Source: an uncultured bacterium (GTDB taxonomy: Bacteria; Cyanobacteriota; Vampirovibrionia; Gastranaerophilales; Gastranaerophilaceae). From it: DNA of 64,000 nucleotides. This document shows, in pieces, positions 1-64,000 of this stretch. Within the stretch, counting starts at the first letter, position 1, and every line of letters begins with the position of its first letter. The translations under genes and the position numbers were made by a program. Under the pieces are notes generated by a model that was given only the letters and a program-made list of their open reading frames with translations, had not been told where the DNA came from and searched no databases. The stretch lies in contig CASGEL010000014.1 of assembly GCA_949300485.1 (NCBI GenBank), positions 1 to 64,000 on the forward strand, in the 5' to 3' direction.

Positions 1-254
1 GAACTGTGTCTAAATTCCCGCCATTTAAGGTTTTGAGACACTGTCTTGTTTTAGACATTGACGGACAGTAATCGGACTTTTTTGCCAGTTCAGGAATTTC
101 ATTTTTAGCGATTTCCGACTAAAAAAATCAAGATATATTTGAAACACACCCCTATTAGTTCAAAAAAATCAAATTCCTGCAATGTCTGTTCAATGATAAC
201 TATTTATAATCAATGTAATACCTCTTTCAAATCTGGATAAGAAAAACTTTATAA
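1..254. other. left-edge stretch without a supported gene
   Basis: No gene with a credible start and ribosome-binding site is visible. On the minus strand one frame is open from about 117 to the left edge and reads like protein for roughly 38 codons. Its only ATG is at 57-55 and it has no SD, so it is either the beginning of something outside the window or a remnant. The stretch is AT-rich, with runs of T and A. Confidence 0.4.
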
Positions 255-285
255 TAAAAAAGTGAGGGTAAGCCCCCACTTTTGT
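255..285 (-). terminator. rho-independent terminator after tRNA-Phe
   Basis: Read on the minus strand, a stem beginning AAAAGTG pairs with CACTTTT around a G/C core with a CTTA loop and runs into a T tract. It lies 11 bases beyond the CCA end of tRNA-Phe, so it ends that transcript and probably infC read-through as well. Confidence 0.85.
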
Positions 286-296
286 TATCTTTTAAA

Positions 297-372
297 TGGT
301 GCCGCAACTCGGAATTGAACCAAGGACACAGGGATTTTCAGTCCCTTGCTCTACCAACTGAGCTATTGCGGC
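297..372 (-). tRNA. tRNA-Phe (GAA)
   Basis: The minus strand reads as a complete 76-nt cloverleaf. The seven-base acceptor stem GCCGCAA pairs with TTGCGGC, the D arm contains AGCTCAGTTGGTAGAGC, and the anticodon stem GGGA/TCCC encloses CTGAAAA with anticodon GAA. A GGTTCAATTCC T-loop, discriminator A and a chromosomally encoded CCA follow. The gene lies 75 bases downstream of infC on the same strand and is followed by a terminator, so co-transcription with infC is possible. Confidence 0.97.
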
Positions 373-447
373 TAGCTTTGCAACTCATGCTGGCTACGTT
401 ATCAATAATACCTGCTCAAAGATGAAAGTCAAGATATTGTTTTATAT

Positions 448-939
448 TTATTGACCCGCTAAATATAAGGTTACGTTTCTGCCCTCTAAGGTTGGCTTCT
501 TTTCAACCTGAATAGGGTCATTTGCTAAATCTGCGATAAATCTATTCGCTAATTCATAAGCTAGATTTGAATGCTGCATTTCTCGCCCTCTGAGCATTAC
601 TACGATTTTTACTTTATTTCCTTGAGCAATAAACTTTCTTACACTCTTTAACCTGACTTCATAATCATGAACATCTATTTTATATCTTACTTTAACTTCT
701 TTTATCTCTACGACATGCTGTTTTTTCTTTGCTTCTTTTGCCTTTTTAGCCATATCGTATTTATATTTACCGTAATCTAAGATTTTAGCAACCGGAGGCG
801 CCTGATTCGGACTAATCAATACTAAATCTAAACCTGCATCATCTGCCATTTCTAAGGCTTTGGAAGTTGGAACTACTCCATGATTTGTTCCATTTTCATC
901 AATTAATCGTACTTCTTTTGAACGTATGCGTTCATTCAT
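448..939 (-). CDS. infC: translation initiation factor IF-3
   Basis: IF-3 binds the 30S subunit, keeps the subunits apart and proofreads the start codon and initiator tRNA. The protein shows the family opening NERIRSKEVRLIDENG, the linker KYDMAKKAKEAKKKQ, and the C-terminal domain with KEVKVRY and VMLRGREM. From this ATG it is 163 residues, slightly short for IF-3, because the first residue sits exactly on the conserved I-N-E-x-I-R motif. The frame stays open 15 codons upstream to an ATA that has a better SD (see the separate entry), so the true N-terminus is uncertain. rpmI and rplT, the usual partners, do not follow; tRNA-Phe does. Confidence 0.96.
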   Translation of the reverse strand: MNERIRSKEVRLIDENGTNHGVVPTSKALEMADDAGLDLVLISPNQAPPVAKILDYGKYKYDMAKKAKEAKKKQHVVEIKEVKVRYKIDVHDYEVRLKSVRKFIAQGNKVKIVVMLRGREMQHSNLAYELANRFIADLANDPIQVEKKPTLEGRNVTLYLAGQ

Positions 940-981
940 TATAGTTTTGTCCTTATCCTTTATGGATCTAGTATCGTTAGC

Positions 982-998
982 TATTTTTGTATCTCCTT
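982..998 (-). promoter_or_regulatory. SD sequence plus candidate AUA start of infC
   Basis: On the minus strand AAGGAG (998-993) is followed after 8 nt by ATA (984-982), in frame with infC and without a stop between; the nearest in-frame stop, TAA, is at 999-997. Starting here gives IF-3 a normal length of 178 residues. Non-canonical AUU/AUC/AUA starts are a known hallmark of infC, because IF-3 rejects them and so limits its own synthesis. A TATAAT box on the minus strand at 1025-1020 could serve this gene. Confidence 0.55.
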
Positions 999-1234
999 AT
1001 ATTAAAGTATTACCTCATAATTATATTATCATAAAAAATAAAATTATGCTATAGTTTGAATTTCAATTATATATGAAGTTTTGTAACTTACCTAAACAAG
1101 CGATATATCAAGCTTTTAAACAATATATAAAAAATATTGAAAATATAGCTAAAGTTTTCTGAAGATATACCGATATATATATTGTTAAGATTAAGGATAT
1201 TTACCCAAGACAATTAAATAAGGAGCATTTAGGT

Positions 1235-1378
1235 ATGGAAAAAACACAGGCTGAAGCAATTGTTGCGACAATGGAAATTTCGAGAGTAGATTTGGGCGAG
1301 GTTGATGTCTCTAAACCTTTACAAAATTTATTTGATGAATGTCTTAAATTCATCTCAGTAAACGATTTTAATGTATAA
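1235..1378 (+). CDS. 47-residue small protein of unknown function
   Basis: A 47-codon ORF opens with MEKTQAEAIV and ends DFNV. It has a strong SD, TAAGGAG, 9 nt before the ATG, and it is followed 18 bases after the stop by a good terminator. Both ends of the unit therefore look like those of a real gene. The peptide is acidic, probably helical and cytosolic, with no signal peptide or membrane segment. I recognise no family. It stands between infC (opposite strand) and the exported TPR gene and appears to be its own transcription unit. An overlapping minus-strand frame here has no SD and is ignored. Confidence 0.6.
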   Translation: MEKTQAEAIVATMEISRVDLGEVDVSKPLQNLFDECLKFISVNDFNV

Positions 1379-1396
1379 AAAGCAAGCCTGAAATCA

Positions 1397-1440
1397 AAAA
1401 CAAGGAGTAAGATGCAATAATGTATCTTACTCTTTGTTTT
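1397..1440 (+). terminator. terminator of the small ORF
   Basis: AAAACAA and AGTAAGAT pair across a short loop with ATCTTACT and TTTGTTTT, followed by T/A-rich sequence. It separates the 47-residue ORF from the TPR gene. Confidence 0.8.
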
Positions 1441-1484
1441 TATATACAGAAATTTACAATTAACCGATTGTGTATATACAGAAA
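1441..1484 (+). repeat. two 12-bp direct repeats upstream of the TPR gene
   Basis: TATATACAGAAA occurs at 1441-1452 and again, identically, at 1473-1484. The offset of 32 bp is three helical turns, so both copies face the same side of the DNA. They lie 42-85 bp before the TPR gene start, where no clear -35 box is visible, which fits an activator site. Confidence 0.5.
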
Positions 1485-1525
1485 ACAAAAATTGTAATAA
1501 AATAATGCGAAGAAAGGGTGCAAAC

Positions 1526-3661
1526 ATGAACAAATCATTAGTAACTCTTACCAAATTGGCCATTATTTTATGTTTATTAAACAGTCCAGCCTTCGCAGAT
1601 TTTAAAGAACATTTTGATCTTGGACAAAGTTATTTATCACAGTATCAATATTCAGCCGCAATCGATGAATTTAAAAGCGCTTTAAGAATAAATTACCTTG
1701 ATAATTCTGCTAGAATTGGATTAATAAACTCTTATCTTGCAAGAGGAACAGAATACGCCAATAAAGACAGAAATTGGGGAAAAGCTGCAGATGATTATAG
1801 AAGCTCTCTATTCTACCTAATGTACTACCCTAATGAAGGGGCCGTACAAAATTCCGCAGCTGCAATTAATCAGGTTCAGAATAATTTAGAAAAATGTTTA
1901 GATGCTTCTAATTTTGATTTATCTTCTCAAAATAGATTTAACACAGCAAAAAAACTTCGTGCAGAAGGAAACTTTCCTGCTGCAGCATATGAATTTAACC
2001 AGGCTCTCGGCAGCAGAGAGCTTCAAAAAAGTAGTTTTGAGCAAATCGGAGATATTATGAAGATATTAGGTAATGAACCTAAAGCTGCAGAATATTATAA
2101 AAAAGCTCTTGCTGTTGCACCTTCAGACTTAAGCTTAAGACTTGCCTACGCAAAAATACTTGACAATATGGGTTCCGCTGACGATGCTTTAAAAGAATAC
2201 AGCTATGTACTGGAAAAAGCTACTGCAGACAATAAAGATATTCTATATACACTTGAAAGAACTTTCAAGAAAAAAGTAGACAATATGCCGAGCAATGCAA
2301 ATCTAAATGCTAATATGGGAGCAATACTTCAAAAAGAAGGTAGATTAGATGAAGCTCTTACTTACTATAAACAAGCTGAAACTCTTGATCCTTCAAATAT
2401 AAACACTCGAATAAATACAGGAACTCTATATCAACAAAAGGGCGATTATCGAACAGCAATAAAAGCCTACGAATCCGTACTTATACTCTATCCAGATAAT
2501 ATAAATGCAAATTTATACAGAGCCCAATGTTACGATAAAATCGGAGAAAATAAAATTGCGCAAGAAGGCTTCAAAAAAGTTATGGCACTTGATCCTAACA
2601 ATGATTATCTAAAAGCGCAAATGGTGGAAAATGCAAAAAAAACAATGACACCAGAACAGTTTGTGGAATATGTTAACTCTCAAATGGTAAATCAAAATCC
2701 GGCAGGAATTATATATGATTATGCGATTCAATTACACAAAGATGGAAAAATTGACAATGCTATTTATATGTACAATGAAGCCATAAAAATTTCAAAAGAT
2801 AACGATTCTCAAATGTACGTAAACTTATCACTTGCTCAAGCACAAGGTAATAAATTTGATGAAGCACTGAATACTCTTCAAGCTGCCAAAATTAAATTTC
2901 CAAAAGATTCAACAATATCAGATACTTTAAAAAATATAGCATCCATGAAAACAGATAATCAAATGTCAAAAGCTGCAGAATATTTCCAAAACAAAGACTA
3001 TCAGAATGCTATAAACACCTATCTATCAATAAATCCACCAACGGCAGATTCAATGCTCGGAACAGCATCCTCTTATCAGGAACTTGGGGATAGACAGAAC
3101 GCTATTGAGTATTATAAAAAAGCACTAGCACTTAAACCTGTCGATTCTGATATTGCATACTATATAGCTTGTCTATACGGAGAAAATGAAGACTACCAAA
3201 ATGCAAAACAGTATTTGGAAAAAGCAATAACCTTCAATAAAAACAATACTCAAGCTGCAGAATACTTAAATTCCATAAACGAAATGGAACGGTCTAACAA
3301 ACTTAATGATGCAATAACTTTATATGATGAAAATAAACTTGATGAAAGTTTGTTAATGTTTAATGAAATATTATCAACGGACCCAGAAAATTCTTATGCA
3401 CTTTATTATCGTGGTATGATATATGAAGCAAAAGAAAAAAGGAATGAAGCAATTGCTGACTTAAAAAAAGCATACAGCTTGAATAAAGAATTTACAAATT
3501 GTAATTACCTTATTGCATCAGATTATGATGCATTAGGCAAATACAAAGAAGCTTATAATTATTATCTCGAATACGCAAATTCTGATGTTCAGGATGATGA
3601 ATATAAACAGTATGCAAAAGCCAGAGCCGAAGAATTAAAAGAATATGCTGAAAAAAAATAA
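1526..3661 (+). CDS. exported tetratricopeptide-repeat protein
   Basis: A 711-residue protein with a cleavable Sec signal (hydrophobic core LAIILCLLNS, cleavage after AFA at residue 24) followed by about 15 TPR units filling the rest. Typical cores are A-x-x-Y-x-x-A-L with conserved Tyr, Ala and Pro, for example YYKKALAVAPSDLSLRLAYA. TPR arrays are protein-binding scaffolds, so this is probably a periplasmic or envelope assembly factor; the partner is unknown. An ATG at 1505 is in frame, but the one at 1526 follows AAAGGG at 7 nt and directly begins the signal peptide, so I chose it. The 3' end overlaps the Dus gene by 17 bases, indicating translational coupling. Confidence 0.9.
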   Translation: MNKSLVTLTKLAIILCLLNSPAFADFKEHFDLGQSYLSQYQYSAAIDEFKSALRINYLDNSARIGLINSYLARGTEYANKDRNWGKAADDYRSSLFYLMYYPNEGAVQNSAAAINQVQNNLEKCLDASNFDLSSQNRFNTAKKLRAEGNFPAAAYEFNQALGSRELQKSSFEQIGDIMKILGNEPKAAEYYKKALAVAPSDLSLRLAYAKILDNMGSADDALKEYSYVLEKATADNKDILYTLERTFKKKVDNMPSNANLNANMGAILQKEGRLDEALTYYKQAETLDPSNINTRINTGTLYQQKGDYRTAIKAYESVLILYPDNINANLYRAQCYDKIGENKIAQEGFKKVMALDPNNDYLKAQMVENAKKTMTPEQFVEYVNSQMVNQNPAGIIYDYAIQLHKDGKIDNAIYMYNEAIKISKDNDSQMYVNLSLAQAQGNKFDEALNTLQAAKIKFPKDSTISDTLKNIASMKTDNQMSKAAEYFQNKDYQNAINTYLSINPPTADSMLGTASSYQELGDRQNAIEYYKKALALKPVDSDIAYYIACLYGENEDYQNAKQYLEKAITFNKNNTQAAEYLNSINEMERSNKLNDAITLYDENKLDESLLMFNEILSTDPENSYALYYRGMIYEAKEKRNEAIADLKKAYSLNKEFTNCNYLIASDYDALGKYKEAYNYYLEYANSDVQDDEYKQYAKARAEELKEYAEKK

Positions 3662-4631
3662 TTCTGTATTAAAACTTATCAAAAGTAAAGTATCTCTTGC
3701 TCCCATGGCAGGTATAACAGACTATGTCTTAAGATCTTTAGTCAGAAAATATTCGACCACTGCACTTTTAACAACCGAAATGATAAGTTCAGAATTTCTA
3801 GCTCAAAACGTTCAAACAGAAATAACAAAACTTGACGATAATCACCACCCTATAGCATATCAAATTTGCGGACATAAACCCGATTTGATGAAATTTTCTG
3901 CACAATATCTCACACAATATGCAGACATGATTGATATAAATATGGGTTGTCCTGTTAACAAAGTAGTAAAAGGTCAAGACGGATGCGCCCTGATGAAAAA
4001 TCCTGAACTCGCAGCAGATCTTGTAAAAGCTGTAAAAGAAGGAACTGATAAACCTGTTAGCGTAAAATTCAGATTGGGATACACTCAAGATGATATGAAT
4101 TATGTTGAATTTGGGCAAAAGATGCAAGAAGCCGGAGCGGCATTTATTACAATTCACGCTAGAACCAGATCTCAATTTTATGCAGGTAATGCAGATTGGG
4201 CCAAAATCAAACTTTTAAAAGATAATATCGATGTTCCTGTATTTGCAAATGGAGATATAACTTCCATTGATACGGCCGTAGAATGTCTTGAAAAAAGTCA
4301 CGCAGACGGTATTGCAATAGGAAGAGGTGTGTTAGGCGACCCAACCCTAATTTATAGAATAGAACATTATTTCAATACAGGAGAAAGGATGCAAGCTCCA
4401 GATATTATTGAAAAACTTGATATTATGAAACTTCATCTGGATGAAGAAATAAAATTGCGTGGAGAAAAAGTTGCAATCAAATTTTTCAGAAAATTTTACC
4501 CTTATTATATTGCAGGAATAAGAAATGCCTCAAAAATAAGAGGAGTACTTGTACTAGAAGAAGACTATAACAAAATACTGGAATATATAAATTACATAAA
4601 AAAAGAAAACAATAAAATCTTGATATCTTAA
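3645..4631 (+). CDS. dus: tRNA-dihydrouridine synthase (DusB-like)
   Basis: Flavoenzyme that reduces specific uridines in the tRNA D-loop using NAD(P)H. Of 328 residues, the FMN-barrel start APMAGITD is at 19-26, and the catalytic Cys is in INMGCPVNKVV at about 102. VKFRLGY, the phosphate-binding IHARTRSQFYAG, the segment ANGDI and IGRGVLGDP follow in the family order. Length fits DusB. The start overlaps the TPR gene by 17 bases. The 3' end contains the promoter of the next gene. DusB versus another Dus class cannot be settled by eye. Confidence 0.94.
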   Translation: MLKKNNSVLKLIKSKVSLAPMAGITDYVLRSLVRKYSTTALLTTEMISSEFLAQNVQTEITKLDDNHHPIAYQICGHKPDLMKFSAQYLTQYADMIDINMGCPVNKVVKGQDGCALMKNPELAADLVKAVKEGTDKPVSVKFRLGYTQDDMNYVEFGQKMQEAGAAFITIHARTRSQFYAGNADWAKIKLLKDNIDVPVFANGDITSIDTAVECLEKSHADGIAIGRGVLGDPTLIYRIEHYFNTGERMQAPDIIEKLDIMKLHLDEEIKLRGEKVAIKFFRKFYPYYIAGIRNASKIRGVLVLEEDYNKILEYINYIKKENNKILIS

Positions 4632-4647
4632 GAAAAACTGTTATAAT
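4620..4647 (+). promoter_or_regulatory. near-consensus promoter giving a leaderless mRNA
   Basis: TTGATA, a 16-bp spacer and TATAAT end 7 bases before the ATG at 4655. The expected transcription start falls on or next to the A of that ATG, and no SD is present. The -35 box lies inside the last codons of the Dus gene. Confidence 0.75.
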
Positions 4648-4654
4648 AACTCTT

Positions 4655-5272
4655 ATGAGATATTTATTGGCATTATTTATAACAGTTTCTATAATGATGT
4701 ACATTCCTGAAATAGCACTCGCTGAAGACTTACCCAATGTGCAGCTTGAAATGAGGAATTACGACGAAATATCACTTCCAGCAGGCACTTTTATTCCTGT
4801 CATCACCACTCAGGAAATATCAACAGAAACCTGCCCTGAAGGCTATAAAGTAAAATTCATAACTACAAATGACCTGTTTATGTACGAAACCAATATTCTG
4901 CCTCGAAATACTGAATTATACGGTTACATAGAAAAAATTAATGAACCGGTTGTAGGCACAAATGCATCAATGAAAATAAAAATAACTAAAATAATAATGC
5001 CTGATGGTTTTGAAATTCCAACAAAAGGATATTTATATACCTCTAATAACAACCTTATAGGTGGAGAACTAACACAACCCTCAGAATGGGTTAAAATGCC
5101 ACATTATCAGAGCAAATTTCAAGGAATAGCTTGGAACTACAGAGGAGCCACTCTGCAAATCCGACCCGGAGGGAAAAGAAGTATGGGTGTACATACAAAA
5201 ATACCAGCAGGAGATCAACAAATAATAATACTTACTGCACCAACAGCAATTACTCATACCATTACAGAATAG
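4655..5272 (+). CDS. exported beta-rich protein, paralogue A
   Basis: A 205-residue protein with a signal peptide (core LLALFITVSIMMY, cleavage after ALA near residue 23). The mature part aligns by eye with the next gene: G-T/Q-x-[IV]-x-x-[VI]-[VI]-T-x-x-[IV]-S-x-E-T, then NTELYGYIEKI against STIYGSVIEV, then KITKIIMPDGFEIPTKG against RFTQIITPTGLNIPISA, then NNLIGGE against GTLIGGT. This layout recalls the beta-barrel domain of TrbI/VirB10-type proteins, but I do not claim membership. There is no SD, and the start is read from a probable leaderless transcript. Confidence 0.8.
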   Translation: MRYLLALFITVSIMMYIPEIALAEDLPNVQLEMRNYDEISLPAGTFIPVITTQEISTETCPEGYKVKFITTNDLFMYETNILPRNTELYGYIEKINEPVVGTNASMKIKITKIIMPDGFEIPTKGYLYTSNNNLIGGELTQPSEWVKMPHYQSKFQGIAWNYRGATLQIRPGGKRSMGVHTKIPAGDQQIIILTAPTAITHTITE

Positions 5273-5284
5273 TCTTATTATAAA

Positions 5285-5312
5285 TTGACAAAAATTATAT
5301 ATATAGTACAAT
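5285..5312 (+). promoter_or_regulatory. sigma70-type promoter
   Basis: TTGACA, a 16-bp AT-only spacer and TACAAT lie 46 bp upstream of the second paralogue. A perfect -35 box suggests strong constitutive expression. Confidence 0.75.
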
Positions 5313-5358
5313 AAAAGAGAATATAATATCATTATTTATAGAAGATGGGGGATATATA

Positions 5359-6108
5359 ATGAAAAAATTATTAATATTAACAACATTGTTAATCAGTGCT
5401 AATTGTGCTTTTTCAGCACCTAACTATTCATTTCAAGAAAATACTGTAGCACCGACATATCAACCCAACTATTACAATAAAGAAAATTATCAAATAAACA
5501 ATACAACACTACGCGGCAGTGTTATTACTGTTCCAGCTGGACAAACCGTCAGAGCAGTAGTAACATCTCCAGTTAGTTCCGAAACAGCAGCGGTAGGACA
5601 AAGCGTAACGATGGCACTAAATTCAGACTTTTATTACAATGGAAACAGAATTGCGCCTGCAGGAAGTACTATATACGGTTCAGTTATTGAAGTTTCAAAA
5701 GCAAAACATGGAAGTATGAATGGAAAACTTACATTAAGATTTACTCAAATAATAACTCCTACAGGATTGAATATACCAATTTCGGCAGTTGTAAAAACAG
5801 ATGATAATACTGGAACACTTATAGGTGGAACAAAATTTGATGTTACAAAAGAATATGCAAAAGACTTGGCTGTTGGTGCTGGAGCAGGAGCTTTAGCAGG
5901 AGTTATTATATCTCCGCTAGCAGGAGGAAGTATAGGTAAAGGCACTGCATTGGCTACAGCAGTTGGTGCCGGAGGAGGGTTAGTAAAATCGATTTGGGAT
6001 AAAGGTGAGGATGTAGAAATCCCTGTTAATGCTGCGATTGAGCTTATTCTTACTCAACCGATTACTGTTAATCCTACCAGTCCACAAAATCAGTCTTTTG
6101 GGCAATAA
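5359..6108 (+). CDS. exported beta-rich protein, paralogue B
   Basis: A 249-residue protein with a signal peptide (cleavage after AFSA at about residue 20). Residues 50-155 match the core of the preceding gene, so the two arose by tandem duplication. It adds a glycine/alanine-rich hydrophobic stretch at about 172-208 (AVGAGAGALAGVII, AVGAGGGLV), which looks like a glycine-zipper membrane segment and is absent from paralogue A. The C-terminal piece reads VPVNAAIELILTQP-like, another beta-strand feature. The start follows a GGGGG purine run at 7 nt and has its own promoter. Location next to TonB/ExbB/ExbD suggests an envelope role; function unknown. Confidence 0.82.
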   Translation: MKKLLILTTLLISANCAFSAPNYSFQENTVAPTYQPNYYNKENYQINNTTLRGSVITVPAGQTVRAVVTSPVSSETAAVGQSVTMALNSDFYYNGNRIAPAGSTIYGSVIEVSKAKHGSMNGKLTLRFTQIITPTGLNIPISAVVKTDDNTGTLIGGTKFDVTKEYAKDLAVGAGAGALAGVIISPLAGGSIGKGTALATAVGAGGGLVKSIWDKGEDVEIPVNAAIELILTQPITVNPTSPQNQSFGQ

Positions 6109-6178
6109 TATTATTGTTAATTTAAAATAAAATCATTAACAAATAAAAGATTAGAAATATTTGTTGTTAGGGAAAAAA

Positions 6179-7420
6179 ATGTCAATACTAAATAAATACA
6201 CAGAAAGAAGAGATCCTAGAACAGGAAGATTACAAAACAGAGTCGAGTATAAAATGCCTGCCGTAACAAGAGCAGATAAGGAATCAATTTCTTTACAAAA
6301 AGGGATTACAATATCTGCAATTTTACACCCTGCAGGATTGCTTGTTCTATGGTTAATCCTAACAATACTGGCGCTTTTAGGTATTCATTTAACAATGTTT
6401 GAAAAACCCAAACCAAAGGTTAATGACATTGAATTTGTACTTGTTGATAAAGAAGAAATGCCTTTAAATAAAAATACAAAATTCAGAGCTGACAGAAATT
6501 CAAGAACAGGAGGAATAAATGATCCTAAAAAACCTGTTTCATTACCATCTGCTCAGCCAACATCAAGACCAAAACCGGCATCACAATCTTCTGCGCCTGC
6601 ACCTGTTAAGAAAAAACAATCTTTTGTTGATAAAATAGCACAAAATGTAACACCTAAAAAAACAATTACAACTCAACCCAAAGCAACAACACCACAAAAG
6701 AATGTTCAACCAGCACCACAGGTTCAGCAAGAAATTCCTAAACCTAAAGCAGCAAGGCCACAACCGCCTACATCAAAACCGTCAGTACGACCTACTATGA
6801 CTCCCAAAACGGTACAAAGGCCTTCTTCATCTCCGTTCAAGGTTCCAGTACCTCCGGGGGGAACTAAATCAGGACAATATGCTACAGGGCCGATAAGCGG
6901 TTCAGGGTCATCTCAGTCAGGAGGGACTAAAGGAGGAGGAACTTACGCTCCGAATCCATCACTAGCTCCTGTAGGTGGAAGTTCAAGCGGTTCTAGACTT
7001 GCATCTTCGGGTTCAGGTTCTGGATCTGGCAGATCAGGTTCAGGTTACAGTTCAGGAGGCTCAGGTTCAGGAGGAGGCAATCCTGGAGGGGGAGGAGGAC
7101 GCCCTGGAATAGATGCAATAAGAGAACCAGATTTCGGGCCGTACATGAGAGAACTTCAAAGAAGAATTAAAATGAACTGGGATCCGCCAAAAGGAAATGA
7201 AAGTAAACGTGTAGTTCTGTTATTTAAAATTGCAAAAGACGGAAGATTGCTATCTTGCAGCGTATTTAAATCTTCAGGATTACAAAATGCGGATAAAGCA
7301 GCAATTAATGCAGTACACTTAGCTGCACCATTCAGACCGCTGCCTCCTGAATATAAAGGATCCAGCATAGATATCCAATTTACATTTGATTATAATGTAT
7401 TTGGAGCTACAAAATATTAA
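6179..7420 (+). CDS. tonB: TonB/TolA-family energy transducer
   Basis: A 413-residue protein. It has a cytoplasmic N-terminus, one membrane helix at about 45-70 (LLVLWLILTILALLG), a long Pro/Lys/Gln-rich periplasmic spacer (about 105-225) and a Gly/Ser-rich stretch (about 230-310). The C-terminal TonB domain includes MRELQRRIKMNWDPP and FKIAKDGRLLSCSVFKSSG. It carries the force produced by ExbB/ExbD to the outer membrane. The start at 6179 follows AGGG at 6 nt; a TTG 18 bases upstream is in frame but less likely. The Gly/Ser-rich block is unusually long for TonB and closer to TolA-like spacers. Confidence 0.9.
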   Translation: MSILNKYTERRDPRTGRLQNRVEYKMPAVTRADKESISLQKGITISAILHPAGLLVLWLILTILALLGIHLTMFEKPKPKVNDIEFVLVDKEEMPLNKNTKFRADRNSRTGGINDPKKPVSLPSAQPTSRPKPASQSSAPAPVKKKQSFVDKIAQNVTPKKTITTQPKATTPQKNVQPAPQVQQEIPKPKAARPQPPTSKPSVRPTMTPKTVQRPSSSPFKVPVPPGGTKSGQYATGPISGSGSSQSGGTKGGGTYAPNPSLAPVGGSSSGSRLASSGSGSGSGRSGSGYSSGGSGSGGGNPGGGGGRPGIDAIREPDFGPYMRELQRRIKMNWDPPKGNESKRVVLLFKIAKDGRLLSCSVFKSSGLQNADKAAINAVHLAAPFRPLPPEYKGSSIDIQFTFDYNVFGATKY

Positions 7421-7454
7421 AATAGGTTATTACATAAAATGAGGATACAAAACT

Positions 7455-8108
7455 ATGGAATTATTATTAGAGTCAATTAAAATGGACTGGCCGGTATTAC
7501 TACCAATCTTTTTATGTTCAATATTGGTAGTTGGTGTAGTTATCAGCAAGTGGTCTTTCTATCAAAAAAACCAGCGTGATATTACTATTTATATGAGAGA
7601 ATTAAACAGAGAACTATCTAAAAATGACTTATCTGCGGCTCAGAATATAGCAATAAGATGCGGAGGAGTTATAGGTGAAGTTATAGAAGAAGCTGTCAGA
7701 ATTTTCTCAGAACAAAAGAAAGGATTTTCAAGATCATTTGATATATCTGCAGCACTTGCAACAAGGAAATTAGAGAGTCATTTAACAATACTGGGTACAA
7801 TAGGCGGTGTTGCTCCATTCTTAGGGTTGTTTGGTACAGTAGTAAGAATCTTGCTAACATTCAACATCTTGGCAGATGCAGGTAACCAAGCCGCTACAGT
7901 AGCTTCAGGTATCGGTTCTGCTTTGATTGCCACAGCATTTGGTCTTGGAGTAGCTATTGTTGCTGTCATCTTCTACAACTCTTTTCAATCTATAGTTAAA
8001 CATTATGAGGATGATTTTCAGCTTATTAAACTGTTATTCTTGAGTTTTGTTGATGCTGAATCAGAACAGCAACCGGCTAAATATTCATCTTCAAAAGTTA
8101 ACTTATAA
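7455..8108 (+). CDS. exbB: ExbB/TolQ/MotA proton-channel protein
   Basis: A 217-residue inner-membrane protein with three helices: about 12-32 (VLLPIFLCSILVVGVVIS), about 110-140 (GGVAPFLGLFGTVVRILLTF) and about 148-175 (GIGSALIATAFGLGVAIVAVI). The family motif GLFGTV in helix 2 and the polar helix 3 identify it. With ExbD it forms the motor that converts the proton gradient into movement of TonB. It follows tonB after 34 bases and precedes two exbD genes, so the four form one operon. ExbB and TolQ cannot be told apart by sequence alone. Confidence 0.93.
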   Translation: MELLLESIKMDWPVLLPIFLCSILVVGVVISKWSFYQKNQRDITIYMRELNRELSKNDLSAAQNIAIRCGGVIGEVIEEAVRIFSEQKKGFSRSFDISAALATRKLESHLTILGTIGGVAPFLGLFGTVVRILLTFNILADAGNQAATVASGIGSALIATAFGLGVAIVAVIFYNSFQSIVKHYEDDFQLIKLLFLSFVDAESEQQPAKYSSSKVNL

Positions 8109-8125
8109 TTATCGGGTAAAATAAA

Positions 8126-8596
8126 ATGGCATTTTCAACAAAAAAGAAAAAAGAACTGTTCACAGAAATAAATATAACACCTTTAACAGATATTTTCCTG
8201 GTACTACTAATCATTATGATGGTTGTTGCTCCATCTTTCCAGTCTATGGATAATGCGGTAGAAGTTCCTGAAGTGAACAACGGTATAAATATTGAAGAAG
8301 CAAAAGTTACTGTTTCAATAACAAAAGACGGAACAATGTATGTTAATGGTGAAAGAATTCAAACGGCTCAATTGACAGACAAACTTCTTGCGGCAAAAAC
8401 GGACTCTGATAAGGCTGAAGTTGTTGTTAAAGCGGATAAAGCTATAAAAAGTGCTACAATAATGAATGTTATGAATGCAGCACAAAATGCAGAATATAAA
8501 AAATTAGTTGTTGCCGGTGAACCGTTAAATAAAAAAGAACAAAGGAAATTGGAACAACAATCTAAAACTGGTGAAATACCAACAGATGGAGAATAA
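8126..8596 (+). CDS. exbD: ExbD/TolR biopolymer transport protein, copy 1
   Basis: A 156-residue protein: short basic cytoplasmic N-terminus, one transmembrane helix with the invariant proton-carrying Asp (D22 in INITPLTDIFLVLLII), then a periplasmic domain from about 45. A charged C-terminal tail (KKEQRKLEQQSK) is not seen in copy 2. It pairs with ExbB in the motor. Spacing to exbB is 17 bases and to copy 2 only 2 bases. The SD is weak, so translation may depend on coupling. Confidence 0.92.
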   Translation: MAFSTKKKKELFTEINITPLTDIFLVLLIIMMVVAPSFQSMDNAVEVPEVNNGINIEEAKVTVSITKDGTMYVNGERIQTAQLTDKLLAAKTDSDKAEVVVKADKAIKSATIMNVMNAAQNAEYKKLVVAGEPLNKKEQRKLEQQSKTGEIPTDGE

Positions 8597-8598
8597 TA

Positions 8599-8979
8599 AT
8601 GAGAGATACTTTTAACGAAATAAATATAACACCTTTAACAGATATATTTTTAGTCTTATTAATCATTATGATGGTAATCGCTCCATTATTAGATCAACAG
8701 GGCATCAGTTTAACTGTTCCGGAAAATGTTGAACAATCACAAGTAAAAAATGATCCTCAGATCCTAACAATTTTTGTTACTCAAAATGATAAATACTTTA
8801 TCCATAATGAAGAAGTATCTCCAGATATGTTAGGTACAGTATTAAGTAAAGAGATTAAGAATTATCCTGACGGCTTACTTATTCAAACAGATGGAGAATC
8901 TACCCATGGTGCAGTTGTAAAACTAATGGATAAAGCAAGATATGCAGGAGTTAAAGCTATTTCCATTGACCAAATTTAG
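8599..8979 (+). CDS. exbD: ExbD/TolR biopolymer transport protein, copy 2
   Basis: A 126-residue paralogue of the preceding gene. The membrane segment FNEINITPLTDIFLVLL is almost identical to copy 1 (Asp at residue 14), while the periplasmic domains have diverged. It starts 2 bases after copy 1 with GGAG in the end of that gene. Two different ExbD subunits next to one ExbB occur in other bacteria and suggest a mixed motor or two output complexes. No Pal, TolB or receptor gene is beside it. Confidence 0.92.
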   Translation: MRDTFNEINITPLTDIFLVLLIIMMVIAPLLDQQGISLTVPENVEQSQVKNDPQILTIFVTQNDKYFIHNEEVSPDMLGTVLSKEIKNYPDGLLIQTDGESTHGAVVKLMDKARYAGVKAISIDQI

Positions 8980-9029
8980 TTTGACTTATCAGTTACTATT
9001 GGCAACATAATACCAAGTCAGACCTAGGA

Positions 9030-10122
9030 CTAAGCATTAAAAGTTTTGAAGGAATTTTCAATATTTTTAGAAATTACTTTTTTAACTGCATCCATCTCTG
9101 TAGATATAGCATTTTCTTCAGTATCAAGTTGTTTTAATTCCAACTCTAAACTTTTATCTTGTTGTTGAATTATTTCTATTTTTGAATTTATATCCTGGAT
9201 TTTTTGATCATATTGATACTGTTCATAATTATACTGATTCATTGCATCATTATATGCATCTTCATCTGTAGATGTATTAGTTACTAAATTATATGTTGTT
9301 GTTACAGGTGGTTTACCTGATTCTTCTGCTATATTCCCGTCTTCATCTAATTTGTTTCCATCTTCATCTGTTTGATATAAGGTTATTGATAAATATCTGC
9401 CTGATGTATCTTGTTCTACTGTTCCAACTGCATTTAATACTTCTTTAGTTTTTGTTGTTGAACCTATTGAATAGCAGTTGATATTTTCTGTGGCTATACC
9501 ATCTTGGGTATATTTATCATCATCTTCAACTTGTCTTGCACTGTAAAAATATGGTACATATGAACCTGTTGAAGAATCTTTTACATAGCGAACATACCAT
9601 TCTCCGCTTTCTGCTACTTTTTCACTTGAATTCAACATTGTTTCATAGTAGCTTTCTTGTTCTAATAAATCTGCTAATTGTGTTTGATCTAATGTTGATA
9701 AATATGAATTTGATTTTATTGCATCATTTTCTTGTAAAGTTTCAAATTCTGTTTCTGACATATTTTTTATTTGTTCTGCTGTATAACCTGCTACAGAACC
9801 GAGTTTTCTTAATTTTGATGATCCTATAGAGTATTCTCCCTGATCGTTTTTAGAGATAATACTTGATGATGCTGATACAATAGAATAATCATCCTGCCAT
9901 TGTTGGATATAATTGATTGCATATTCATTATTGCCTTTTGCAATCATTGTTGTAATTGTATTAGTTAATGCACCGTCATCGAATGTATAAGTTACTTTTG
10001 TATAATCATCTACTGAAGGACAGGGTAGTTCTTTGCTGGTTGATCTGCTGCCCTTCAAACTCTACGTTGTTCTTACGCGCAGTCAAACTCAAAAATCTAG
10101 CTTGTGATGCACTCATGCCCAT
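9030..10122 (-). pseudogene. frame-broken gene for a coiled-coil protein of a lineage family
   Basis: Starting at ATG 10122, the minus strand encodes MGMSASQARFLSLTARK and continues to a TGA at 10008-10006 (38 codons). A second frame, open through 10058, carries the remaining 340 or so residues from PSVDDYTKVTYTF to the stop at 9030. The two parts read as one protein whose frame changes near 10015-10025, most simply by a small deletion. The C-terminal part has a Gln/Glu-rich coiled coil (about the last 60 residues, IEIIQQQDKSLELELKQLD). From memory, proteins opening with this N-terminal motif occur in Gastranaerophilales-type genomes; function unknown. A sequencing error is possible. Confidence 0.7.
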
Positions 10123-10210
10123 TGGCGTCGTCTGTTCCTTTCTTGTCTCGTTTCCTATACTTCTTTATATCGGAATAAAATTTTATAACTTTAATAAATA
10201 ATTGAATATC

Positions 10211-10225
10211 GTTACATTTTGTAAC
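10211..10225. promoter_or_regulatory. perfect palindrome GTTACA-TTT-TGTAAC
   Basis: A 6-3-6 inverted repeat lies between the divergent frame-broken gene and nifU, 87 bp before the nifU ATG. It has no T tract and no coding role, so a dimeric regulator site is the likeliest use; either gene could be the target. Confidence 0.4.
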
Positions 10226-10311
10226 ATCTCAATAATTAAATAATAATTAAGGAAAAAAAATTATATTTATTTTTGAGTTAAAATATTGAATATATAGAAA
10301 GGGAAAATAGT

Positions 10312-11160
10312 ATGTGGGATTATTCAGAGAAGGTTATGGATCACTACAGAAATCCTCGAAATGTCGGATCAATAGATGATGCTGATGCTGTTGGAGTAGC
10401 AGGATCTTTAACCTGCGGAGATCAATTAAAAATATATTTAAAAATAAAAGATAACATAGTAACAGACGCAAAATTTCAAACTTTTGGATGTGGTTCTGCA
10501 GTAGCCAGTTCAAGCATTTTAACCGAAATGATTATAGGAAAAACTGTCGATGAGGTAAGAAAAATTACCAATAAAGACATTGCAGATGAATTAGGCGGAC
10601 TACCTCCTGAAAAAATGCACTGCTCAGTTATGGGATATGAGGCATTAGAAGATGCTCTAAAAAATTACAAAGCCGAAGGTTATGTAGATTTAGACGATTT
10701 ATTAGGAAAAAATCCTCCTGATAAAAAAGAAAAAATCATCTGCACTTGCTTTCAAATAACAGAAAACTTAATTTGGGATGCTATTAAACAAAACGGATTA
10801 AAAACAGTTGAAGAGGTCACAAATTACACAAAAGCAGGTGGTGCCTGCGGAAAATGTAAATCAGTAATCCAAGATATGATAGATACCTATTATAATAAAC
10901 AAAAAGCTGAAACCGAAAAAATGACCCCAACACAATGGATATTAAAGGTTAATAATGTAATAGAAACCCAAATTTCTCCAGAATTACAAAAAGATGGCGG
11001 AGATATTGAACTTGTAGATATAAAAAACAAGAGCATTTACGTAAAATTAAAAGGCAGATGCTCAGGATGTAAAAATTCAACAATGACATTGAAAAATTTT
11101 GCACAACAAATTCTGCAAAATTCACTGGGAACAGACGTAACCCTTATTGAGGTAAAATAA
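10312..11160 (+). CDS. nifU: NifU-type Fe-S cluster scaffold, three-domain form
   Basis: A 282-residue scaffold on which NifS builds Fe-S clusters. Residues 1-125 are the IscU-like domain with ligand cysteines C35, C60 and C104 and D37. Residues 140-190 are a BFD-type [2Fe-2S] domain (C144, C146, C179, C182). Residues 205-282 are the NifU C-terminal domain with C250-x-x-C253. This full-length form is typical of nitrogen fixers and of some epsilonproteobacteria and anaerobes. No nif structural gene is present, so it is probably the housekeeping assembly system here. The start follows AAAGGG at 8 nt; nifS begins 1 base after the stop. Confidence 0.96.
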   Translation: MWDYSEKVMDHYRNPRNVGSIDDADAVGVAGSLTCGDQLKIYLKIKDNIVTDAKFQTFGCGSAVASSSILTEMIIGKTVDEVRKITNKDIADELGGLPPEKMHCSVMGYEALEDALKNYKAEGYVDLDDLLGKNPPDKKEKIICTCFQITENLIWDAIKQNGLKTVEEVTNYTKAGGACGKCKSVIQDMIDTYYNKQKAETEKMTPTQWILKVNNVIETQISPELQKDGGDIELVDIKNKSIYVKLKGRCSGCKNSTMTLKNFAQQILQNSLGTDVTLIEVK

Positions 11161-11161
11161 A

Positions 11162-12361
11162 ATGAATAAACTTGTATATTTAGATAATAATGCAACTACC
11201 AAAGTTGATGAAAGAGTCTTGGAAGAAATGCTTCCGTACTTTAAAGAAGAATATGCAAACCCATCAAGTATGTATGATTTTGCTAAAAAATCTTCAAATG
11301 CAATAAAAGAGGCTCGAGCAAAAGTCAGAGACTTTATTAATGCAAAAGATGAAAAAGAAATTATATTTACATCTTGCGGATCAGAAAGTGCCAATACCGC
11401 AATCCGAGGTGTCCTTAATTATAATAAAAACAAAAAACACATAATCACCACAAAAGTAGAGCATCCTTGCGTGCTAAATCTTTATAAGACATTAGAAAAA
11501 CAAGGATACAGAGTTGATTATATCGGAGTTAACTCAAATGGTGAACTGAACCTTGAGGAATTAGAAAATGCAATGGATGAAGATACCGCATTAGTTTCGA
11601 TTATGTGGGCAAATAATGAAACCGGGGTAATAAACCCGATAAAAAAGATCTCAGAAATTATTAAAAGTAAAAATAAAGATACAAAATTTTTTGTTGATGC
11701 TGTTCAAGCTGCAGGTAAAATTCCTATTGATGTTCAAGAAAACGGTATTGATCTTCTCGGGATTTCAGGGCATAAAATACATGCACCAAAAGGAATTGGG
11801 GCTTTGTATGTAAATTCTAACACAATGATAACACCCTTAATAATCGGTGGTCATCAGGAAAGAGGTAAACGTGCAGGTACCGAAAATACTCCGTATATAG
11901 TTGCCCTTGGTAAAGCAACTGAACTTGCTAAAGACAGTTTGAAATATGAAATAACTGAAGTAAAACGTCTTAGAGACAAATTAGAATCAAACATCATCAA
12001 AAGAATTTATAATGCAAGAATAAATACAGGAGTTGCAAACAGAGTTCCTAATACAACAAATATTGGATTTGAATATATTGAAGGAGAATTGATACTTCTT
12101 CACCTGTCTGATATGGGTATTTGCGCATCATCAGGGTCTGCATGCACCTCCGGTTCTCTAGAACCAAGCCATGTTTTAAGAGCTATGAATGTTCCGTTTA
12201 CAGCAATACATGGCAGTATTCGTTGGAGTTTAAGCAGATTTACTACGGAAGAAGAAATTGACTATGTTATAGAAAAGCTGCCCGGAATAATAGAAAAAGT
12301 AACTTCAATTTCTCCATATCAAAAAGAACTTCAAGCACTTAAAGAGTTAAAGCAGCATTAG
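11162..12361 (+). CDS. nifS: cysteine desulfurase NifS/IscS
   Basis: A 399-residue pyridoxal-phosphate enzyme that removes sulfur from cysteine and passes it to NifU. It shows YLDNNATTKVDERV at the N-terminus, the cofactor lysine in SGHKIHAPKG (K205), the phosphate-binding SCGSES, and the catalytic cysteine in SSGSACTSGS (C328) on a short loop as in NifS/IscS group I enzymes. It is cotranscribed with nifU with one base between the genes and is followed by a strong terminator. No IscR-type regulator gene is nearby. Confidence 0.96.
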   Translation: MNKLVYLDNNATTKVDERVLEEMLPYFKEEYANPSSMYDFAKKSSNAIKEARAKVRDFINAKDEKEIIFTSCGSESANTAIRGVLNYNKNKKHIITTKVEHPCVLNLYKTLEKQGYRVDYIGVNSNGELNLEELENAMDEDTALVSIMWANNETGVINPIKKISEIIKSKNKDTKFFVDAVQAAGKIPIDVQENGIDLLGISGHKIHAPKGIGALYVNSNTMITPLIIGGHQERGKRAGTENTPYIVALGKATELAKDSLKYEITEVKRLRDKLESNIIKRIYNARINTGVANRVPNTTNIGFEYIEGELILLHLSDMGICASSGSACTSGSLEPSHVLRAMNVPFTAIHGSIRWSLSRFTTEEEIDYVIEKLPGIIEKVTSISPYQKELQALKELKQH

Positions 12362-12387
12362 TTTGATTATTAAAATAGTTAACATCT

Positions 12388-12417
12388 AAAGACGGCTGAT
12401 AAAAATCAGCCGTCTTT
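12388..12417 (+). terminator. terminator of nifU-nifS
   Basis: AAAGACGGCTGA pairs perfectly with TCAGCCGTCTTT across a six-base loop, followed by TTAT. It ends the nifUS operon. Confidence 0.95.
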
Positions 12418-12575
12418 TATACACACAATAACTAGATACAATATACTATATTTATAAAAATATACGACTTTTGCGCTAAGAAATTATATTCGTTTTTTGA
12501 CTTTTAAAAACTCCTAATTTGATGAATTGGTTTAGGGTTTGAAAAATTTTATCCTGACTCTAAGGAGTATTAAAT

Positions 12576-13538
12576 ATGAAAAAACTAATTCTCATCTTTA
12601 TTTTATTTCTTAGTTGCCAAAGTTGCTTTGCTGCAAGCAGTTCAACTTTGGATAAGATTGAAAACTCACTTTATGGCTATACATATTCAAATGAAAATGA
12701 ATCAACACGTTTAAATAGAATAGAAAACAGTGTTTATGGCAAAACATCAACAGAACAAAATCAAACACGTATTGCAAAATTAAAAAAAGACCTTTCTGCA
12801 GACCTTATGGGACAAGAAATAGAACCAAAGGAAGATACATTTATGGAAGAAGAAGACTCTTGGGTATTCGCTAAGGAACCGACAGAAAGTTCAAAAATAG
12901 ACTACCCAGTTATAAATGAACTTGAACAACAAGTATTTAATAAAGAATTTAAAGAACAAAATATTAAAACCAGATTATCTAATCTAGAATCAAAAACTTT
13001 TGGAAAAAGTTACGAGTCTGATGATTTGGCTACACGCGTAGACAGACTAAAAGCAGAAATAAAACCTAAAAACTTTATGAATAATCAAATTGCAAAACAG
13101 GAAAATGACTTCTATAACGGAGATATAGGCAAATTAAGTGATAATTACCACCTGGATCAATACGGAACCCCGTTTGACTATGATGCTTACAATAGGCAAC
13201 ATAATTTTAATGACTATTCGGATTTTGATAATATAGAAGAAGGTCCCAGCGTATTTAAACCTGCTAAAAACATGAATATTTCTTCAATCGAAAAAACTTT
13301 ATTTAAAACTAAATACGAAAACGAACCGATGGATAGCAGGTTATCTCGAGTAGAATCCAGCCTGTTTGGTACAGTATTTGCCTCAGATAATGAAAGCGAA
13401 AGATTATCGAGAATCTCAAGTGCTTTAAACGCTCAAAAAACGGCAAGAAAATACGACAGCAACAGATTTGGCCAAAACATGGCAACCGCTTTCCAAATTG
13501 GTACTATTATACTTATGGTACTTGCCTGTATTTTATAA
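12576..13538 (+). CDS. exported protein with ~23-residue LxxIExxLYG repeats
   Basis: A 320-residue protein with a signal peptide (core LILIFILFLS); Cys14 or Cys17 could be lipidated, or cleavage may follow AFAA-type sequence near residue 20. The body holds three pairs of a repeat of the form L-x-x-[IL]-E-x-x-[LVT]-[YF]-G-x-x-[YF]-x7-[TS]-R-[LI]-x-[RN]-[LIV]: DKIENSLYGYTY, NRIENSVYGKT, NELEQQVFNKEF, SNLESKTFGKSY, SSIEKTLFKTKY and SRVESSLFGTVF. An acidic linker lies between pairs. It ends in a hydrophobic helix (IGTIILMVLACIL). SD TAAGGAG is 8 nt upstream. No function is known to me. Confidence 0.82.
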   Translation: MKKLILIFILFLSCQSCFAASSSTLDKIENSLYGYTYSNENESTRLNRIENSVYGKTSTEQNQTRIAKLKKDLSADLMGQEIEPKEDTFMEEEDSWVFAKEPTESSKIDYPVINELEQQVFNKEFKEQNIKTRLSNLESKTFGKSYESDDLATRVDRLKAEIKPKNFMNNQIAKQENDFYNGDIGKLSDNYHLDQYGTPFDYDAYNRQHNFNDYSDFDNIEEGPSVFKPAKNMNISSIEKTLFKTKYENEPMDSRLSRVESSLFGTVFASDNESERLSRISSALNAQKTARKYDSNRFGQNMATAFQIGTIILMVLACIL

Positions 13539-13542
13539 GAAG

Positions 13543-16500
13543 CTACTCTTGAACTGTACTATTTTCCACAGGAGATTCTGAAGAAGGCATTGTTTTCTGA
13601 GAATTCATTATCACATTCTTAAGCATATTTTTTAAATTACCAGAATTTTGCTTTGTATTTTCCTTCGAATTTTGAATATCTGTTTTTGTCTGTTCAATAT
13701 CATTCTTTATTGCTTCCACTCTGTTTTTCTGAGTTTCTATAATATTATTTACATTAGATTTTACAGTTTCCGCATTATTTTTAGCTTGATCTATGCGATT
13801 ATCGATATTTGTTTTAATGGCATCATTAGCATCTTGTAAATCCTGCTTTATATTCATTTCTGTAGTATCACATTGAGATAACCATTTAAAACTTTTAACA
13901 GAGGAAGTACCACTGACAGGACCATTAAATATGACTTTAAAATCTTTATATGAAGTACTGCCTTCTGTTAACTGAGGAATAAGTGAAGTATCTTCATTTG
14001 CAGGATCAGCAGTTAACTGCTTCAATATATTTGAGGTCATAACACCGAATTTAGGAATATATGCCAACAGTTTATCCGCAGATAACTCTCCCAAAGGACC
14101 TAAACATGAAACAACTTTAGCCTCTAATCGTCCAAGAATCACTAAATTGGCTGTATTTGGCAATATGTTATAAACACCTTTGACATAATATGCCATCAAA
14201 GGACCAGCAACTAAAATCTTGGAAATTTTTGCACTACCGTTTGATAATTCCAAATTTCCTTTTATATATTTATATTTATTTGTTTCTTGAATTGTAGATA
14301 ATGTTGATAATGCTGAAATTGCAGATTTTAATACTGAATTAGAAGATACATTCTGAGCTGCAACCAAATTTTCTAATCTACCAATCCCCATGAACCTGCC
14401 TTCTGCAACATTAAAATCCACATCGCCTGATAAGGATTGAATAATTTCTTTATCTGTAACCCCTTTCATTGATAATTTAGCACTAAAGTCAAGCACTCCT
14501 GTCAATGCATTTTTAATTCCTATAGCGCCTGCTATTGCCTCTGTAGAATTAAGTCCTGACCCCTTAAGAAAGACATCAACTTTTGTTTTTGGAATATCAT
14601 AAGATATATCCCCTTTAATATTTCCATCAAAAGCTTTAGCAGTTAAATCTTTCAATTTAAATACAGAATAATTATCTAATGAGAAATCGGAAGATAAATC
14701 ATCTGCTAATATACCGCCCGCTCTGAATTGTCTTGCTGTAGCTGAGCCATTTAAAATAGGACCGGATAGATCCGCAACTAAATCTTTTATTGAAACATCC
14801 ATATCTTTAATAAGCAGATTTATTATATTAACAGTACCTCGAACCTGAGGAGTTAAAATATCACCTAAAATGGACACAGAACCATTTGCCGTAACCTTTG
14901 ATGATGGTAACCCCCAAATTGGAAAACTAATTGTATTTGGTACAGCCAAATTAAGATTTAAATTAGGGGAAGAATATAATTTTGAAATTCCCCCACTAAG
15001 TTTTGCTACAGTAGTTTTTTCATTTGATATTCCGGTATTTGAAAATGTTAAAGAATCGCCAATAAGTTCTATACTTGAATGAACTTTTGTTTTTTGCCCC
15101 TTCAACAAATCTATATCCATAAATGAAACATAATTATCCTTATCCGAGTCTATATTTAATTTTATATTTTGGACTTTAGTATTACCAGTTAGCTTCACTT
15201 GTAACGGCAAGCTACCTTTTGCTGATATCAAAGAACGAAATTCTGCCGGGATAATTGATAATACATCATTACCAACGACTTTCCCAACCGCCGAAATATT
15301 CATATTCATTCTATCTTCAACATAATCAGCAATGGTACCAGTTATATCAATTTTCGAATTATTAAACATTAAATATGTATTTTTAATTTCAATATCTTTT
15401 TCATCAACATATACCGAAGCTTTCGGAACAGATATATATGCCATTGGATGAGCCAAAGCTAAAGCTGCTACATCTATGTCTCCGTCAAAAGCTTTTCCGT
15501 CATACAATAGAGAAATAATAGCATTTCTTAGTGAAATCCTTATATCAGACGGTTTGTTTAAGATATCTATATTAGAAATATCAGCAGACAATTCTGGCTT
15601 TATCTTATCAAGTTTTCCAAGAATAGCAGCATTTAAAGAAATTGATCCATTATTAATTGTATTATCCTTTAATAAGGAAATTTGTCCAAATGCAGCTAAC
15701 AAACCCTTCAAAGATAATTTATTAGCTATAAGCTTCAAATCTAAGGATGCATCATGTCCAACTGTACCTGAGAGTCTTAAAGGATGACCCAACACAGAAA
15801 ATCCTGCTTTTTTAATATTAATATCATTATTTGTTAAATCAATATCCGCAGTAATATCATTAACCGAAACATTATACAGGCCATATGTCAAACTAGAAGG
15901 AAGCACCTTTAAATAGCCGTTAGATGCCACTTTCTTCATATCAGAATTGATATTAAAATCAGCATCAATTCCCCCAGTTGCAGATAATGTATTAAAATCC
16001 TTTATTTCAAAAGAAGAAGCTATACTATCAATCAACCTTATGATATTATTAAACTTTGCATTAGATCGCAAAGTCATATCAACAGATGGTTTCTTTCCGG
16101 TATAAAAATTACCGATAATCTGAGTCAACTCATCTGAATCCTCAGAAGAGAAAAACATAGAATCTATATCTGTTTTAGAACCTTTAAATATTAAATGAGC
16201 ATAACTTTCTGGAAGTTTTTTACCATTTACGGCAACTGATAATGCATCTAAATTAATAAAGCCGTTTAGATGAGGAGCCTTATATGTTCCTGAAATTTTT
16301 GTATCAGCAGAAATATCAAAAGCAAGTTTATTATTATATATTGATTTAAAAATATCAATAATATTGAAGGTAGAAACCTCGGTAACTTCAACTGTTTCTT
16401 CCTCAGCCTGATCTGATTTTGGAAATATCAAATCATTCAGTTGCAGTGCCGGCATGATTTTATTATATATTTTCAAGTTATAGTTAGACATAATCATATC

Positions 16501-17121
16501 ATCTAACACAATTTTTCCTTGAGTAGAAAATTTAAATTTCTTATCAAGAATAAAATCTGATAACTTTAAATTAACACCATCAATATAATAAAATTTTGAA
16601 GTTTCAGCATCTATAAAAGATATTTTATAACTTTTAGCACTAATATTAGGTAAATGATTAGATAATTTAAACCCATAAGGAAGAGCTGTCATTGGTTCTG
16701 TACTTGTCTTCGTTTTCGGTATATAATCCTGAACTAAAAAACTGCCATCTTTCTTCACAGTCAAATCTGCAACTATAGATTTCGCAGAAACAGAATCAAT
16801 CTGAACTTTTCTTAAAAGTAAAGGTAATAAGGCAAGTCTTATAGAAGCACCCTCAGATTTAAAAAATGGAGATTTCTCCGAAGGAATACTTAGAGATATA
16901 TTTTGCACCTTAATTCCAGCCGATAAATTAGGAGCAGTAACAACAGAAATATCATCCAAATCAATATTAAAGCCGGAGGCTTCAGATAAAGAATCTTCAA
17001 TTTTATCGCTGTATGAGTCCACAATAGGTGATATCACAAACGGAAGCAATAAAAAGAGCAAATATAATCCCAATAATATAGATCCAGACCAGATACAAAA
17101 TTTCTTTAATTTATCATTCAT
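13543..17121 (-). CDS. AsmA-family large envelope protein
   Basis: A 1192-residue protein with one N-terminal membrane helix (about 9-33) and a very long beta-rich periplasmic body full of short D/N-x-hydrophobic strands. The C-terminal region (about 900-1060) has the AsmA signature: DFSAKLSMKG, LSGDVDFNVAEGRF and GNLELSNGSAKISKI. AsmA/TamB/YhdP proteins form bridges carrying lipid between inner and outer membrane, so a role in phospholipid transport is inferred. The last 110 residues form a predicted coiled coil (DNRIDQAKNNAETVKSNVNN), unusual for the family. SD GAGG is 7 nt from the start. It follows cca on the same strand after 54 bases. Confidence 0.82.
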   Translation of the reverse strand: MNDKLKKFCIWSGSILLGLYLLFLLLPFVISPIVDSYSDKIEDSLSEASGFNIDLDDISVVTAPNLSAGIKVQNISLSIPSEKSPFFKSEGASIRLALLPLLLRKVQIDSVSAKSIVADLTVKKDGSFLVQDYIPKTKTSTEPMTALPYGFKLSNHLPNISAKSYKISFIDAETSKFYYIDGVNLKLSDFILDKKFKFSTQGKIVLDDMIMSNYNLKIYNKIMPALQLNDLIFPKSDQAEEETVEVTEVSTFNIIDIFKSIYNNKLAFDISADTKISGTYKAPHLNGFINLDALSVAVNGKKLPESYAHLIFKGSKTDIDSMFFSSEDSDELTQIIGNFYTGKKPSVDMTLRSNAKFNNIIRLIDSIASSFEIKDFNTLSATGGIDADFNINSDMKKVASNGYLKVLPSSLTYGLYNVSVNDITADIDLTNNDINIKKAGFSVLGHPLRLSGTVGHDASLDLKLIANKLSLKGLLAAFGQISLLKDNTINNGSISLNAAILGKLDKIKPELSADISNIDILNKPSDIRISLRNAIISLLYDGKAFDGDIDVAALALAHPMAYISVPKASVYVDEKDIEIKNTYLMFNNSKIDITGTIADYVEDRMNMNISAVGKVVGNDVLSIIPAEFRSLISAKGSLPLQVKLTGNTKVQNIKLNIDSDKDNYVSFMDIDLLKGQKTKVHSSIELIGDSLTFSNTGISNEKTTVAKLSGGISKLYSSPNLNLNLAVPNTISFPIWGLPSSKVTANGSVSILGDILTPQVRGTVNIINLLIKDMDVSIKDLVADLSGPILNGSATARQFRAGGILADDLSSDFSLDNYSVFKLKDLTAKAFDGNIKGDISYDIPKTKVDVFLKGSGLNSTEAIAGAIGIKNALTGVLDFSAKLSMKGVTDKEIIQSLSGDVDFNVAEGRFMGIGRLENLVAAQNVSSNSVLKSAISALSTLSTIQETNKYKYIKGNLELSNGSAKISKILVAGPLMAYYVKGVYNILPNTANLVILGRLEAKVVSCLGPLGELSADKLLAYIPKFGVMTSNILKQLTADPANEDTSLIPQLTEGSTSYKDFKVIFNGPVSGTSSVKSFKWLSQCDTTEMNIKQDLQDANDAIKTNIDNRIDQAKNNAETVKSNVNNIIETQKNRVEAIKNDIEQTKTDIQNSKENTKQNSGNLKNMLKNVIMNSQKTMPSSESPVENSTVQE

Positions 17122-17175
17122 AACCCTACCTCAACTTTTATACAAAGTATTTTAACATAAAATTAAAAAGCAAAA

Positions 17176-18588
17176 CTAATCTATAAGACAGTTTTTTACA
17201 AATAAAACAGCATCTTCTTTTGTAATAACATCTCCTGACATCTGCGCTTCATGTAAAGAATTCATAATAAGGCCAAGTCTTCTAGATGGTTGAATATTCA
17301 ATATTTGCATGACTTCATTGCCATCCAAAAGCTTTGGTAAAGGTTTTAGAGTATCTTTGATATTTAAATAAAAATTTAACAAATTATTCAAACCGTCAAT
17401 ATTATTTTTAACCATTTCATCAGTTACTTCAGGACCTCTGGCACTGAGCCTGTCTGCCTGTGCTATTAAAATATTATCGATTGCATTATCCTCAGACTTT
17501 CTGATATAACGCATCATTACCTTCTCACTCAATTCAGGAGATGAAACTACAGCAGATGGGTACATATGATTTTTTATAATATATGTAATATATGAAATTT
17601 GTTTATTAGAAAAACTCATTGATTTTAAAATCACTTCAGCCATTTTAGCACCAACATCTTCATGCTTCATAAATCGATGGCGACCTGTTGCTTCTTCAAT
17701 AGTCCAAGTTGAAAATTTACCTATATCATGCATAAAACAGGCTAATCTTAAATGGGCAAGACGAGAAAAACCGCCGAAATCTACTTTTTGCATATGAGAC
17801 TTAACAACATTTAAAGATGCACTATACAAACCATCAAGCTGCTTGATAGTTTCAATACTGTGATCAAACAATCCAAGATGATGATGAGAATTCTTAGGTA
17901 CCTGCTTTAACTCCTTAACAAAAGGAAAAATCACTTCTAACATAGAGCATTCGTCCATTTTATACAATGCATCAGGAACATAGCTGCCACTAAACAACTT
18001 CATCAATTCATATTCAACACGTTCTTTTGCAGGCTTTAAAACTAATTTAGAATTGAATTTGGCTATATTAAGCAAAGCTTCATCAATATTAAAACCTAAA
18101 ATAGAATAAAACCTGAAAATTCTAAGAATACGCAACGGATCTTCTATAAAATTTTCTTCTTTAACCCCTTTGAGAATTTTATTTTCAAGATCAGATATAC
18201 CTCCTGTCAAATCTATAACCTCACCTGAGCGAATATCGACAGCTATGGCATTTATAGTTAAATCTCTACGTTTAATATCCTCCTCTAAAGATCCGCCTAT
18301 AGGATTTGTTATATCAAGTATGTTAGTTTTATCAGGAAATACAACCCTATATATTTTATTTACCACATCTAGCGGAATAAAAACACCTTCAAAAAAGTCT
18401 GCAACCTTGCGTGCAAAAACTCCTGCATCCTCATCAGTTACAATCAAATCCCTGTCCAGAGTATCCCTGCCAAGGAAAAAATCTCTCACAGCACCACCGA
18501 CAAGATAAATCTGATTATCAAAAAAACTTGCCAGATTATTTAATATGTCATCATCCTTAATTTTATCTGTTAAAATTTGAGTATTCAT
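17176..18588 (-). CDS. cca: tRNA nucleotidyltransferase (CCA/A-adding) with HD domain
   Basis: A 470-residue class II nucleotidyltransferase. The catalytic head has LVGGAVRDFFLGR (about 29-41), the metal pair DRD (D45, D47) and RRDLTINA (107-114). The nucleotide-binding neck follows (ILRIFRFYSILGF), then an HD phosphohydrolase-type domain (HHHLGLFDHSIE, FMHDIGKF). It adds or repairs the 3' CCA of tRNAs; since tRNA-Phe here encodes its CCA, repair is plausible. CCA-adding and A-adding enzymes are hard to separate by eye. It overlaps rsmE by 26 bases, with which it is probably translated from one mRNA. Confidence 0.92.
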   Translation of the reverse strand: MNTQILTDKIKDDDILNNLASFFDNQIYLVGGAVRDFFLGRDTLDRDLIVTDEDAGVFARKVADFFEGVFIPLDVVNKIYRVVFPDKTNILDITNPIGGSLEEDIKRRDLTINAIAVDIRSGEVIDLTGGISDLENKILKGVKEENFIEDPLRILRIFRFYSILGFNIDEALLNIAKFNSKLVLKPAKERVEYELMKLFSGSYVPDALYKMDECSMLEVIFPFVKELKQVPKNSHHHLGLFDHSIETIKQLDGLYSASLNVVKSHMQKVDFGGFSRLAHLRLACFMHDIGKFSTWTIEEATGRHRFMKHEDVGAKMAEVILKSMSFSNKQISYITYIIKNHMYPSAVVSSPELSEKVMMRYIRKSEDNAIDNILIAQADRLSARGPEVTDEMVKNNIDGLNNLLNFYLNIKDTLKPLPKLLDGNEVMQILNIQPSRRLGLIMNSLHEAQMSGDVITKEDAVLFVKNCLID

Positions 18589-19306
18589 AAATAATATTAC
18601 CTAAAGCAACGGTTACAGCAGTTTCTGCTCTTAATATAAGAGAACCCAAGGTGAGCATTTCTAAATTTTTATCTTTAAAATATTCAAATTCTTTTTGGGA
18701 AAATCCTCCTTCAGGTCCGACAATAATAAGAACTTTATCACCTTTTTTAATCGGATTATCTAAAAATAAATCTCTTAATGTTTTATTTGCAATTCTCTCA
18801 CAAAAAACAACTCTCTTATCAAAAAAGTTTTGAGTCAACAAATTATCAATAGTTGATGGCTTAAAACATGTTGGAACTACAGCCCTTTCGCACTGTTTTG
18901 AGGACTCATACATAATTTTTTGCCATCTTGCAACTTTTTTTTCAATTACGGATTTACTAACAGCACAATTTTCGGTAATTATAGGATAGATGCCTGATAC
19001 TCCGAGTTCTGTAGCCTTTTCTATAACAAAATTTTGAGCATCTGATCTTAATGGACTCTGCGCTAAATATAAATCGAAATCTAGAAATCTACGTGAAGGA
19101 TAAGATTTTTCAATTGTAGCCGAAATTTTAGAATTAGTAATTTCTGTTATATAAGCTTCATACTGAACCTGATTTTCATCTACTAAAAGCAAACTCTCAC
19201 CTGCTCTTGCTCTTAAAGATCTTGCTATATGCTGGTAGTTTTCTTTATCAGATATTTCTACAAATTTTCCATTTATTTGATTAGAATTTATAAAAAAATG
19301 CGGCAT
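18563..19306 (-). CDS. rsmE: 16S rRNA (uracil1498-N3)-methyltransferase
   Basis: A 247-residue SPOUT methyltransferase that methylates N3 of U1498 in 16S rRNA using SAM. The N-terminal PUA-like domain is followed by the knotted SAM fold with QSPLRSDAQNFVIEKATELGV-like sequence, VGPEGGFSQKE and LGSLILRAETA, all hallmarks of RsmE. Length is normal. SD AGAGG is 6 nt upstream. It lies between rqcH and cca on one strand, a translation-quality group. Confidence 0.95.
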   Translation of the reverse strand: MPHFFINSNQINGKFVEISDKENYQHIARSLRARAGESLLLVDENQVQYEAYITEITNSKISATIEKSYPSRRFLDFDLYLAQSPLRSDAQNFVIEKATELGVSGIYPIITENCAVSKSVIEKKVARWQKIMYESSKQCERAVVPTCFKPSTIDNLLTQNFFDKRVVFCERIANKTLRDLFLDNPIKKGDKVLIIVGPEGGFSQKEFEYFKDKNLEMLTLGSLILRAETAVTVALGNIIYEYSNFNR

Positions 19307-19341
19307 AATTAACCTCTTAACTTGTTTAATTATAACACAAT

Positions 19342-20940
19342 TTAATCTATAACAATTTCTTTTTCATTTTTGTATGTAACATACCCTAAATGTGTTCCTG
19401 GAGGCTTTCTTAAATATTTGCGTTTTGTATATATAACACCTATTTTAGATGAGCTTTTTGCCGTAGAATACTCTTTAGCAAGCCTTGCACACTTCAAAAT
19501 TAATTCATCAGTTGGATTTTGAGATTTCAAAAGGACATGAGAACCTGCACAATTATGCACATGAAACCACAAATCCTCATCCGAAGACAATTTTGAAATA
19601 ATATAATCATTTTGTTTATTATTCTTCCCTATATATATCTTTGAATCATCAGACTCAACCATAGTTATAATATCCATATGATTTTTAGAAGCCTTCGATT
19701 TTCTCAAGTCCCCTTCTTCAACTTCAGAAGAAACTTCAAACAAATCTTCAATATTACCAGCACAGTCAATTGAATATAAGATCTGTTCTAGATAAGTCTT
19801 TTGTTCAGTATAAAAAGCTTCCATTTCCAATAACTTGCTCAGTGAAGTCTTAGCTTTATTATATAATTTGTAAAATTTATTTGCGTTATCTTTTATTGTT
19901 CTTGTTTCATCAAGCGCAATTATAATATTCTTTTCATTTTCATAATCATAAACGGAAACTTCTTTTGAATAATCTTTCAATGTATATAGATTAGCCATTA
20001 ATAAATCTCCATACAAACGATACTTCGCTGAATCTGCAAGAATATTTTTTCGCTTATGTGTTTGATTTAAAGATTTAAGAACTTTTTTAAGTTTTTGTTC
20101 TGTTAAAGACTTATAATGAGATTTTAAAGATTTGAACTTGTATAATGAAATATGATGAGAATAATAATTATCAATCATTTCATTTACACTTGAACACTCT
20201 ATACTACTATTTGGTAACAATTCAGAAAACAAACTGTACTTTTCATAATCCTCAGAAATCGCAGGAGAAATATTTTCCAGTAATACATATTTCTTCAGAG
20301 TTTCTAAAGACTGACCTTTACATAAAGATGCAAAAGCTCCTGAAAACATATAAAAATCAGAAGACAAATTTGAATAATCAACGTCACCATTATAATCAAG
20401 TATACTCATTTTATTCTGTTTTGGAGGATATATATATGGTAACGTCCCTGCCAATTCACGTTCTCGACTTTTTTCTGCACCGACATTATGAGCACACCCT
20501 ATAATAATATTTGTATCATAATTGTACAAAACAATATTGGAATGCTTGCCCATCAATTCAATAGCAAGACATAGCAATATTTTATCTCCTATTTCATTAT
20601 AAGATTCAGTATATATTTCAAAAATTCGCTCATTTTTCGGCATTTCAACTTTGAAAATCTTGGAATTTTCAAGATATTTTCTTAACAACATACAAAACAT
20701 AGGTGGATTTTGCGGAATTTCAATCAATCTTTTAGCTGCCGTTTCTTTATTCATAAAACAAATATGATAAAATGACGGATTTATATTTATATAAAGCTGA
20801 CGTGTTTCTCCATTCTTTCTTAAAGACAAAATCAGTTCGCGCCTTGTCGGCTGCTGAATCTTGAATATTCTTGCACCACAAAAAAAAGAGGATTGTTCTT
20901 TCCAAAAAGCCGTTAAAGTTAATAAATCAAAATTTATCAT
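19342..20940 (-). CDS. rqcH: RqcH/Rqc2-type NFACT protein
   Basis: A 532-residue protein of the NFACT family, which recognises obstructed 50S subunits and adds C-terminal alanine tails to stalled peptides; older annotations call it fibronectin-binding FbpA. The NFACT-N start ARIFKIQQPTRRELILSLR, a helical middle (about 230-410) and the NFACT-R domain near the C-terminus (DLWFHVHNCAGSHVLLKS, GVIYTKRKYLRKPPG) are all present. No SD precedes the ATG. TGGACA, 17 bp and TAAACT end 6 bases before it, so the mRNA may be leaderless. The gene is divergent from the 106-residue ORF at 21023. Confidence 0.92.
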   Translation of the reverse strand: MINFDLLTLTAFWKEQSSFFCGARIFKIQQPTRRELILSLRKNGETRQLYININPSFYHICFMNKETAAKRLIEIPQNPPMFCMLLRKYLENSKIFKVEMPKNERIFEIYTESYNEIGDKILLCLAIELMGKHSNIVLYNYDTNIIIGCAHNVGAEKSRERELAGTLPYIYPPKQNKMSILDYNGDVDYSNLSSDFYMFSGAFASLCKGQSLETLKKYVLLENISPAISEDYEKYSLFSELLPNSSIECSSVNEMIDNYYSHHISLYKFKSLKSHYKSLTEQKLKKVLKSLNQTHKRKNILADSAKYRLYGDLLMANLYTLKDYSKEVSVYDYENEKNIIIALDETRTIKDNANKFYKLYNKAKTSLSKLLEMEAFYTEQKTYLEQILYSIDCAGNIEDLFEVSSEVEEGDLRKSKASKNHMDIITMVESDDSKIYIGKNNKQNDYIISKLSSDEDLWFHVHNCAGSHVLLKSQNPTDELILKCARLAKEYSTAKSSSKIGVIYTKRKYLRKPPGTHLGYVTYKNEKEIVID

Positions 20941-20968
20941 AAAATGAGTTTACTAAAAATCAAACCTA

Positions 20969-20997
20969 TTGTCCATTAGATAAAAATGTGCTAATAT
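20969..20997 (+). promoter_or_regulatory. extended -10 promoter
   Basis: TTGTCC, a 17-bp spacer ending TGC, then TAATAT. The identical string TGCTAATATAAAA occurs before leuC at 32354, marking a recurrent extended -10 element in this genome. Its start site lies about 20 bp before the ATG at 21023. Confidence 0.65.
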
Positions 20998-21022
20998 AAA
21001 ATCTGTAAAAGAGGATTAAGAT

Positions 21023-21343
21023 ATGAAAAAAGAAGACAGTAAACCACTAAAAAAGGTAATCACAGAAGGGAAATTACCACTTAGTCAAACCTTTGTAAAA
21101 ATACTTGTTACAACTGAAGATTACCTAATTACAGGACAATTAAGACTGCCTATTCCAGGAGTTGTAGAAAATCCAACAACAGAAAATTTACTATTTTATG
21201 CACTAAATTGTGGAAATATGTTTATGGCATTGCATGACTGTGTAATAAGTAACAGACACAACGTTGAATATCAACCGGAACATGTTGATTATTACAACAT
21301 AAATTTAAATATAGTCCATTCATGCCAAATATTAAAAGATTAA
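21023..21343 (+). CDS. 106-residue conserved-looking hypothetical protein
   Basis: A soluble 106-residue protein with no signal peptide or membrane helix. Visible features are a basic N-terminus, a hydrophobic beta-rich middle (TFVKILVTTEDYLITGQLRL) and three cysteines in the C-terminal half (LNCGN, HDCV, HSCQ) that are not spaced like a metal site. It has a real gene layout: promoter, SD AGAGGA at 7 nt and a terminator 7 bases after the stop. I recognise no family. It stands alone between the divergent rqcH and aspS. Confidence 0.75.
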   Translation: MKKEDSKPLKKVITEGKLPLSQTFVKILVTTEDYLITGQLRLPIPGVVENPTTENLLFYALNCGNMFMALHDCVISNRHNVEYQPEHVDYYNINLNIVHSCQILKD

Positions 21344-21350
21344 TTTATAA

Positions 21351-21390
21351 GAAAAAGATTACAAATGTTACATGTTGTAGTCTTTTTTTT
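21351..21390 (+). terminator. terminator before aspS
   Basis: AAAAAGATTACAA pairs with TTGTAGTCTTTTT across a 10-base loop, with one G-T pair, and is followed by eight T residues. It separates the small hypothetical gene from aspS. Confidence 0.88.
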
Positions 21391-21448
21391 GTGTTTTTGT
21401 TAGTATTATAGTTGCGATATAAATAGACTAAAAAGGAAATAAGAGAAG

Positions 21449-23230
21449 ATGATTAAAACAAAGTTTAAAGACCACGAATGTGGAAAGATTAACTTGTCAA
21501 ACATCGGCGAAACAATTACATTGTCTGGCTGGGTGTCTTGTATAAGAGATTTGGGCGGGATTTTATTTGTTGAACTTCGTGACAGAAGCGGATTTTTTCA
21601 AATTGTTGCGAATCCACAAATCAACCCTCAAATCCACAAAATATTAGAAAAAGTAAGAAGCGAATATGTTATAAAAGTTAGTGGAAAAGTTTCAAAAAGA
21701 CCAGAAGAAACATATAATGAAAAATATCCTACAGGTCAAGTTGAAATGTATCCTGATACTATTGAAGTTCTATCTGAAGCAAAAACGTTACCTTTTGTTT
21801 TAGATGATGAAAACGTATCAGAAGATGTAAGATTAAAATACAGATATCTTGATTTAAGACGCGAACCTATGTTATCAAAACTTGTTATGCGCCATAATAT
21901 AGTTCAAGCAATAAGAAATTATTTAAATAATCTTGATTTTTTGGAAGTGGAAACACCTATCTTAATTAAGACAACTCCGGAAGGTGCAAGAGATTACTTA
22001 GTACCATCAAGAGTTCAGGAAGGTAAGTTTTATGCTCTTCCTCAATCTCCGCAAATATTCAAGCAGTTATTAATGGTTGGCGGAATTGAAAGATACTACC
22101 AAATTGCAAAATGCTTCAGAGATGAAGATTTAAGAGCGGACAGACAGCCGGAATTTACTCAAGTAGACTTAGAAATGTCATTTGTTGAACAACAAGATGT
22201 TATCAAAGTCGTAGAAGGATTGATTGTTGATGCATTTAAAGCTGCAGGAGTTGAAGTTAAACCTCCGTTTAGACAAATTCCATGGCAAGAAGCTATGGAC
22301 AGATTTGGCTCTGATAAACCTGATACAAGATTTGGTTTAGAACTATTTGATATCGGAGATATCATCTTACAGTCAGAATTCCAAATCGTTAAAAACACAT
22401 TGGAAAACGGCGGTATAGTTAGAGGTATCAGAATTCCTGGCGGAGCTAAATATTCGAGAAAAGAAATTGATGATATCACAAAACTTGCTGTATCTTTCGG
22501 AGCTAAAGCTTTGGCTAACATTATTTACAACGAAGACGGCAGTGCAAAATCTCCTGTTCTTAAATTCGTAACAGAAGAACAAGCTAAACAAATTCAAGAA
22601 AGAGCTCAAGCTCAACCTGGAGATATAATTTTCTTTGTTGCGGATAAACCAAAATTAGTTTACGACATTATGGGAAGATTAAGACTATACTTTGGTAAAT
22701 CATTAAACTTAATTGATGAATCAAAACATGATTTACTATGGGTTGTAGATTTCCCAATGTTTGAATGGAGCGATGAAGAAGGCAGATTTATGGCAATGCA
22801 CCATCCGTTCACTTCTCCAAACCTTGAAGACCTTGATAAACTGGATTCAGGAGATTTAGGAAATGTTAAATCTATAGCTTACGATATCGTTTATAACGGT
22901 ACAGAATTAGGAGGAGGATCTGTCAGAATACACTCTTCCGAAGTTCAACAGAAAATATTTAAAGCGTTAGGCTTAACTGAAGAAGAAGCAAAAGAAAAAT
23001 TCGGATTTATGGTGAATGCTCTGCAATACGGTACACCGCCTCATGCAGGTTTAGCTATAGGTTTAGACAGACTTGTTGCATTATTAGCAAGAACGGACTC
23101 AATCAGAGATGTTATTGCATTCCCTAAAAACGCAAGTGCAAAAGATTTAATGAGTGATGCTCCTGGAACTGCTTCTATTCAGCAGCTTAGAGAATTACAC
23201 ATCAAAAGCACAGCTAACTTAGGTAAATAA
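21449..23230 (+). CDS. aspS: aspartyl-tRNA synthetase
   Basis: A 593-residue class IIb synthetase that charges tRNA-Asp. It has an N-terminal OB-fold anticodon domain (about 1-110, LSGWVSCIRDLGGILFVELR), the catalytic core with motif 2 (FRDEDLRADRQPEFTQVD), the bacterial GAD insertion (about 290-420), and motif 3 (GLAIGLDRLVALL). Length and insertion fit the bacterial type. Discriminating and non-discriminating forms were not separated; gatCAB is not in the window. SD AAGGA is about 11 nt upstream, and a strong terminator follows. Confidence 0.97.
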   Translation: MIKTKFKDHECGKINLSNIGETITLSGWVSCIRDLGGILFVELRDRSGFFQIVANPQINPQIHKILEKVRSEYVIKVSGKVSKRPEETYNEKYPTGQVEMYPDTIEVLSEAKTLPFVLDDENVSEDVRLKYRYLDLRREPMLSKLVMRHNIVQAIRNYLNNLDFLEVETPILIKTTPEGARDYLVPSRVQEGKFYALPQSPQIFKQLLMVGGIERYYQIAKCFRDEDLRADRQPEFTQVDLEMSFVEQQDVIKVVEGLIVDAFKAAGVEVKPPFRQIPWQEAMDRFGSDKPDTRFGLELFDIGDIILQSEFQIVKNTLENGGIVRGIRIPGGAKYSRKEIDDITKLAVSFGAKALANIIYNEDGSAKSPVLKFVTEEQAKQIQERAQAQPGDIIFFVADKPKLVYDIMGRLRLYFGKSLNLIDESKHDLLWVVDFPMFEWSDEEGRFMAMHHPFTSPNLEDLDKLDSGDLGNVKSIAYDIVYNGTELGGGSVRIHSSEVQQKIFKALGLTEEEAKEKFGFMVNALQYGTPPHAGLAIGLDRLVALLARTDSIRDVIAFPKNASAKDLMSDAPGTASIQQLRELHIKSTANLGK

Positions 23231-23255
23231 AAAATAAAAAATAAAATAATTAAAC

Positions 23256-23290
23256 AAAAAAACCTTTAAGCATTAAGCTTAAAGGTTTTT
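23256..23290 (+). terminator. terminator of aspS
   Basis: AAAAACCTTTAAGC pairs with GCTTAAAGGTTTTT across ATTA. The stem is symmetrical, so it could act in both directions, also for the minus-strand zinc-ribbon gene that ends at 23383. Confidence 0.93.
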
Positions 23291-23382
23291 CCTTTTCTTC
23301 ATTTTCAGCTCCCGATTCCATAATAGGCAGTTTTTTATATGTTTATATATTGAATCTCCAATATCTCGACAAAAATTTGCTA

Positions 23383-23670
23383 TTACAAATTATCTTTTAT
23401 AAATCTATGAGCATCAATTACATCATCATAAGATATAGGTTCAGGACCATCAACAATTTCCAAGGGTAAATGTTTATCAGATTTTCTGTTATAATTCAGA
23501 ACGATTTTACCAAAGTCTTTCCCACAGTTTACGCATGATAAACTACAAAGCAAAATATCGCAATCCTGCTCTAAAAATTTTATAGAATTTATAGAAAATT
23601 CATTTTTGCAACGAGAGCAACAAAGATTTGCAAATAGTGATTTTACGTCATTTTGAGTAAGCTTTTTCAT
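23383..23670 (-). CDS. 95-residue zinc-ribbon protein
   Basis: A small cytosolic protein with two Cys pairs, C18-SR-C21 and C46-VN-C49, spaced as in a zinc ribbon; two more cysteines (C17, C42) flank them. The last 35 residues (LPLEIVDGPEPISYDDVID) are acidic. It may bind nucleic acid or a protein, but I recognise no named family. It is a single gene on the minus strand between aspS and the microprotein gene. The ATG has no good SD, so the start is less certain than the body. Confidence 0.75.
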   Translation of the reverse strand: MKKLTQNDVKSLFANLCCSRCKNEFSINSIKFLEQDCDILLCSLSCVNCGKDFGKIVLNYNRKSDKHLPLEIVDGPEPISYDDVIDAHRFIKDNL

Positions 23671-23729
23671 ATCAATATTTTATATTAAGTTTTGTAAATA
23701 TTTCAACTGTTTAAAGTATTAATTGTTAT

Positions 23730-23758
23730 TTTACATCAAAAAATGGGATTAATATATA
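23730..23758 (+). promoter_or_regulatory. promoter of the 30-residue membrane protein
   Basis: TTTACA, a 17-bp spacer and TATATA place the start site about 15 bp before the ATG at 23780, leaving a short leader with a full SD. Confidence 0.7.
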
Positions 23759-23779
23759 TGAACCCAAAGGAGGTTTATC

Positions 23780-23872
23780 ATGGCTATTAATCTGATCCTA
23801 TTCGGTTTTATCGTGTACACCGCATTGATTGTTGTACCAAGCATTTGGGAAGAATTAACTGCTGAAGGCTAA
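23780..23872 (+). CDS. 30-residue single-span membrane microprotein
   Basis: The ORF encodes 30 residues, beginning MAINLILFGFIVYTAL and ending WEELTAEG. It is one hydrophobic helix of about 20 residues with a short acidic C-terminus. The start has AAAGGAGG 6 nt upstream, the best SD in the window, and a near-consensus promoter at the right distance. Both strongly suggest a translated small membrane protein. It resembles in size the one-helix subunits of photosynthetic and respiratory complexes, but I cannot assign it to any of them. Neighbours are the zinc-ribbon gene (opposite strand) and mnmG. Confidence 0.72.
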   Translation: MAINLILFGFIVYTALIVVPSIWEELTAEG

Positions 23873-23971
23873 TCCTCACCAAAAGACAAAAAGCGATACC
23901 GCTGATAGTAAAATTTTTAAATTCGTTTTTGCCAATTAAGAGAGTTTGAGTTTCATTTAGTGTTTAAAATA

Positions 23972-23988
23972 CGTTTATTAGATAAACG
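23972..23988. promoter_or_regulatory. palindrome CGTTTAT-TAG-ATAAACG
   Basis: A perfect 7-3-7 inverted repeat lies 88 bp before the mnmG ATG. Its right arm forms part of the first ATAAACGGTTAA repeat. It has no T tract and is probably a protein-binding site. Confidence 0.45.
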
Positions 23989-24051
23989 GTTAATTTGTTG
24001 TGGGAAAAATTACTAAACTTAACATCAAAAGCCCTTAAAATAAACGGTTAA
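23982..24051 (+). repeat. direct repeat pair ATAAACGGTTAA upstream of mnmG
   Basis: ATAAACGGTTAA followed by (A)TTTGTT occurs at 23982 and at 24040, 58 bp apart. The second copy covers the place where a -35 box of mnmG would be, and no good -35 box exists there. The remaining sequence between 23873 and 24075 contains nothing else I can name. Confidence 0.5.
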
Positions 24052-24075
24052 ATTTGTTTGCTCTATAATATAATT

Positions 24076-25959
24076 ATGGATTATTTAAACAATAAATTTG
24101 ACATAATTATCGTAGGGGCGGGACACGCCGGCTGTGAAGCGACTTTAGCCTGTGCAAAACTCGGATTGAAAGTGTTACTTTGTACACTTAATCTTGAAAA
24201 TATTGCATTACAACCTTGTAATCCTGCTGTTGGAGGCCCTGCAAAATCAACATTGGTTAGAGAAATCGATGCATTAGGCGGGGTAATGGGTGAAGTTACG
24301 GATGCAACTTACCTGCAGATGAAAGTTTTAAATTCATCAAAAGGCCCTGCAGTACGAGCTTTGCGCGCCCAATCAGACAAGGCGGAATATTCAAGATATA
24401 TGAGAAATCTTATCGAAAGCAATGAAAACATATATCTTAAACAATGCTGTATAACAGAGTTAAAAGTTGAGAATGATACAATAACAGGGGCGATTGATGA
24501 ATTTGGCGTTGAATACAGCGCAAGAGCCGTTGTACTAACGACAGGAACATCGCTGGAAGGTAAAATTTTTGTAGGCCTGCGCTCATACAGTGCAGGAAGA
24601 CTCGGAGAGCAAGCCGCAATAGGTTTATCTGATTCTTTGCACAAATTAGGAATACAAACAAAGAAATTAAAAACAGGAACTCCTGCAAGGGTGGACAAAA
24701 GAACAATAGATTATTCAAAAATGACAATTCAACCGGGTGATGATGAATTAAGTTTCTTTTCTTTTAAACCCAATCGCCCTGTCAGGAAAACTTATCCTTG
24801 CTACTTAACAAGAACAAATGAAGAAACGCACAAAATAATTAGAGAAAACCTTGATAAATCACCTATGTATCAGGGACTTATCCATGGCGTCGGCCCAAGG
24901 TACTGCCCTTCTATTGAAGATAAAATAGTAAGATTTGCATCAAATCCATCACACCATATATTTATTGAACCTGAAGGACTTGGCACCTATGAAACTTATA
25001 TTCAAGGATTTTCAACAAGTTTACCTGCAGATGTTCAGGTTAGAATGATAAGAAGTCTTCCGGGATTAGAAAAAGCTCATATTATAAAACCTGCTTATGC
25101 AGTTGAATACGATTATGTTCCTGCAGTTCAAACAACACATTCTCTTATGTCTAAACAAATCAAAGGATTATTCTTTGCAGGACAAATTAACGGTACAAGC
25201 GGATACGAAGAAGCAGCAGCTCAAGGACTCATAGCAGGAATAAATGCATTCAATTTCCTTAATAACTCTGAAATGCTTGAACTTTCAAGAAGTTCATCTT
25301 ATACAGGAACGTTAATTGACGATCTTGTGACAAAAGATATTCAAGATCCTTACAGAATGCTTACATCTCGCTCAGAATACCGATTATTATTAAGGCAGGA
25401 TAACGCAGATGAAAGACTAACACCTATAGGACATAAAATCGGATTAATCGATGATGAACAGTTTGCAAGATTTACAAACAAACAAAAACTTATTCATGAG
25501 GAAAAACAGCGTCTTGAAAATGTAAAAATTCCGCCAACAGAAGAGGTAAATGAAATTCTGTATAAGTACGAAGAACATATTGACAGAGGCATCAGGGCTT
25601 CTGAATTACTGAAAAGACCCAATATTACATACAGGGTTATTCAAGAGCTGGACGAATCGACAAAAGCTCTAAATATTTCAAAAGAAGTTTATGAACAAAT
25701 TGAAGTTATAATTAAATATGACGGATACATAAAAAGACAAGAAGAACAGGTTGATCAGGCTGGAAAACTTGAAAAATTCAAAATCCCTGATAATATTGAC
25801 TATTCTAAAATTGACCATATTTCATCAGAAACAAAAGAAAAACTGGAAAAAATCAGGCCCAAAACCCTAGCTCAAGCCTCAAGAATAGGTGGGGTCAAAC
25901 CTGCAGATATTTCGATATTAATGGTTATGCTTGACAGAAATACAATAGCTAAGAAATAA
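24076..25959 (+). CDS. mnmG: tRNA uridine-34 carboxymethylaminomethyl synthase, MnmG subunit
   Basis: A 627-residue FAD protein that, with MnmE, modifies U34 of certain tRNAs. The FAD motif GAGHAG is at 14-19. CNPAVGGPAKSTLVREID, GPRYCPSIEDKI and GTSGYEEAAAQG are MnmG (GidA) signatures, and the C-terminal helical domain (RPKTLAQASRIGGVKPADI) is complete. I use the ATG at 24076. The TTG at 24058 is in frame but overlaps the -10 box. TATAAT ends 6 bases before the ATG and no SD is present, so a leaderless mRNA is expected. mnmE is not in the window. Confidence 0.96.
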   Translation: MDYLNNKFDIIIVGAGHAGCEATLACAKLGLKVLLCTLNLENIALQPCNPAVGGPAKSTLVREIDALGGVMGEVTDATYLQMKVLNSSKGPAVRALRAQSDKAEYSRYMRNLIESNENIYLKQCCITELKVENDTITGAIDEFGVEYSARAVVLTTGTSLEGKIFVGLRSYSAGRLGEQAAIGLSDSLHKLGIQTKKLKTGTPARVDKRTIDYSKMTIQPGDDELSFFSFKPNRPVRKTYPCYLTRTNEETHKIIRENLDKSPMYQGLIHGVGPRYCPSIEDKIVRFASNPSHHIFIEPEGLGTYETYIQGFSTSLPADVQVRMIRSLPGLEKAHIIKPAYAVEYDYVPAVQTTHSLMSKQIKGLFFAGQINGTSGYEEAAAQGLIAGINAFNFLNNSEMLELSRSSSYTGTLIDDLVTKDIQDPYRMLTSRSEYRLLLRQDNADERLTPIGHKIGLIDDEQFARFTNKQKLIHEEKQRLENVKIPPTEEVNEILYKYEEHIDRGIRASELLKRPNITYRVIQELDESTKALNISKEVYEQIEVIIKYDGYIKRQEEQVDQAGKLEKFKIPDNIDYSKIDHISSETKEKLEKIRPKTLAQASRIGGVKPADISILMVMLDRNTIAKK

Positions 25960-26902
25960 CCCGAACATTATTTGCTATATATTTTTCTGTCTTTGACTCT
26001 GAAGATTTATACAATTTTAATTCTGAAAATCGTATCGCCTTATTATCTTTACAAACAATAGTTAAAGATAAACGTTCAGGATTTTTGGCAATAATATCAC
26101 CTGGTCTAGTTTTTCCAATATCTTCCAACAATATTTGGAAATTATACGGATTAACAATAAAAAACTTGTCATTATGAACAATATAACAAGGCAAAAACGG
26201 ATGCAAAGCCCTTATTGTACGAGAAATTTCGTCTGATGTTTGATAAGTAAAATCCAGCATTTTTTCTTCACCTGAAATATTTGGATAATACGTAGCGTAT
26301 TTTTCACTTTGAGTAATAGGTGTAATAATTTTATTATCTAAATCCTTTATAAAATCGCTGACTAATTTTCTTGCGACCCTGACAGACTTTTCTCTCAATT
26401 CTTTTGAGGTATCAGTATCTAAAATTTCTATCTTTTCTTGAGATAGAATTGCACCGCTGTCATAGTGTTCATCCATTAAATGTAAAGTAACACCGGAAAA
26501 TTTTTCACCGTTTAGAATAGTTTGAAGGTATGGATTAGGGCCTCTATACTTAGGCAGTAATGAAGGATGTACATTAACCGTTGCAATTTTAGGAATATTA
26601 AATGTTTCTTTTTTTATACGCTCTTTCCAGGTTCCAACAAGTATCAAATCAACGTTTAATGTCAGCATTAACTTTCTAAAATCTTTTGAATTTGCAGACT
26701 TCATTCTTATTTGATTAACTTTTGTCTGCTTTAACAATGTTACAACAGGATCAGGACAAAAGAAATCCCGAAAAAATAATTTAACAGGATTAGTGCAGGT
26801 TTGTTCATAACGAAAAACACCAACAATTTCAGCCCCTGCATCAATTGCACCAAGAACCAGATTTGCCAGCATTAAACCTTTGCCTAAAATAACAACCTTC
26901 AT
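25949..26902 (-). CDS. formyltransferase, Fmt-like
   Basis: A 317-residue protein with the formyltetrahydrofolate-dependent transferase fold: MKVVILGKG start, catalytic N110-x-H112 in TVNVHPSLLPKYRGPNP, and D148 in HLMDEHYDSGAIL. Length and a C-terminal OB-like domain (about 200-317) match methionyl-tRNA formyltransferase, but the loop reads KYRGPNP instead of the usual RWRGAAP. It could be a paralogue acting on another amine. The start at 26902 is preceded by TATAAT ending 6 bases away and no SD. Its stop overlaps the mnmG stop region by 11 bases, convergently. Confidence 0.8.
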   Translation of the reverse strand: MKVVILGKGLMLANLVLGAIDAGAEIVGVFRYEQTCTNPVKLFFRDFFCPDPVVTLLKQTKVNQIRMKSANSKDFRKLMLTLNVDLILVGTWKERIKKETFNIPKIATVNVHPSLLPKYRGPNPYLQTILNGEKFSGVTLHLMDEHYDSGAILSQEKIEILDTDTSKELREKSVRVARKLVSDFIKDLDNKIITPITQSEKYATYYPNISGEEKMLDFTYQTSDEISRTIRALHPFLPCYIVHNDKFFIVNPYNFQILLEDIGKTRPGDIIAKNPERLSLTIVCKDNKAIRFSELKLYKSSESKTEKYIANNVRVIS

Positions 26903-26908
26903 ACAAAT

Positions 26909-26954
26909 ATTATAAAATAAAAAGTTCCGCAATTGTAACAATCGGGAACTTTTT
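26909..26954 (-). promoter_or_regulatory. terminator overlapping the promoter of the Fmt-like gene
   Basis: AAAAAGTTCC (26954-26945) pairs with GGAACTTTTT (26928-26919) on the minus strand, ending the upstream 289-residue gene. The loop contains TTACAA, which lies 18 bp from TATAAT at 26914-26909. Terminator and next promoter thus use the same bases. Confidence 0.7.
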
Positions 26955-26993
26955 AAATTTATATTAAGTAAATTCTATAAAATTTGAGAATTA

Positions 26994-27863
26994 TTAGACT
27001 ACAGAATACTCATCATCCGCTAAAATTTCTTCATTAGCAAGCTTTTCACGTACCTGAGCCTGAGCATCTTTTAATTCTTCATAACCTTTCACAACTTCTC
27101 TTGCTTTTACATTCTGGTGATTAAATGAATGAGCAATACTTGAACATATTAACAAAATAGGACCGTAATCAATTACACCTTTAGCAAAATTCTTAATTGC
27201 AGAAGGAACTTTTGCCAATTTTTCAGAAGTCCAATTTAAAATCTTGCTATTATTTAATTTATCACTAACCTTAGCAATTGTTCTTAGTTCTTTTGTTGAG
27301 AATGTCTTAGAAAGAGTACCTGATGCTTTTGGCATCATCTTATTAACTAATTTAGAAATTCCCTTACCTGCTAAGAATATAGCACCTATACTAGCTCCGA
27401 TTGTGGCAATAGTAGATGCAATAGGGTGTTTTTCAGAAAATTCTCTTACTGTAGGACTTGCTTTATCTAGTTGTCTTTTACCACCGAAGATTACATCAAT
27501 CATAGCAAAAGTTCCTGCCCATGACAAAGCTGATGCTGCAAAATTACCTAATCGTAATGCTCTTGATGAATTTACAAGACCTTTTGCACTTAATGCTTTA
27601 AGCGGATTTTTAACAGCTGCTGCCAAACCAGCGGCTAAAGGAATACTGTAATATAAAGCATTTGAAATTCTCTTATGCTTCTTATCATTAACACTATAAG
27701 AAGCCTTCATATAAGCAAGCTGTCTTAAAGATTGGTCATCCATATCAGCAAATTGTTCAAGAGCTTCACGTTCTATAGCTCTTTGACGTTCAGCCTTACT
27801 GCGTCTGTGACCAAAAGACTGCTGCGGTTCAACGGTTCTGGAAGAAAGAGAATTAACTTGCAT
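26994..27863 (-). CDS. membrane protein of unknown function
   Basis: A 289-residue protein. A basic N-terminus contains QQSFGHRRSKAERQRAIERE, a charged helix covers 20-65, and four hydrophobic segments lie at about 68-85, 105-128, 148-170 and 225-242. The C-terminal helix (VKGYEELKDAQAQVREKL) is charged. No Sec-type cleavage site is seen. The short N-terminal S-F-G-x-[RK] motif recurs in variant form in two other hypothetical proteins here (37986 and 60819). No family recognised. SD AAAGG, TTTACT-17-TATAAT promoter and a terminator show it is a single-gene unit. Confidence 0.78.
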   Translation of the reverse strand: MQVNSLSSRTVEPQQSFGHRRSKAERQRAIEREALEQFADMDDQSLRQLAYMKASYSVNDKKHKRISNALYYSIPLAAGLAAAVKNPLKALSAKGLVNSSRALRLGNFAASALSWAGTFAMIDVIFGGKRQLDKASPTVREFSEKHPIASTIATIGASIGAIFLAGKGISKLVNKMMPKASGTLSKTFSTKELRTIAKVSDKLNNSKILNWTSEKLAKVPSAIKNFAKGVIDYGPILLICSSIAHSFNHQNVKAREVVKGYEELKDAQAQVREKLANEEILADDEYSVV

Positions 27864-27889
27864 AAAACACCTTTACCTTTCACACTTTG

Positions 27890-27918
27890 ATTATACACAT
27901 GTTAAAACGGAAAGTAAA
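27890..27918 (-). promoter_or_regulatory. promoter of the 289-residue membrane protein
   Basis: On the minus strand TTTACT, 17 bp and TATAAT lie 27 bp before the ATG at 27863. It is back to back with the mtaB promoter, about 37 bp away. Confidence 0.72.
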
Positions 27919-27954
27919 TTTTTTTGCTATTTTAATAACATAAATACACAAATA

Positions 27955-27983
27955 TTTACAATTAATTTTATTTTTAATATTAT
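27955..27983 (+). promoter_or_regulatory. promoter giving a leaderless mtaB mRNA
   Basis: TTTACA, 17 bp and TATTAT end 7 bases before the ATG at 27991. There is no SD between, so the mRNA should begin at or next to the start codon. Confidence 0.75.
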
Positions 27984-27990
27984 TTAAATT

Positions 27991-29274
27991 ATGAAAAAAT
28001 TTTATATCCACACAATGGGCTGTAAATCCAACCAATTCGAAAGCTCTATAATTGAAGAAAATCTTGAAAAAAACGGACTGGAAAAAGTTAATAATATAAA
28101 AGAAGCAGACATATTTATACTTAACTCCTGCTCTGTTACTCATAAAAGTGATAATGAAGCATTTTATCATCTTAGAGCTGCAAAGCATAAAAACAAGCAT
28201 ATAATAAATATTCTGACAGGCTGTATTGCACAAATTGAAAAAGAAAAATTGCTTGAATATGATTTTATTGATTATGTAATAGGAAATGATGAAAAATTAC
28301 ATATATACAACTACCTGTCAGCAGATAAACATTTCTGTGCAAAAGATATTATGCAGCTTGATAAGTTCAATAAAGTAGAACTCCTTGATACAACAAAAAC
28401 CAGAGCAAGCTTAAAAATTCAAGACGGATGCGACAACCGATGCTCATACTGTATTATATGGAAAGCAAGAGGTAAAAGCCGCAGTGCTGATATTGATTTT
28501 ATAATAGACCAAATTAACAAATACTCAAAAAACGGATTTAAAGAAGTAATTTTAACAGGAATTCATATTGGACAGTGGGGAAAAGATATTAATCTGAATC
28601 TAATTGACCTGCTAAAAGAAATAGAAAACAGAACAACAATAGAAAGATACAGACTTGGATCGCTTAATCCAACTGAAATCACCGATGATCTGCTAAAATT
28701 TCTAAAATCTTCACCAAAATTTTGTCCGCACTTTCACCTGTCACTACAGTCTGCTAATGATAAAACGCTTAAATCTATGAATAGATTTTACAAAACAAAG
28801 GATTACCTGAAACTCATTGATAAAATCAATGAAACTTTCGAGTTACCGTTCTTAGGCAGTGATATTATTACAGGTTTTGCAGGTGAAACAGACGAAGACT
28901 TTGAAATAACTCGCAAAAATTTAGAAAGTTCGGGTCTGACTCAAATTCATACGTTTCCATATTCAAAAAGAAACGGCACTATCGGAGCAGAAATGGAAAA
29001 TCAAATTCCTGATGATATTAAAAATAAACGAGCTACAATAATTAAAGAAATTTCAAAATTAAAGTATACAGAATTTGTTTCTAAAAATCTCGGAAAAACT
29101 TATGAAGCTTTGATTGAAAAACATAGAGATAAACATTCCGGATATTTAAAAGGTATAACGAAGAATTATCTTACTGTTCAAATCGATTCTGATAACGAAA
29201 ATTTATACAATACCCAGGCTCAAGTAAAACTGACTAAATTTGAAAATAATATAATCTACGGTGAACTTATTTAA
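27991..29274 (+). CDS. mtaB: tRNA ms2t6A methylthiotransferase
   Basis: A 427-residue radical-SAM enzyme that adds a methylthio group to t6A37 in tRNAs reading ANN codons. The UPF0004 domain carries three cluster ligands (C11 in HTMGCKSNQ, C47, C78 in LTGCIAQ). The radical-SAM cluster is CDNRCSYC (C147, C151, C154). A TRAM-like C-terminal domain starts near 365. IHTMGCKSNQFES and the Ile/Trp after the cluster fit MtaB rather than MiaB or RimO. The start has a promoter but no SD, and a bidirectional terminator follows. Confidence 0.93.
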   Translation: MKKFYIHTMGCKSNQFESSIIEENLEKNGLEKVNNIKEADIFILNSCSVTHKSDNEAFYHLRAAKHKNKHIINILTGCIAQIEKEKLLEYDFIDYVIGNDEKLHIYNYLSADKHFCAKDIMQLDKFNKVELLDTTKTRASLKIQDGCDNRCSYCIIWKARGKSRSADIDFIIDQINKYSKNGFKEVILTGIHIGQWGKDINLNLIDLLKEIENRTTIERYRLGSLNPTEITDDLLKFLKSSPKFCPHFHLSLQSANDKTLKSMNRFYKTKDYLKLIDKINETFELPFLGSDIITGFAGETDEDFEITRKNLESSGLTQIHTFPYSKRNGTIGAEMENQIPDDIKNKRATIIKEISKLKYTEFVSKNLGKTYEALIEKHRDKHSGYLKGITKNYLTVQIDSDNENLYNTQAQVKLTKFENNIIYGELI

Positions 29275-29290
29275 ATACTATTAAACAGAT

Positions 29291-29325
29291 AAAAAGGATG
29301 AGTTTTAGTTTAACTCATCCTTTTT
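29291..29325. terminator. bidirectional terminator between mtaB and secY
   Basis: AAAAAGGATGAGTT pairs perfectly with AACTCATCCTTTTT around a seven-base loop, giving T tracts on both strands between two convergent genes. Confidence 0.95.
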
Positions 29326-29347
29326 AAAATTATTCATTTACCAACCA

Positions 29348-30685
29348 CTATTCTCTCAAGAAAGATTCATAATTTCTTGCTAATAAATGAGTTCTTACCT
29401 GATTGATTAAATCCAGCGCAACTCCGACCATAATGATCAAAGAAGTAGCACCAATACCCTGCAAGGTTTCGATATGTGTAGCATAACTTGCAAATGACGG
29501 AATCAAAGCTATTATACCCAAACCAACAGCACCAATAAATGTAGTTTTAGATAAGATTTTATCCAAAGCTTCTGCAGTAGGTTTGCCTGGTTTAATACCA
29601 GGAATTGATGAACCGTATTTTTTCAAGTTATCTGCAATATCTTTTGGCTGCATGTTTGGCATAATTGATGCATAGAAGAAAGTCAATGCAATAATTAAAC
29701 CTACATACAAAAGATAATACACAATACCGTCCGGACTTAAATAGTGATTTAATGACACTACAAAGTTCTTTGCTGCCGCAGATTTGAAATCAGCCTGCCC
29801 GACTAAAGCTAAAATAGTAGACGGGAACAATAAAATCGCAATAGCAAAGATGATAGGCATAACCCCACCCGGATTAAGTTTAAACGGAATAAATGAATTC
29901 ATACCGCCGTAAACTTTATTACCAATCTGTCTTTTAGGATTAACAATAATAACTTTTCTGACAGCTTCCTGCATAATAACAATAAGAATCATTGCCAAGA
30001 AAAATATAGTAAGTAATACTAAAAGACCTACCTGCATTTGGGAACTTGCCTTAACCAACTGAGCTGTTCTTGAAGCATATATAGGAATTCCTGATAAAAT
30101 ACCGCAAAAGATGATTAAAGAACCGCCATTTCCGATACCGTTTTCCGTAATCAATTCAGAAATCCACATAACAAGAACAGCACCTGCTGTTAAAACACAA
30201 ATTGAACTTGCATAAAATATATAATGATTTACCATCGGCATTATAGCACCCGGCAAATGGTGCAAGTACAACATAAAAATAAATGATTGGAATATAGCTA
30301 ACACAACAGTAAATATTCTTGTATATTGTGATAGCTTTCTTCTGCCTGCTTCGCCCTCTTCTTTTTGCAGCTTTTCTAGAGCAGGAATGACTACAGAAAC
30401 AAGCTGAACGATAATTGAAGATGTGATAAACGGTCCTATACCTAAAGCAAGAACTGAAACCTTACCCAAAGCACCGCCTGTGAACAAGTCCAAAAAACCA
30501 ATGATATTATTACCCTGCGCAATATTTGCAAAGACTTCATTATTAATACCATACAAAGGCATTTGAACTCCTAATCTCCACACTGCAATCATAATGAATG
30601 TAAAGATTATTTTCTGCTTCAAGCCTGAAGCATTCCACATAGACATCAAATCTTCAGTTGTAGGCATTTTTACACCTTGTGCCAT
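29348..30685 (-). CDS. secY: protein translocase subunit SecY
   Basis: The 445-residue channel of the Sec translocase with ten membrane helices. Typical landmarks are QMPLYGIN near the N-terminus, GIGPFITSSIIVQL, LWISELITENGIGNG-type sequence, the cytosolic loop VNPKRQIGNKVYGG and PLKLNPGGVMPIIFA-like sequence. It begins inside the stop codon of rplO (TAATG, 1-base overlap). adk and map, common downstream partners, are missing; a terminator follows instead. Confidence 0.97.
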   Translation of the reverse strand: MAQGVKMPTTEDLMSMWNASGLKQKIIFTFIMIAVWRLGVQMPLYGINNEVFANIAQGNNIIGFLDLFTGGALGKVSVLALGIGPFITSSIIVQLVSVVIPALEKLQKEEGEAGRRKLSQYTRIFTVVLAIFQSFIFMLYLHHLPGAIMPMVNHYIFYASSICVLTAGAVLVMWISELITENGIGNGGSLIIFCGILSGIPIYASRTAQLVKASSQMQVGLLVLLTIFFLAMILIVIMQEAVRKVIIVNPKRQIGNKVYGGMNSFIPFKLNPGGVMPIIFAIAILLFPSTILALVGQADFKSAAAKNFVVSLNHYLSPDGIVYYLLYVGLIIALTFFYASIMPNMQPKDIADNLKKYGSSIPGIKPGKPTAEALDKILSKTTFIGAVGLGIIALIPSFASYATHIETLQGIGATSLIIMVGVALDLINQVRTHLLARNYESFLRE

Positions 30686-31134
30686 TATACTAACTCAACC
30701 TTTCCGCCGGCAGCTTCAATTTTTTCTTTTGCTGATGGAGTAACATAAGAAGCTTTAACTGTCACAGCTGATTTAATTTCACCGTTACCCAATACTCTTA
30801 AGCCTACACAAGTAGGATGTATTGTTAAAACTTCTTTTAATGTATCCAAAGAAACTTCCTTCAAACCTAAATCATCAAGTCTGCCTACGTTAATTTGAGC
30901 ATAGTTCAATCTTGAATATACCTGGAAGCCTTTTAATTTTGGCAATCTTCTGTATGCCGGCATTTGACCGCCTTCAAAACCTCTTTTGCTAGAGTTGCCA
31001 GATCTTTGACCTTCACCGTTATGTCCACGACAAGAGGTTTTACCATGACCAGATGAACGGCCTCTGCCGACTCTTTTAGATTTAGATGTAGAACCTTGTG
31101 CAGGTTTTAAATCTTCTAATGTTATATTTGACAT
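30685..31134 (-). CDS. rplO: ribosomal protein uL15
   Basis: A 149-residue large-subunit protein. The Gly/Arg/Lys-rich N-terminal extension (KRVGRGRSSGHGKTSCRGHN) threads into 23S rRNA, and the globular part has RRLPKLKGFQVYSRLNYAQIN. Length and order after rpmD are as in the spc operon. SD AAGGAAA-type sequence precedes the ATG. One base overlaps secY. Confidence 0.97.
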   Translation of the reverse strand: MSNITLEDLKPAQGSTSKSKRVGRGRSSGHGKTSCRGHNGEGQRSGNSSKRGFEGGQMPAYRRLPKLKGFQVYSRLNYAQINVGRLDDLGLKEVSLDTLKEVLTIHPTCVGLRVLGNGEIKSAVTVKASYVTPSAKEKIEAAGGKVELV

Positions 31135-31185
31135 CGTATTTCCTTCTTTCTTTGTACTTTATAATATGTTCTTAACCTTGGGCAA

Positions 31186-31377
31186 CTATTTAACAATTTC
31201 AACTAAGTGAGAAACTTTGTTAACCATACCCATAATTGTTGCGCTTGAAGCGTGTTCAACTACTTGATCTTTCTTAGTAAGACCCAAGCCTCTTACAACT
31301 TTGCGCTGATGCTCTGAAGCACCTATTAAACTTTTTACAAGTTTAATTTTTACCATATCTGTTTTTTTATCTGCCAT
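31186..31377 (-). CDS. rpmD: ribosomal protein uL30
   Basis: A 63-residue protein of the large subunit with VKIKLVKSLIGASEHQRKVV followed by LGLTKKDQ, the usual bacterial L30 fold of about 60 residues. It sits between rpsE and rplO, 39 and 51 bases away. AAGGAAAT precedes the ATG. Confidence 0.96.
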   Translation of the reverse strand: MADKKTDMVKIKLVKSLIGASEHQRKVVRGLGLTKKDQVVEHASSATIMGMVNKVSHLVEIVK

Positions 31378-31416
31378 AATTTTATTTCCTTATAATTTCA
31401 AAATAATTTACTCTTA

Positions 31417-32076
31417 CTAATTTAAAAGTTCAGCCATTGTTAAACCGCGTTTTTTAGCGACTTCATTGAACGGAGTTAAAGCTTTCAATGCTTCAACTGT
31501 TGCATTAGCAGCGTTTAGCGGAGATTTTGAACCTAAAGATTTTGAAAGAATGTTTTCAATACCTGCAAGTTCCAATACTGAACGAACCGCACCACCTGCG
31601 ATAATACCGGTACCTTCAGAAGCTGGTCTTAACATAACAGCACCTGCCCCTGATCTTCCTGTTATAGGATGAGGAATTGTTGTTTTGAAAATAGGAACTG
31701 TAATAACATTTTTTCTTCCGTCAGCAATAGCTTTTTGAATAGCAATAATAACTTCAGAAGCTTTAGCACAACCAATACCTACTTGACCTTTTTGGTTTCC
31801 TACGATAACGATTGCTCTAAAACTTAATTTTTTACCGCCTTTTACAACTTTTGTTACGCGGCTTATTTGAACAACTCTTTCTGTCCATTCAGATTGAGGT
31901 TTTTCTTCTGTTGTTTCGATTTTTTGTTTTCTTGAACGACCCTTTCTTGATTTTGAAGGTTTTTCTTCAGCAACAGGAGCTTCTACAACTGTTTCCTCAG
32001 CTTTTACTTCTTCTACAGCGTCAGCAGAAGTTTCAGCAGCAGCTTCAGTTACATTTAATTCTTCATTGTTTTCCAT
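31417..32076 (-). CDS. rpsE: ribosomal protein uS5 with acidic N-terminal extension
   Basis: A 219-residue small-subunit protein. The S5 core starts near residue 60 ([20 protein letters not shown]) and contains [17 protein letters not shown] and [19 protein letters not shown]. The first 58 residues are a low-complexity Glu/Ala/Val-rich segment followed by a basic patch ([14 protein letters not shown]), absent from standard S5. This is the first gene of the remaining spc block; rplR, rplF and rpsH are not upstream. It has its own promoter and about 140 bases of leader. Confidence 0.96.
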
Positions 32077-32140
32077 TGATTTTACCTTTCTTGTAATTAC
32101 TTTTGTAAATTTAAAACAATATATTTTCGGATTTGGGTTC

Positions 32141-32220
32141 TCCGATTTTCGGAATACGCCAAAGTATAAGCTGATTTTCAGCTATTTGGAAATCGTATTC
32201 GAACTATAACTTCTGACAGG
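32141..32220 (-). promoter_or_regulatory. structured 5' leader of rpsE
   Basis: In the minus-strand transcript GAATACG (32200-32194) can pair with CGTATTC (32058+100 to 32052+100, that is 32158-32152). Inside them lies the hairpin AGCTGA-AAA-TCAGCT (32083+100 to 32069+100, that is 32183-32169). Directly after comes TCCGA-AAA-TCGGA (32153-32141), sharing two bases with the outer helix. Two exclusive foldings are therefore possible. No Rfam-type leader that I know matches. Confidence 0.5.
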
Positions 32221-32224
32221 TGTA

Positions 32225-32253
32225 AATATACTATAAACAATATGTTTCGTCAA
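32225..32253 (-). promoter_or_regulatory. promoter of rpsE-rpmD-rplO-secY
   Basis: On the minus strand TTGACG, 17 bp and TATATT lie about 150 bp before rpsE. The same 32077-32387 interval holds, on the plus strand, the extended -10 TGCTAATAT at 32354-32362 that serves leuC. Confidence 0.75.
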
Positions 32254-32387
32254 GTTCTATGTAAAGATATTCTAAGTTTTTTAGATAATTATAAACAATT
32301 ATTCAGAATTCTTTACAAGGGAAAGGAATAAATCGTACTTAATCGAATATTTATGCTAATATAAAAAAAGAAATGAGGGCTGTAAAT

Positions 32388-33629
32388 ATGGGACAAACGT
32401 TAGTTGAAAAAATAATATCAAATCATGCAGGGAAAACTGTTAAAGCAGGAGAACTCGTTATTGCTAATGTTGATGTTTGTGCAGTACAAGATGGGACAGG
32501 TCCATTAACTGTTCAAGAATTTAAAAAACTTGGAAAAGAAAAACTCAATAACCCTGAAAGAACTATTTTATTTATTGATCATGCCTCACCTAGTCCTAAA
32601 AAAGAATTATCAAATATGCATACAGTACTAAGAGATTTTGCAAATGAATACGGAGCAGTATTATCTGAAGTCGGTTCAGGAGTATGCCACCAAAGATTAG
32701 TTGAATCATTTGTAAACCCGGGAGAAATTCTTGTCGGAGCAGATTCTCATACATGCACATCAGGAGCATTAGGAGCTTTTGCAACAGGAATGGGATCAAC
32801 AGATGTAGCAGTTGCCATGGCACTTGGAAAGACCTGGTTAAAAGTACCTCAAACATTTAAAATAGTAGTGAATAGAAGCTTTAAAGAAGGGATTTGCTCT
32901 AAAGATTTAATGTTACATCTTATCGGAATGATTGGTGCTGATGGAGCTACATATAAGGCTTTGGAATTTTGCGGTGACACAATTGATAATATGTGTATGG
33001 CTGAACGTTTTACACTTGCCAATATGGCGGTTGAAGCCGGAGCAAAATGCGGATTATTTGTAGCGGATGAAAAGACTAAAGAATACCTTACCACAAGAGG
33101 TAGAGGTGATAAATACGTAAAGATTGAACCTGACAAAGATGCCATTTATGAAAGAGTCATAGAAATAGATGCCTCAACAATTGAACACACCGTATCTTGC
33201 CCGCATACGGTAGATAATACTAAACTCGCAAAAGATTTAAATGATATAAAAGTTCAACAGGTCTATGTAGGCACATGTACAAACGGCAGAATAGAAGATA
33301 TGAGAACAGTAGCATCTATTCTAAAAGGTAAAAAGGTTAATAAAGATGTAAGAATGCTTATTTGTCCTGCTTCAAGAGAAATCTATAAACAAGCATTAAA
33401 AGAAGGACTGCTTGAAATCTTTATAGATGCAAATGCAACAATTCTACCTCCAGGATGCGGACCTTGTGTAGGAATTCATGCCGGAATATTGGCAGATGGA
33501 GAGGTTTGCTTAACCACTCAAAACAGAAATTTTCAAGGTCGACTAGGCAACACGAAAGGCTATATTTATCTGGCATCACCTTATGTTGCTGCTTACACTG
33601 CAATAAACGGATATATTTCAGACAAATAA
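32388..33629 (+). CDS. leuC: 3-isopropylmalate dehydratase large subunit family (LeuC/homoaconitase-like)
   Basis: A 413-residue aconitase-fold enzyme with three [4Fe-4S] ligands: C297 in VGTCTNGRIEDM, and C357 and C360 in PPGCGPCVG. GADSHTCTSGALGAFATGMG is the substrate region. The short length and the MGQTLVEKII opening fit the clostridial/archaeal-type LeuC group, which also includes homoaconitase-like enzymes. The small subunit LeuD and LeuB are not adjacent, so the exact substrate is open. The ATG at 32388 follows GAGGG at 8 nt; an in-frame ATG 15 bases upstream overlaps the SD. Confidence 0.88.
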   Translation: MGQTLVEKIISNHAGKTVKAGELVIANVDVCAVQDGTGPLTVQEFKKLGKEKLNNPERTILFIDHASPSPKKELSNMHTVLRDFANEYGAVLSEVGSGVCHQRLVESFVNPGEILVGADSHTCTSGALGAFATGMGSTDVAVAMALGKTWLKVPQTFKIVVNRSFKEGICSKDLMLHLIGMIGADGATYKALEFCGDTIDNMCMAERFTLANMAVEAGAKCGLFVADEKTKEYLTTRGRGDKYVKIEPDKDAIYERVIEIDASTIEHTVSCPHTVDNTKLAKDLNDIKVQQVYVGTCTNGRIEDMRTVASILKGKKVNKDVRMLICPASREIYKQALKEGLLEIFIDANATILPPGCGPCVGIHAGILADGEVCLTTQNRNFQGRLGNTKGYIYLASPYVAAYTAINGYISDK

Positions 33630-33649
33630 ATTAACATTATAGATAGAAC

Positions 33650-33679
33650 AAGAGCCCCAGATAACTGAGGCTCTTTTCT
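33650..33679. terminator. bidirectional terminator between leuC and the GH13 gene
   Basis: AAGAGCC-C-CAG pairs with CTG-A-GGCTCTT around ATAA, followed by TTTC. It separates two convergent genes. Confidence 0.88.
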
Positions 33680-33687
33680 TATATATC

Positions 33688-35421
33688 CTAGTGTTGTTTA
33701 TATATATTTTTTGCATAAGACTCAATATACGGAGTATCAATTTCAAATACATGAATTCTGCCAGGGCCTAAGTCTGCAGCTATTTCTCCTTGAGATACCT
33801 GGAATTTACTTTCTTCACCATAAGAAGGCAGCAAGTTTTCAAGTTTTTGATTAGCCTTAAGCGTTGGAACCTCAATTTTGCAAGCAACATGCCTGTCTAC
33901 ATTTTTATTTGCAATAACTAACAACGTTTTTCCCATTTTTGCACGAGCGAACGCTATAACTTTATCCTGAGGATCTTCTTTTTTATCCAAAATAATATAA
34001 GAACCTCTGGTTATTACATCATCATATTTATCCCTCATTGCAAAACACGCTGTCATAAATTGACCGATTTCAGGATTATCGCCTGTAGGCTTTCTTGAAA
34101 GATTGAATATATCAAGTTTTCCTTGATGAACAGTCATTTCATGATTATCAGTCATTGTTTCTGTTGAATGCTTATCTCTATAAGAATAATCATAATGATC
34201 ACCATATTGGAAACCATCTACAATATACGGGTTTAACATAGGTAATGTAGCTTGTAACCCTGATGTTAAATTACAATAAACAACACCACCATGATTCATA
34301 GGTGAAATGTCATCATGAGTAGCAAAAGAACCGATTAATGATTTTCCTCTTTCTACTCTATATGACATATTCAAATTATCAAGAACAAAATCATGCAATT
34401 CTTTTGCGGTATTCCATTCATGGAATATGTGATACTGCCCGTAATAAGCATCAAAACCTGCACGTAATGAATCTTCAGGCCTATCATATGGCATATTAGC
34501 CTGAGGAGATGCATCCTCATATGTATAAGATTCTGCTAACCATGCAAATTCAGGATTTCTTTTTCTTGAATAAGGAATAATAATATCCCAAAATTCTACA
34601 GGTTTTGCTCTGGCAACATCCGCTCTAATTCCATCAACACCTGCATCAATCATCATATCTACAAATTTTCTGTGATATTCCAACAGATCAGGGTTTAAAG
34701 TTCTTTTACCTTCATCTGCCCAAGGTTGGAACATTCTAATATCAAACCATCCTTGAGGAGTTTTTGCTAATCCGTTACGCTCATGTGCCATTAATTCAGG
34801 TCTCGCTAAATATAAATCATATGAAGCACAACTTGGCATATCTATCATAACCCTGATACCTCGATCATGACATGCATCTACAAAAGCCTTGAATTGTTCT
34901 TTATCAGAACGAGGATCATTCTTATCTATCAACATAGGATCTATTTTTAACATATCTGCAGGAGAATATATAGAACCTGCAGTACCCATTGCATTTGTCT
35001 TACCTGGAGGATTTATAGGTAACACATGCAACGTATTAAAACCTTGAGCCTTTATTTCATCTAATCTATCAATCGCATTTAAAAACGTTCCATGCTGCTC
35101 TGTTCCATCTATATACTCATTACCGTTAAGATCTTTAGCATTAAATGTTCTTGGAACTATTGCAAGTATTTTAGCATTATTTGTTAAAAATAAAGTTCTC
35201 AAATCATTTTTATATGGTTTATGTTCAACCTCTTTTGCCTCTGTTGTTTTTTTAACTGAAGCAGCATTAATTATCGCAACATTATCTAAATACTGAGATA
35301 TCAATGAGCTTGGAGATTTTTGCGGTCTATTTTGTATTGGAACACTATCTACAGAAGTATTACCTGACTGTGGCAGAGGAGTAAGTCTTTGAGAAATCAA
35401 ATTACTAGTCACATTCATCAT
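33688..35421 (-). CDS. GH13 (alpha-amylase family) enzyme without signal peptide
   Basis: A 577-residue protein. The first 70 residues are Ser/Pro/Gln-rich and disordered-looking, with no export signal. The barrel carries the GH13 blocks: VMIDMPSCAS (block I), the nucleophile D268 in GVDGIRADVAR, the acid/base E297 in AWLAESY, and H369-D370 in SFATHDD. It should cleave or transfer alpha-glucans, probably inside the cell (glycogen or maltodextrin); substrate unknown. Block I has SCAS where N-H is usual, so specificity may differ from amylase. SD AAAGGAGG is embedded in the end of the preceding membrane-protein gene, 2 bases away: clearly one operon. Confidence 0.85.
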   Translation of the reverse strand: MMNVTSNLISQRLTPLPQSGNTSVDSVPIQNRPQKSPSSLISQYLDNVAIINAASVKKTTEAKEVEHKPYKNDLRTLFLTNNAKILAIVPRTFNAKDLNGNEYIDGTEQHGTFLNAIDRLDEIKAQGFNTLHVLPINPPGKTNAMGTAGSIYSPADMLKIDPMLIDKNDPRSDKEQFKAFVDACHDRGIRVMIDMPSCASYDLYLARPELMAHERNGLAKTPQGWFDIRMFQPWADEGKRTLNPDLLEYHRKFVDMMIDAGVDGIRADVARAKPVEFWDIIIPYSRKRNPEFAWLAESYTYEDASPQANMPYDRPEDSLRAGFDAYYGQYHIFHEWNTAKELHDFVLDNLNMSYRVERGKSLIGSFATHDDISPMNHGGVVYCNLTSGLQATLPMLNPYIVDGFQYGDHYDYSYRDKHSTETMTDNHEMTVHQGKLDIFNLSRKPTGDNPEIGQFMTACFAMRDKYDDVITRGSYIILDKKEDPQDKVIAFARAKMGKTLLVIANKNVDRHVACKIEVPTLKANQKLENLLPSYGEESKFQVSQGEIAADLGPGRIHVFEIDTPYIESYAKNIYKQH

Positions 35422-35423
35422 AA

Positions 35424-37985
35424 TTACTTAACCTCCTTTATTGGTTCAGGCTTTTTCATATGTCCCATAAAGAACTGAGATAAAAGTGTAATACCAATCA
35501 GACCAGCTCCAAGTTTTCCGAATATATTAAACCATTTCCAACTATTAAACTTATTATTAAATAAATTCAAGAACATCTCGTCAGGAGCGCATCCCATCAA
35601 TGCAAACTTATATTCTGAAGGTGTATTTTCTTCTTTAACAGAATTTATTAAATGATTTGGTTTCGCAAAATAAAAATCTGATCCGATAAAATGTAGAACT
35701 TTGCTTCTATAATTTCTAAAATCTTCCAATATAGGAGAATTTTTAATTTTATCATAAGTTTCAGGATGTAATTCACTAGCAAACATTAATTTCATAACTT
35801 TTTCAAAGAAGTTCTTATCGTTTGACATTTCAGCCAAATCAGTAGGTGCATGAGTTCCAAAATATTTATTTATAACTTTGCCATCTTTTGCTTCTATCTG
35901 AGAATAGTCATCCATATTAGGACTTAAATTTCTTCTCTGATAGAACTTCACAGCAAAGTCTGAAGTATGCCCTTCTAAAATTGTCTGTTTAGCTAACTCT
36001 ACAGCTTCTTCTTTTACCTCTCTCGGCATTTTATCATCAAGAATATCATCTAAACCTTCAACATGTGCTACTTTGTAATATAAATCAGCAAGATCTAAAA
36101 TTCTGTAGAAAGAACTTTTAACGCCCCTTACTCTGTCTGCACCAAAATTCAACAATACTCCCTTTAATGAAGTTTCTGCATTTTCATCAAAGCCAACAAT
36201 AGCCTCTGCAGCATTAACCATACCGTTATTACGTAATATATTAGCAGCATCTCCACAAGAAGAATTTACCAAAGATCTGAACAGATTTTTATCACCGCCA
36301 TCAGCACTATTTACATTTGGCTGCAATTCAACAGATGAAGATCTACCATGCAATTCAGCTAATAAACTTTCAACCTCAGCTACAAATTTTCCGTAAGTTT
36401 CTTTATTTGCTACAATAGATTCCATCTTATTTCTTAATATTTCACCAGCAATTTCTCTGTCAAACCTTGCTTGCTGAATTTCCTCAGGGGTAAATTTCAT
36501 AACCTTCAACAGAGCATCCGTTGTATTATTCCAAGAATTTGCAAGAATTGTTTCAGGAGCTTGCGCAGCTTTGATATATAAATATCTGTCCAATACTGTA
36601 TTCTTAGCCTTCAAGCTATTTATAGCAGATGATACAGTTTTTAAAGAATCTATAATATTCTCTGTCAAAATAGATGCAGGTTCTAATTTAAATACTTTTG
36701 ACAATGCTGAATCCGACCCTTTTTCATTTGAGTGAACCAATTTGTTCATAATAAAATTCAATCGTTTTGCAGTTTTACTATCCGGATTTTCTTCGATAAA
36801 TTTAGCAATTCGATCATCCAACAAATCTTGAACAACTTTTGAATGCTCTGAAAAATCTTTAGTATCAACTCCAAGTAAATTTTTTGAATTAAATGCATTA
36901 ATAATCGAATCATTATCAGGCAAAATCTGCGCTAATTCTTTATCAGTAAGAGAAAGTTCACCAAAACTTTCTTTTAATACACCTCTTACCGCATCTAATG
37001 TTTCATTAGAGATCTTATACTTACCGCCAGAATTTAATTTTTGCTCTAAGTCTTTTCTTAAGTTTGTAGCTATAACAGGGTCTAAACCTTCTGTTATACT
37101 TGAATGAATAGAATCAATAAGTTCCGGAGTAATAGACTTGCCTAAATTTTCATCTAACAGGGTTACTAGAGCCTCATGATCTTTTGAAAAATCATACTTT
37201 TCTATTTCATGAGTAAAGTTGACCAATAAATCTTCAGCTTTTCTATTATTACGTTGGTCTAAATAATTGGCCATAGGTTTTTCCAATGCATTACAAATCA
37301 AAGCACTCATAATTGGAGTTGCAAAACCTGCAGTAAGCATCCACATTGTATTGTTTTGAAGAGCAATTTTACGCATTTTTTCCTGAATAAATTCTCTCCT
37401 GTTTGGAATATTTTTAGGAACACCAAGCCTATTTCCAATTTTGTTTATTTCATCATCAGAATATAAATCCCAAGGAATAAATTGATGATCCTGAAAGACT
37501 AATTTTTTTCTGCCATAATTATCTTCATACTTCTGTCTTATATCAAAACCATGAATTAAATAAGCAGGCAACTGCAAAAATAATTTAGGCCATAAATCCA
37601 TTGCGCCAAAGAATGAACACAAACCAACGAATTCAAAGGCTTTAGTCATTGGAGTCTGTTTCTTAGTAAACAAATATGCAGCTATAGTAAGCCCACCTAG
37701 CTTCATTGCTGAATCATTCAATCGTCCAAGTTCATGGTCGTTAGCTTCCCCTTTTACCGCATGTCTAAATGCATTCCAATCATACTTTAAATCCTTAGCA
37801 ACTACAGAAGGCATATCAAATAAACTTGGTTTTAATAATTTTCCGTTACTAGGCAAAGGCTTGATAAAAGTACGATTAGCCAATTCTTTTTTTACATCAA
37901 AATCCCTAGCCGCCTTATCAGAATTATACTGCTGAGCGGTTATTGTATTCCCGTTAAGATATGACTGAATTAAATTTGTTCTCAT
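35424..37985 (-). CDS. large membrane protein of the GH13 operon
   Basis: An 853-residue protein. Two hydrophobic segments lie at about 92-140, a third at about 210-232, then about 570 residues of charged helical sequence (for example DRLYIKAAQAPETI-like stretches) and a final membrane helix at about 822-842 (FGKLGAGLIGITLLSQFF). Residues about 90-235 match the neighbour at 37986: LPAYLIHGFDI/LPVKWKTGID, FIPWDLYSDDE/FPRWDQLYGDP, IGNRLGVP/IAEKNGLG, then a similar helix ending in [EQ]KP. I recognise no family. It starts directly at the stop of the upstream gene, so the two are translationally coupled. Confidence 0.8.
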   Translation of the reverse strand: MRTNLIQSYLNGNTITAQQYNSDKAARDFDVKKELANRTFIKPLPSNGKLLKPSLFDMPSVVAKDLKYDWNAFRHAVKGEANDHELGRLNDSAMKLGGLTIAAYLFTKKQTPMTKAFEFVGLCSFFGAMDLWPKLFLQLPAYLIHGFDIRQKYEDNYGRKKLVFQDHQFIPWDLYSDDEINKIGNRLGVPKNIPNRREFIQEKMRKIALQNNTMWMLTAGFATPIMSALICNALEKPMANYLDQRNNRKAEDLLVNFTHEIEKYDFSKDHEALVTLLDENLGKSITPELIDSIHSSITEGLDPVIATNLRKDLEQKLNSGGKYKISNETLDAVRGVLKESFGELSLTDKELAQILPDNDSIINAFNSKNLLGVDTKDFSEHSKVVQDLLDDRIAKFIEENPDSKTAKRLNFIMNKLVHSNEKGSDSALSKVFKLEPASILTENIIDSLKTVSSAINSLKAKNTVLDRYLYIKAAQAPETILANSWNNTTDALLKVMKFTPEEIQQARFDREIAGEILRNKMESIVANKETYGKFVAEVESLLAELHGRSSSVELQPNVNSADGGDKNLFRSLVNSSCGDAANILRNNGMVNAAEAIVGFDENAETSLKGVLLNFGADRVRGVKSSFYRILDLADLYYKVAHVEGLDDILDDKMPREVKEEAVELAKQTILEGHTSDFAVKFYQRRNLSPNMDDYSQIEAKDGKVINKYFGTHAPTDLAEMSNDKNFFEKVMKLMFASELHPETYDKIKNSPILEDFRNYRSKVLHFIGSDFYFAKPNHLINSVKEENTPSEYKFALMGCAPDEMFLNLFNNKFNSWKWFNIFGKLGAGLIGITLLSQFFMGHMKKPEPIKEVK

Positions 37986-39026
37986 CTAACTCACCACACT
38001 TTCTTTGTTCTTATCCATGACATCATCAGCAGTAACCTTTGATGGCTTTTTCGTAATATGCAATGTATTTAACAATCCAAGAATAGTAATTAATGTAGTA
38101 GTTCCTAAAAGCAATTTTCCTGAATTTCTTTCGAATTTAGAAAAAGATTCCGGAGAGCCTTTATATAATTCTTTTACACTATCTACAAAACTTTTTCCTA
38201 AAACTTTTAAAGAATGAGCAAATTCCTTAGGTTTCCAGAACTTTAAAGTTGCTACATTAAAATAGCTTTCCCAAGGTTTTTGGAAGGCTAAACACACAGC
38301 AGTTGCTGCCCACATAAAAGAGGTGAAGCTCTTTGCCAGTTTTGATTTAACCAAAACCTCTTTATACATAGGTTTTACTTCCTGATCAGAATCATTCAGA
38401 TCAGTACCCAATCCATTTTTCTCAGCAATTTTATCATATCTGAAATTAAGCTTTTCACCCTTTTTAGGATCGCCATACAACTGATCCCATCTTGGGAAAT
38501 CAACACTTTCACCAACTTTATGATATTCAATACTTGTTAAATTATAATCGTCAGGGGATTCCTGCAACAAATAATTTACTTTTGCATATGGCAATTCGGT
38601 ATCAATACCTGTTTTCCATTTTACAGGAAGAGTTATCAATGATTTTGCAAGTTCTTTAAAGACACAATATAGAACAACACCTAGAGCCATTTTACTACCC
38701 AACTTTGCAGCATTAGCACGTTGAGATGGCAAATAATGCTTATTTGCTGAATTAAAAATTGACATTAATGTAAGGCTACCTATTACATAAGGGACAGTGC
38801 CCATTGTCAAAAACTCATAAAAATTCGAATTTTTACTGCCGATCAAACCTTTCGCAGGATAAATTGTAAAAGCTTTTGTAAGTTTATCCAAACCAATCCT
38901 TGTTCTATTGGTAAAAGTATTCTCCAACAATGTATCTTTATCATAAGATACATCATCATCTCCCTTTTTTGCTTTAGATTTAAATGTTAAATTTTTCTCA
39001 CTAAAATTACTAATTGGTAAGATCAT
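37986..39026 (-). CDS. membrane protein of the GH13 operon, related to its neighbour
   Basis: A 346-residue protein with four hydrophobic segments (about 70-92, 108-130, 232-252, 308-330) and a soluble loop of about 100 residues between the second and third. The N-terminus ISNFSEKNLTFKSKAKK is not a signal peptide. The middle resembles the N-terminal 150 residues of the 853-residue protein (WD motif, IAEKNGLG, helix ending QKP), so the pair shares one ancestral membrane module. It is first in the three-gene operon. SD GGAG is 5 nt from the ATG; uppP ends 93 bases upstream. Confidence 0.8.
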   Translation of the reverse strand: MILPISNFSEKNLTFKSKAKKGDDDVSYDKDTLLENTFTNRTRIGLDKLTKAFTIYPAKGLIGSKNSNFYEFLTMGTVPYVIGSLTLMSIFNSANKHYLPSQRANAAKLGSKMALGVVLYCVFKELAKSLITLPVKWKTGIDTELPYAKVNYLLQESPDDYNLTSIEYHKVGESVDFPRWDQLYGDPKKGEKLNFRYDKIAEKNGLGTDLNDSDQEVKPMYKEVLVKSKLAKSFTSFMWAATAVCLAFQKPWESYFNVATLKFWKPKEFAHSLKVLGKSFVDSVKELYKGSPESFSKFERNSGKLLLGTTTLITILGLLNTLHITKKPSKVTADDVMDKNKESVVS

Positions 39027-39119
39027 GATAACTCCGCATTTTACATCATTAGAATACCTGTAAAGGTATTTTTTTGTTAGCTTGCTTTTGTTATATTTAC
39101 AAATTTTAACAAATATAAT

Positions 39120-39971
39120 TTATTTATAAATATTAAAAAATACCAGCGTAAAAATACCCATTATTACGCAGTAATATGCAAAAATATTTAATGAGAATTT
39201 TGAAATAAATTTCATAAAATATTTTATACATAGATAACCGACTACTCCGGAAACTAAAGTTCCCCAAATTATAGCAGTCCAATTATAGGTTAATGCTTCA
39301 TGCACATCTATTTTCACCAACGGATAAACCATTGATGCTCCTAAAATTATAGGAATACTAAGCAAGAATGAATATCTTGCAGCGGTTTGTCTGTCTAGCC
39401 CTGTGAATAAACCTGTTGCCATAGTCCACCCTGAACGAGAAAAACCTGGTAACACTGCAAAACCTTGAGCAAGACCGATTAAAAGAGCTTGTTTTATATT
39501 CATATTACAATCATCCTTACCGCCACCATGCTTTCGAGATAAATATTCACTAAAAAATAATACTCCTCCGGTAATTATTAACAATCCGCCAACAAGTGCA
39601 GGATGGAAGACTAAATCATTAGCAATATCATGGAACGGAAGAGCTAATGCTATTGTAACAAGAGTTCCCACAATTATATACAATCCTAGCTTTGCATTTT
39701 TTTCTGAATAGTCTTTTTTCTTTATAGCTATAAATAAAGCCTTACAAATCTCAAAAACATCTTTTCTGAAAAAGATTAAAACTGCAACCAATGTTCCCAA
39801 ATGAAGCATGATATCAAAAAACACTTCTTCTGTTGACTGTTCTGCTATAGGAATATTTTTTATAACTTTGTAAAAATTTGATGTAAAAACTAAATGAGCA
39901 GAACTGGATATTGGCAAAAATTCGCTAAGTCCCTGCACTATCCCCATTAAAATTGATTGCACTAAATTCAT
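39120..39971 (-). CDS. uppP: undecaprenyl-diphosphatase
   Basis: The 283-residue integral membrane BacA/UppP enzyme, which recycles the undecaprenyl lipid carrier for peptidoglycan and LPS O-unit synthesis. The active-site motifs QGLSEFLPISSSAHL (about 13-27) and PGFSRSGWTMATGLFTG (about 170) are intact, with eight or so membrane helices. It is last in the kdsD-kdsC-queD-uppP run. SD is weak (GAGAGA). Confidence 0.96.
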   Translation of the reverse strand: MNLVQSILMGIVQGLSEFLPISSSAHLVFTSNFYKVIKNIPIAEQSTEEVFFDIMLHLGTLVAVLIFFRKDVFEICKALFIAIKKKDYSEKNAKLGLYIIVGTLVTIALALPFHDIANDLVFHPALVGGLLIITGGVLFFSEYLSRKHGGGKDDCNMNIKQALLIGLAQGFAVLPGFSRSGWTMATGLFTGLDRQTAARYSFLLSIPIILGASMVYPLVKIDVHEALTYNWTAIIWGTLVSGVVGYLCIKYFMKFISKFSLNIFAYYCVIMGIFTLVFFNIYK

Positions 39972-40001
39972 TAAATATATCTCTCTTTCTATAATTTACA
40001 T

Positions 40002-40364
40002 TTATTCGGCTTCAAAATAAGAACAGCAAGAAGTTTGAGTTTCCCAAACCGTAATTTTACTTAACTGAACTATTTTTTCTTTTAATTTTGAATATATATA
40101 TGCTGAAATCATTTCACTAGAAGGGCTTTCACCCTTAAACTCCGGTAAGTCATTCAAATCTTTATGATCTAAAGTGTCTAAAACAGCATTTAGCTCCTTT
40201 TTCAAAACTTTATAATCAATCAAAATATTACTTTGATTTAAAACTTCACCCTGAACAAAAGCTTCAACCATCCAATTATGACCATGCTGATTTTCACATT
40301 CTCCGTCATAATTCAACAAATGATGAGCTGCTGAAAAAAATGCTTGTGTTTTAATTTCGTACAT
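40002..40364 (-). CDS. queD: 6-carboxytetrahydropterin synthase
   Basis: A 120-residue zinc enzyme of the PTPS family, an early step to queuosine. Zinc ligands are in FSAAHHL (H14/H15) and HGHNW (H27, H29), and the catalytic Cys is C23 in GECENQHGHN, the QueD-type spacing. Its C-terminal Glu lies in VWETQTS. queE, queC and queF are not in the window. It lies between kdsC and uppP, possibly by chance rather than function. Confidence 0.93.
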   Translation of the reverse strand: MYEIKTQAFFSAAHHLLNYDGECENQHGHNWMVEAFVQGEVLNQSNILIDYKVLKKELNAVLDTLDHKDLNDLPEFKGESPSSEMISAYIYSKLKEKIVQLSKITVWETQTSCCSYFEAE

Positions 40365-40388
40365 ATAATTAACCTCTTTTATGTAAAA

Positions 40389-40889
40389 CTACTCACTGAT
40401 TTCCGCTTGTGAATCATATATAAAATCACATAATTCTCTAACTGCACCTTGTCCGCCATTTTTAGATGATTTAAAATTACAAACATTCTGTACATTATTA
40501 ACTGCATCAGCAGGACAAGCTGCTATTGCAACTTTTTCTAATATACATATATCGGGTTCATCATCTCCCATATAAGCAACTTGAGAGAAATCAACACCAT
40601 ATTTTTCCATAATTCCTTCTAATATAGGAAGTTTATTTTTCACTCCCTGAAAAACTTCTGTAACTTTTAAATCTAAAGCCCTGCGATCTACAGTACCATT
40701 ACGTCTACCTGTGATAATAGCAGTAATAAATCCATTTTTAGCCATTTTAGCCAATCCATGACCGTCTTTCGCATTGAAGGTTTTATATTCAATGCCATTT
40801 TCGTCATAAGTAATACTGCCATCTGTCATAACACCATCTACATCAAATGCCAAAAGTTTTATATTTTTAGCTTTATCCAATAAATCCAT
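40389..40889 (-). CDS. kdsC: Kdo-8-phosphate phosphatase
   Basis: A 166-residue HAD-family phosphatase without a cap domain. The catalytic pair D16/D18 is in LLAFDVDGVMTDG, Thr/Lys motifs are in IITGRRN and VKNKLPIL, and the metal loop is YMGDDEPDICIL. It removes phosphate from Kdo-8-P in LPS core synthesis. It overlaps kdsD by one base, the classical pairing of these two steps. kdsA and kdsB lie elsewhere. Confidence 0.95.
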   Translation of the reverse strand: MDLLDKAKNIKLLAFDVDGVMTDGSITYDENGIEYKTFNAKDGHGLAKMAKNGFITAIITGRRNGTVDRRALDLKVTEVFQGVKNKLPILEGIMEKYGVDFSQVAYMGDDEPDICILEKVAIAACPADAVNNVQNVCNFKSSKNGGQGAVRELCDFIYDSQAEISE

Positions 40890-41869
40890 TATGCGACTCC
40901 GGCTCTTAATAAATCATGAACATGAATAACTCCGACTGGAACATTATTTTCATCAACAACAGCAAGTGCTGTAATAGAATACTTCTCCATTAAGTTTAAT
41001 GCTGATGCGGCGTATGCATCTTCTGTAATTCTTTTTGGATTTAGAGTCATAACATCTTTTACTTGAAGATTTGATATATTAGAATATTTAATAATAGTTC
41101 TTCTGATATCACCATCTGTTAAAACCCCGGACAGTTTATTGTCAGATGATATAATCATAGCCATACCAAGTTTATATTCAGAAATAGTGTTTATAACATT
41201 TGTAAAAGATTCGCTGTCAGATACCAATGGCATTTTATCTCCGGAAATCATCAAATCTTTAACCTTATATGTTAAACCCTTTCCAAGCTTGCCTGACGGA
41301 TGATACATCAAAAAATCTTCCTTAGTAAAACCTTTTTTCTCCATAAGACAAACGGCCAAAGCATCGCCCATCGCTAGAGTTGCTGTTGTACTTGCAGTTG
41401 GAGCTTTTCCCAGCGGACAGGCTTCTTTTTCAACAGATATATCCAAGACAACTTCACTTGTTTTGGCCAGCGTAGAATTCAAATTACCTGTCATACCAAT
41501 CATCTCACAACCAAATCTTTTAATAAGAGGAAGCAGATTCATCAATTCTTGAGTTTCACCGCTGTTAGATATAGCAATAATAACATCATTTCTTGTAATA
41601 ACCCCGGAATCTCCATGTGTACTTTCTGCAGGATGCAAAAAATATGCCGGTGTTCCTGTTGAAGACATTGTAGCAGCTATTTTTTTACCGATAATACCTG
41701 ATTTACCCATACCTGTAACAATTACTCTACCCTTACAGTTGTATAGAATATCAATAGCCTTATCAAATTCCGCACCGATATTATTTTTTAATCTCAATAT
41801 AGAATTTGCTTCTATTTCCAACACTTCTTTTGCCAATTCATTAATTCTGCTTAAAGTCATAGACACCAT
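40889..41869 (-). CDS. kdsD: arabinose-5-phosphate isomerase
   Basis: A 326-residue enzyme that makes arabinose-5-phosphate, the precursor of Kdo. It has a SIS domain (RVIVTGMGKSGIIGKKIAAT, HPAESTHGDSGVI, ISNSGETQE) and two CBS domains from about 205 to the end. I chose ATG 41869, with AGAGG 5 nt upstream. The longer frame from TTG 41905 includes a TATAAT box and is unlikely. It is the first gene of the LPS-precursor run. Confidence 0.95.
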   Translation of the reverse strand: MVSMTLSRINELAKEVLEIEANSILRLKNNIGAEFDKAIDILYNCKGRVIVTGMGKSGIIGKKIAATMSSTGTPAYFLHPAESTHGDSGVITRNDVIIAISNSGETQELMNLLPLIKRFGCEMIGMTGNLNSTLAKTSEVVLDISVEKEACPLGKAPTASTTATLAMGDALAVCLMEKKGFTKEDFLMYHPSGKLGKGLTYKVKDLMISGDKMPLVSDSESFTNVINTISEYKLGMAMIISSDNKLSGVLTDGDIRRTIIKYSNISNLQVKDVMTLNPKRITEDAYAASALNLMEKYSITALAVVDENNVPVGVIHVHDLLRAGVA

Positions 41870-41984
41870 ATCCACCTCTCTTAACTCATGAAAATTATAC
41901 AACAAATATCCTACAAATACAGTAAATTTTTCTTATTATTTTATATTTTGTAAATTTTAACCGAATTTATAAAAAAGGATTAGT

Positions 41985-42236
41985 ATGAAAAATATGTTTA
42001 AAATAACATCTGCAAAAATATCAAAACAATACATATTAGATAAAATAAAAAACTATAATAATGAAATTATAGATTTATCAGACTTGAATTTATTTGAAGC
42101 AACAAAAACAATCATAATGATATCTACATATGGAATAAACAAAAACAAAATGCAAAAATTCAAATATAAAGTAACCCCAAATGTTCAAATTTTGCTAAAA
42201 GATATCCCTGTTTCACAATGCATTGAACTTGTATAA
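41985..42236 (+). CDS. 83-residue hypothetical protein
   Basis: A small Lys/Ile/Asn-rich protein (for example YILDKIKNYNNEIIDL, ATKTIIMISTYGI), without signal peptide or membrane helix. SD AAGGA lies 5 nt before the ATG. Its stop lies inside the T tract of the autotransporter terminator on the other strand. The organisation, a basic N-half and a DLSDLN turn, suggests a compact alpha/beta fold. I recognise no family, and it is divergent from kdsD. Confidence 0.65.
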   Translation: MKNMFKITSAKISKQYILDKIKNYNNEIIDLSDLNLFEATKTIIMISTYGINKNKMQKFKYKVTPNVQILLKDIPVSQCIELV

Positions 42237-42271
42237 AAAAGCTAAACCAGGGACTAATCCCGATTTAGCTG
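42234..42271 (-). terminator. terminator of the autotransporter gene
   Basis: On the minus strand AGCTAAA-TC-GGGA pairs with TCCC-TGG-TTTAGCT and runs into TTTTTT. It overlaps the last codons of the plus-strand 83-residue ORF. Confidence 0.88.
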
Positions 42272-42305
42272 TAAACATTTCCAAAGATGATTTAATGTAT
42301 TCTAA

Positions 42306-44278
42306 TTATAATTGCTTTAAAATTCCAATATTTGTTGTTCTGGTAGTATTTTGAGGTCTAGCACCCAATGCTGTTTTTTGAGCTTGAGTTAACTGTTTAA
42401 TTATCTTCTTACCTGCAGCATTACTGATGTGATCTGAGTCTGTTTTGGCTGAACCTTCTGCAAAAGATTTCGTCATTTCTGGAACTGGAGCCAACACTGA
42501 AACAGTTTTATCTACAGAATCCTGATTATTACCCATACTGCTTAATTTAAATATCGGGGTTTTCTTTGTAATTTTATTATCTATATTCTGAACTTTATCT
42601 ATATTTTTACCATCTTTACCCAATGCCCATCTAAAACCTGCAGTTAAAGCTATACCGTTTCGACCTCCGTTACGAACCATTGCTTGAGCATAACCGGTAA
42701 ATTTATCTTTCCATCTTTTTTGTATACCCAAACCATATTCTACATATGGTTTTACACTCATCTCAGGCAATCTTACAGTATTAGCGCGAACATTTGTTCC
42801 GTCTAACAAGTTCCATACCATTCCGACACTTGCATACGGCTGCCAGCCATTTTTCAAATTGGCTATAAATTTTACATTCGGATTTATTTGAATTGCGTGC
42901 ATTGGATCGCTATCCATTGTCACTCCGCTTGCTGTTTTATAATCAAACGTATTGATAAAACTGTAAGACAACAGCAAGCTCGGCTGAATAATAAATCTGC
43001 CATCTTTAAACTCTATGTTGTAACCGCTTTTTGATGCAACACCTGCCATCAACATTGCAAAGTTATCTGTGCCGTACATATTATGGCTTTCACCTGCACT
43101 TGCACCGACACTGGCAGTTATTGCAGTAAAGAAGTTTCCTTTATAGAAGGTTTGAGTAGCACCGAGCAACCCGCCGTTCTGATAAGTATTGACTCCGCTG
43201 TAACTTTGACTTGATCCGTTATAGCCGACATAACCGGTAAATACAGTTCCCCAGCCATTTCTTAACTCTTTAAAATCGCTATCGCCGCCGATCATAGTAC
43301 CGTAAGTTATTGTATCAACATCAGGACCATTCTTTAACGGTATACTTTCAAAACTTGTATATGGTCTTACCCACATACCTTTTTCATGTAAATCATTCAT
43401 TTGCATTGTCAATGAATCATACGAATTTATTGCATATTCATTTGCATGTCTCAGAGCAAACCTATCTACTGATGGTAATGGCATAAAGGTATCTGCGTGA
43501 GTAAATGCATAAGTAAACGCAGCATTCTGTGCAGCATATGCACCTGCCTGTGCAGCTACCGGAGATGACAAAATTGCAGGGTTGAATGCATCAGACGGAT
43601 TTCCGGAATTAGACGTGCCGCCACCCGGAGTGAAAAGATTATCTCCTTTGGTGAACATAAAGTAACCACCGTCATCTCTGTTATCATACATTACATGATA
43701 TTTATAAATAGGAGTATATGCTGTTGTCTGATAATTATCTGGGAGATCTCCTACGCCCAAAGATACATTATCTTTTAATCCAATTTGAGCGAAATAGATA
43801 TCCGTAACCTCTCGACCTTCCGGAGCATCGCTTAACAGGTTCATTCCGACAACATTTACATTACCCTTATGTTCGCCGTAGCTGTTTGCACTAAACCTAT
43901 CCATTGTTTGATTGGCAAGATCTACATCTGCCATCATATTAATATCACCGTTTACGGTCATACTATTTAGAGCGGATACACCTGATTGGTTGTTTATCAT
44001 ATTTATTGCACCGCTGTTTAATGTTAGGTTGTTGTTATCTAAGACATCTTCCCTGCCTAAATTCAAAGTTATGTTTGACAAGTTTACATTTGCGGTTCCC
44101 GTTGTACCTGAACTATAATCTACAGATTCTATATTGTTATTCAGGTATACTGCACCCGTTTCATCTCCATCAAAGCTTACGGTGTAACCATCTGATCCAT
44201 TAATACTATCATCTATTACAAATTTTCCGTTATTTGTTGCGTCAAAGCCGATTGTTGCTTTATCTTCTACATAGATTG
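42306..44278 (-). CDS. autotransporter, 3' part (beta-barrel) after a frameshift
   Basis: This frame opens right after a TGA at 44284-44282 with AIYVEDKATIGFDATNN and continues to the stop at 42306, about 656 codons. It covers the end of the passenger and the C-terminal beta-barrel (about the last 300 residues: GYNGSSQSYSGVNTYQNGG, NPNVKFIANLKNGWQPYASVG, TAGFRWALG). It has no credible start of its own; a TTG at 44081 is internal. A charged tail of about 90 residues follows the last strand, which is unusual, because barrels normally end in an aromatic residue. It is the same gene as 44267-46438. Confidence 0.82.
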
Positions 44279-46438
44279 CTCATCCGTAGCTCCTAACGTT
44301 AAATCTGATGTTGTATAGATCGCTCCGCCTTTAGCTGTTCCGTTTTGCGAAACAGCATAGTTATTTATGAATGATGAATTTTCAATACTATTTATATTAC
44401 CATTATTGTATATCGCTCCACCTGAGGCATCACCATCAGTTGATTTAGCATAATTACCAATGAAATTTCCTTGAATATTACCAATTTCTCCAATTATAGT
44501 TGAATAATAAACACCATAACCGGAGGCATTATATATAGCTCCACCTTGAGCATTACCTGATACGGATTCTGCATGATTATTTATAAAGTCACCCTTAATA
44601 TTGGTTATTGAATGGACTGTCATATTTGAGCCAGTATCGACACGACCTATATCATTTGCAATAGCACCTCCAAAAGCATTACCTTCAGCCGATACATAGT
44701 TAGAAATAAAATCACCTTCTATCTTATTTATATTTGAAGAAGAAGATGTATTATAAATAGCCCCACCTTTAGCATTGCTATTATCAGATTTTGCATAGTT
44801 ACCTATAAAGTCGCCTGTAATTCCAATAGGTTGAGCAAATACATCACTATCTAAACCTTGAGTAGGATCATCCCTGAACACTACTCCTGAAGAAACCATA
44901 GCATCTACCTCAGACAACATTTGCTGATATGCCTCATTACCGACTTCAGCTTTCTCATTGCCAATATTTGTAACTTTATACCCCATAGATAGTGCTTCTG
45001 ACAAATCCTCAGCTGGTATCACTGAATCGCCGGACTGTAAATAATAAACTGTAAAACTTTCTCCGGTATCGCTGTTAATATAAGTTGCAGATACTAAGCC
45101 AATAACCTTATCATTCGGAACATCATAACCTAAAAGTGTTCCTGTATTATAAATAGCTCCGCCATTGGCTTCCCCAGAAGCAGCAGCATAATTGCCTATA
45201 AAATCTCCGCTGACACCTGAAATTGTAGCATTCTCATTATTACTAATAGCTCCACCGTAAGCATAACTGCCTTGAGCATAATTACCTATAAAATTACCGT
45301 TAACAAAACCAATAGTTCCGTTTTCATTATATATTGCTCCGCCTGATGCCATACTATTTGTGGAAACAGTGTAATTCCCTGTAAAATCACCTGTTATACC
45401 ACCTATTGATGGTTTCATCGAAGAACTGATTGATGAATTTGCTATAGCTCCACCATAAGCCGCACGTTCTGCAGAAACGTAATTTCCTATAAAATCACCT
45501 GTTATTCCGCCAATAGATCCATAATAACCGATGTATACATTAGCTATAGCGCCGCCCATACCGCTCTGATTGCTTTGTACATAATTTCCGACAAAATCTC
45601 CTTTGATACTACCAATATCATCTATAGAATATATAGCTCCGCCATACCCGTAAGAAGAACTATACCGACCATTATATTGGACATTATTACCGATAAAGTT
45701 TCCTTGAATAGTATCTATACGTCCGCCACCACTACTACTTTCAGCATGAGAAATTGCCCCGCCATCGTTAGATGCACTGTTATTGATAAAATTACCAGTA
45801 ATTGTACCTATATTGGTAGCAACATTATGTATAGCACCACCTGAAGCTGCTGTTTGACCTACAAAATCTCCTGTAACTGCATCCACAGCAGGAGATTTAT
45901 CATAGTCAATATGTTCAAGAGATGATGACGGAGTGTTATAACTGTAGGTTAGATCTGCATCAGCCTGAGAAACCTCTCCAAATGTTCTGTTACCGTCATC
46001 TGATTTTGTCCAGCCATAATACTTCGGAGTATCACCTTCTCCATAAGCTGTTTTATTTAAAGTTAAACGGTAATATACAGGCGTCATAACCTTTGTTTCC
46101 GCATTATACGTAAATTTGGTTACTATATTATCACCTTCTGGTTTTTCTCCGCCCTCAGATACCTTAGTCAGTGTATATGCGCTACCTTTTTCTGTTGACG
46201 GAACAGGTGCAAGATTTGAAGTCTGGTTGTTATCATTTGTTGCTGTCTGAGGTACAGGGGCTAAGTCACTTGCATATACCCCGTTCATACTCAATGCTGC
46301 CAAAGAGGCAGCTATTAATGTTCTCATAGAATTACTGCCCTGAACATTCAAACACTCATTAACTTGTAATCCTTTTTTATGCCGTTGCATATTAATCATC
46401 CTCATACTCACTACTTCGATATATTTCCTATCGATCAA
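44267..46438 (-). CDS. autotransporter, 5' part (signal and repeat passenger)
   Basis: A 723-codon frame with a signal peptide (core TLIAASLAALSMNGVYA) preceded by up to 38 residues. This could be an extended autotransporter signal, or the start may be the ATG directly before RTLIAAS. The passenger has 13 repeats of about 25-40 residues of the type GGAI[YASH]N, a variable segment, then I-x-G-[DN]-F-[IV]-x-N-[YN], predicted to form a beta-helix as in polymorphic outer-membrane proteins. Repeat 8 is enlarged by about 100 residues. The frame stops at TAG 44267 shortly after ATDEQSM; one missing G near 44281 (GATGAGCA for GATGGAGCA) would join it to the barrel frame. The full gene would encode about 1377 residues. 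Confidence 0.83.
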   Translation of the reverse strand: MIDRKYIEVVSMRMINMQRHKKGLQVNECLNVQGSNSMRTLIAASLAALSMNGVYASDLAPVPQTATNDNNQTSNLAPVPSTEKGSAYTLTKVSEGGEKPEGDNIVTKFTYNAETKVMTPVYYRLTLNKTAYGEGDTPKYYGWTKSDDGNRTFGEVSQADADLTYSYNTPSSSLEHIDYDKSPAVDAVTGDFVGQTAASGGAIHNVATNIGTITGNFINNSASNDGGAISHAESSSGGGRIDTIQGNFIGNNVQYNGRYSSSYGYGGAIYSIDDIGSIKGDFVGNYVQSNQSGMGGAIANVYIGYYGSIGGITGDFIGNYVSAERAAYGGAIANSSISSSMKPSIGGITGDFTGNYTVSTNSMASGGAIYNENGTIGFVNGNFIGNYAQGSYAYGGAISNNENATISGVSGDFIGNYAAASGEANGGAIYNTGTLLGYDVPNDKVIGLVSATYINSDTGESFTVYYLQSGDSVIPAEDLSEALSMGYKVTNIGNEKAEVGNEAYQQMLSEVDAMVSSGVVFRDDPTQGLDSDVFAQPIGITGDFIGNYAKSDNSNAKGGAIYNTSSSSNINKIEGDFISNYVSAEGNAFGGAIANDIGRVDTGSNMTVHSITNIKGDFINNHAESVSGNAQGGAIYNASGYGVYYSTIIGEIGNIQGNFIGNYAKSTDGDASGGAIYNNGNINSIENSSFINNYAVSQNGTAKGGAIYTTSDLTLGATDEQSM

Positions 46439-46485
46439 GTGCTCTTATATCTTTAATCTTTAAAGGGAAATGTTAACGCTTTGTC

Positions 46486-46505
46486 ATACAATATATCTAT
46501 TGTAT
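46486..46505. promoter_or_regulatory. 8-4-8 palindrome upstream of the autotransporter
   Basis: ATACAATA and TATTGTAT form a perfect inverted repeat around TATC, 48 bp before the first codon of the autotransporter frame. It is a good size for a dimeric repressor site. No -35 box is obvious near it. Confidence 0.45.
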
Positions 46506-46598
46506 ATCTACTTATATTATGTACTTGTTTTTATAAAAATGCAAGTGTTTTTCATTTTTAAATATAATTCTTTAGTATTAATTACTTAAATATTAAGA

Positions 46599-46630
46599 TT
46601 AAAATAGGATTTGGAGAACTTAATATATCT
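46599..46630. repeat. 32-bp element, copy 1
   Basis: TTAAAATAGGAT, ten bases less well conserved, then AACTTAATATATCT-like sequence. It matches 60019-60050 at about 26 of 32 positions without gaps. Both copies lie between divergent genes. It may be a regulator site; neither the protein nor the direction is known. Confidence 0.45.
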
Positions 46631-46735
46631 TAATACTTTATGAGCTATATAACTATTATTTCCATATGGACATATTTTATCTGTGGAAACTCATTATATA
46701 CATAGAACATTCATTAAATTTGCAAATTTATTTGA

Positions 46736-46744
46736 TGCTATAAT
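46736..46744 (+). promoter_or_regulatory. extended -10 of tatD (leaderless)
   Basis: TGCTATAAT ends 6 bases before the tatD ATG at 46751; no SD is present and no -35 box at the usual distance, as expected for an extended -10 promoter. Confidence 0.65.
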
Positions 46745-46750
46745 TAGCAT

Positions 46751-47530
46751 ATGAAAAACACTTACATCATAAATACCCATTCACATGTAAATATGCTTGA
46801 AGAAATAAATATTGATACCGCGATATCTAATGCGCAAAAAGCAGGTATTATCACAATTGTTCCTTCAACTACCGTTAATGACATTTTTGATGTTGATAAA
46901 TTTATACAACAATACAATGACGTTTACGGATACGTGGGAGTCTTTCCTGAAGAAGTTCGAGATTTCTCCGATAAGACACTTTCTGATATGGAAAATCTCA
47001 TAAAAAACAATAAAAAAATTATTGGTATCGGCGAAGTCGGTCTTGATTACTATTGGGACAAATCGTTTAAAGATTTGCAAAAAGAAGTTTTCATTAAACA
47101 AATAGATTTTGCAAATCAAATGAATCTTCCACTTAATATACATTCAAGAGAAGCCCATCTTGATACATTAGAAATCCTTAAAAAATATAATAAAAATTCT
47201 AAAGCAATTCTTCACTGTTTTTCAGGCAGCCTCGAGTTCGCAAAAGAATGTATTAAAGAAGGAATTTATATTGCTTTAGGCGGTGTTGTTACTTTTAAAA
47301 ACGCAATTAAAGCTAAGGAAGTTGCCGCTAATATTCCGATTGAATATCTGCTTTTGGAAACAGATGACCCGTACCTTGCTCCGGTGCCATACAGAGGTAA
47401 AGAAAACCAACCGATTTATGTTACATATGTTGCTCAAGCTATTGCAAATCTAAGAAACACAACAACAGAAGAAATTGCAAAATCTACGACTCAAAATGCA
47501 GAAAGGATATTTAAGTTCAATGCAGAATAA
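46751..47530 (+). CDS. tatD: TatD-family metal-dependent DNase/hydrolase
   Basis: A 259-residue TIM-barrel hydrolase. Metal ligands are visible in NTHSHVNM, GEVGLDYYW, NIHSREA, LHCFSGS and LLETDDPYLAPVP. TatD/YcfH enzymes are linked to 3'-5' nuclease activity, DNA repair and deacylation of D-aminoacyl-tRNA-like substrates, so the precise role is uncertain. The start has a -10 box at 6 bases and no SD. The end overlaps tlyA by 11 bases. Confidence 0.93.
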   Translation: MKNTYIINTHSHVNMLEEINIDTAISNAQKAGIITIVPSTTVNDIFDVDKFIQQYNDVYGYVGVFPEEVRDFSDKTLSDMENLIKNNKKIIGIGEVGLDYYWDKSFKDLQKEVFIKQIDFANQMNLPLNIHSREAHLDTLEILKKYNKNSKAILHCFSGSLEFAKECIKEGIYIALGGVVTFKNAIKAKEVAANIPIEYLLLETDDPYLAPVPYRGKENQPIYVTYVAQAIANLRNTTTEEIAKSTTQNAERIFKFNAE

Positions 47531-48335
47531 AGAAAGACTTGATAAATATCTTACAGACCTTGGCTACTTTGAAACCAAAAGTAAAGCGTCTGCTGCAATT
47601 TTAGCCGGAAATGTAAAAATTAATGATGAATACATTACAAAAGCCGGTTTCCAGATAAATCTAAACAAAGAATATGATATTCAGGTAAAATCAATGCCAT
47701 ATGTATCAAGAGGAGGCTTTAAACTAAAAAAAGCTATTGATGCCTTTCACCCTAAAATAGAAAACAGAGTATGCTTCGATGCAGGTGCATCAACCGGAGG
47801 CTTTACAGATTGTCTTTTGCAAAATGGTGCTAAATTCGTTTATGCAGTCGATGTCGGTTACGGACAATTAGACTGGAAAATTCGCTCCGATAAACGTGTA
47901 AAAACAATAGAAAAAACAAATCTAAAAATATGTTCTCCAGAAGATATATATTCAAATTCTGAAGAATGGGCAGATCTTTTGGTAAGCGATCTTTCATTTA
48001 TTTCACTTACTAAAGTTTTAAAAAACTTACAAACCCTTCTAAAACCGGAATTTCATGAAATGATATGCCTTATAAAACCTCAATTTGAAGCCGGGAAAGA
48101 AAATGTAGAAAAAGGAGGAGTTGTCAGAGAGCCTAAAGTCCATGAAGAGGTCATAGAAAATGTTATAAACTGTGCCGAAAATCTGAATTACACAATTAAA
48201 GGACTTACTTATTCCTCCATAAAAGGTCCTGCCGGAAATATTGAATATTTAATCTGGCTTTCTACTGAAAAAGTTACCTATGATTATGATATAAAAAATA
48301 TTGTTAATTCCGCTTTTCTAAAACTAAACAGTTAA
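47520..48335 (+). CDS. tlyA: TlyA-family rRNA 2'-O-methyltransferase
   Basis: A 271-residue protein with an S4 RNA-binding domain (about 1-60, ERLDKYLTDLGYFETKSKA) and an FtsJ-type methyltransferase domain with the SAM motif CFDAGASTGGFTDCLL and KPQFEAGKEN. TlyA methylates riboses in 16S and 23S rRNA; the old name is hemolysin A. The ATG at 47520 starts the family-typical M-x-x-K-E-R-L-D. It overlaps tatD by 11 bases and is convergent with the gene ending at 48332. Confidence 0.94.
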   Translation: MQNKERLDKYLTDLGYFETKSKASAAILAGNVKINDEYITKAGFQINLNKEYDIQVKSMPYVSRGGFKLKKAIDAFHPKIENRVCFDAGASTGGFTDCLLQNGAKFVYAVDVGYGQLDWKIRSDKRVKTIEKTNLKICSPEDIYSNSEEWADLLVSDLSFISLTKVLKNLQTLLKPEFHEMICLIKPQFEAGKENVEKGGVVREPKVHEEVIENVINCAENLNYTIKGLTYSSIKGPAGNIEYLIWLSTEKVTYDYDIKNIVNSAFLKLNS

Positions 48336-48754
48336 TTTAAGGTAATATTTTCAGGCTTTTTATCTAAATTTATCTCGATATATTTAAAAATATTCAATAC
48401 TATCCCCGGCTGAAAATAATAATTATTATCTGCAGGAGTTATTCTTAGCATCCCTTGGTTTGTATTGACATTAGAAACCATAGCCAAAAACTTTTTATTT
48501 ACCGCCGTAAACAAAATATATCCCGATTTTGACTGTATTTCATCAATAGTAAATCTGTTAGCATTGATAGCTGCCAATGTCAAATTAAACAATGATACAT
48601 TATCTGTATTAAAAACCTTTGTGCAGTTCTCAAAATAAACATTCTGAGATGTTATTAATGTACTTAAGCTTAATTGCTCTCCTGCTGAATACACCGGAGC
48701 ACAAGATAAAAATAATATACACAAAATTATACTTGATTTTAAGATTCTTTCCAT
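48332..48754 (-). CDS. 140-residue exported protein, unknown function
   Basis: It has a signal peptide (core IILCILFLSC; cleavage near VYSA at about 24, or lipidation at Cys18) and a 115-residue beta-rich mature part with NRFTIDEIQSKSGYILF and KKFLAMVSNV. The latter resembles small proteins that sense or anchor at the envelope, but I cannot name it. It overlaps the end of polA by 16 bases on the same strand and therefore probably uses the polA mRNA. It is convergent with tlyA (4-base overlap). Confidence 0.72.
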   Translation of the reverse strand: MERILKSSIILCILFLSCAPVYSAGEQLSLSTLITSQNVYFENCTKVFNTDNVSLFNLTLAAINANRFTIDEIQSKSGYILFTAVNKKFLAMVSNVNTNQGMLRITPADNNYYFQPGIVLNIFKYIEINLDKKPENITLN

Positions 48755-51594
48755 GACTCTCCTACATTTATATCAACTATTAACGGAACTTTTAATGGCT
48801 GATCCAATTCCATAGATTTTAAAATCAGTCTTTTTACTTCCTCTAGCTCACTTTTCAAAACTTCAACAACTAATTCATCATGAACTTGAATAATTAATTT
48901 TGAATTTAATTTATTATTTTTCAAAGATTTTGAAAAATCAATCATAGCCATCTTAATTAAATCCGATGCTGATCCTTGCATAGGGTGATTAATTGCCGCA
49001 CGTTTTGCAAACTCTCTAATCATTGCATTAGGACTGTTTATCTCGGATTCTAAATACCGACGCCTGCCCAAAATTGTTTCAACGTATCCCTGTTCTTCTA
49101 CTAAAGTTACCATATTATGCATATAATCCTTTATACCCGGATATGTTTCAAAATATTTATTTATAAATATTTCTGCCTCTTGAGGCTTTATCCCCAAAGC
49201 CTTGGCCAGTCCATATTTACTTTGCCCGTATACAATACCAAAATTAACAGCCTTTGATTTATATCTCATATCTTTTGTAACTTTATCTATAGGAACCTCA
49301 AAAACCTTCGAAGCCGTTAACGTATGAACATCAATACCTGAATTAAAAGCATTGATTAAATTTACATCACCTGAGACATGCGCCAATAAACGTAATTCAA
49401 TTTGAGAATAATCTGCTGATAAAATCAACGAATTTTGTCTGTCCTGAGGAATAAAGGCCTGACGGATTTTATTTCCTTCCTCAGTCCTTACCGGAATATT
49501 TTGTAAATTCGGATTTGAAGAAGAAAGCCTGCCTGTTGTAGTAACGGTTTGATTATACGTTGTATGAATACGACCATCTTTAGGCTCTATCAATGCAGGT
49601 AAAGCTTCTGTATATGTTGATTTTAATTTGGCATACTTTCTATATTCCAAAATAAGTCTTGCTATCTCATATTCTTCAGCCAAAGCATTTAAAACTTCAG
49701 CACTGGTAGAATTCTTTGATTTCCCACGTTTTTTAGAAGTTTTTAGCTCTAATTTATCAAAAAGAATATATGCAACTTGTTTTGGAGAATTTATATTAAA
49801 ACCCTCTCCCGCTAAATCATAAATTTTATGCTCAACATGTGATATTTTTCTATCGATTTCTTTTGTCAAAAGCTGTAAATAATTAACATCAACACAAACC
49901 CCTATACTCTCCATTTGAGCCAATACATAAGCTAACGGGATCTCTATATCAGTTAAGATTTTATACTCTCTATTTTCTAAATGAGTAAACCAATACTTTG
50001 TTAACTCAAATAAACTTGCAATAACGTCAGCACTGTAATTTTCAAATTCTACAATATTTTTCTCGGCGATAGTTGTTTTTTTAGTATCAGAAACCATTGT
50101 CGGAAGAATATGATTTATTTGCTCCATGCATTGAACATCAAAAGAAGAATTAGCGTTGGAATCCTTTATATAACAAGCAAGCATTGTATCAAAAACAACA
50201 CCATTTAACTCTATACCCAGCGAGTTTAATATACATACTTCATTTTTCACATCATGAGTTATCTTTTTTATGTCAGGATTGTTCAATATCGGCGACAATT
50301 TTTCTAATACATAAGAAGGTTCTAATTGATTATCTATATTATGATTTAAAGGTATATAAAAAGCCTTGGTTGGCGAATGATTTTCATAAAATTGAAATTG
50401 CGTAGCAAAATTAAAATCATCATTGTATCCTATTGCAATACCATAAACCTTAGATGAAACAGCATTTTTAACTTCTGCGAAAATTCTTAAAGAAACAACA
50501 GTCTTATTAGAAATTTCAGTAATCATTTCTTCCAAATTTTGAGAATCTGTAACAAGCTTAGATACAAAATTAAACGTTTCTTTATTAACTTCAGACTGCA
50601 CTGCCTGCGCAAAAAGCCCCAATTGACCATTCTCAGAAACTGACGGAATTAAAGGCGTTTCTTTTATTGTATCCTGAGATTTTAATTTTGACTCTTTATC
50701 AAAAGATTTTAGAATAAACTCAATATTTTTTAAAAAGCTATAGAATTGCATAGCTCGCAAAAACTCAGTAACTCTTGAAATATCAGGAACTTCAATTTTA
50801 GTTTTATCAAAATCAAAAGGTACATCAACATTCCTCACAATAGTAGCTAGATATTTGCTTAATTTAGCATCATCTACACCATTTCTAATTTTTTCCTGAA
50901 CGGATTTTCCTGAAATCTTATCAACATTAGCCAATACATTATCAACAGTTTTAAATTCATCAAGGAGTTTAACTGCCGTTTTTTCACCAATTCCCTTTAT
51001 CCCGGGAATATTATCAGAAGTATCTCCTCGCAAAGCCTTATAATCAATAACCTGATCAGGATACACTCCAAGCTTTTCATAAACTCTGTCCCAATCATAT
51101 TCAACAAGTTCTCCCTTTGACGGAATAATAACTTTTACACAGCCGTTTTTTTCTATAAGCTGAAAAGAATCCTGATCCCCAGTTAAAATTAAAACTCTAT
51201 GCCCCAATTCACATGCTCGCTTCGATATTGTTCCGATAACATCATCCGCTTCAAATCCCTCTTTTGTATATATCGGAATATTAAATGCATCTAAACCTTC
51301 ATTAATTAATCCCATTTGGATTCTCATAGGATCAGGCATAGCCTCTCTATTTGCCTTATATTCTTCATATTTTTCAGTTCTAAACGTATGATGCGAAACA
51401 TCAAAAGCTACACCAATAGCATCCGGATGTAAATCTTCATTCTTTAACAAGTCAAAAATAGCTTTAAAAAAGCCATAAACAGCCCATGTCGGAGTGCCGT
51501 TTTTTGTTTTCATATTAGTACGTTCCAATGCATAATATTGTCTGAACGCTAAAGCATGACCATCAATTAATATTAATGTTTTTGACTCACCCAT
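48739..51594 (-). CDS. polA: DNA polymerase I
   Basis: A 951-residue family A polymerase. The 5'-3' exonuclease domain (about 1-295) has LILIDGHALAFRQYYAL, DDVIGTISK and GIKGIGEKTA. The central 3'-5' exonuclease domain (about 340-540) has lost the first acidic motif, reading VVSLRIFAEV where D-x-E is expected, so proofreading is probably absent, as in the Bacillus and Thermus enzymes. The polymerase domain has DYSQIELRLLAH (motif A), KAVNFGIVYGQS (motif B) and QVHDELVVE (motif C). AAAGGG is 5-6 nt before the ATG. Confidence 0.97.
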   Translation of the reverse strand: MGESKTLILIDGHALAFRQYYALERTNMKTKNGTPTWAVYGFFKAIFDLLKNEDLHPDAIGVAFDVSHHTFRTEKYEEYKANREAMPDPMRIQMGLINEGLDAFNIPIYTKEGFEADDVIGTISKRACELGHRVLILTGDQDSFQLIEKNGCVKVIIPSKGELVEYDWDRVYEKLGVYPDQVIDYKALRGDTSDNIPGIKGIGEKTAVKLLDEFKTVDNVLANVDKISGKSVQEKIRNGVDDAKLSKYLATIVRNVDVPFDFDKTKIEVPDISRVTEFLRAMQFYSFLKNIEFILKSFDKESKLKSQDTIKETPLIPSVSENGQLGLFAQAVQSEVNKETFNFVSKLVTDSQNLEEMITEISNKTVVSLRIFAEVKNAVSSKVYGIAIGYNDDFNFATQFQFYENHSPTKAFYIPLNHNIDNQLEPSYVLEKLSPILNNPDIKKITHDVKNEVCILNSLGIELNGVVFDTMLACYIKDSNANSSFDVQCMEQINHILPTMVSDTKKTTIAEKNIVEFENYSADVIASLFELTKYWFTHLENREYKILTDIEIPLAYVLAQMESIGVCVDVNYLQLLTKEIDRKISHVEHKIYDLAGEGFNINSPKQVAYILFDKLELKTSKKRGKSKNSTSAEVLNALAEEYEIARLILEYRKYAKLKSTYTEALPALIEPKDGRIHTTYNQTVTTTGRLSSSNPNLQNIPVRTEEGNKIRQAFIPQDRQNSLILSADYSQIELRLLAHVSGDVNLINAFNSGIDVHTLTASKVFEVPIDKVTKDMRYKSKAVNFGIVYGQSKYGLAKALGIKPQEAEIFINKYFETYPGIKDYMHNMVTLVEEQGYVETILGRRRYLESEINSPNAMIREFAKRAAINHPMQGSASDLIKMAMIDFSKSLKNNKLNSKLIIQVHDELVVEVLKSELEEVKRLILKSMELDQPLKVPLIVDINVGESWKES

Positions 51595-51662
51595 AACTAC
51601 CCTTTTCTTAGAATAATTTTGGCATAAAAAAGAGTATTTGGCAATTTATAAACAATAAGATG

Positions 51663-51690
51663 TTGCATAAAAAAAAACTAGTGTTATTAT
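51663..51690 (+). promoter_or_regulatory. promoter of the DUF4013-like gene
   Basis: TTGCAT, a 16-bp spacer beginning with nine A residues, and TATTAT. The start site is about 15-20 bp before the SD AAAGGAGAT. Confidence 0.68.
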
Positions 51691-51711
51691 AGTATCCAAA
51701 AGGAGATAAAA

Positions 51712-52446
51712 ATGGATATAGTAAAAGCTTTTACTTATATGTTTAAAGAAAAAAACTGGTATTATAATTTTATAATAGGTTCAACAATTGCTTTCCCGTT
51801 ATGTTTTTCAGAAAATTTACTTAATCTAGCCGGGAAAAATCCGTTTGAAGCACCATATATTCTTCTTTGTATTCTATATGGCGCATGCAGTATTGTAGTA
51901 GGTATTTTTTTAGCAGGTTTTCTCTGCGCAAACGCAAACTACAGATTAAGAAATAAAGATGACAAATCCATAAGCTGGTCAAACTTAGATATTATACTAC
52001 TATCAGGACTAAAAACTATTCTTGCAAATTTTATTTACAAAATTCCTCTTTTTATAATTTTAGGTTTTGGGCTTATCGCAGCATTGACGGCAATGTTTGA
52101 TTTGACAAATCTCAATCCTGGAACATATTATACTACATCTTTAAAAATAGTAAATGCTCTTGGATACCTGATAGAACTTATTATTTTACCTGCATTTATT
52201 ATCGACCTAAAACTGGATTCTTTCTTTAACTTCAAAAGAATAGGACAGCTTATAAAAAATAATACATCAGGATTTTTACTTTTACTGTTGTTATCATTAA
52301 TTTTCACATTAATTTATTCTATATGTAAGACAAAATCACATATTCCTTTGGCTCTATGGATACCATTAGATTGTATTTTAACTTTCTACATGATTCTTAT
52401 TAAAAGTGATTTAATTACCCAATTTGTTCAAGAAGCGAAAAAATAA
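51712..52446 (+). CDS. polytopic membrane protein (DUF4013-like)
   Basis: A 244-residue protein with six hydrophobic segments: about 18-35, 48-72, 100-128, 146-165, 180-200 and 205-230. MDIVKAFTYMFKEKNWYYNF followed by a first helix, then FLAGFLCANANYRLRNKDD, is the arrangement I know from DUF4013 proteins; their function is not established. SD AAAGGAGAT lies 4 nt before the ATG, with a promoter and a strong terminator. It is monocistronic and divergent from polA. Confidence 0.78.
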   Translation: MDIVKAFTYMFKEKNWYYNFIIGSTIAFPLCFSENLLNLAGKNPFEAPYILLCILYGACSIVVGIFLAGFLCANANYRLRNKDDKSISWSNLDIILLSGLKTILANFIYKIPLFIILGFGLIAALTAMFDLTNLNPGTYYTTSLKIVNALGYLIELIILPAFIIDLKLDSFFNFKRIGQLIKNNTSGFLLLLLLSLIFTLIYSICKTKSHIPLALWIPLDCILTFYMILIKSDLITQFVQEAKK

Positions 52447-52484
52447 AAAGAACGGATTCTGTATTTACAGAACCCGTTCTTTTT
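52445..52484. terminator. bidirectional terminator between the DUF4013-like gene and clpX
   Basis: AAAAAGAACGG-A-TTCTGT pairs with ACAGAA-C-CCGTTCTTTTT around ATTT; T tracts arise on both strands between convergent genes. Confidence 0.95.
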
Positions 52485-52497
52485 ATTTATAAAATTA

Positions 52498-53814
52498 CTA
52501 TGCTGTAATTTCTTTTGTCTTATCATCTACAGCTGTTGTTGTAGGTAATGGTACAACAGTTGCTTTGTTTCTATTTTTTACCATATCAGCGGTTACAACA
52601 AATTTCGTAATATTTTCTTTAGTTGGAACATCATACATTACATCCAACATAATTTCTTCTACAATGGAACGTAATGCCCTGGCTCCTGTCTTACGCTTAA
52701 TAGCTTCTTTTGCTATCAGTTCAACCGCTTCCGGTTCAAATTCAAGATCCACACCGTCCATTTTTAACAATGCTTGATACTGTTTTAATACGGCATTCTT
52801 AGGTTCGGTTAAAATCATTTTCAATGTTTTTTCATTCAACTGATCCAAAACGGCATATACAGGAATACGACCGATAAATTCAGGAATCAAACCGAATTTT
52901 AACAAATCTTCAGGCTGCAGTTTCTTTAATAATTTAACAGCATTTGCTTCTTTTTCAGCTTGAGATAAAGGAGCCTTAGCACCGAAACCTACAGAATTGC
53001 CATCACCCGCACGCCTGTCAACAATTTTTTCTAGACCAACAAATGCACCGCCGACAATAAATAATATATTGCTTGTATCAATTTCGATAAATTCCTGATG
53101 CGGATGTTTTCTGCCGCCTTGAGGCGGAACATGAGCAACAGTACCCTCTATCATTTTTAACAGAGCCTGCTGAACACCTTCTCCTGAAACGTCCCTTGTA
53201 ATAGATGTATTCTCGGATTTTCTTGAAATTTTATCAATCTCATCAATATAAATAATGCCTCGTTCTGCTTTTGCAGAATCAAATTCAGCATTTTGATATA
53301 AGCGGAGCAATATATTTTCAACATCATCTCCGACATATCCTGCTTCTGTCAATGTTGTAGCATCAGCAACAGCAAACGGCACATCTAACATTTTTGCCAA
53401 AGTTTGAGCAAGCAAAGTTTTACCTGAACCCGTCGGACCAACAAGCAATATATTAGATTTTTGAATTTCAACAGTATCTTTGTTAGTTTCTTTATTATGC
53501 TTGAGCCTTTTGTAATGGTTATAAACAGCAACAGACAAAACTTTTTTTGCATCGTCTTGACCAACAATATATTGATCTAAATATTCTTTAATTTCATGAG
53601 GTTTTGGAATAGGCTTTTCTGATTTTTCAGAGGTTTCACCCTCTATAGAACCCTCTTTTTCTTTAGCTTCGAAAAATTCTTCATCAAGAATCTCATTACA
53701 AAGCTCAACACACTCATCACAAATATAAACCTCCGGACCGGCAATAAGTTTCTTTACCTGATCTTGAGTTTTACCGCAAAAAGAACATTTTAATTTGTCA
53801 TCATTCTTTGGCAT
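52498..53814 (-). CDS. clpX: ATP-dependent Clp protease ATPase ClpX
   Basis: A 438-residue AAA+ unfoldase that feeds substrates to ClpP. The N-terminal zinc-binding domain has CSFCGKTQ and ICDECVELC. Walker A is VGPTGSGKT, Walker [10 protein letters not shown], and the ClpP-binding loop region and sensor-2 segment ([12 protein letters not shown]) follow. A Glu/Ser-rich linker of about 25 residues after the zinc domain is longer than usual. It is the last gene of tig-clpP-clpX. Confidence 0.97.
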
Positions 53815-53839
53815 TTAAATATCTCCAAATTATAATTAA

Positions 53840-54430
53840 TTATTTTACAATATCTCGGGAAATGACTTTGTCAATCATACCGTACTCTAAAGCTTCCTGA
53901 GGAGTCATAATATAATCTCTGTCAGTATCTTTTTCAATCTTTTTAATAGATTGACCGGTATTTGAAGCCAAAATTTCATTCAAAGATTTTTTAATTCTGA
54001 TGATTTCAGCTGCCTGAATTTCAATATCAGTAGCCTGACCTTGAGCTCCGCCTAAAGGCTGGTGAATTAAAACTCTTGAATGAGGCAAAGCCATTCTCTT
54101 ACCTTTTGTACCTGAAGAAAGCAAAAATGCACCCATAGAAGCAGCCTGACCTAAACAAATTGTAGAAACATCTGCTCTTATATGCTGCATAGTATCATAG
54201 ATTGCAAAACCTGCAGTTACGCTTCCACCAGGGCTGTTAATGTACAACATAATATCTTTTTCTGGATTTTCACTATCTAGTAACAGCAATTGAGCTACAA
54301 CTAAATTTGCAACCATATCATCAATTGCAGTTCCTAAAAAGATAATCCTTTCTCTCAACAATCTTGAAAAGATATCAAAAGATCTTTCCCCTCTGCTTGA
54401 TTGTTCAATAACTACAGGTACAAAACTCAT
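53840..54430 (-). CDS. clpP: ATP-dependent Clp protease proteolytic subunit
   Basis: A 196-residue serine peptidase forming the 14-mer barrel. The catalytic triad is complete: S98 in [12 protein letters not shown]123 in [10 protein letters not shown] and D172 in DTDRDYIM. The start [20 protein letters not shown] is that of housekeeping ClpP1. SD AAGGGA is 8-9 nt from the ATG. It lies 43 bases after tig and 25 before clpX, all on one strand. Confidence 0.97.
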
Positions 54431-54473
54431 GATTTAATTCCCTTTCTTATTTTTATATTATAACTATTATTTT

Positions 54474-55802
54474 CTAAGCTTCAACTGCTTTTTTATCCTG
54501 ACTGATTTCTACATAATCAAATTTATTATTAGAAATCAAATATTCTCTTACCTTATCATTAACAATTTGTTGAGATAATGTAGCTAGGAAGTCAGGATTT
54601 TGACCAAATTGTTTCATTAAATCCTGTACAGATGTTCCGTAAGCTGCTGCAAGTTGATTTATTTTAACCTGAAAATCATTTTGCTCAACTTTAACTTCAG
54701 CTTCTTTTGCTATTTTATCTATAATTAAAGAATTTTTAATCCTTGCTTTTGCATCATCAATTAAAGTTTGATTAAATGTTGCTTCATCGCCTTGAGATTT
54801 CACAAATGTATCCCAGTCAATACCTTGATAAGATAATCTTTGCTGATAATCTGCTTTTAAAGATTCAACCTCTCTATCAATCATACTTTGAGGAATTTCA
54901 ACTGAAGAAGTATCAGCAACATGTTTGAATACAACATTTTCTGCACTTACTTTTCTCAAATTTTCTCTTTGTTTTTCAAGATAATCTTTGATATCAGCTT
55001 TCAATTCATCAACGGTAGAGAATTTTGTTGTCTTTTTAACAAACTCATCAGTCAATTCAGGTAACACTCTCTGCTTAATTTCATTAATCTTAATAGAGAA
55101 AGTTGCTGGCTGGCCTTTTAATTTTTCATCATGATATTCTTCAGGGAATGTTACTTGAATATCAAACTCATCTTTAATATTATGACCAACTAACTGTTCT
55201 GCAAAACCCGGAATAAAATTAGAATTACCTAAATCTAACGCATAACCTTTTGCAGCCCCGCCTTGAATAGGCTCGCCGTTGCAGGTGCCTTCAAAATCAA
55301 ATACAACTGTATCTGTATTATTTGAAGGTCTATCTAAAACCAACTCCATAGAAGAATGTTGTGTTAAAAAGTTATTTAAAGCTTTATCAAATGCATCACT
55401 TGCTTCAGCAGGAATTTCAACTTTCAAATCCAAGTCTTTATAAATACCTAAATTAACTTCAGGTCTTGTTTCTACTTCAAAAGTAACTGTAACATCTTTA
55501 CCTTGTTCAAATTTATAATTTGTAATAGCAGGCTGAGTAATAACATCTAACTTATTGTCATAAATTGCCTGACCTAAATATTTAGGCAGCAACAATTCCA
55601 AAGCTTCTTGTTGAATTCTGTCTACTCCAACATGTCTTTCTATTACAGCCTTTGGAGCTTTTCCTTTTCTAAAACCATCAATGTTAATATGTTGAGAGAT
55701 ACGGGTTACAGCCTGAGAGTATGCTGTTGAAGCTTCTTTTGCAGGTATAACCATATCTATTGTAACTAAATTTTCTTTTCCTTTTGTTAATGTTGTTTTC
55801 AT
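54474..55802 (-). CDS. tig: trigger factor
   Basis: The 442-residue ribosome-associated chaperone and prolyl isomerase. It has an N-terminal ribosome-binding domain (FRKGKAPKAVIERHVG holds the signature), an FKBP-type domain (about 155-240) and a helical C-terminal chaperone domain. The ATG at 55802 follows AAGGA at 7 nt and gives MKTTLTKGKENLVTIDM, the usual start. The longer frame from 55913 adds a hydrophobic stretch with no SD and is wrong. First of tig-clpP-clpX. Confidence 0.96.
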   Translation of the reverse strand: MKTTLTKGKENLVTIDMVIPAKEASTAYSQAVTRISQHINIDGFRKGKAPKAVIERHVGVDRIQQEALELLLPKYLGQAIYDNKLDVITQPAITNYKFEQGKDVTVTFEVETRPEVNLGIYKDLDLKVEIPAEASDAFDKALNNFLTQHSSMELVLDRPSNNTDTVVFDFEGTCNGEPIQGGAAKGYALDLGNSNFIPGFAEQLVGHNIKDEFDIQVTFPEEYHDEKLKGQPATFSIKINEIKQRVLPELTDEFVKKTTKFSTVDELKADIKDYLEKQRENLRKVSAENVVFKHVADTSSVEIPQSMIDREVESLKADYQQRLSYQGIDWDTFVKSQGDEATFNQTLIDDAKARIKNSLIIDKIAKEAEVKVEQNDFQVKINQLAAAYGTSVQDLMKQFGQNPDFLATLSQQIVNDKVREYLISNNKFDYVEISQDKKAVEA

Positions 55803-55927
55803 TTTTTCATCCTTTTTCATCATTTCATGTATCTTGTTAAATTTTATCGCAAAAAATAATAAAATCAACTCATACAAAAGGATTACAAAACAAAAAGAAA
55901 GAGGGTTGCACAATTGTTAACAAAAAC

Positions 55928-55956
55928 TTGCAAGAAAAATATCTTTATGCTTAAAT
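55928..55956 (+). promoter_or_regulatory. promoter of rpsP
   Basis: TTGCAA, a 17-bp spacer ending TGC, then TTAAAT. The expected start site, about 55963, is exactly where the structured leader begins. Confidence 0.6.
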
Positions 55957-55962
55957 CAGGAT

Positions 55963-56040
55963 AGAGTTCGGGTGGATTCCTCTTTACCCCGACTCAGGTA
56001 AACCGGCAAGCGGCGGTCGGGATGCCGAAAAGTCGAAATT
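55963..56040 (+). promoter_or_regulatory. G+C-rich structured leader of rpsP
   Basis: About 43 of 74 bases are G or C, in a genome where intergenic DNA is about one quarter G+C. GAGTTCGGGT pairs with ACCCCGACTC (one wobble pair, one mismatch) around 12 bases. ACCG..CGGT and CGG-GATG-CCG form further stems, and CGACT can pair with AGTCG near the end. There is no T tract and no ORF. It is probably a cis-acting RNA controlling S16, or another regulatory RNA; I cannot match it to a known riboswitch or ribosomal leader. Confidence 0.55.
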
Positions 56041-56068
56041 TTAAATTAAGAAAAAGAAGGAAATCAGA

Positions 56069-56449
56069 ATGTTAAAAATCAGATTAAAAAGATTGGGTGC
56101 AAAGAAAAACCCTACATACAGAATTATTGTTATCAATTCAACAACAAAAAGAGAAGGCAGACCTATTCAAGAATTAGGTCACTATAATCCAAAAACTAAA
56201 GTTATGAAATTGGATAAGGCAACTGCCTTGGATTGGATTTCAAAAGGTGCACAACCTACAGAAACTGTTGCATACTTAATTAAAAATTGCAACGAAGACG
56301 GCACTTTAAACTATGTTAAAAAAGAAACAGTAAAACTTTCTAAAAAAGCTTTAGCTAAAAAACAAGCTGAAGAAGAAGCTGCAAAAGCTGCAGCTGAAGC
56401 TGCTGCTCAAGAAGCTGAAGCTGCTCCTGCAGAAGAAGCTCAAGCATAG
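56069..56449 (+). CDS. rpsP: ribosomal protein bS16 with Ala/Glu-rich tail
   Basis: A 126-residue small-subunit protein. Residues 1-85 are standard S16 (MLKIRLKRLGAKKNPTYRII, ELGHYNPKTK, ALDWISKGAQPTETV). The last 35 residues are a low-complexity tail of Ala, Glu and Lys, absent from typical S16. SD AAGGA is 7 nt upstream. It is monocistronic here, behind a structured leader and with its own terminator; rimM, trmD and rplS, frequent partners, are missing. Confidence 0.97.
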   Translation: MLKIRLKRLGAKKNPTYRIIVINSTTKREGRPIQELGHYNPKTKVMKLDKATALDWISKGAQPTETVAYLIKNCNEDGTLNYVKKETVKLSKKALAKKQAEEEAAKAAAEAAAQEAEAAPAEEAQA

Positions 56450-56468
56450 TTTTATAACAAACATACTT

Positions 56469-56502
56469 AAAACGGATTCTCAAAAATTGAGAATCCGTTT
56501 TT
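56469..56502. terminator. bidirectional terminator between rpsP and the helicase gene
   Basis: AAAACGGATTCTCAA pairs with TTGAGAATCCGTTTT around AAAA/T; six T residues follow on the plus strand. Convergent genes lie on both sides. Confidence 0.93.
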
Positions 56503-56513
56503 TACATCCTAAA

Positions 56514-59258
56514 TTACTGCCATTTGGAAAGTTTCTTTGACTTTTGTCTTTTTAGAGAAGAAAATGCCAAATTTCGAGCCTTTAACAAAAGTTTTCGCCC
56601 CTCTAAATTTCTTGTATAAACACATTCGCAAGGTCCGATATATTTCATCCACAACTTTTCAAAAACCTGTACATCCTTTTTCTTTGATGAAAATATAGCA
56701 GGAATAGCAAAATAATCAGTCTGGTTAATAAATTTTGCAAATTTATCTTTTTTTATAAGAATATACCTTGGATTTTCAATAGGATCCAAAAATTCCTTCA
56801 TTGAATTTATCAAAAGATTGTTTTCTTCAGTTGGTAAGTTTTCGCAGTCAACAAATACACTTAACTCTGTAGAATCAACATGTATACCAACTTTTTTCAA
56901 TGAAGTATTTATGTACCCGAGATAGCTTAAAGTTTCCAGATGAACAATAGCAATCTGTTTCATTATTGATTCTACAGTTCCGGTTCTGAGATAGTGATAA
57001 GCCACATAAATAAAAGCAAGCAAAGTGCCTATGATAAACACTATAAATGCAACCATTACCGAAAACTCAATCAAAAAATAACACACAGCAAAAACAATAG
57101 CTAATATACTGAATAAGATTGCTTTATAACCCGAATAACAAAGAGTTTTAGCAGTAGGTCTGGCAACATCAACTCCTGTTCTCAAATGCATATAAGAACT
57201 ATTATACCCGAGATTTAAAGATTTTTGCCACCATTGTTTTGTCTGTTCTCTGTTTTTTGCAAGAGTCATTATTTTCCCGTTTAGATTTTGAAAAAATCTT
57301 TGTTCACCCAAAGTCTTCAACATTTGAAAATCTTTTAATGAAAAAACTCTGTCAATCCCATTTACGATTTCGTGATTAAAGAAATATGAAGGAGCTTCAA
57401 AGCCCTCAAACCTTTTTGCTAATTGCTTCAAATCATAAAGTCCGGCATTGAGAGAATCTATATCATTGGAAGTCAAAACAGGTGCAAAAATATTATTATC
57501 CAAATCATTATCAGATTGCGGAACTTGAATGGATGCAAGATGCCAGATATTAGAAACTTTATCAGGATTATTTTTATCTATTCTTATAGCTCTGCCCCGC
57601 ATCTGGTTAGAAAGCATATAAGAACTAACTGTACTTGAAAGAATTAAAGAATTTATAGAAGGTGCATCCCAGCCTTCACCTAAAAGAGCCTGCGTTCCGA
57701 CAAGAACATTAACAAACCCCTTATTGAACATTTCTGTAATCAATGCAACAATACAGTGCTTAGCAGAATCTTTCGGAGTAATTTTTATAAAATTGAAATC
57801 CTCTTTATATTCGGTAACTGAAATACAATCCTCAGCAATATTTTCAGCCTTTAAAAGATTATAAAAAGCTTCTTTTACACCTGCCGGTAATAAAATAAGA
57901 GAACCGCATAAAATGCCTATATTTAAAGTTTTAAACTTATTTTTTAATATTCTCCAGATAGGTACAACACCGAGATGAGAATTATCCACATCATTTGCTC
58001 TTATATAATCAGCAAGGATAACCATACGCAAAGCATTTCCAAGATTATTAGATTCCAATTCAACAATTTTGACAATAGAATCAAGTTTACCAAGAGAATT
58101 TGCGATTTGTTTTTGAACTTTCACGCTATCATCAAGAACAATTTTTTTATTGTGAATCAAGCCAAGTTTTCTTGCAAAAGAACGATATTCCTGAATTTTT
58201 TCTTCCATTTCAGGAAACTCAAAAGAGTCTGAACATAAAAAGCCGTTTAGAAAAATTTTTGCCTGTTTAATGTTAAATTTAGGAAGTTCAATTTCTTTTG
58301 CTCCGAATAAATTAAGAAAACTCTTCGGGATTTTTACCCCCTTCATTTTTAATAAAGCTGCTACAGACACATAAAACTCGGGATTATCTAAAATTTTTTC
58401 AATTTGAATATTATCTTCACATTCCAAAACCTTTATTGAACTAAAATATGCAATCAATTCTTCATCTGCAAACAGCTTATCTAAAAATTGAGAAATTTTA
58501 GCTGTATAGTTGTTTATAAATTCTTTTTCATTTTTTCTAAGCAATGAAAAATATATAAAATCCTGATGCGGGCATAAGTCACCATTTTTCACCAGTTCGG
58601 GAATAGATATAACTTCATCTATATCTCCGCAAAGGTCTTCATATCTCTGCCACTCGGCATAATCAACATCATACGGAGGGGTAGCTGTCAATGCAACAGT
58701 TTGCTTAGGCTGTAATTCATCAACCAAATAGGTTAAAGCCTTCCACCATTCTTTTCTCAAATGATGAGCCTCATCAAAACATAACAAAGAGATATTAGCA
58801 GATTTCAAAATTTCTATAACTTCATCTGCCTTTGATGAATTGAAACGTTTAGATGAAACAATTGACTCTTCATCATCTTCCTCCTCAGAAATTCCTGAAC
58901 TATCATTCTCGACTGAATTATCACCCTTTGCACCTGAAGAAAATGCAGCCAAAAGAGCCTGATATGTTGTTACAGTCACAAATGCAGGCTTCCGGATATC
59001 AACAGAAACGAGATCGTATTCATTAGGTTCCAAAAACGATGAACAAATTCTTTCTCGCCATTGATTTTTTATTGTATTTGTAGGAGTTAAAATTAATACC
59101 GGCCGATTTATTCTTGATATAACTTCTATACCGAGCGTAGTTTTACCGGCACCCGGCGCTGCAACTATATGGAGTTTTTTATCCGTTAAGTGAAATTCAA
59201 GATTATCTAAAATTCTTTTTTGATATACTCTCCAAGTTCCGTTAAATTTTAATTTCAA
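56514..59258 (-). CDS. membrane-anchored superfamily 2 helicase
   Basis: A 914-residue protein. The SF2 motor occupies about 1-590: Walker A in AAPGAGKT (33-40), motif Ia in LILTPTNT, DEAH box in CFDEAHHLRKEWW (162-165), motif III in ALTATPPYD, motif V in GEGWDAPS and motif VI in QMRGRAIR. An acidic insertion (about 113-135) precedes the DEAH box. Two adjacent membrane helices follow at about 712-765, then a conserved-looking domain of about 150 residues to the end. Helicases with a C-terminal membrane hairpin are unusual. The TTG start at 59258 follows GGGAG at 8 nt; a TTG at 59273 is in frame but has no SD. It lies 26 bases after the RpaA-like gene and probably shares its mRNA. Confidence 0.83.
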   Translation of the reverse strand: MKLKFNGTWRVYQKRILDNLEFHLTDKKLHIVAAPGAGKTTLGIEVISRINRPVLILTPTNTIKNQWRERICSSFLEPNEYDLVSVDIRKPAFVTVTTYQALLAAFSSGAKGDNSVENDSSGISEEEDDEESIVSSKRFNSSKADEVIEILKSANISLLCFDEAHHLRKEWWKALTYLVDELQPKQTVALTATPPYDVDYAEWQRYEDLCGDIDEVISIPELVKNGDLCPHQDFIYFSLLRKNEKEFINNYTAKISQFLDKLFADEELIAYFSSIKVLECEDNIQIEKILDNPEFYVSVAALLKMKGVKIPKSFLNLFGAKEIELPKFNIKQAKIFLNGFLCSDSFEFPEMEEKIQEYRSFARKLGLIHNKKIVLDDSVKVQKQIANSLGKLDSIVKIVELESNNLGNALRMVILADYIRANDVDNSHLGVVPIWRILKNKFKTLNIGILCGSLILLPAGVKEAFYNLLKAENIAEDCISVTEYKEDFNFIKITPKDSAKHCIVALITEMFNKGFVNVLVGTQALLGEGWDAPSINSLILSSTVSSYMLSNQMRGRAIRIDKNNPDKVSNIWHLASIQVPQSDNDLDNNIFAPVLTSNDIDSLNAGLYDLKQLAKRFEGFEAPSYFFNHEIVNGIDRVFSLKDFQMLKTLGEQRFFQNLNGKIMTLAKNREQTKQWWQKSLNLGYNSSYMHLRTGVDVARPTAKTLCYSGYKAILFSILAIVFAVCYFLIEFSVMVAFIVFIIGTLLAFIYVAYHYLRTGTVESIMKQIAIVHLETLSYLGYINTSLKKVGIHVDSTELSVFVDCENLPTEENNLLINSMKEFLDPIENPRYILIKKDKFAKFINQTDYFAIPAIFSSKKKDVQVFEKLWMKYIGPCECVYTRNLEGRKLLLKARNLAFSSLKRQKSKKLSKWQ

Positions 59259-59284
59259 TACCAACTCTCCCAAATAATATTAAA

Positions 59285-59989
59285 TTAAGCATCAATATTT
59301 AACTTATATCCGCCGCCGTAAATAGTTTCGATATACTTTTTACCGTTTGCAATTTTATCAATCTTACTTCTTAAATGCCGAATATGAACCCTTATGGTTT
59401 CAATATCATCATCCGGCGCATATCCCCAAATATCTTTTAATAACTTTGCTGATGACACCATATTTCCATGATTCTGAAACAACAGATTAAATATATCAAA
59501 CTCAATGGGAGTTAACTTTGCCTGTTTATCACCTATTTTAACACTGTACTGCTCAGGCAGTAATGTTATATCACCCAAAGTTAATAAATCTCTTGTTGAA
59601 GCTGACTCAGGAATTTGTCTTGTTCTTTTTAACAAAGCCCTGACCCTGACTAAAAGTTCTTCTATCTCAAAAGGTTTTACTAAATAATCATCCACCCCGA
59701 TATTAAAACCATTCACTTTATCATTAAGCTGAGATAATGCTGTCAGCATAATAATAGGGATATTTTTCGTTTCATCATTTTGCCTTATTCTTTTAGCTAC
59801 AGTAAAACCATCAACCTCAGGCATCATAACATCTAAAACAACAAGAGAAGGCATCTCCTGTTTAACAAGAGCAAACCCCTTAACCCCGTCATAAGCCTGA
59901 ATTACGCTATAACCTGCTAGCTCCAAATTTACTTTTATTAGTTCATTTATAGAAGTATCATCATCTATTACAAGTATCTTATTGTTCAT
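59285..59989 (-). CDS. OmpR-family response regulator resembling RpaA
   Basis: A 234-residue regulator. The receiver domain has the acidic pair D10/D11, phospho-acceptor D53 in LVVLDVMMPEVDGF, Thr in IMLTALSQ and Lys in LVKPFE. The DNA-binding winged helix (about 130-234) contains DDDIETIRVHIRHLR, which I recognise as the hallmark of cyanobacterial RpaA, a circadian output and redox regulator. No histidine kinase gene is nearby, as with RpaA. No SD precedes ATG 59989; TAAAAT ends 6 bases before it, with a weak -35. A TTG at 59995 is in frame but less likely. It is upstream of, and probably cotranscribed with, the helicase gene. Confidence 0.9.
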   Translation of the reverse strand: MNNKILVIDDDTSINELIKVNLELAGYSVIQAYDGVKGFALVKQEMPSLVVLDVMMPEVDGFTVAKRIRQNDETKNIPIIMLTALSQLNDKVNGFNIGVDDYLVKPFEIEELLVRVRALLKRTRQIPESASTRDLLTLGDITLLPEQYSVKIGDKQAKLTPIEFDIFNLLFQNHGNMVSSAKLLKDIWGYAPDDDIETIRVHIRHLRSKIDKIANGKKYIETIYGGGYKLNIDA

Positions 59990-60018
59990 AATCAAATTTT
60001 AGTACAAATGATAGTATT

Positions 60019-60050
60019 TTAAAATAGGATTAATAAAACTTAACATACCT
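60019..60050. repeat. 32-bp element, copy 2
   Basis: TTAAAATAGGAT, ten variable bases, AACTTAACATACCT. It matches 46599-46630 at about 26 of 32 positions. It lies 30-61 bp upstream of the RpaA-like gene (minus strand) and 155-186 bp before speH (plus strand). Confidence 0.45.
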
Positions 60051-60204
60051 AATATTATTGAAAAGTAACCTATTAGTGTCTTTATGACATTTAATAAAAT
60101 ACAGAAAAAAATATATTTATCTAAAACTAACAAAAAAAAAATTTTTATTATATTATGTTATATGTGTGAAAAATATACATTTATTACATAAGGAGACAAA
60201 TAAA

Positions 60205-60660
60205 TTGACAGAATCACCTTTAGACATGTTTCAATTAAATTCTGATATTGATGAAATCCACTTAGGACAACATGTATTAGCTGAATTTTTTGAATGTGAC
60301 CCTAATACTTTGAACAGTTTAGACAAAGTAGAAAAATATATGATAGACTCTGCTTTAGAATGCGGTGCAACTATTGTACAAAAATGTTTTCATATGTTTA
60401 GCCCATATGGAGTTTCAGGTGTTGTAATTATTGCTGAAAGTCATTTGGCTATCCATACATGGCCTGAATTAGGTTATGCCGCAGTTGATTTATTTACTTG
60501 CGGTTCTAAATGTGATCCGAAAGTTGCTTATGAATTTTTAAAAGAAAAATTCTGTTCAAAAAGAGCAAGTTTCACAGAACTTAAAAGAGGTATTATTACC
60601 AGAAATACAATGAAAGTAGCTGAAAGACCTTTTGAAATAATGGAACAAATCGAAAGCTAA
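60205..60660 (+). CDS. speH: S-adenosylmethionine decarboxylase proenzyme
   Basis: A 151-residue pyruvoyl enzyme of the SpeH type that supplies the aminopropyl group for spermidine. Self-cleavage occurs between E78 and S79 in ESHLAIHTWPE, creating the pyruvoyl group on the Ser. Other family features are FSPYGVSGVVII and FTCGSKCDP. I chose TTG 60205, because AAGGAG lies 9 nt before it and the family start matches. The GTG 39 bases upstream would place the SD inside the gene. speE and speA/B are not adjacent. Confidence 0.93.
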   Translation: MTESPLDMFQLNSDIDEIHLGQHVLAEFFECDPNTLNSLDKVEKYMIDSALECGATIVQKCFHMFSPYGVSGVVIIAESHLAIHTWPELGYAAVDLFTCGSKCDPKVAYEFLKEKFCSKRASFTELKRGIITRNTMKVAERPFEIMEQIES

Positions 60661-60695
60661 ATCAGCATCAAAACCGAATAATAAAAAAATAGTTT

Positions 60696-60743
60696 AATAG
60701 CCTGATGGGAGAGAGTCAGAAAATATTATCCTATCAGGCTATA
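60696..60743 (+). terminator. long hairpin after speH
   Basis: ATAGCCTGATGGGA pairs with TCCTATCAGGCTAT (one G-T pair) around an 18-base purine-rich loop. The tail ATATTTTA is not a clean T tract, so it may be a terminator or an mRNA-stabilising hairpin between speH and the next gene. Confidence 0.6.
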
Positions 60744-60818
60744 TATTTTATAAAATCCCCAGATTTAATAAAATAAGGTAGAAAAAAGACTCAATTAAAA
60801 GTAGAAAAGGAGAAAAAA

Positions 60819-61175
60819 ATGAACGTTACAAGAATTGCATTTACCGGCAGAGAAACAATGTTAACTAGAGGAATAAATGAAGCTGCGTCTAAAACTCAAG
60901 ATTTTGTTAAAGCAAGTAAAATCTTCTCACCTGCAGAAGTTAAAGCAGTAGAAGAAGAAATTGCTAAAGCAAAAGAAAGTGATTTTACTTTAAAAGTTAT
61001 AGATGAAGCATTTAATTCAAAATCAACATATACAAGTCCATTCGCTCCAACTGCGGCAAAAAAAGAAGTTGCTATGACTCAAGCGCAGAGAAATAACTAT
61101 AACTGGTTACTATCACATGGTACTCCTGCAGAAGAAGCAGAAGCTGCAAGTATGCACATTGATATCAATGTTTAA
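60819..61175 (+). CDS. 118-residue hypothetical protein with N-terminal AFTGR motif
   Basis: A soluble 118-residue protein. The start MNVTRIAFTGRETM resembles the N-terminal [ST/L]F[GKT]-basic motif of the proteins at 26994 and 37986; the rest is mainly helical (SPAEVKAVEEEIAKAKE, TPAEEAEAASMHID). No signal peptide or membrane helix. SD AAAAGGAG is 6-7 nt upstream. The last 11 bases overlap nnrD on the other strand. Function unknown; I take it as one of a lineage-specific set. Confidence 0.72.
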   Translation: MNVTRIAFTGRETMLTRGINEAASKTQDFVKASKIFSPAEVKAVEEEIAKAKESDFTLKVIDEAFNSKSTYTSPFAPTAAKKEVAMTQAQRNNYNWLLSHGTPAEEAEAASMHIDINV

Positions 61176-61995
61176 TTTCAGTTTGTAAATATTTTATAGC
61201 ATTAGGAATAAAGCTTATCAGATCTTCAGCCATTACTGAATATTCGGTAAGCTTTTCCTTTGCAAAATCTCCACTAAGTCCATGCAAATAGACTCCCAAT
61301 GAAGCTGCCTCAAATATATCCATTCCCTGTGCAACAAGTCCAGATATCATGCCAGTTAATACATCTCCGGAACCGGCCTTTGCCATAGAATTATTACCTG
61401 TTGTATTTATATATTTACACCCATCGGGAGCTACTACAACCGTTCTATGAGATTTTAAAACAGTAACAGAATTATATTTCTTAGAAATCTCAACAGCTGA
61501 AGCCTCAAAATTATTCAAAATATCATCTAAAGAACAGTCCAGTAATCGTGAAGCTTCTTTTGGATGCGGGGTAAATACCAAGCTATTGAAACCTTTTGAT
61601 AAAAAAATTTCCTGATGCTTTGATAAAATATTTAATCCGTCAGCATCTATCACCAGCGGAACGTCTTTAGCCAAAGACAAAATTGTTCTATTAAATATTT
61701 CCACTGCCTGCTTATCTTGAGATAATCCGCAGCCTAATTCTACAACATCAGCCTGAGAGAGATTTAACTCTAAATCTCTCAGCGGAACAAAAACAATATT
61801 CTGAGTTTGCGCTGCAACAGCATCAATTACTCTTTCAGTTGAACACAAAAAGCAGTATCCACAGCCTATTTTTAGGGCAGAAACACTTGATAAATATGCC
61901 GCACCCGGCATATAATCAGAACCTGCAATATTTATAACCCTGCCATAAGATGCTTTATTAGAATTTTCAAAACGTTTAGGTAATTTAAAGTCCAT
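61165..61995 (-). CDS. nnrD: ADP-dependent NAD(P)H-hydrate dehydratase
   Basis: A 276-residue ribokinase-like enzyme that repairs the hydrated form of NAD(P)H. It has GRVINIAGSDYMPGAAYLS at the N-terminus, FTPHPKEASRLL, and the nucleotide and catalytic region NSMAKAGSGDVLTGMISG (Asp in GSGD). It is the single-domain form without the NnrE epimerase half. It overlaps trmL by 11 bases, and its stop overlaps the convergent 118-residue gene. Confidence 0.92.
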   Translation of the reverse strand: MDFKLPKRFENSNKASYGRVINIAGSDYMPGAAYLSSVSALKIGCGYCFLCSTERVIDAVAAQTQNIVFVPLRDLELNLSQADVVELGCGLSQDKQAVEIFNRTILSLAKDVPLVIDADGLNILSKHQEIFLSKGFNSLVFTPHPKEASRLLDCSLDDILNNFEASAVEISKKYNSVTVLKSHRTVVVAPDGCKYINTTGNNSMAKAGSGDVLTGMISGLVAQGMDIFEAASLGVYLHGLSGDFAKEKLTEYSVMAEDLISFIPNAIKYLQTEIKH

Positions 61996-62434
61996 TTTGT
62001 CTTATTGCCTCATAAGCTACAATAGCTACTGAATTTGATAAATTTAAACTGCGTTGACCCTCTTTCATAGGTATAGTTCTAGCATGGGAATCTTTCACGT
62101 ATTTATCAGGCAAACCTCGCGTTTCCGGCCCAAATACAATGAAATCACCATCTTTAAATTCGATATCAGTATATAATTTATCAGTCTTTGTTGTTAAATA
62201 ATAAAATGTACCATCAGGAAATTCATTATACAACTCGTCCATAGAATCAAGTTTATGTAAATCTACACTATCCCAATAATCAAGTCCTGCACGTTTTGTA
62301 TACTTGCTGCTTAAAGAAAAACCCAACTTCCCGACCAAATACAAACTTGCTCCGCAACAAGCACAAAGTCTTGCTATATTTCCGGTATTTTGCGGAATTT
62401 CAGGTTCATATAAAACAATATTTAACTTAGCCAT
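61985..62434 (-). CDS. trmL: tRNA (cytidine/uridine-34-2'-O)-methyltransferase
   Basis: A 149-residue SPOUT enzyme of the TrmL/CspR type that methylates the ribose of the wobble base in certain leucine tRNAs. Diagnostic segments are NIVLYEPEIPQNTGNIARLC, FGPETRGLPDKYV and SLNLSNSVAIVAYEA. Length is exactly that of the family. It is cotranscribed with nnrD (11-base overlap) and follows pgsA after 15 bases. Confidence 0.95.
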   Translation of the reverse strand: MAKLNIVLYEPEIPQNTGNIARLCACCGASLYLVGKLGFSLSSKYTKRAGLDYWDSVDLHKLDSMDELYNEFPDGTFYYLTTKTDKLYTDIEFKDGDFIVFGPETRGLPDKYVKDSHARTIPMKEGQRSLNLSNSVAIVAYEAIRQNGL

Positions 62435-62449
62435 AATTAAGCAATATTC

Positions 62450-63067
62450 CTATTTTTCAAAGAGTTTTTTACATTCCATTACTACAGGCAAGCCCCTAAC
62501 AACACAGAATATAATAGCTATCCAGGCTAATACAATACCCACAGTATTTAACGCAGGTGTCCAGCTATAAACTTCCATTCCCGGAGTATTTGCAAGAATA
62601 ATAATTATAAATGCCATTACTTTTGCTACAGCATAAGAAATTCTCATAAAACGTGAAGCACATATGAACTTACCAAGCGGTGTAGACTGCATTGTCTTAT
62701 CCCCAAAAGCAGTAAAGCCTTTTGATAAAGCTACACTTCTTATACCGTCAGTAGTAAATGCTCTTGCTACACAAACAATAGGAAACATTGCATTTAATGC
62801 CTGATTTTCACCAGCCAAGTAACCAAGAACAGCAAAAGCTACCCAAAACGATACTTCTACAATTCTATCACCCATAATGTCTAATACTGAACCAAATTCA
62901 GATTCCTCATTGAACTTTCTTGCAACATAACCATCCAGTCCATCCAACGAAAACGCTATAATTGTTAAAACAAAAGATATAGCATAAGTCAAAGTAGTCG
63001 GGATAAATAATAAAAATACTGCAAGTAATGCAACAAATATTCTAAATATTGAAATAAAATTTGCCAT
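62450..63067 (-). CDS. pgsA: CDP-alcohol phosphatidyltransferase (PgsA-like)
   Basis: A 205-residue membrane enzyme that makes phosphatidylglycerol-phosphate from CDP-diacylglycerol and glycerol-3-phosphate. The family motif D-x2-D-G-x2-A-R-x8-G-x3-D-x3-D is complete (D42, D45, R50, D63, D67). The start MANFISIFRIFVALLA and six hydrophobic segments match PgsA. A CDP-alcohol enzyme of another substrate is possible. It is in a run with trmL and the Gfo/Idh gene. Confidence 0.9.
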   Translation of the reverse strand: MANFISIFRIFVALLAVFLLFIPTTLTYAISFVLTIIAFSLDGLDGYVARKFNEESEFGSVLDIMGDRIVEVSFWVAFAVLGYLAGENQALNAMFPIVCVARAFTTDGIRSVALSKGFTAFGDKTMQSTPLGKFICASRFMRISYAVAKVMAFIIIILANTPGMEVYSWTPALNTVGIVLAWIAIIFCVVRGLPVVMECKKLFEK

Positions 63068-63087
63068 AAATAACCTCTTTTACAAAA

Positions 63088-64000
63088 CTATATTTTTTTA
63101 GATCTTGATAGGGCAAAATCAACATTATCTAAATTTTTAGCTCTATCTCCAAGCATAATTTTTTCAGCCTCTTCTAAAATACTTACTACGATAAAACCAT
63201 TTTCGCCGTCAGACCTTGCTTTTTTACCTGTTTCACAACAACTGATAAAATGTTGGCACTCTAATTTTAACGGTTCTATTTCTAAATAATCCAACTGAAC
63301 ATTTTCAATTGTCCCAGCCTTATAATTATCATAAATTGTTAACTTATGTTCAGGAACAGTATCGTCCAATATTGCAGTAGCCTTTGTTCCTCTAACAAGA
63401 AGCTGAACATGTTTTCTCGGAGTAATCCAGCTGTCTGTAATATGAGCAATCGCTCCGCCTTCCATCAATATACCTATATGAGTAATATCCATAATATCAT
63501 TACCGTCAGAAGAACAACCGATAGCAGATATTACACGTTTAGGATTTTTACCTAAGACATAACTAATCATAGAAACATCATGTGGCGCCAAATCCCACAT
63601 TACACTACGATCATTTTTAAAATAATTTATATTTAATCTGTCGCTTTGAGCATAAACAATATCACCCAAAACGCCATCTTCTACAAGCATTTTTAATCTG
63701 TTAACAGCAGGATGATATAAAAGCAGATGTCCTACCATTAAAACTAAACCTTTACTGTCTGCTAAATCTGTCAAATCTCTTGCTTCTTGAGCAACTGTAG
63801 AAATAGGTTTTTCAACATATACGTGCTTTCCTGCTTCAAGCATTGCTTTCACGAATTTATAATGTGTATGACTCGGGGTAACTACAACAACACCTGTAAT
63901 TTCTTTACTGTTTAAAATATCATGAAAGTCCTTTGTCGTAGGAATACCCGGATATTGTTCTCTTACCTTTGCAAGATTTTCTTCATCCAAGTCACAAACC
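63088..64000 (-). CDS. Gfo/Idh/MocA-family oxidoreductase, 5' end outside the window
   Basis: A Rossmann-fold NAD(P)-dependent sugar or inositol-type dehydrogenase. The visible part starts ...VCDLDEENLAKVREQYPG, continues with VVVTPSHTHYKFV, the active-site lysine motif HVYVEKPIST and the C-terminal substrate half (APHDVSMISYVLG). The first beta-strand and the G-x-G-x-x-G are beyond the edge; the frame is open to base 64000. Such enzymes often serve LPS or glycan nucleotide-sugar synthesis, but the substrate cannot be read from sequence. It is 20 bases before pgsA. Confidence 0.88.
   Translation of the reverse strand, partial: VCDLDEENLAKVREQYPGIPTTKDFHDILNSKEITGVVVVTPSHTHYKFVKAMLEAGKHVYVEKPISTVAQEARDLTDLADSKGLVLMVGHLLLYHPAVNRLKMLVEDGVLGDIVYAQSDRLNINYFKNDRSVMWDLAPHDVSMISYVLGKNPKRVISAIGCSSDGNDIMDITHIGILMEGGAIAHITDSWITPRKHVQLLVRGTKATAILDDTVPEHKLTIYDNYKAGTIENVQLDYLEIEPLKLECQHFISCCETGKKARSDGENGFIVVSILEEAEKIMLGDRAKNLDNVDFALSRSKKI

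Follow-up and report, generated by a model that had tools for sequence, protein, structure and literature searches.

The E. coli leaders of S15 (rpsO) and S4 (alpha operon) are pseudoknots that act at the level of translation. For S16, a leader candidate has been described upstream of rpsP in Flavobacteria, with S16 as the proposed ligand (Eckert and Weinberg 2020, PMC7247131), and as far as we found, this prediction is the sole published S16 leader in the literature searched. According to a 2024 review (PMC10931766), nothing is known about how the rpsP operon of E. coli is controlled. Here, we describe an RNA located upstream of rpsP in Gastranaerophilales, a widespread uncultured gut lineage of non-photosynthetic cyanobacterial relatives, found in a window of 64,000 nt (the whole stretch of DNA analysed). 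We propose, with a probability of about 0.62, that this RNA is the cis-acting 5' leader of a single-gene rpsP transcript, autoregulated by S16, and constitutes a new family of ribosomal protein leaders (r-leaders). Judged by sequence comparison, it is a real and previously undescribed structured RNA family within this known kind.

The leader element comprises 64-74 nt, extending from the predicted transcription start to ~40 nt 5' of rpsP. The first-pass annotation had pointed to ~58% G+C over 74 bases in an AT-rich region, and this was borne out: the G+C content is 58.1% at 55963-56036 (60.9% at 55963-56026) against 32.8% over the whole window, and 58.1% is reached by just 0.05% of all window 74-mers. 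That the element begins at the predicted transcription start also holds, the promoter placing the start at ~55962-55964. As for the several nested stems that had been claimed, stems are indeed predicted, but as two helices lying side by side rather than nested, and the reported end of the element 28 bases before the S16 ATG has to be corrected, since the second helix ends at 56026, 42 nt before this ATG. Scanned against Rfam 15, the whole window gave only a tRNA, and under permissive settings the leader gave a best E value of 4.2, all matches being non-significant and implausible, either eukaryotic or fragmentary. The absence of any hit at the gathering threshold agrees with the earlier statement that the element does not match SRP RNA, c-di-GMP-I, TPP, SAM or known ribosomal leaders.

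The predicted fold consists of two consecutive stem-loops on the plus strand (-28 kcal/mol). Hairpin P1, given by the MFE fold and by covariation, spans positions 55964-55995 (5' strand 55964-55973, 3' strand 55986-55995), and its apical loop AUUCCUCUUU (55976-55985) has a near-invariant UCCUC core that is anti-Shine-Dalgarno-like. Hairpin P2, supported by covariation, spans positions 55997-56026 (5' strand 55997-56007, 3' strand 56016-56026), contains a 2x2 internal loop and carries the apical loop AAGCGGCG (56008-56015), which is invariant across the genus and, elsewhere in the family, retains a CGGC/GGC core. The ligand is presumed to be recognised by the P1 and P2 loops jointly. Compared with dinucleotide shuffles, the fold energy has a z-score of merely -1.5 (12/200 shuffles as good), so that the structure is unproven by folding energy alone and the proof is supplied by covariation. 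By thermodynamics alone, the leader fold is unremarkable, and comparison is the decisive evidence.

Neither of the outcomes named in the first-pass annotation as refuting it was observed: there was no significant Rfam hit, and in relatives the region upstream of rpsP is strongly conserved and covaries strongly. For 62 distinct sequences drawn from eight genera, the covariation score was 0.573 versus 0.250 +/- 0.011 for shuffled alignments (reached in 0/500), and it fell to 0.05-0.16 when the partners were slid by one to three columns. Two-sided changes were observed in 19 of the 20 pairs, counts that are somewhat inflated by the fitting of the alignment to the structure. They are distributed over both helices: in P1, two-sided compensatory changes affect 9/9 pairs, with 85% of cells paired, and in P2 10/11 pairs, with 88% of cells paired. 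At the base of the P2 loop, the closing pair C-G is exchanged for G-C while the loop remains AAGCGGCG. The genus set alone gave 86% of cells paired and a score of 0.456 versus 0.253 +/- 0.014 for shuffled alignments. RNAalifold, applied to an unfitted MAFFT alignment, recovered P1 and P2 as well, with compensation at 12 of 14 pairs. What stands before this r-protein gene is a conserved structured 5' UTR RNA with covariation, as expected of an r-leader.

A DNA search covering 60 relatives found rpsP and its leader throughout the genus. Among 34 distinct genus leaders aligned, the stems vary freely, whereas the two apical loops show little or no variation: the P1 loop reads TTCCTCT or CTCCTCT in 34/34 sequences, and the P2 loop AAGCGGCG is identical in all 34. 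A covariance model detected one copy each in 43 of 46 genus genomes, including 34/34 of those of good quality. At the level of the order, the model matched 103 of 286 genomes, in 14 genera that all belong to one family, and 38 of the 40 distant matches fetched adjoin rpsP, lying directly upstream. Matches in L122 and L127, without rpsP and with borderline scores, were attributed to chance, and a class-level match in G413 is not near the rpsP gene of that genome. With one model match per genome, no second copy of the leader before another gene was found. An exact two-loop pattern searched in all public species genomes occurs at 56 places, 52 of them before rpsP (51 verified upstream and one cut off at the locus end but plainly the same); the remaining four, in Peribacteria, Portibacter, Ignavibacteriae and Fibrobacteres, have no rpsP nearby and were considered as chance matches. 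Chance matches apart, the RNA is confined to r-protein transcripts, as r-leaders are. By their deposited names, the carriers are Candidatus Gastranaerophilales or Melainabacteria, many from rumen and gut.

Within the family, where an S16 homologue is present in 237/241 genomes, TCCTC was found in 137/138 rpsP upstream regions of a first sample. In most of the further genera missed by the model, rpsP is preceded by diverged leaders whose loops contain UCCUC and CGGC/GGC. Both loop motifs occur in order in 142 of 160 distinct rpsP upstream regions, a count that for the weakest genera is a string match and not a proven homologue. On reading the rpsP upstream regions, we found the leader absent in genera g33, g34, g38, g39, g40, g43 and g48. 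In the leaderless clade (L286, L288, L291, L295-L297, L299-L301; genera g33, g34, g38, g40, g43), rpsP starts with GTG, while the leader-bearing genera have ATG; the GTG start may reflect a switch to another means of keeping S16 low.

Several variants were noted in the course of this survey. In genera g18, g20, g23 and g26 (L108, L109, L114-L116, L119-L126, L251-L258, L271-L279), longer P2 stems carry a larger P2 loop, AGCGGCGGCUGCG or GGCGCGGCUGCA, and many leaders of this class have the Shine-Dalgarno (SD) sequence AAUAAGGGAAA. A GUUACA/GUAAC-like string recurs a few nucleotides after P2 and before the SD in many genera (e.g. L108-L126). Outside the family, in L048 and L050 (family f7, also within the order), the region upstream of rpsP contains a hairpin loop AUCCUCUCC followed by UUCG-CGGCAA-CGAA, with equal motif order and AAGGAGAA as SD, and could possibly be a distant homologue of the leader. 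Finally, L189 (JAMPCZ010000111.1), a contig deposited as a Muribaculaceae MAG, carries a Gastranaerophilales rpsP leader and is equal in length (5554) to contig C13 of the genus-mate G014, and the source is probably a mislabelled MAG.

The organization of the transcript is simple. The promoter, as read from the sequence and kept in relatives, consists of TTGCAA (55928-55933), a 17-nt spacer and TTAAAT, ending at 55956 on the plus strand, with an extended -10 element TGcTTAAAT at 55948-55956 (TG at 55948-55949). The same elements occur at equal distance in same-genus rpsP upstream regions, and this promoter, with 8/12 matches, is absent from the list of a strict sigma-70 consensus scan. The sole gene of the transcript is rpsP (56069-56449, plus strand), an ORF encoding the 126-aa ribosomal protein S16. 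It is directly followed by an intrinsic terminator (56469-56506, plus strand, also usable in the other direction) formed by a 15-bp stem-loop of -19 kcal/mol and a T run. The genes flanking rpsP on either side have the opposite orientation; among them, tig-clpP-clpX, identified by eye from translations, lie on the minus strand (window positions 52498-55800), diverge from rpsP and have their intergenic region in common with its promoter. Between 55963 and 56069, no terminator-like site was found on the plus strand. Transcription attenuation was rejected for lack of an intrinsic terminator between leader and rpsP, and control at the level of translation is the likelier one because the leader has no internal terminator. 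A small upstream ORF (ATG at 56022) was also discarded, as it is not conserved among relatives.

How the leader might reach the start site is suggested by the P1 loop, whose sequence is similar to the anti-Shine-Dalgarno end of the 16S rRNA. In duplex predictions, the loop segment UUCCUCUUU (55977-55985) can pair with AAAG-A-AGGAA in the SD region AAAGAAGGAA of rpsP (56053-56062, plus strand) at ~-9 kcal/mol with one bulged A. The geometry would fit an H-type pseudoknot, with a short 5' loop segment, and P2 and the linker spanning P1. Across species, the extensions of loop and SD vary together: loops with CUUUA (UCCUCUUUA) occur 18 times with UAAAGA(GA)AGG SDs versus 0 with UAAG (12 other), and loops with CUUA (UCCUCUUA) 42 times with UAAG(AA)GG versus 3 with UAAAG (10 other). 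On the S16 gene tree, 60 tips are matched, a number reached in 1/2000 simulations of independent evolution (21.8 +/- 13.3), the categories having been set post hoc on these sequences. A category-free test on duplex energy, in which the SDs were shuffled within genera, gave 16/2000, and scrambled loops reached -4.7 versus -7.0 kcal/mol. In the genus of the window alone, this energy test was not significant (325/2000), and complementarity to the P1 loop is equal or higher in the upstream regions of 3 of 44 other window genes. In related families without the leader, the rpsP SD is AAGGAGAA. UCCUC is kept in genera g29 and g36 despite a change of their SD to GGAGA, indicating that the P1 loop is under another constraint too and probably has a second role beyond SD pairing. 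Altogether, these data suggest a pseudoknot between P1 loop and SD that hides the rpsP start site, a proposal that they moderately support without proving it.

Under the proposed mechanism, pairing of the P1 loop with the SD would close the start site. When S16 is in excess over assembling 16S rRNA, free S16 would bind the P2 loop along with the folded P1, and this binding would stabilise the closed state and lower S16's own translation. The leader almost certainly regulates rpsP in cis and probably lets the cell lower S16 production; S16 as the ligand is a prediction that we regard as somewhat better than even. The first-pass annotation had offered a new S16 autoregulatory RNA or an orphan riboswitch, and we prefer the former because the RNA was found upstream of rpsP and of nothing else.

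Other explanations have to be weighed against these data. The position of the hairpins, which begin at the predicted transcription start, and a fold that is modest for the sequence would suit a constitutive role in stabilising the 5' end or enhancing translation, in which the hairpins protect the mRNA and loop/SD pairing sets basal expression without any ligand. However, stability needs no invariant loops, yet the P2 loop never varies in the 34 genus sequences while the stems change freely, and this explanation is hardly probable. The z-score, taken by itself, would even allow a non-functional element, either a chance G+C-rich stretch or inherited junk, but this is refuted by the covariation, as well as by the genus- and family-wide conservation and the invariant loops, and its probability is practically nil. 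An orphan riboswitch, whose two conserved loops would together make the pocket in which a small molecule or an ion binds to tune S16 synthesis, finds an argument in the compact 69-nt structure and in two long invariant loops without mutual Watson-Crick complementarity. Riboswitch classes, however, usually recur before several related metabolic or transport genes, whereas this RNA occurs as one copy per genome and always before a lone ribosomal-protein gene, which makes a riboswitch very unlikely.

The identity of the ligand is a separate question, in which resemblance to rRNA is of interest: r-leaders frequently resemble the rRNA site of their protein, although they need not do so. The home assembly being without 16S, the same-genus 16S of L128 was used as comparator. 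The leader shares just a GCGGC(G) core with its h4 strand, at about chance level, and both AGCGGCGG and UUCCUC are absent from it. Mimicry of rRNA by AGCGGCGG, which we take to resemble the 105-112 region of 16S in many bacteria, was rejected, as the genus 16S reads GTGGCGGACGGG at 105-112. Loop-loop kissing of UUCCUCU with AAGCGGCG was set aside as well, for it would comprise only CC/GG and isolated pairs, has a U-C mismatch that never changes and shows no covariation. The lack of a recognisable mimic of the S16 rRNA site leaves room for a cis-regulatory rpsP leader that responds to another assembly protein (for example S4 or S20, by which S16 binding is guided) or to a more general cue, for instance free ribosomes. 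S16 of E. coli is a secondary 16S binder that needs S4 and is more stable with S20, binding 16S rRNA stably only after both (PMC5591316). This dependence counts against S16 as ligand, and most known leader-binding r-proteins differ in this respect; solo recognition of a small RNA by S16 would be unusual. Nevertheless, a ligand other than S16 is rather unlikely, given the published rule (PMC7247131) that an r-leader's ligand is the product of one of the genes under its control: with rpsP as the only gene downstream, the rule points to S16, and no second copy of the leader precedes another gene. It is likewise unlikely that the RNA is either an orphan riboswitch coupling S16 supply, and hence 30S assembly, to metabolism or a sensor of S4 or S20 instead of S16.

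If true, autoregulation by S16 would make this RNA the second S16 leader, in a lineage unrelated to Flavobacteria, and the first structured r-leader reported for Gastranaerophilales in the literature searched. It also raises a testable question: how could S16, which in E. coli depends on partners on rRNA, alone read a 64-nt pair of mRNA hairpins? Like the leaders of L1, L10, L13, L19, L20, L31, S2, S6:S18 and S15, the present RNA is short, structured, restricted to one lineage and located before an r-protein gene; it differs from them in lacking any Rfam match at the gathering threshold or with an E value below 4. Both it and the Flavobacteria S16 leader are structured, lie directly before rpsP, have S16 as the proposed ligand and are predictions from comparative genomics. 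However, the Flavobacteria leader usually precedes rpsP-rimM, whereas here, in a different phylum, rpsP is a lone gene followed by a terminator of its own; the two are compared at the level of the published description. With the E. coli S15 and S4 leaders, the present leader would have in common the principle that an r-protein stabilises an mRNA pseudoknot at the ribosome-binding site, while protein, sequence and arrangement differ: here, the apical loop would pair with the SD and the second hairpin is the likely docking site.
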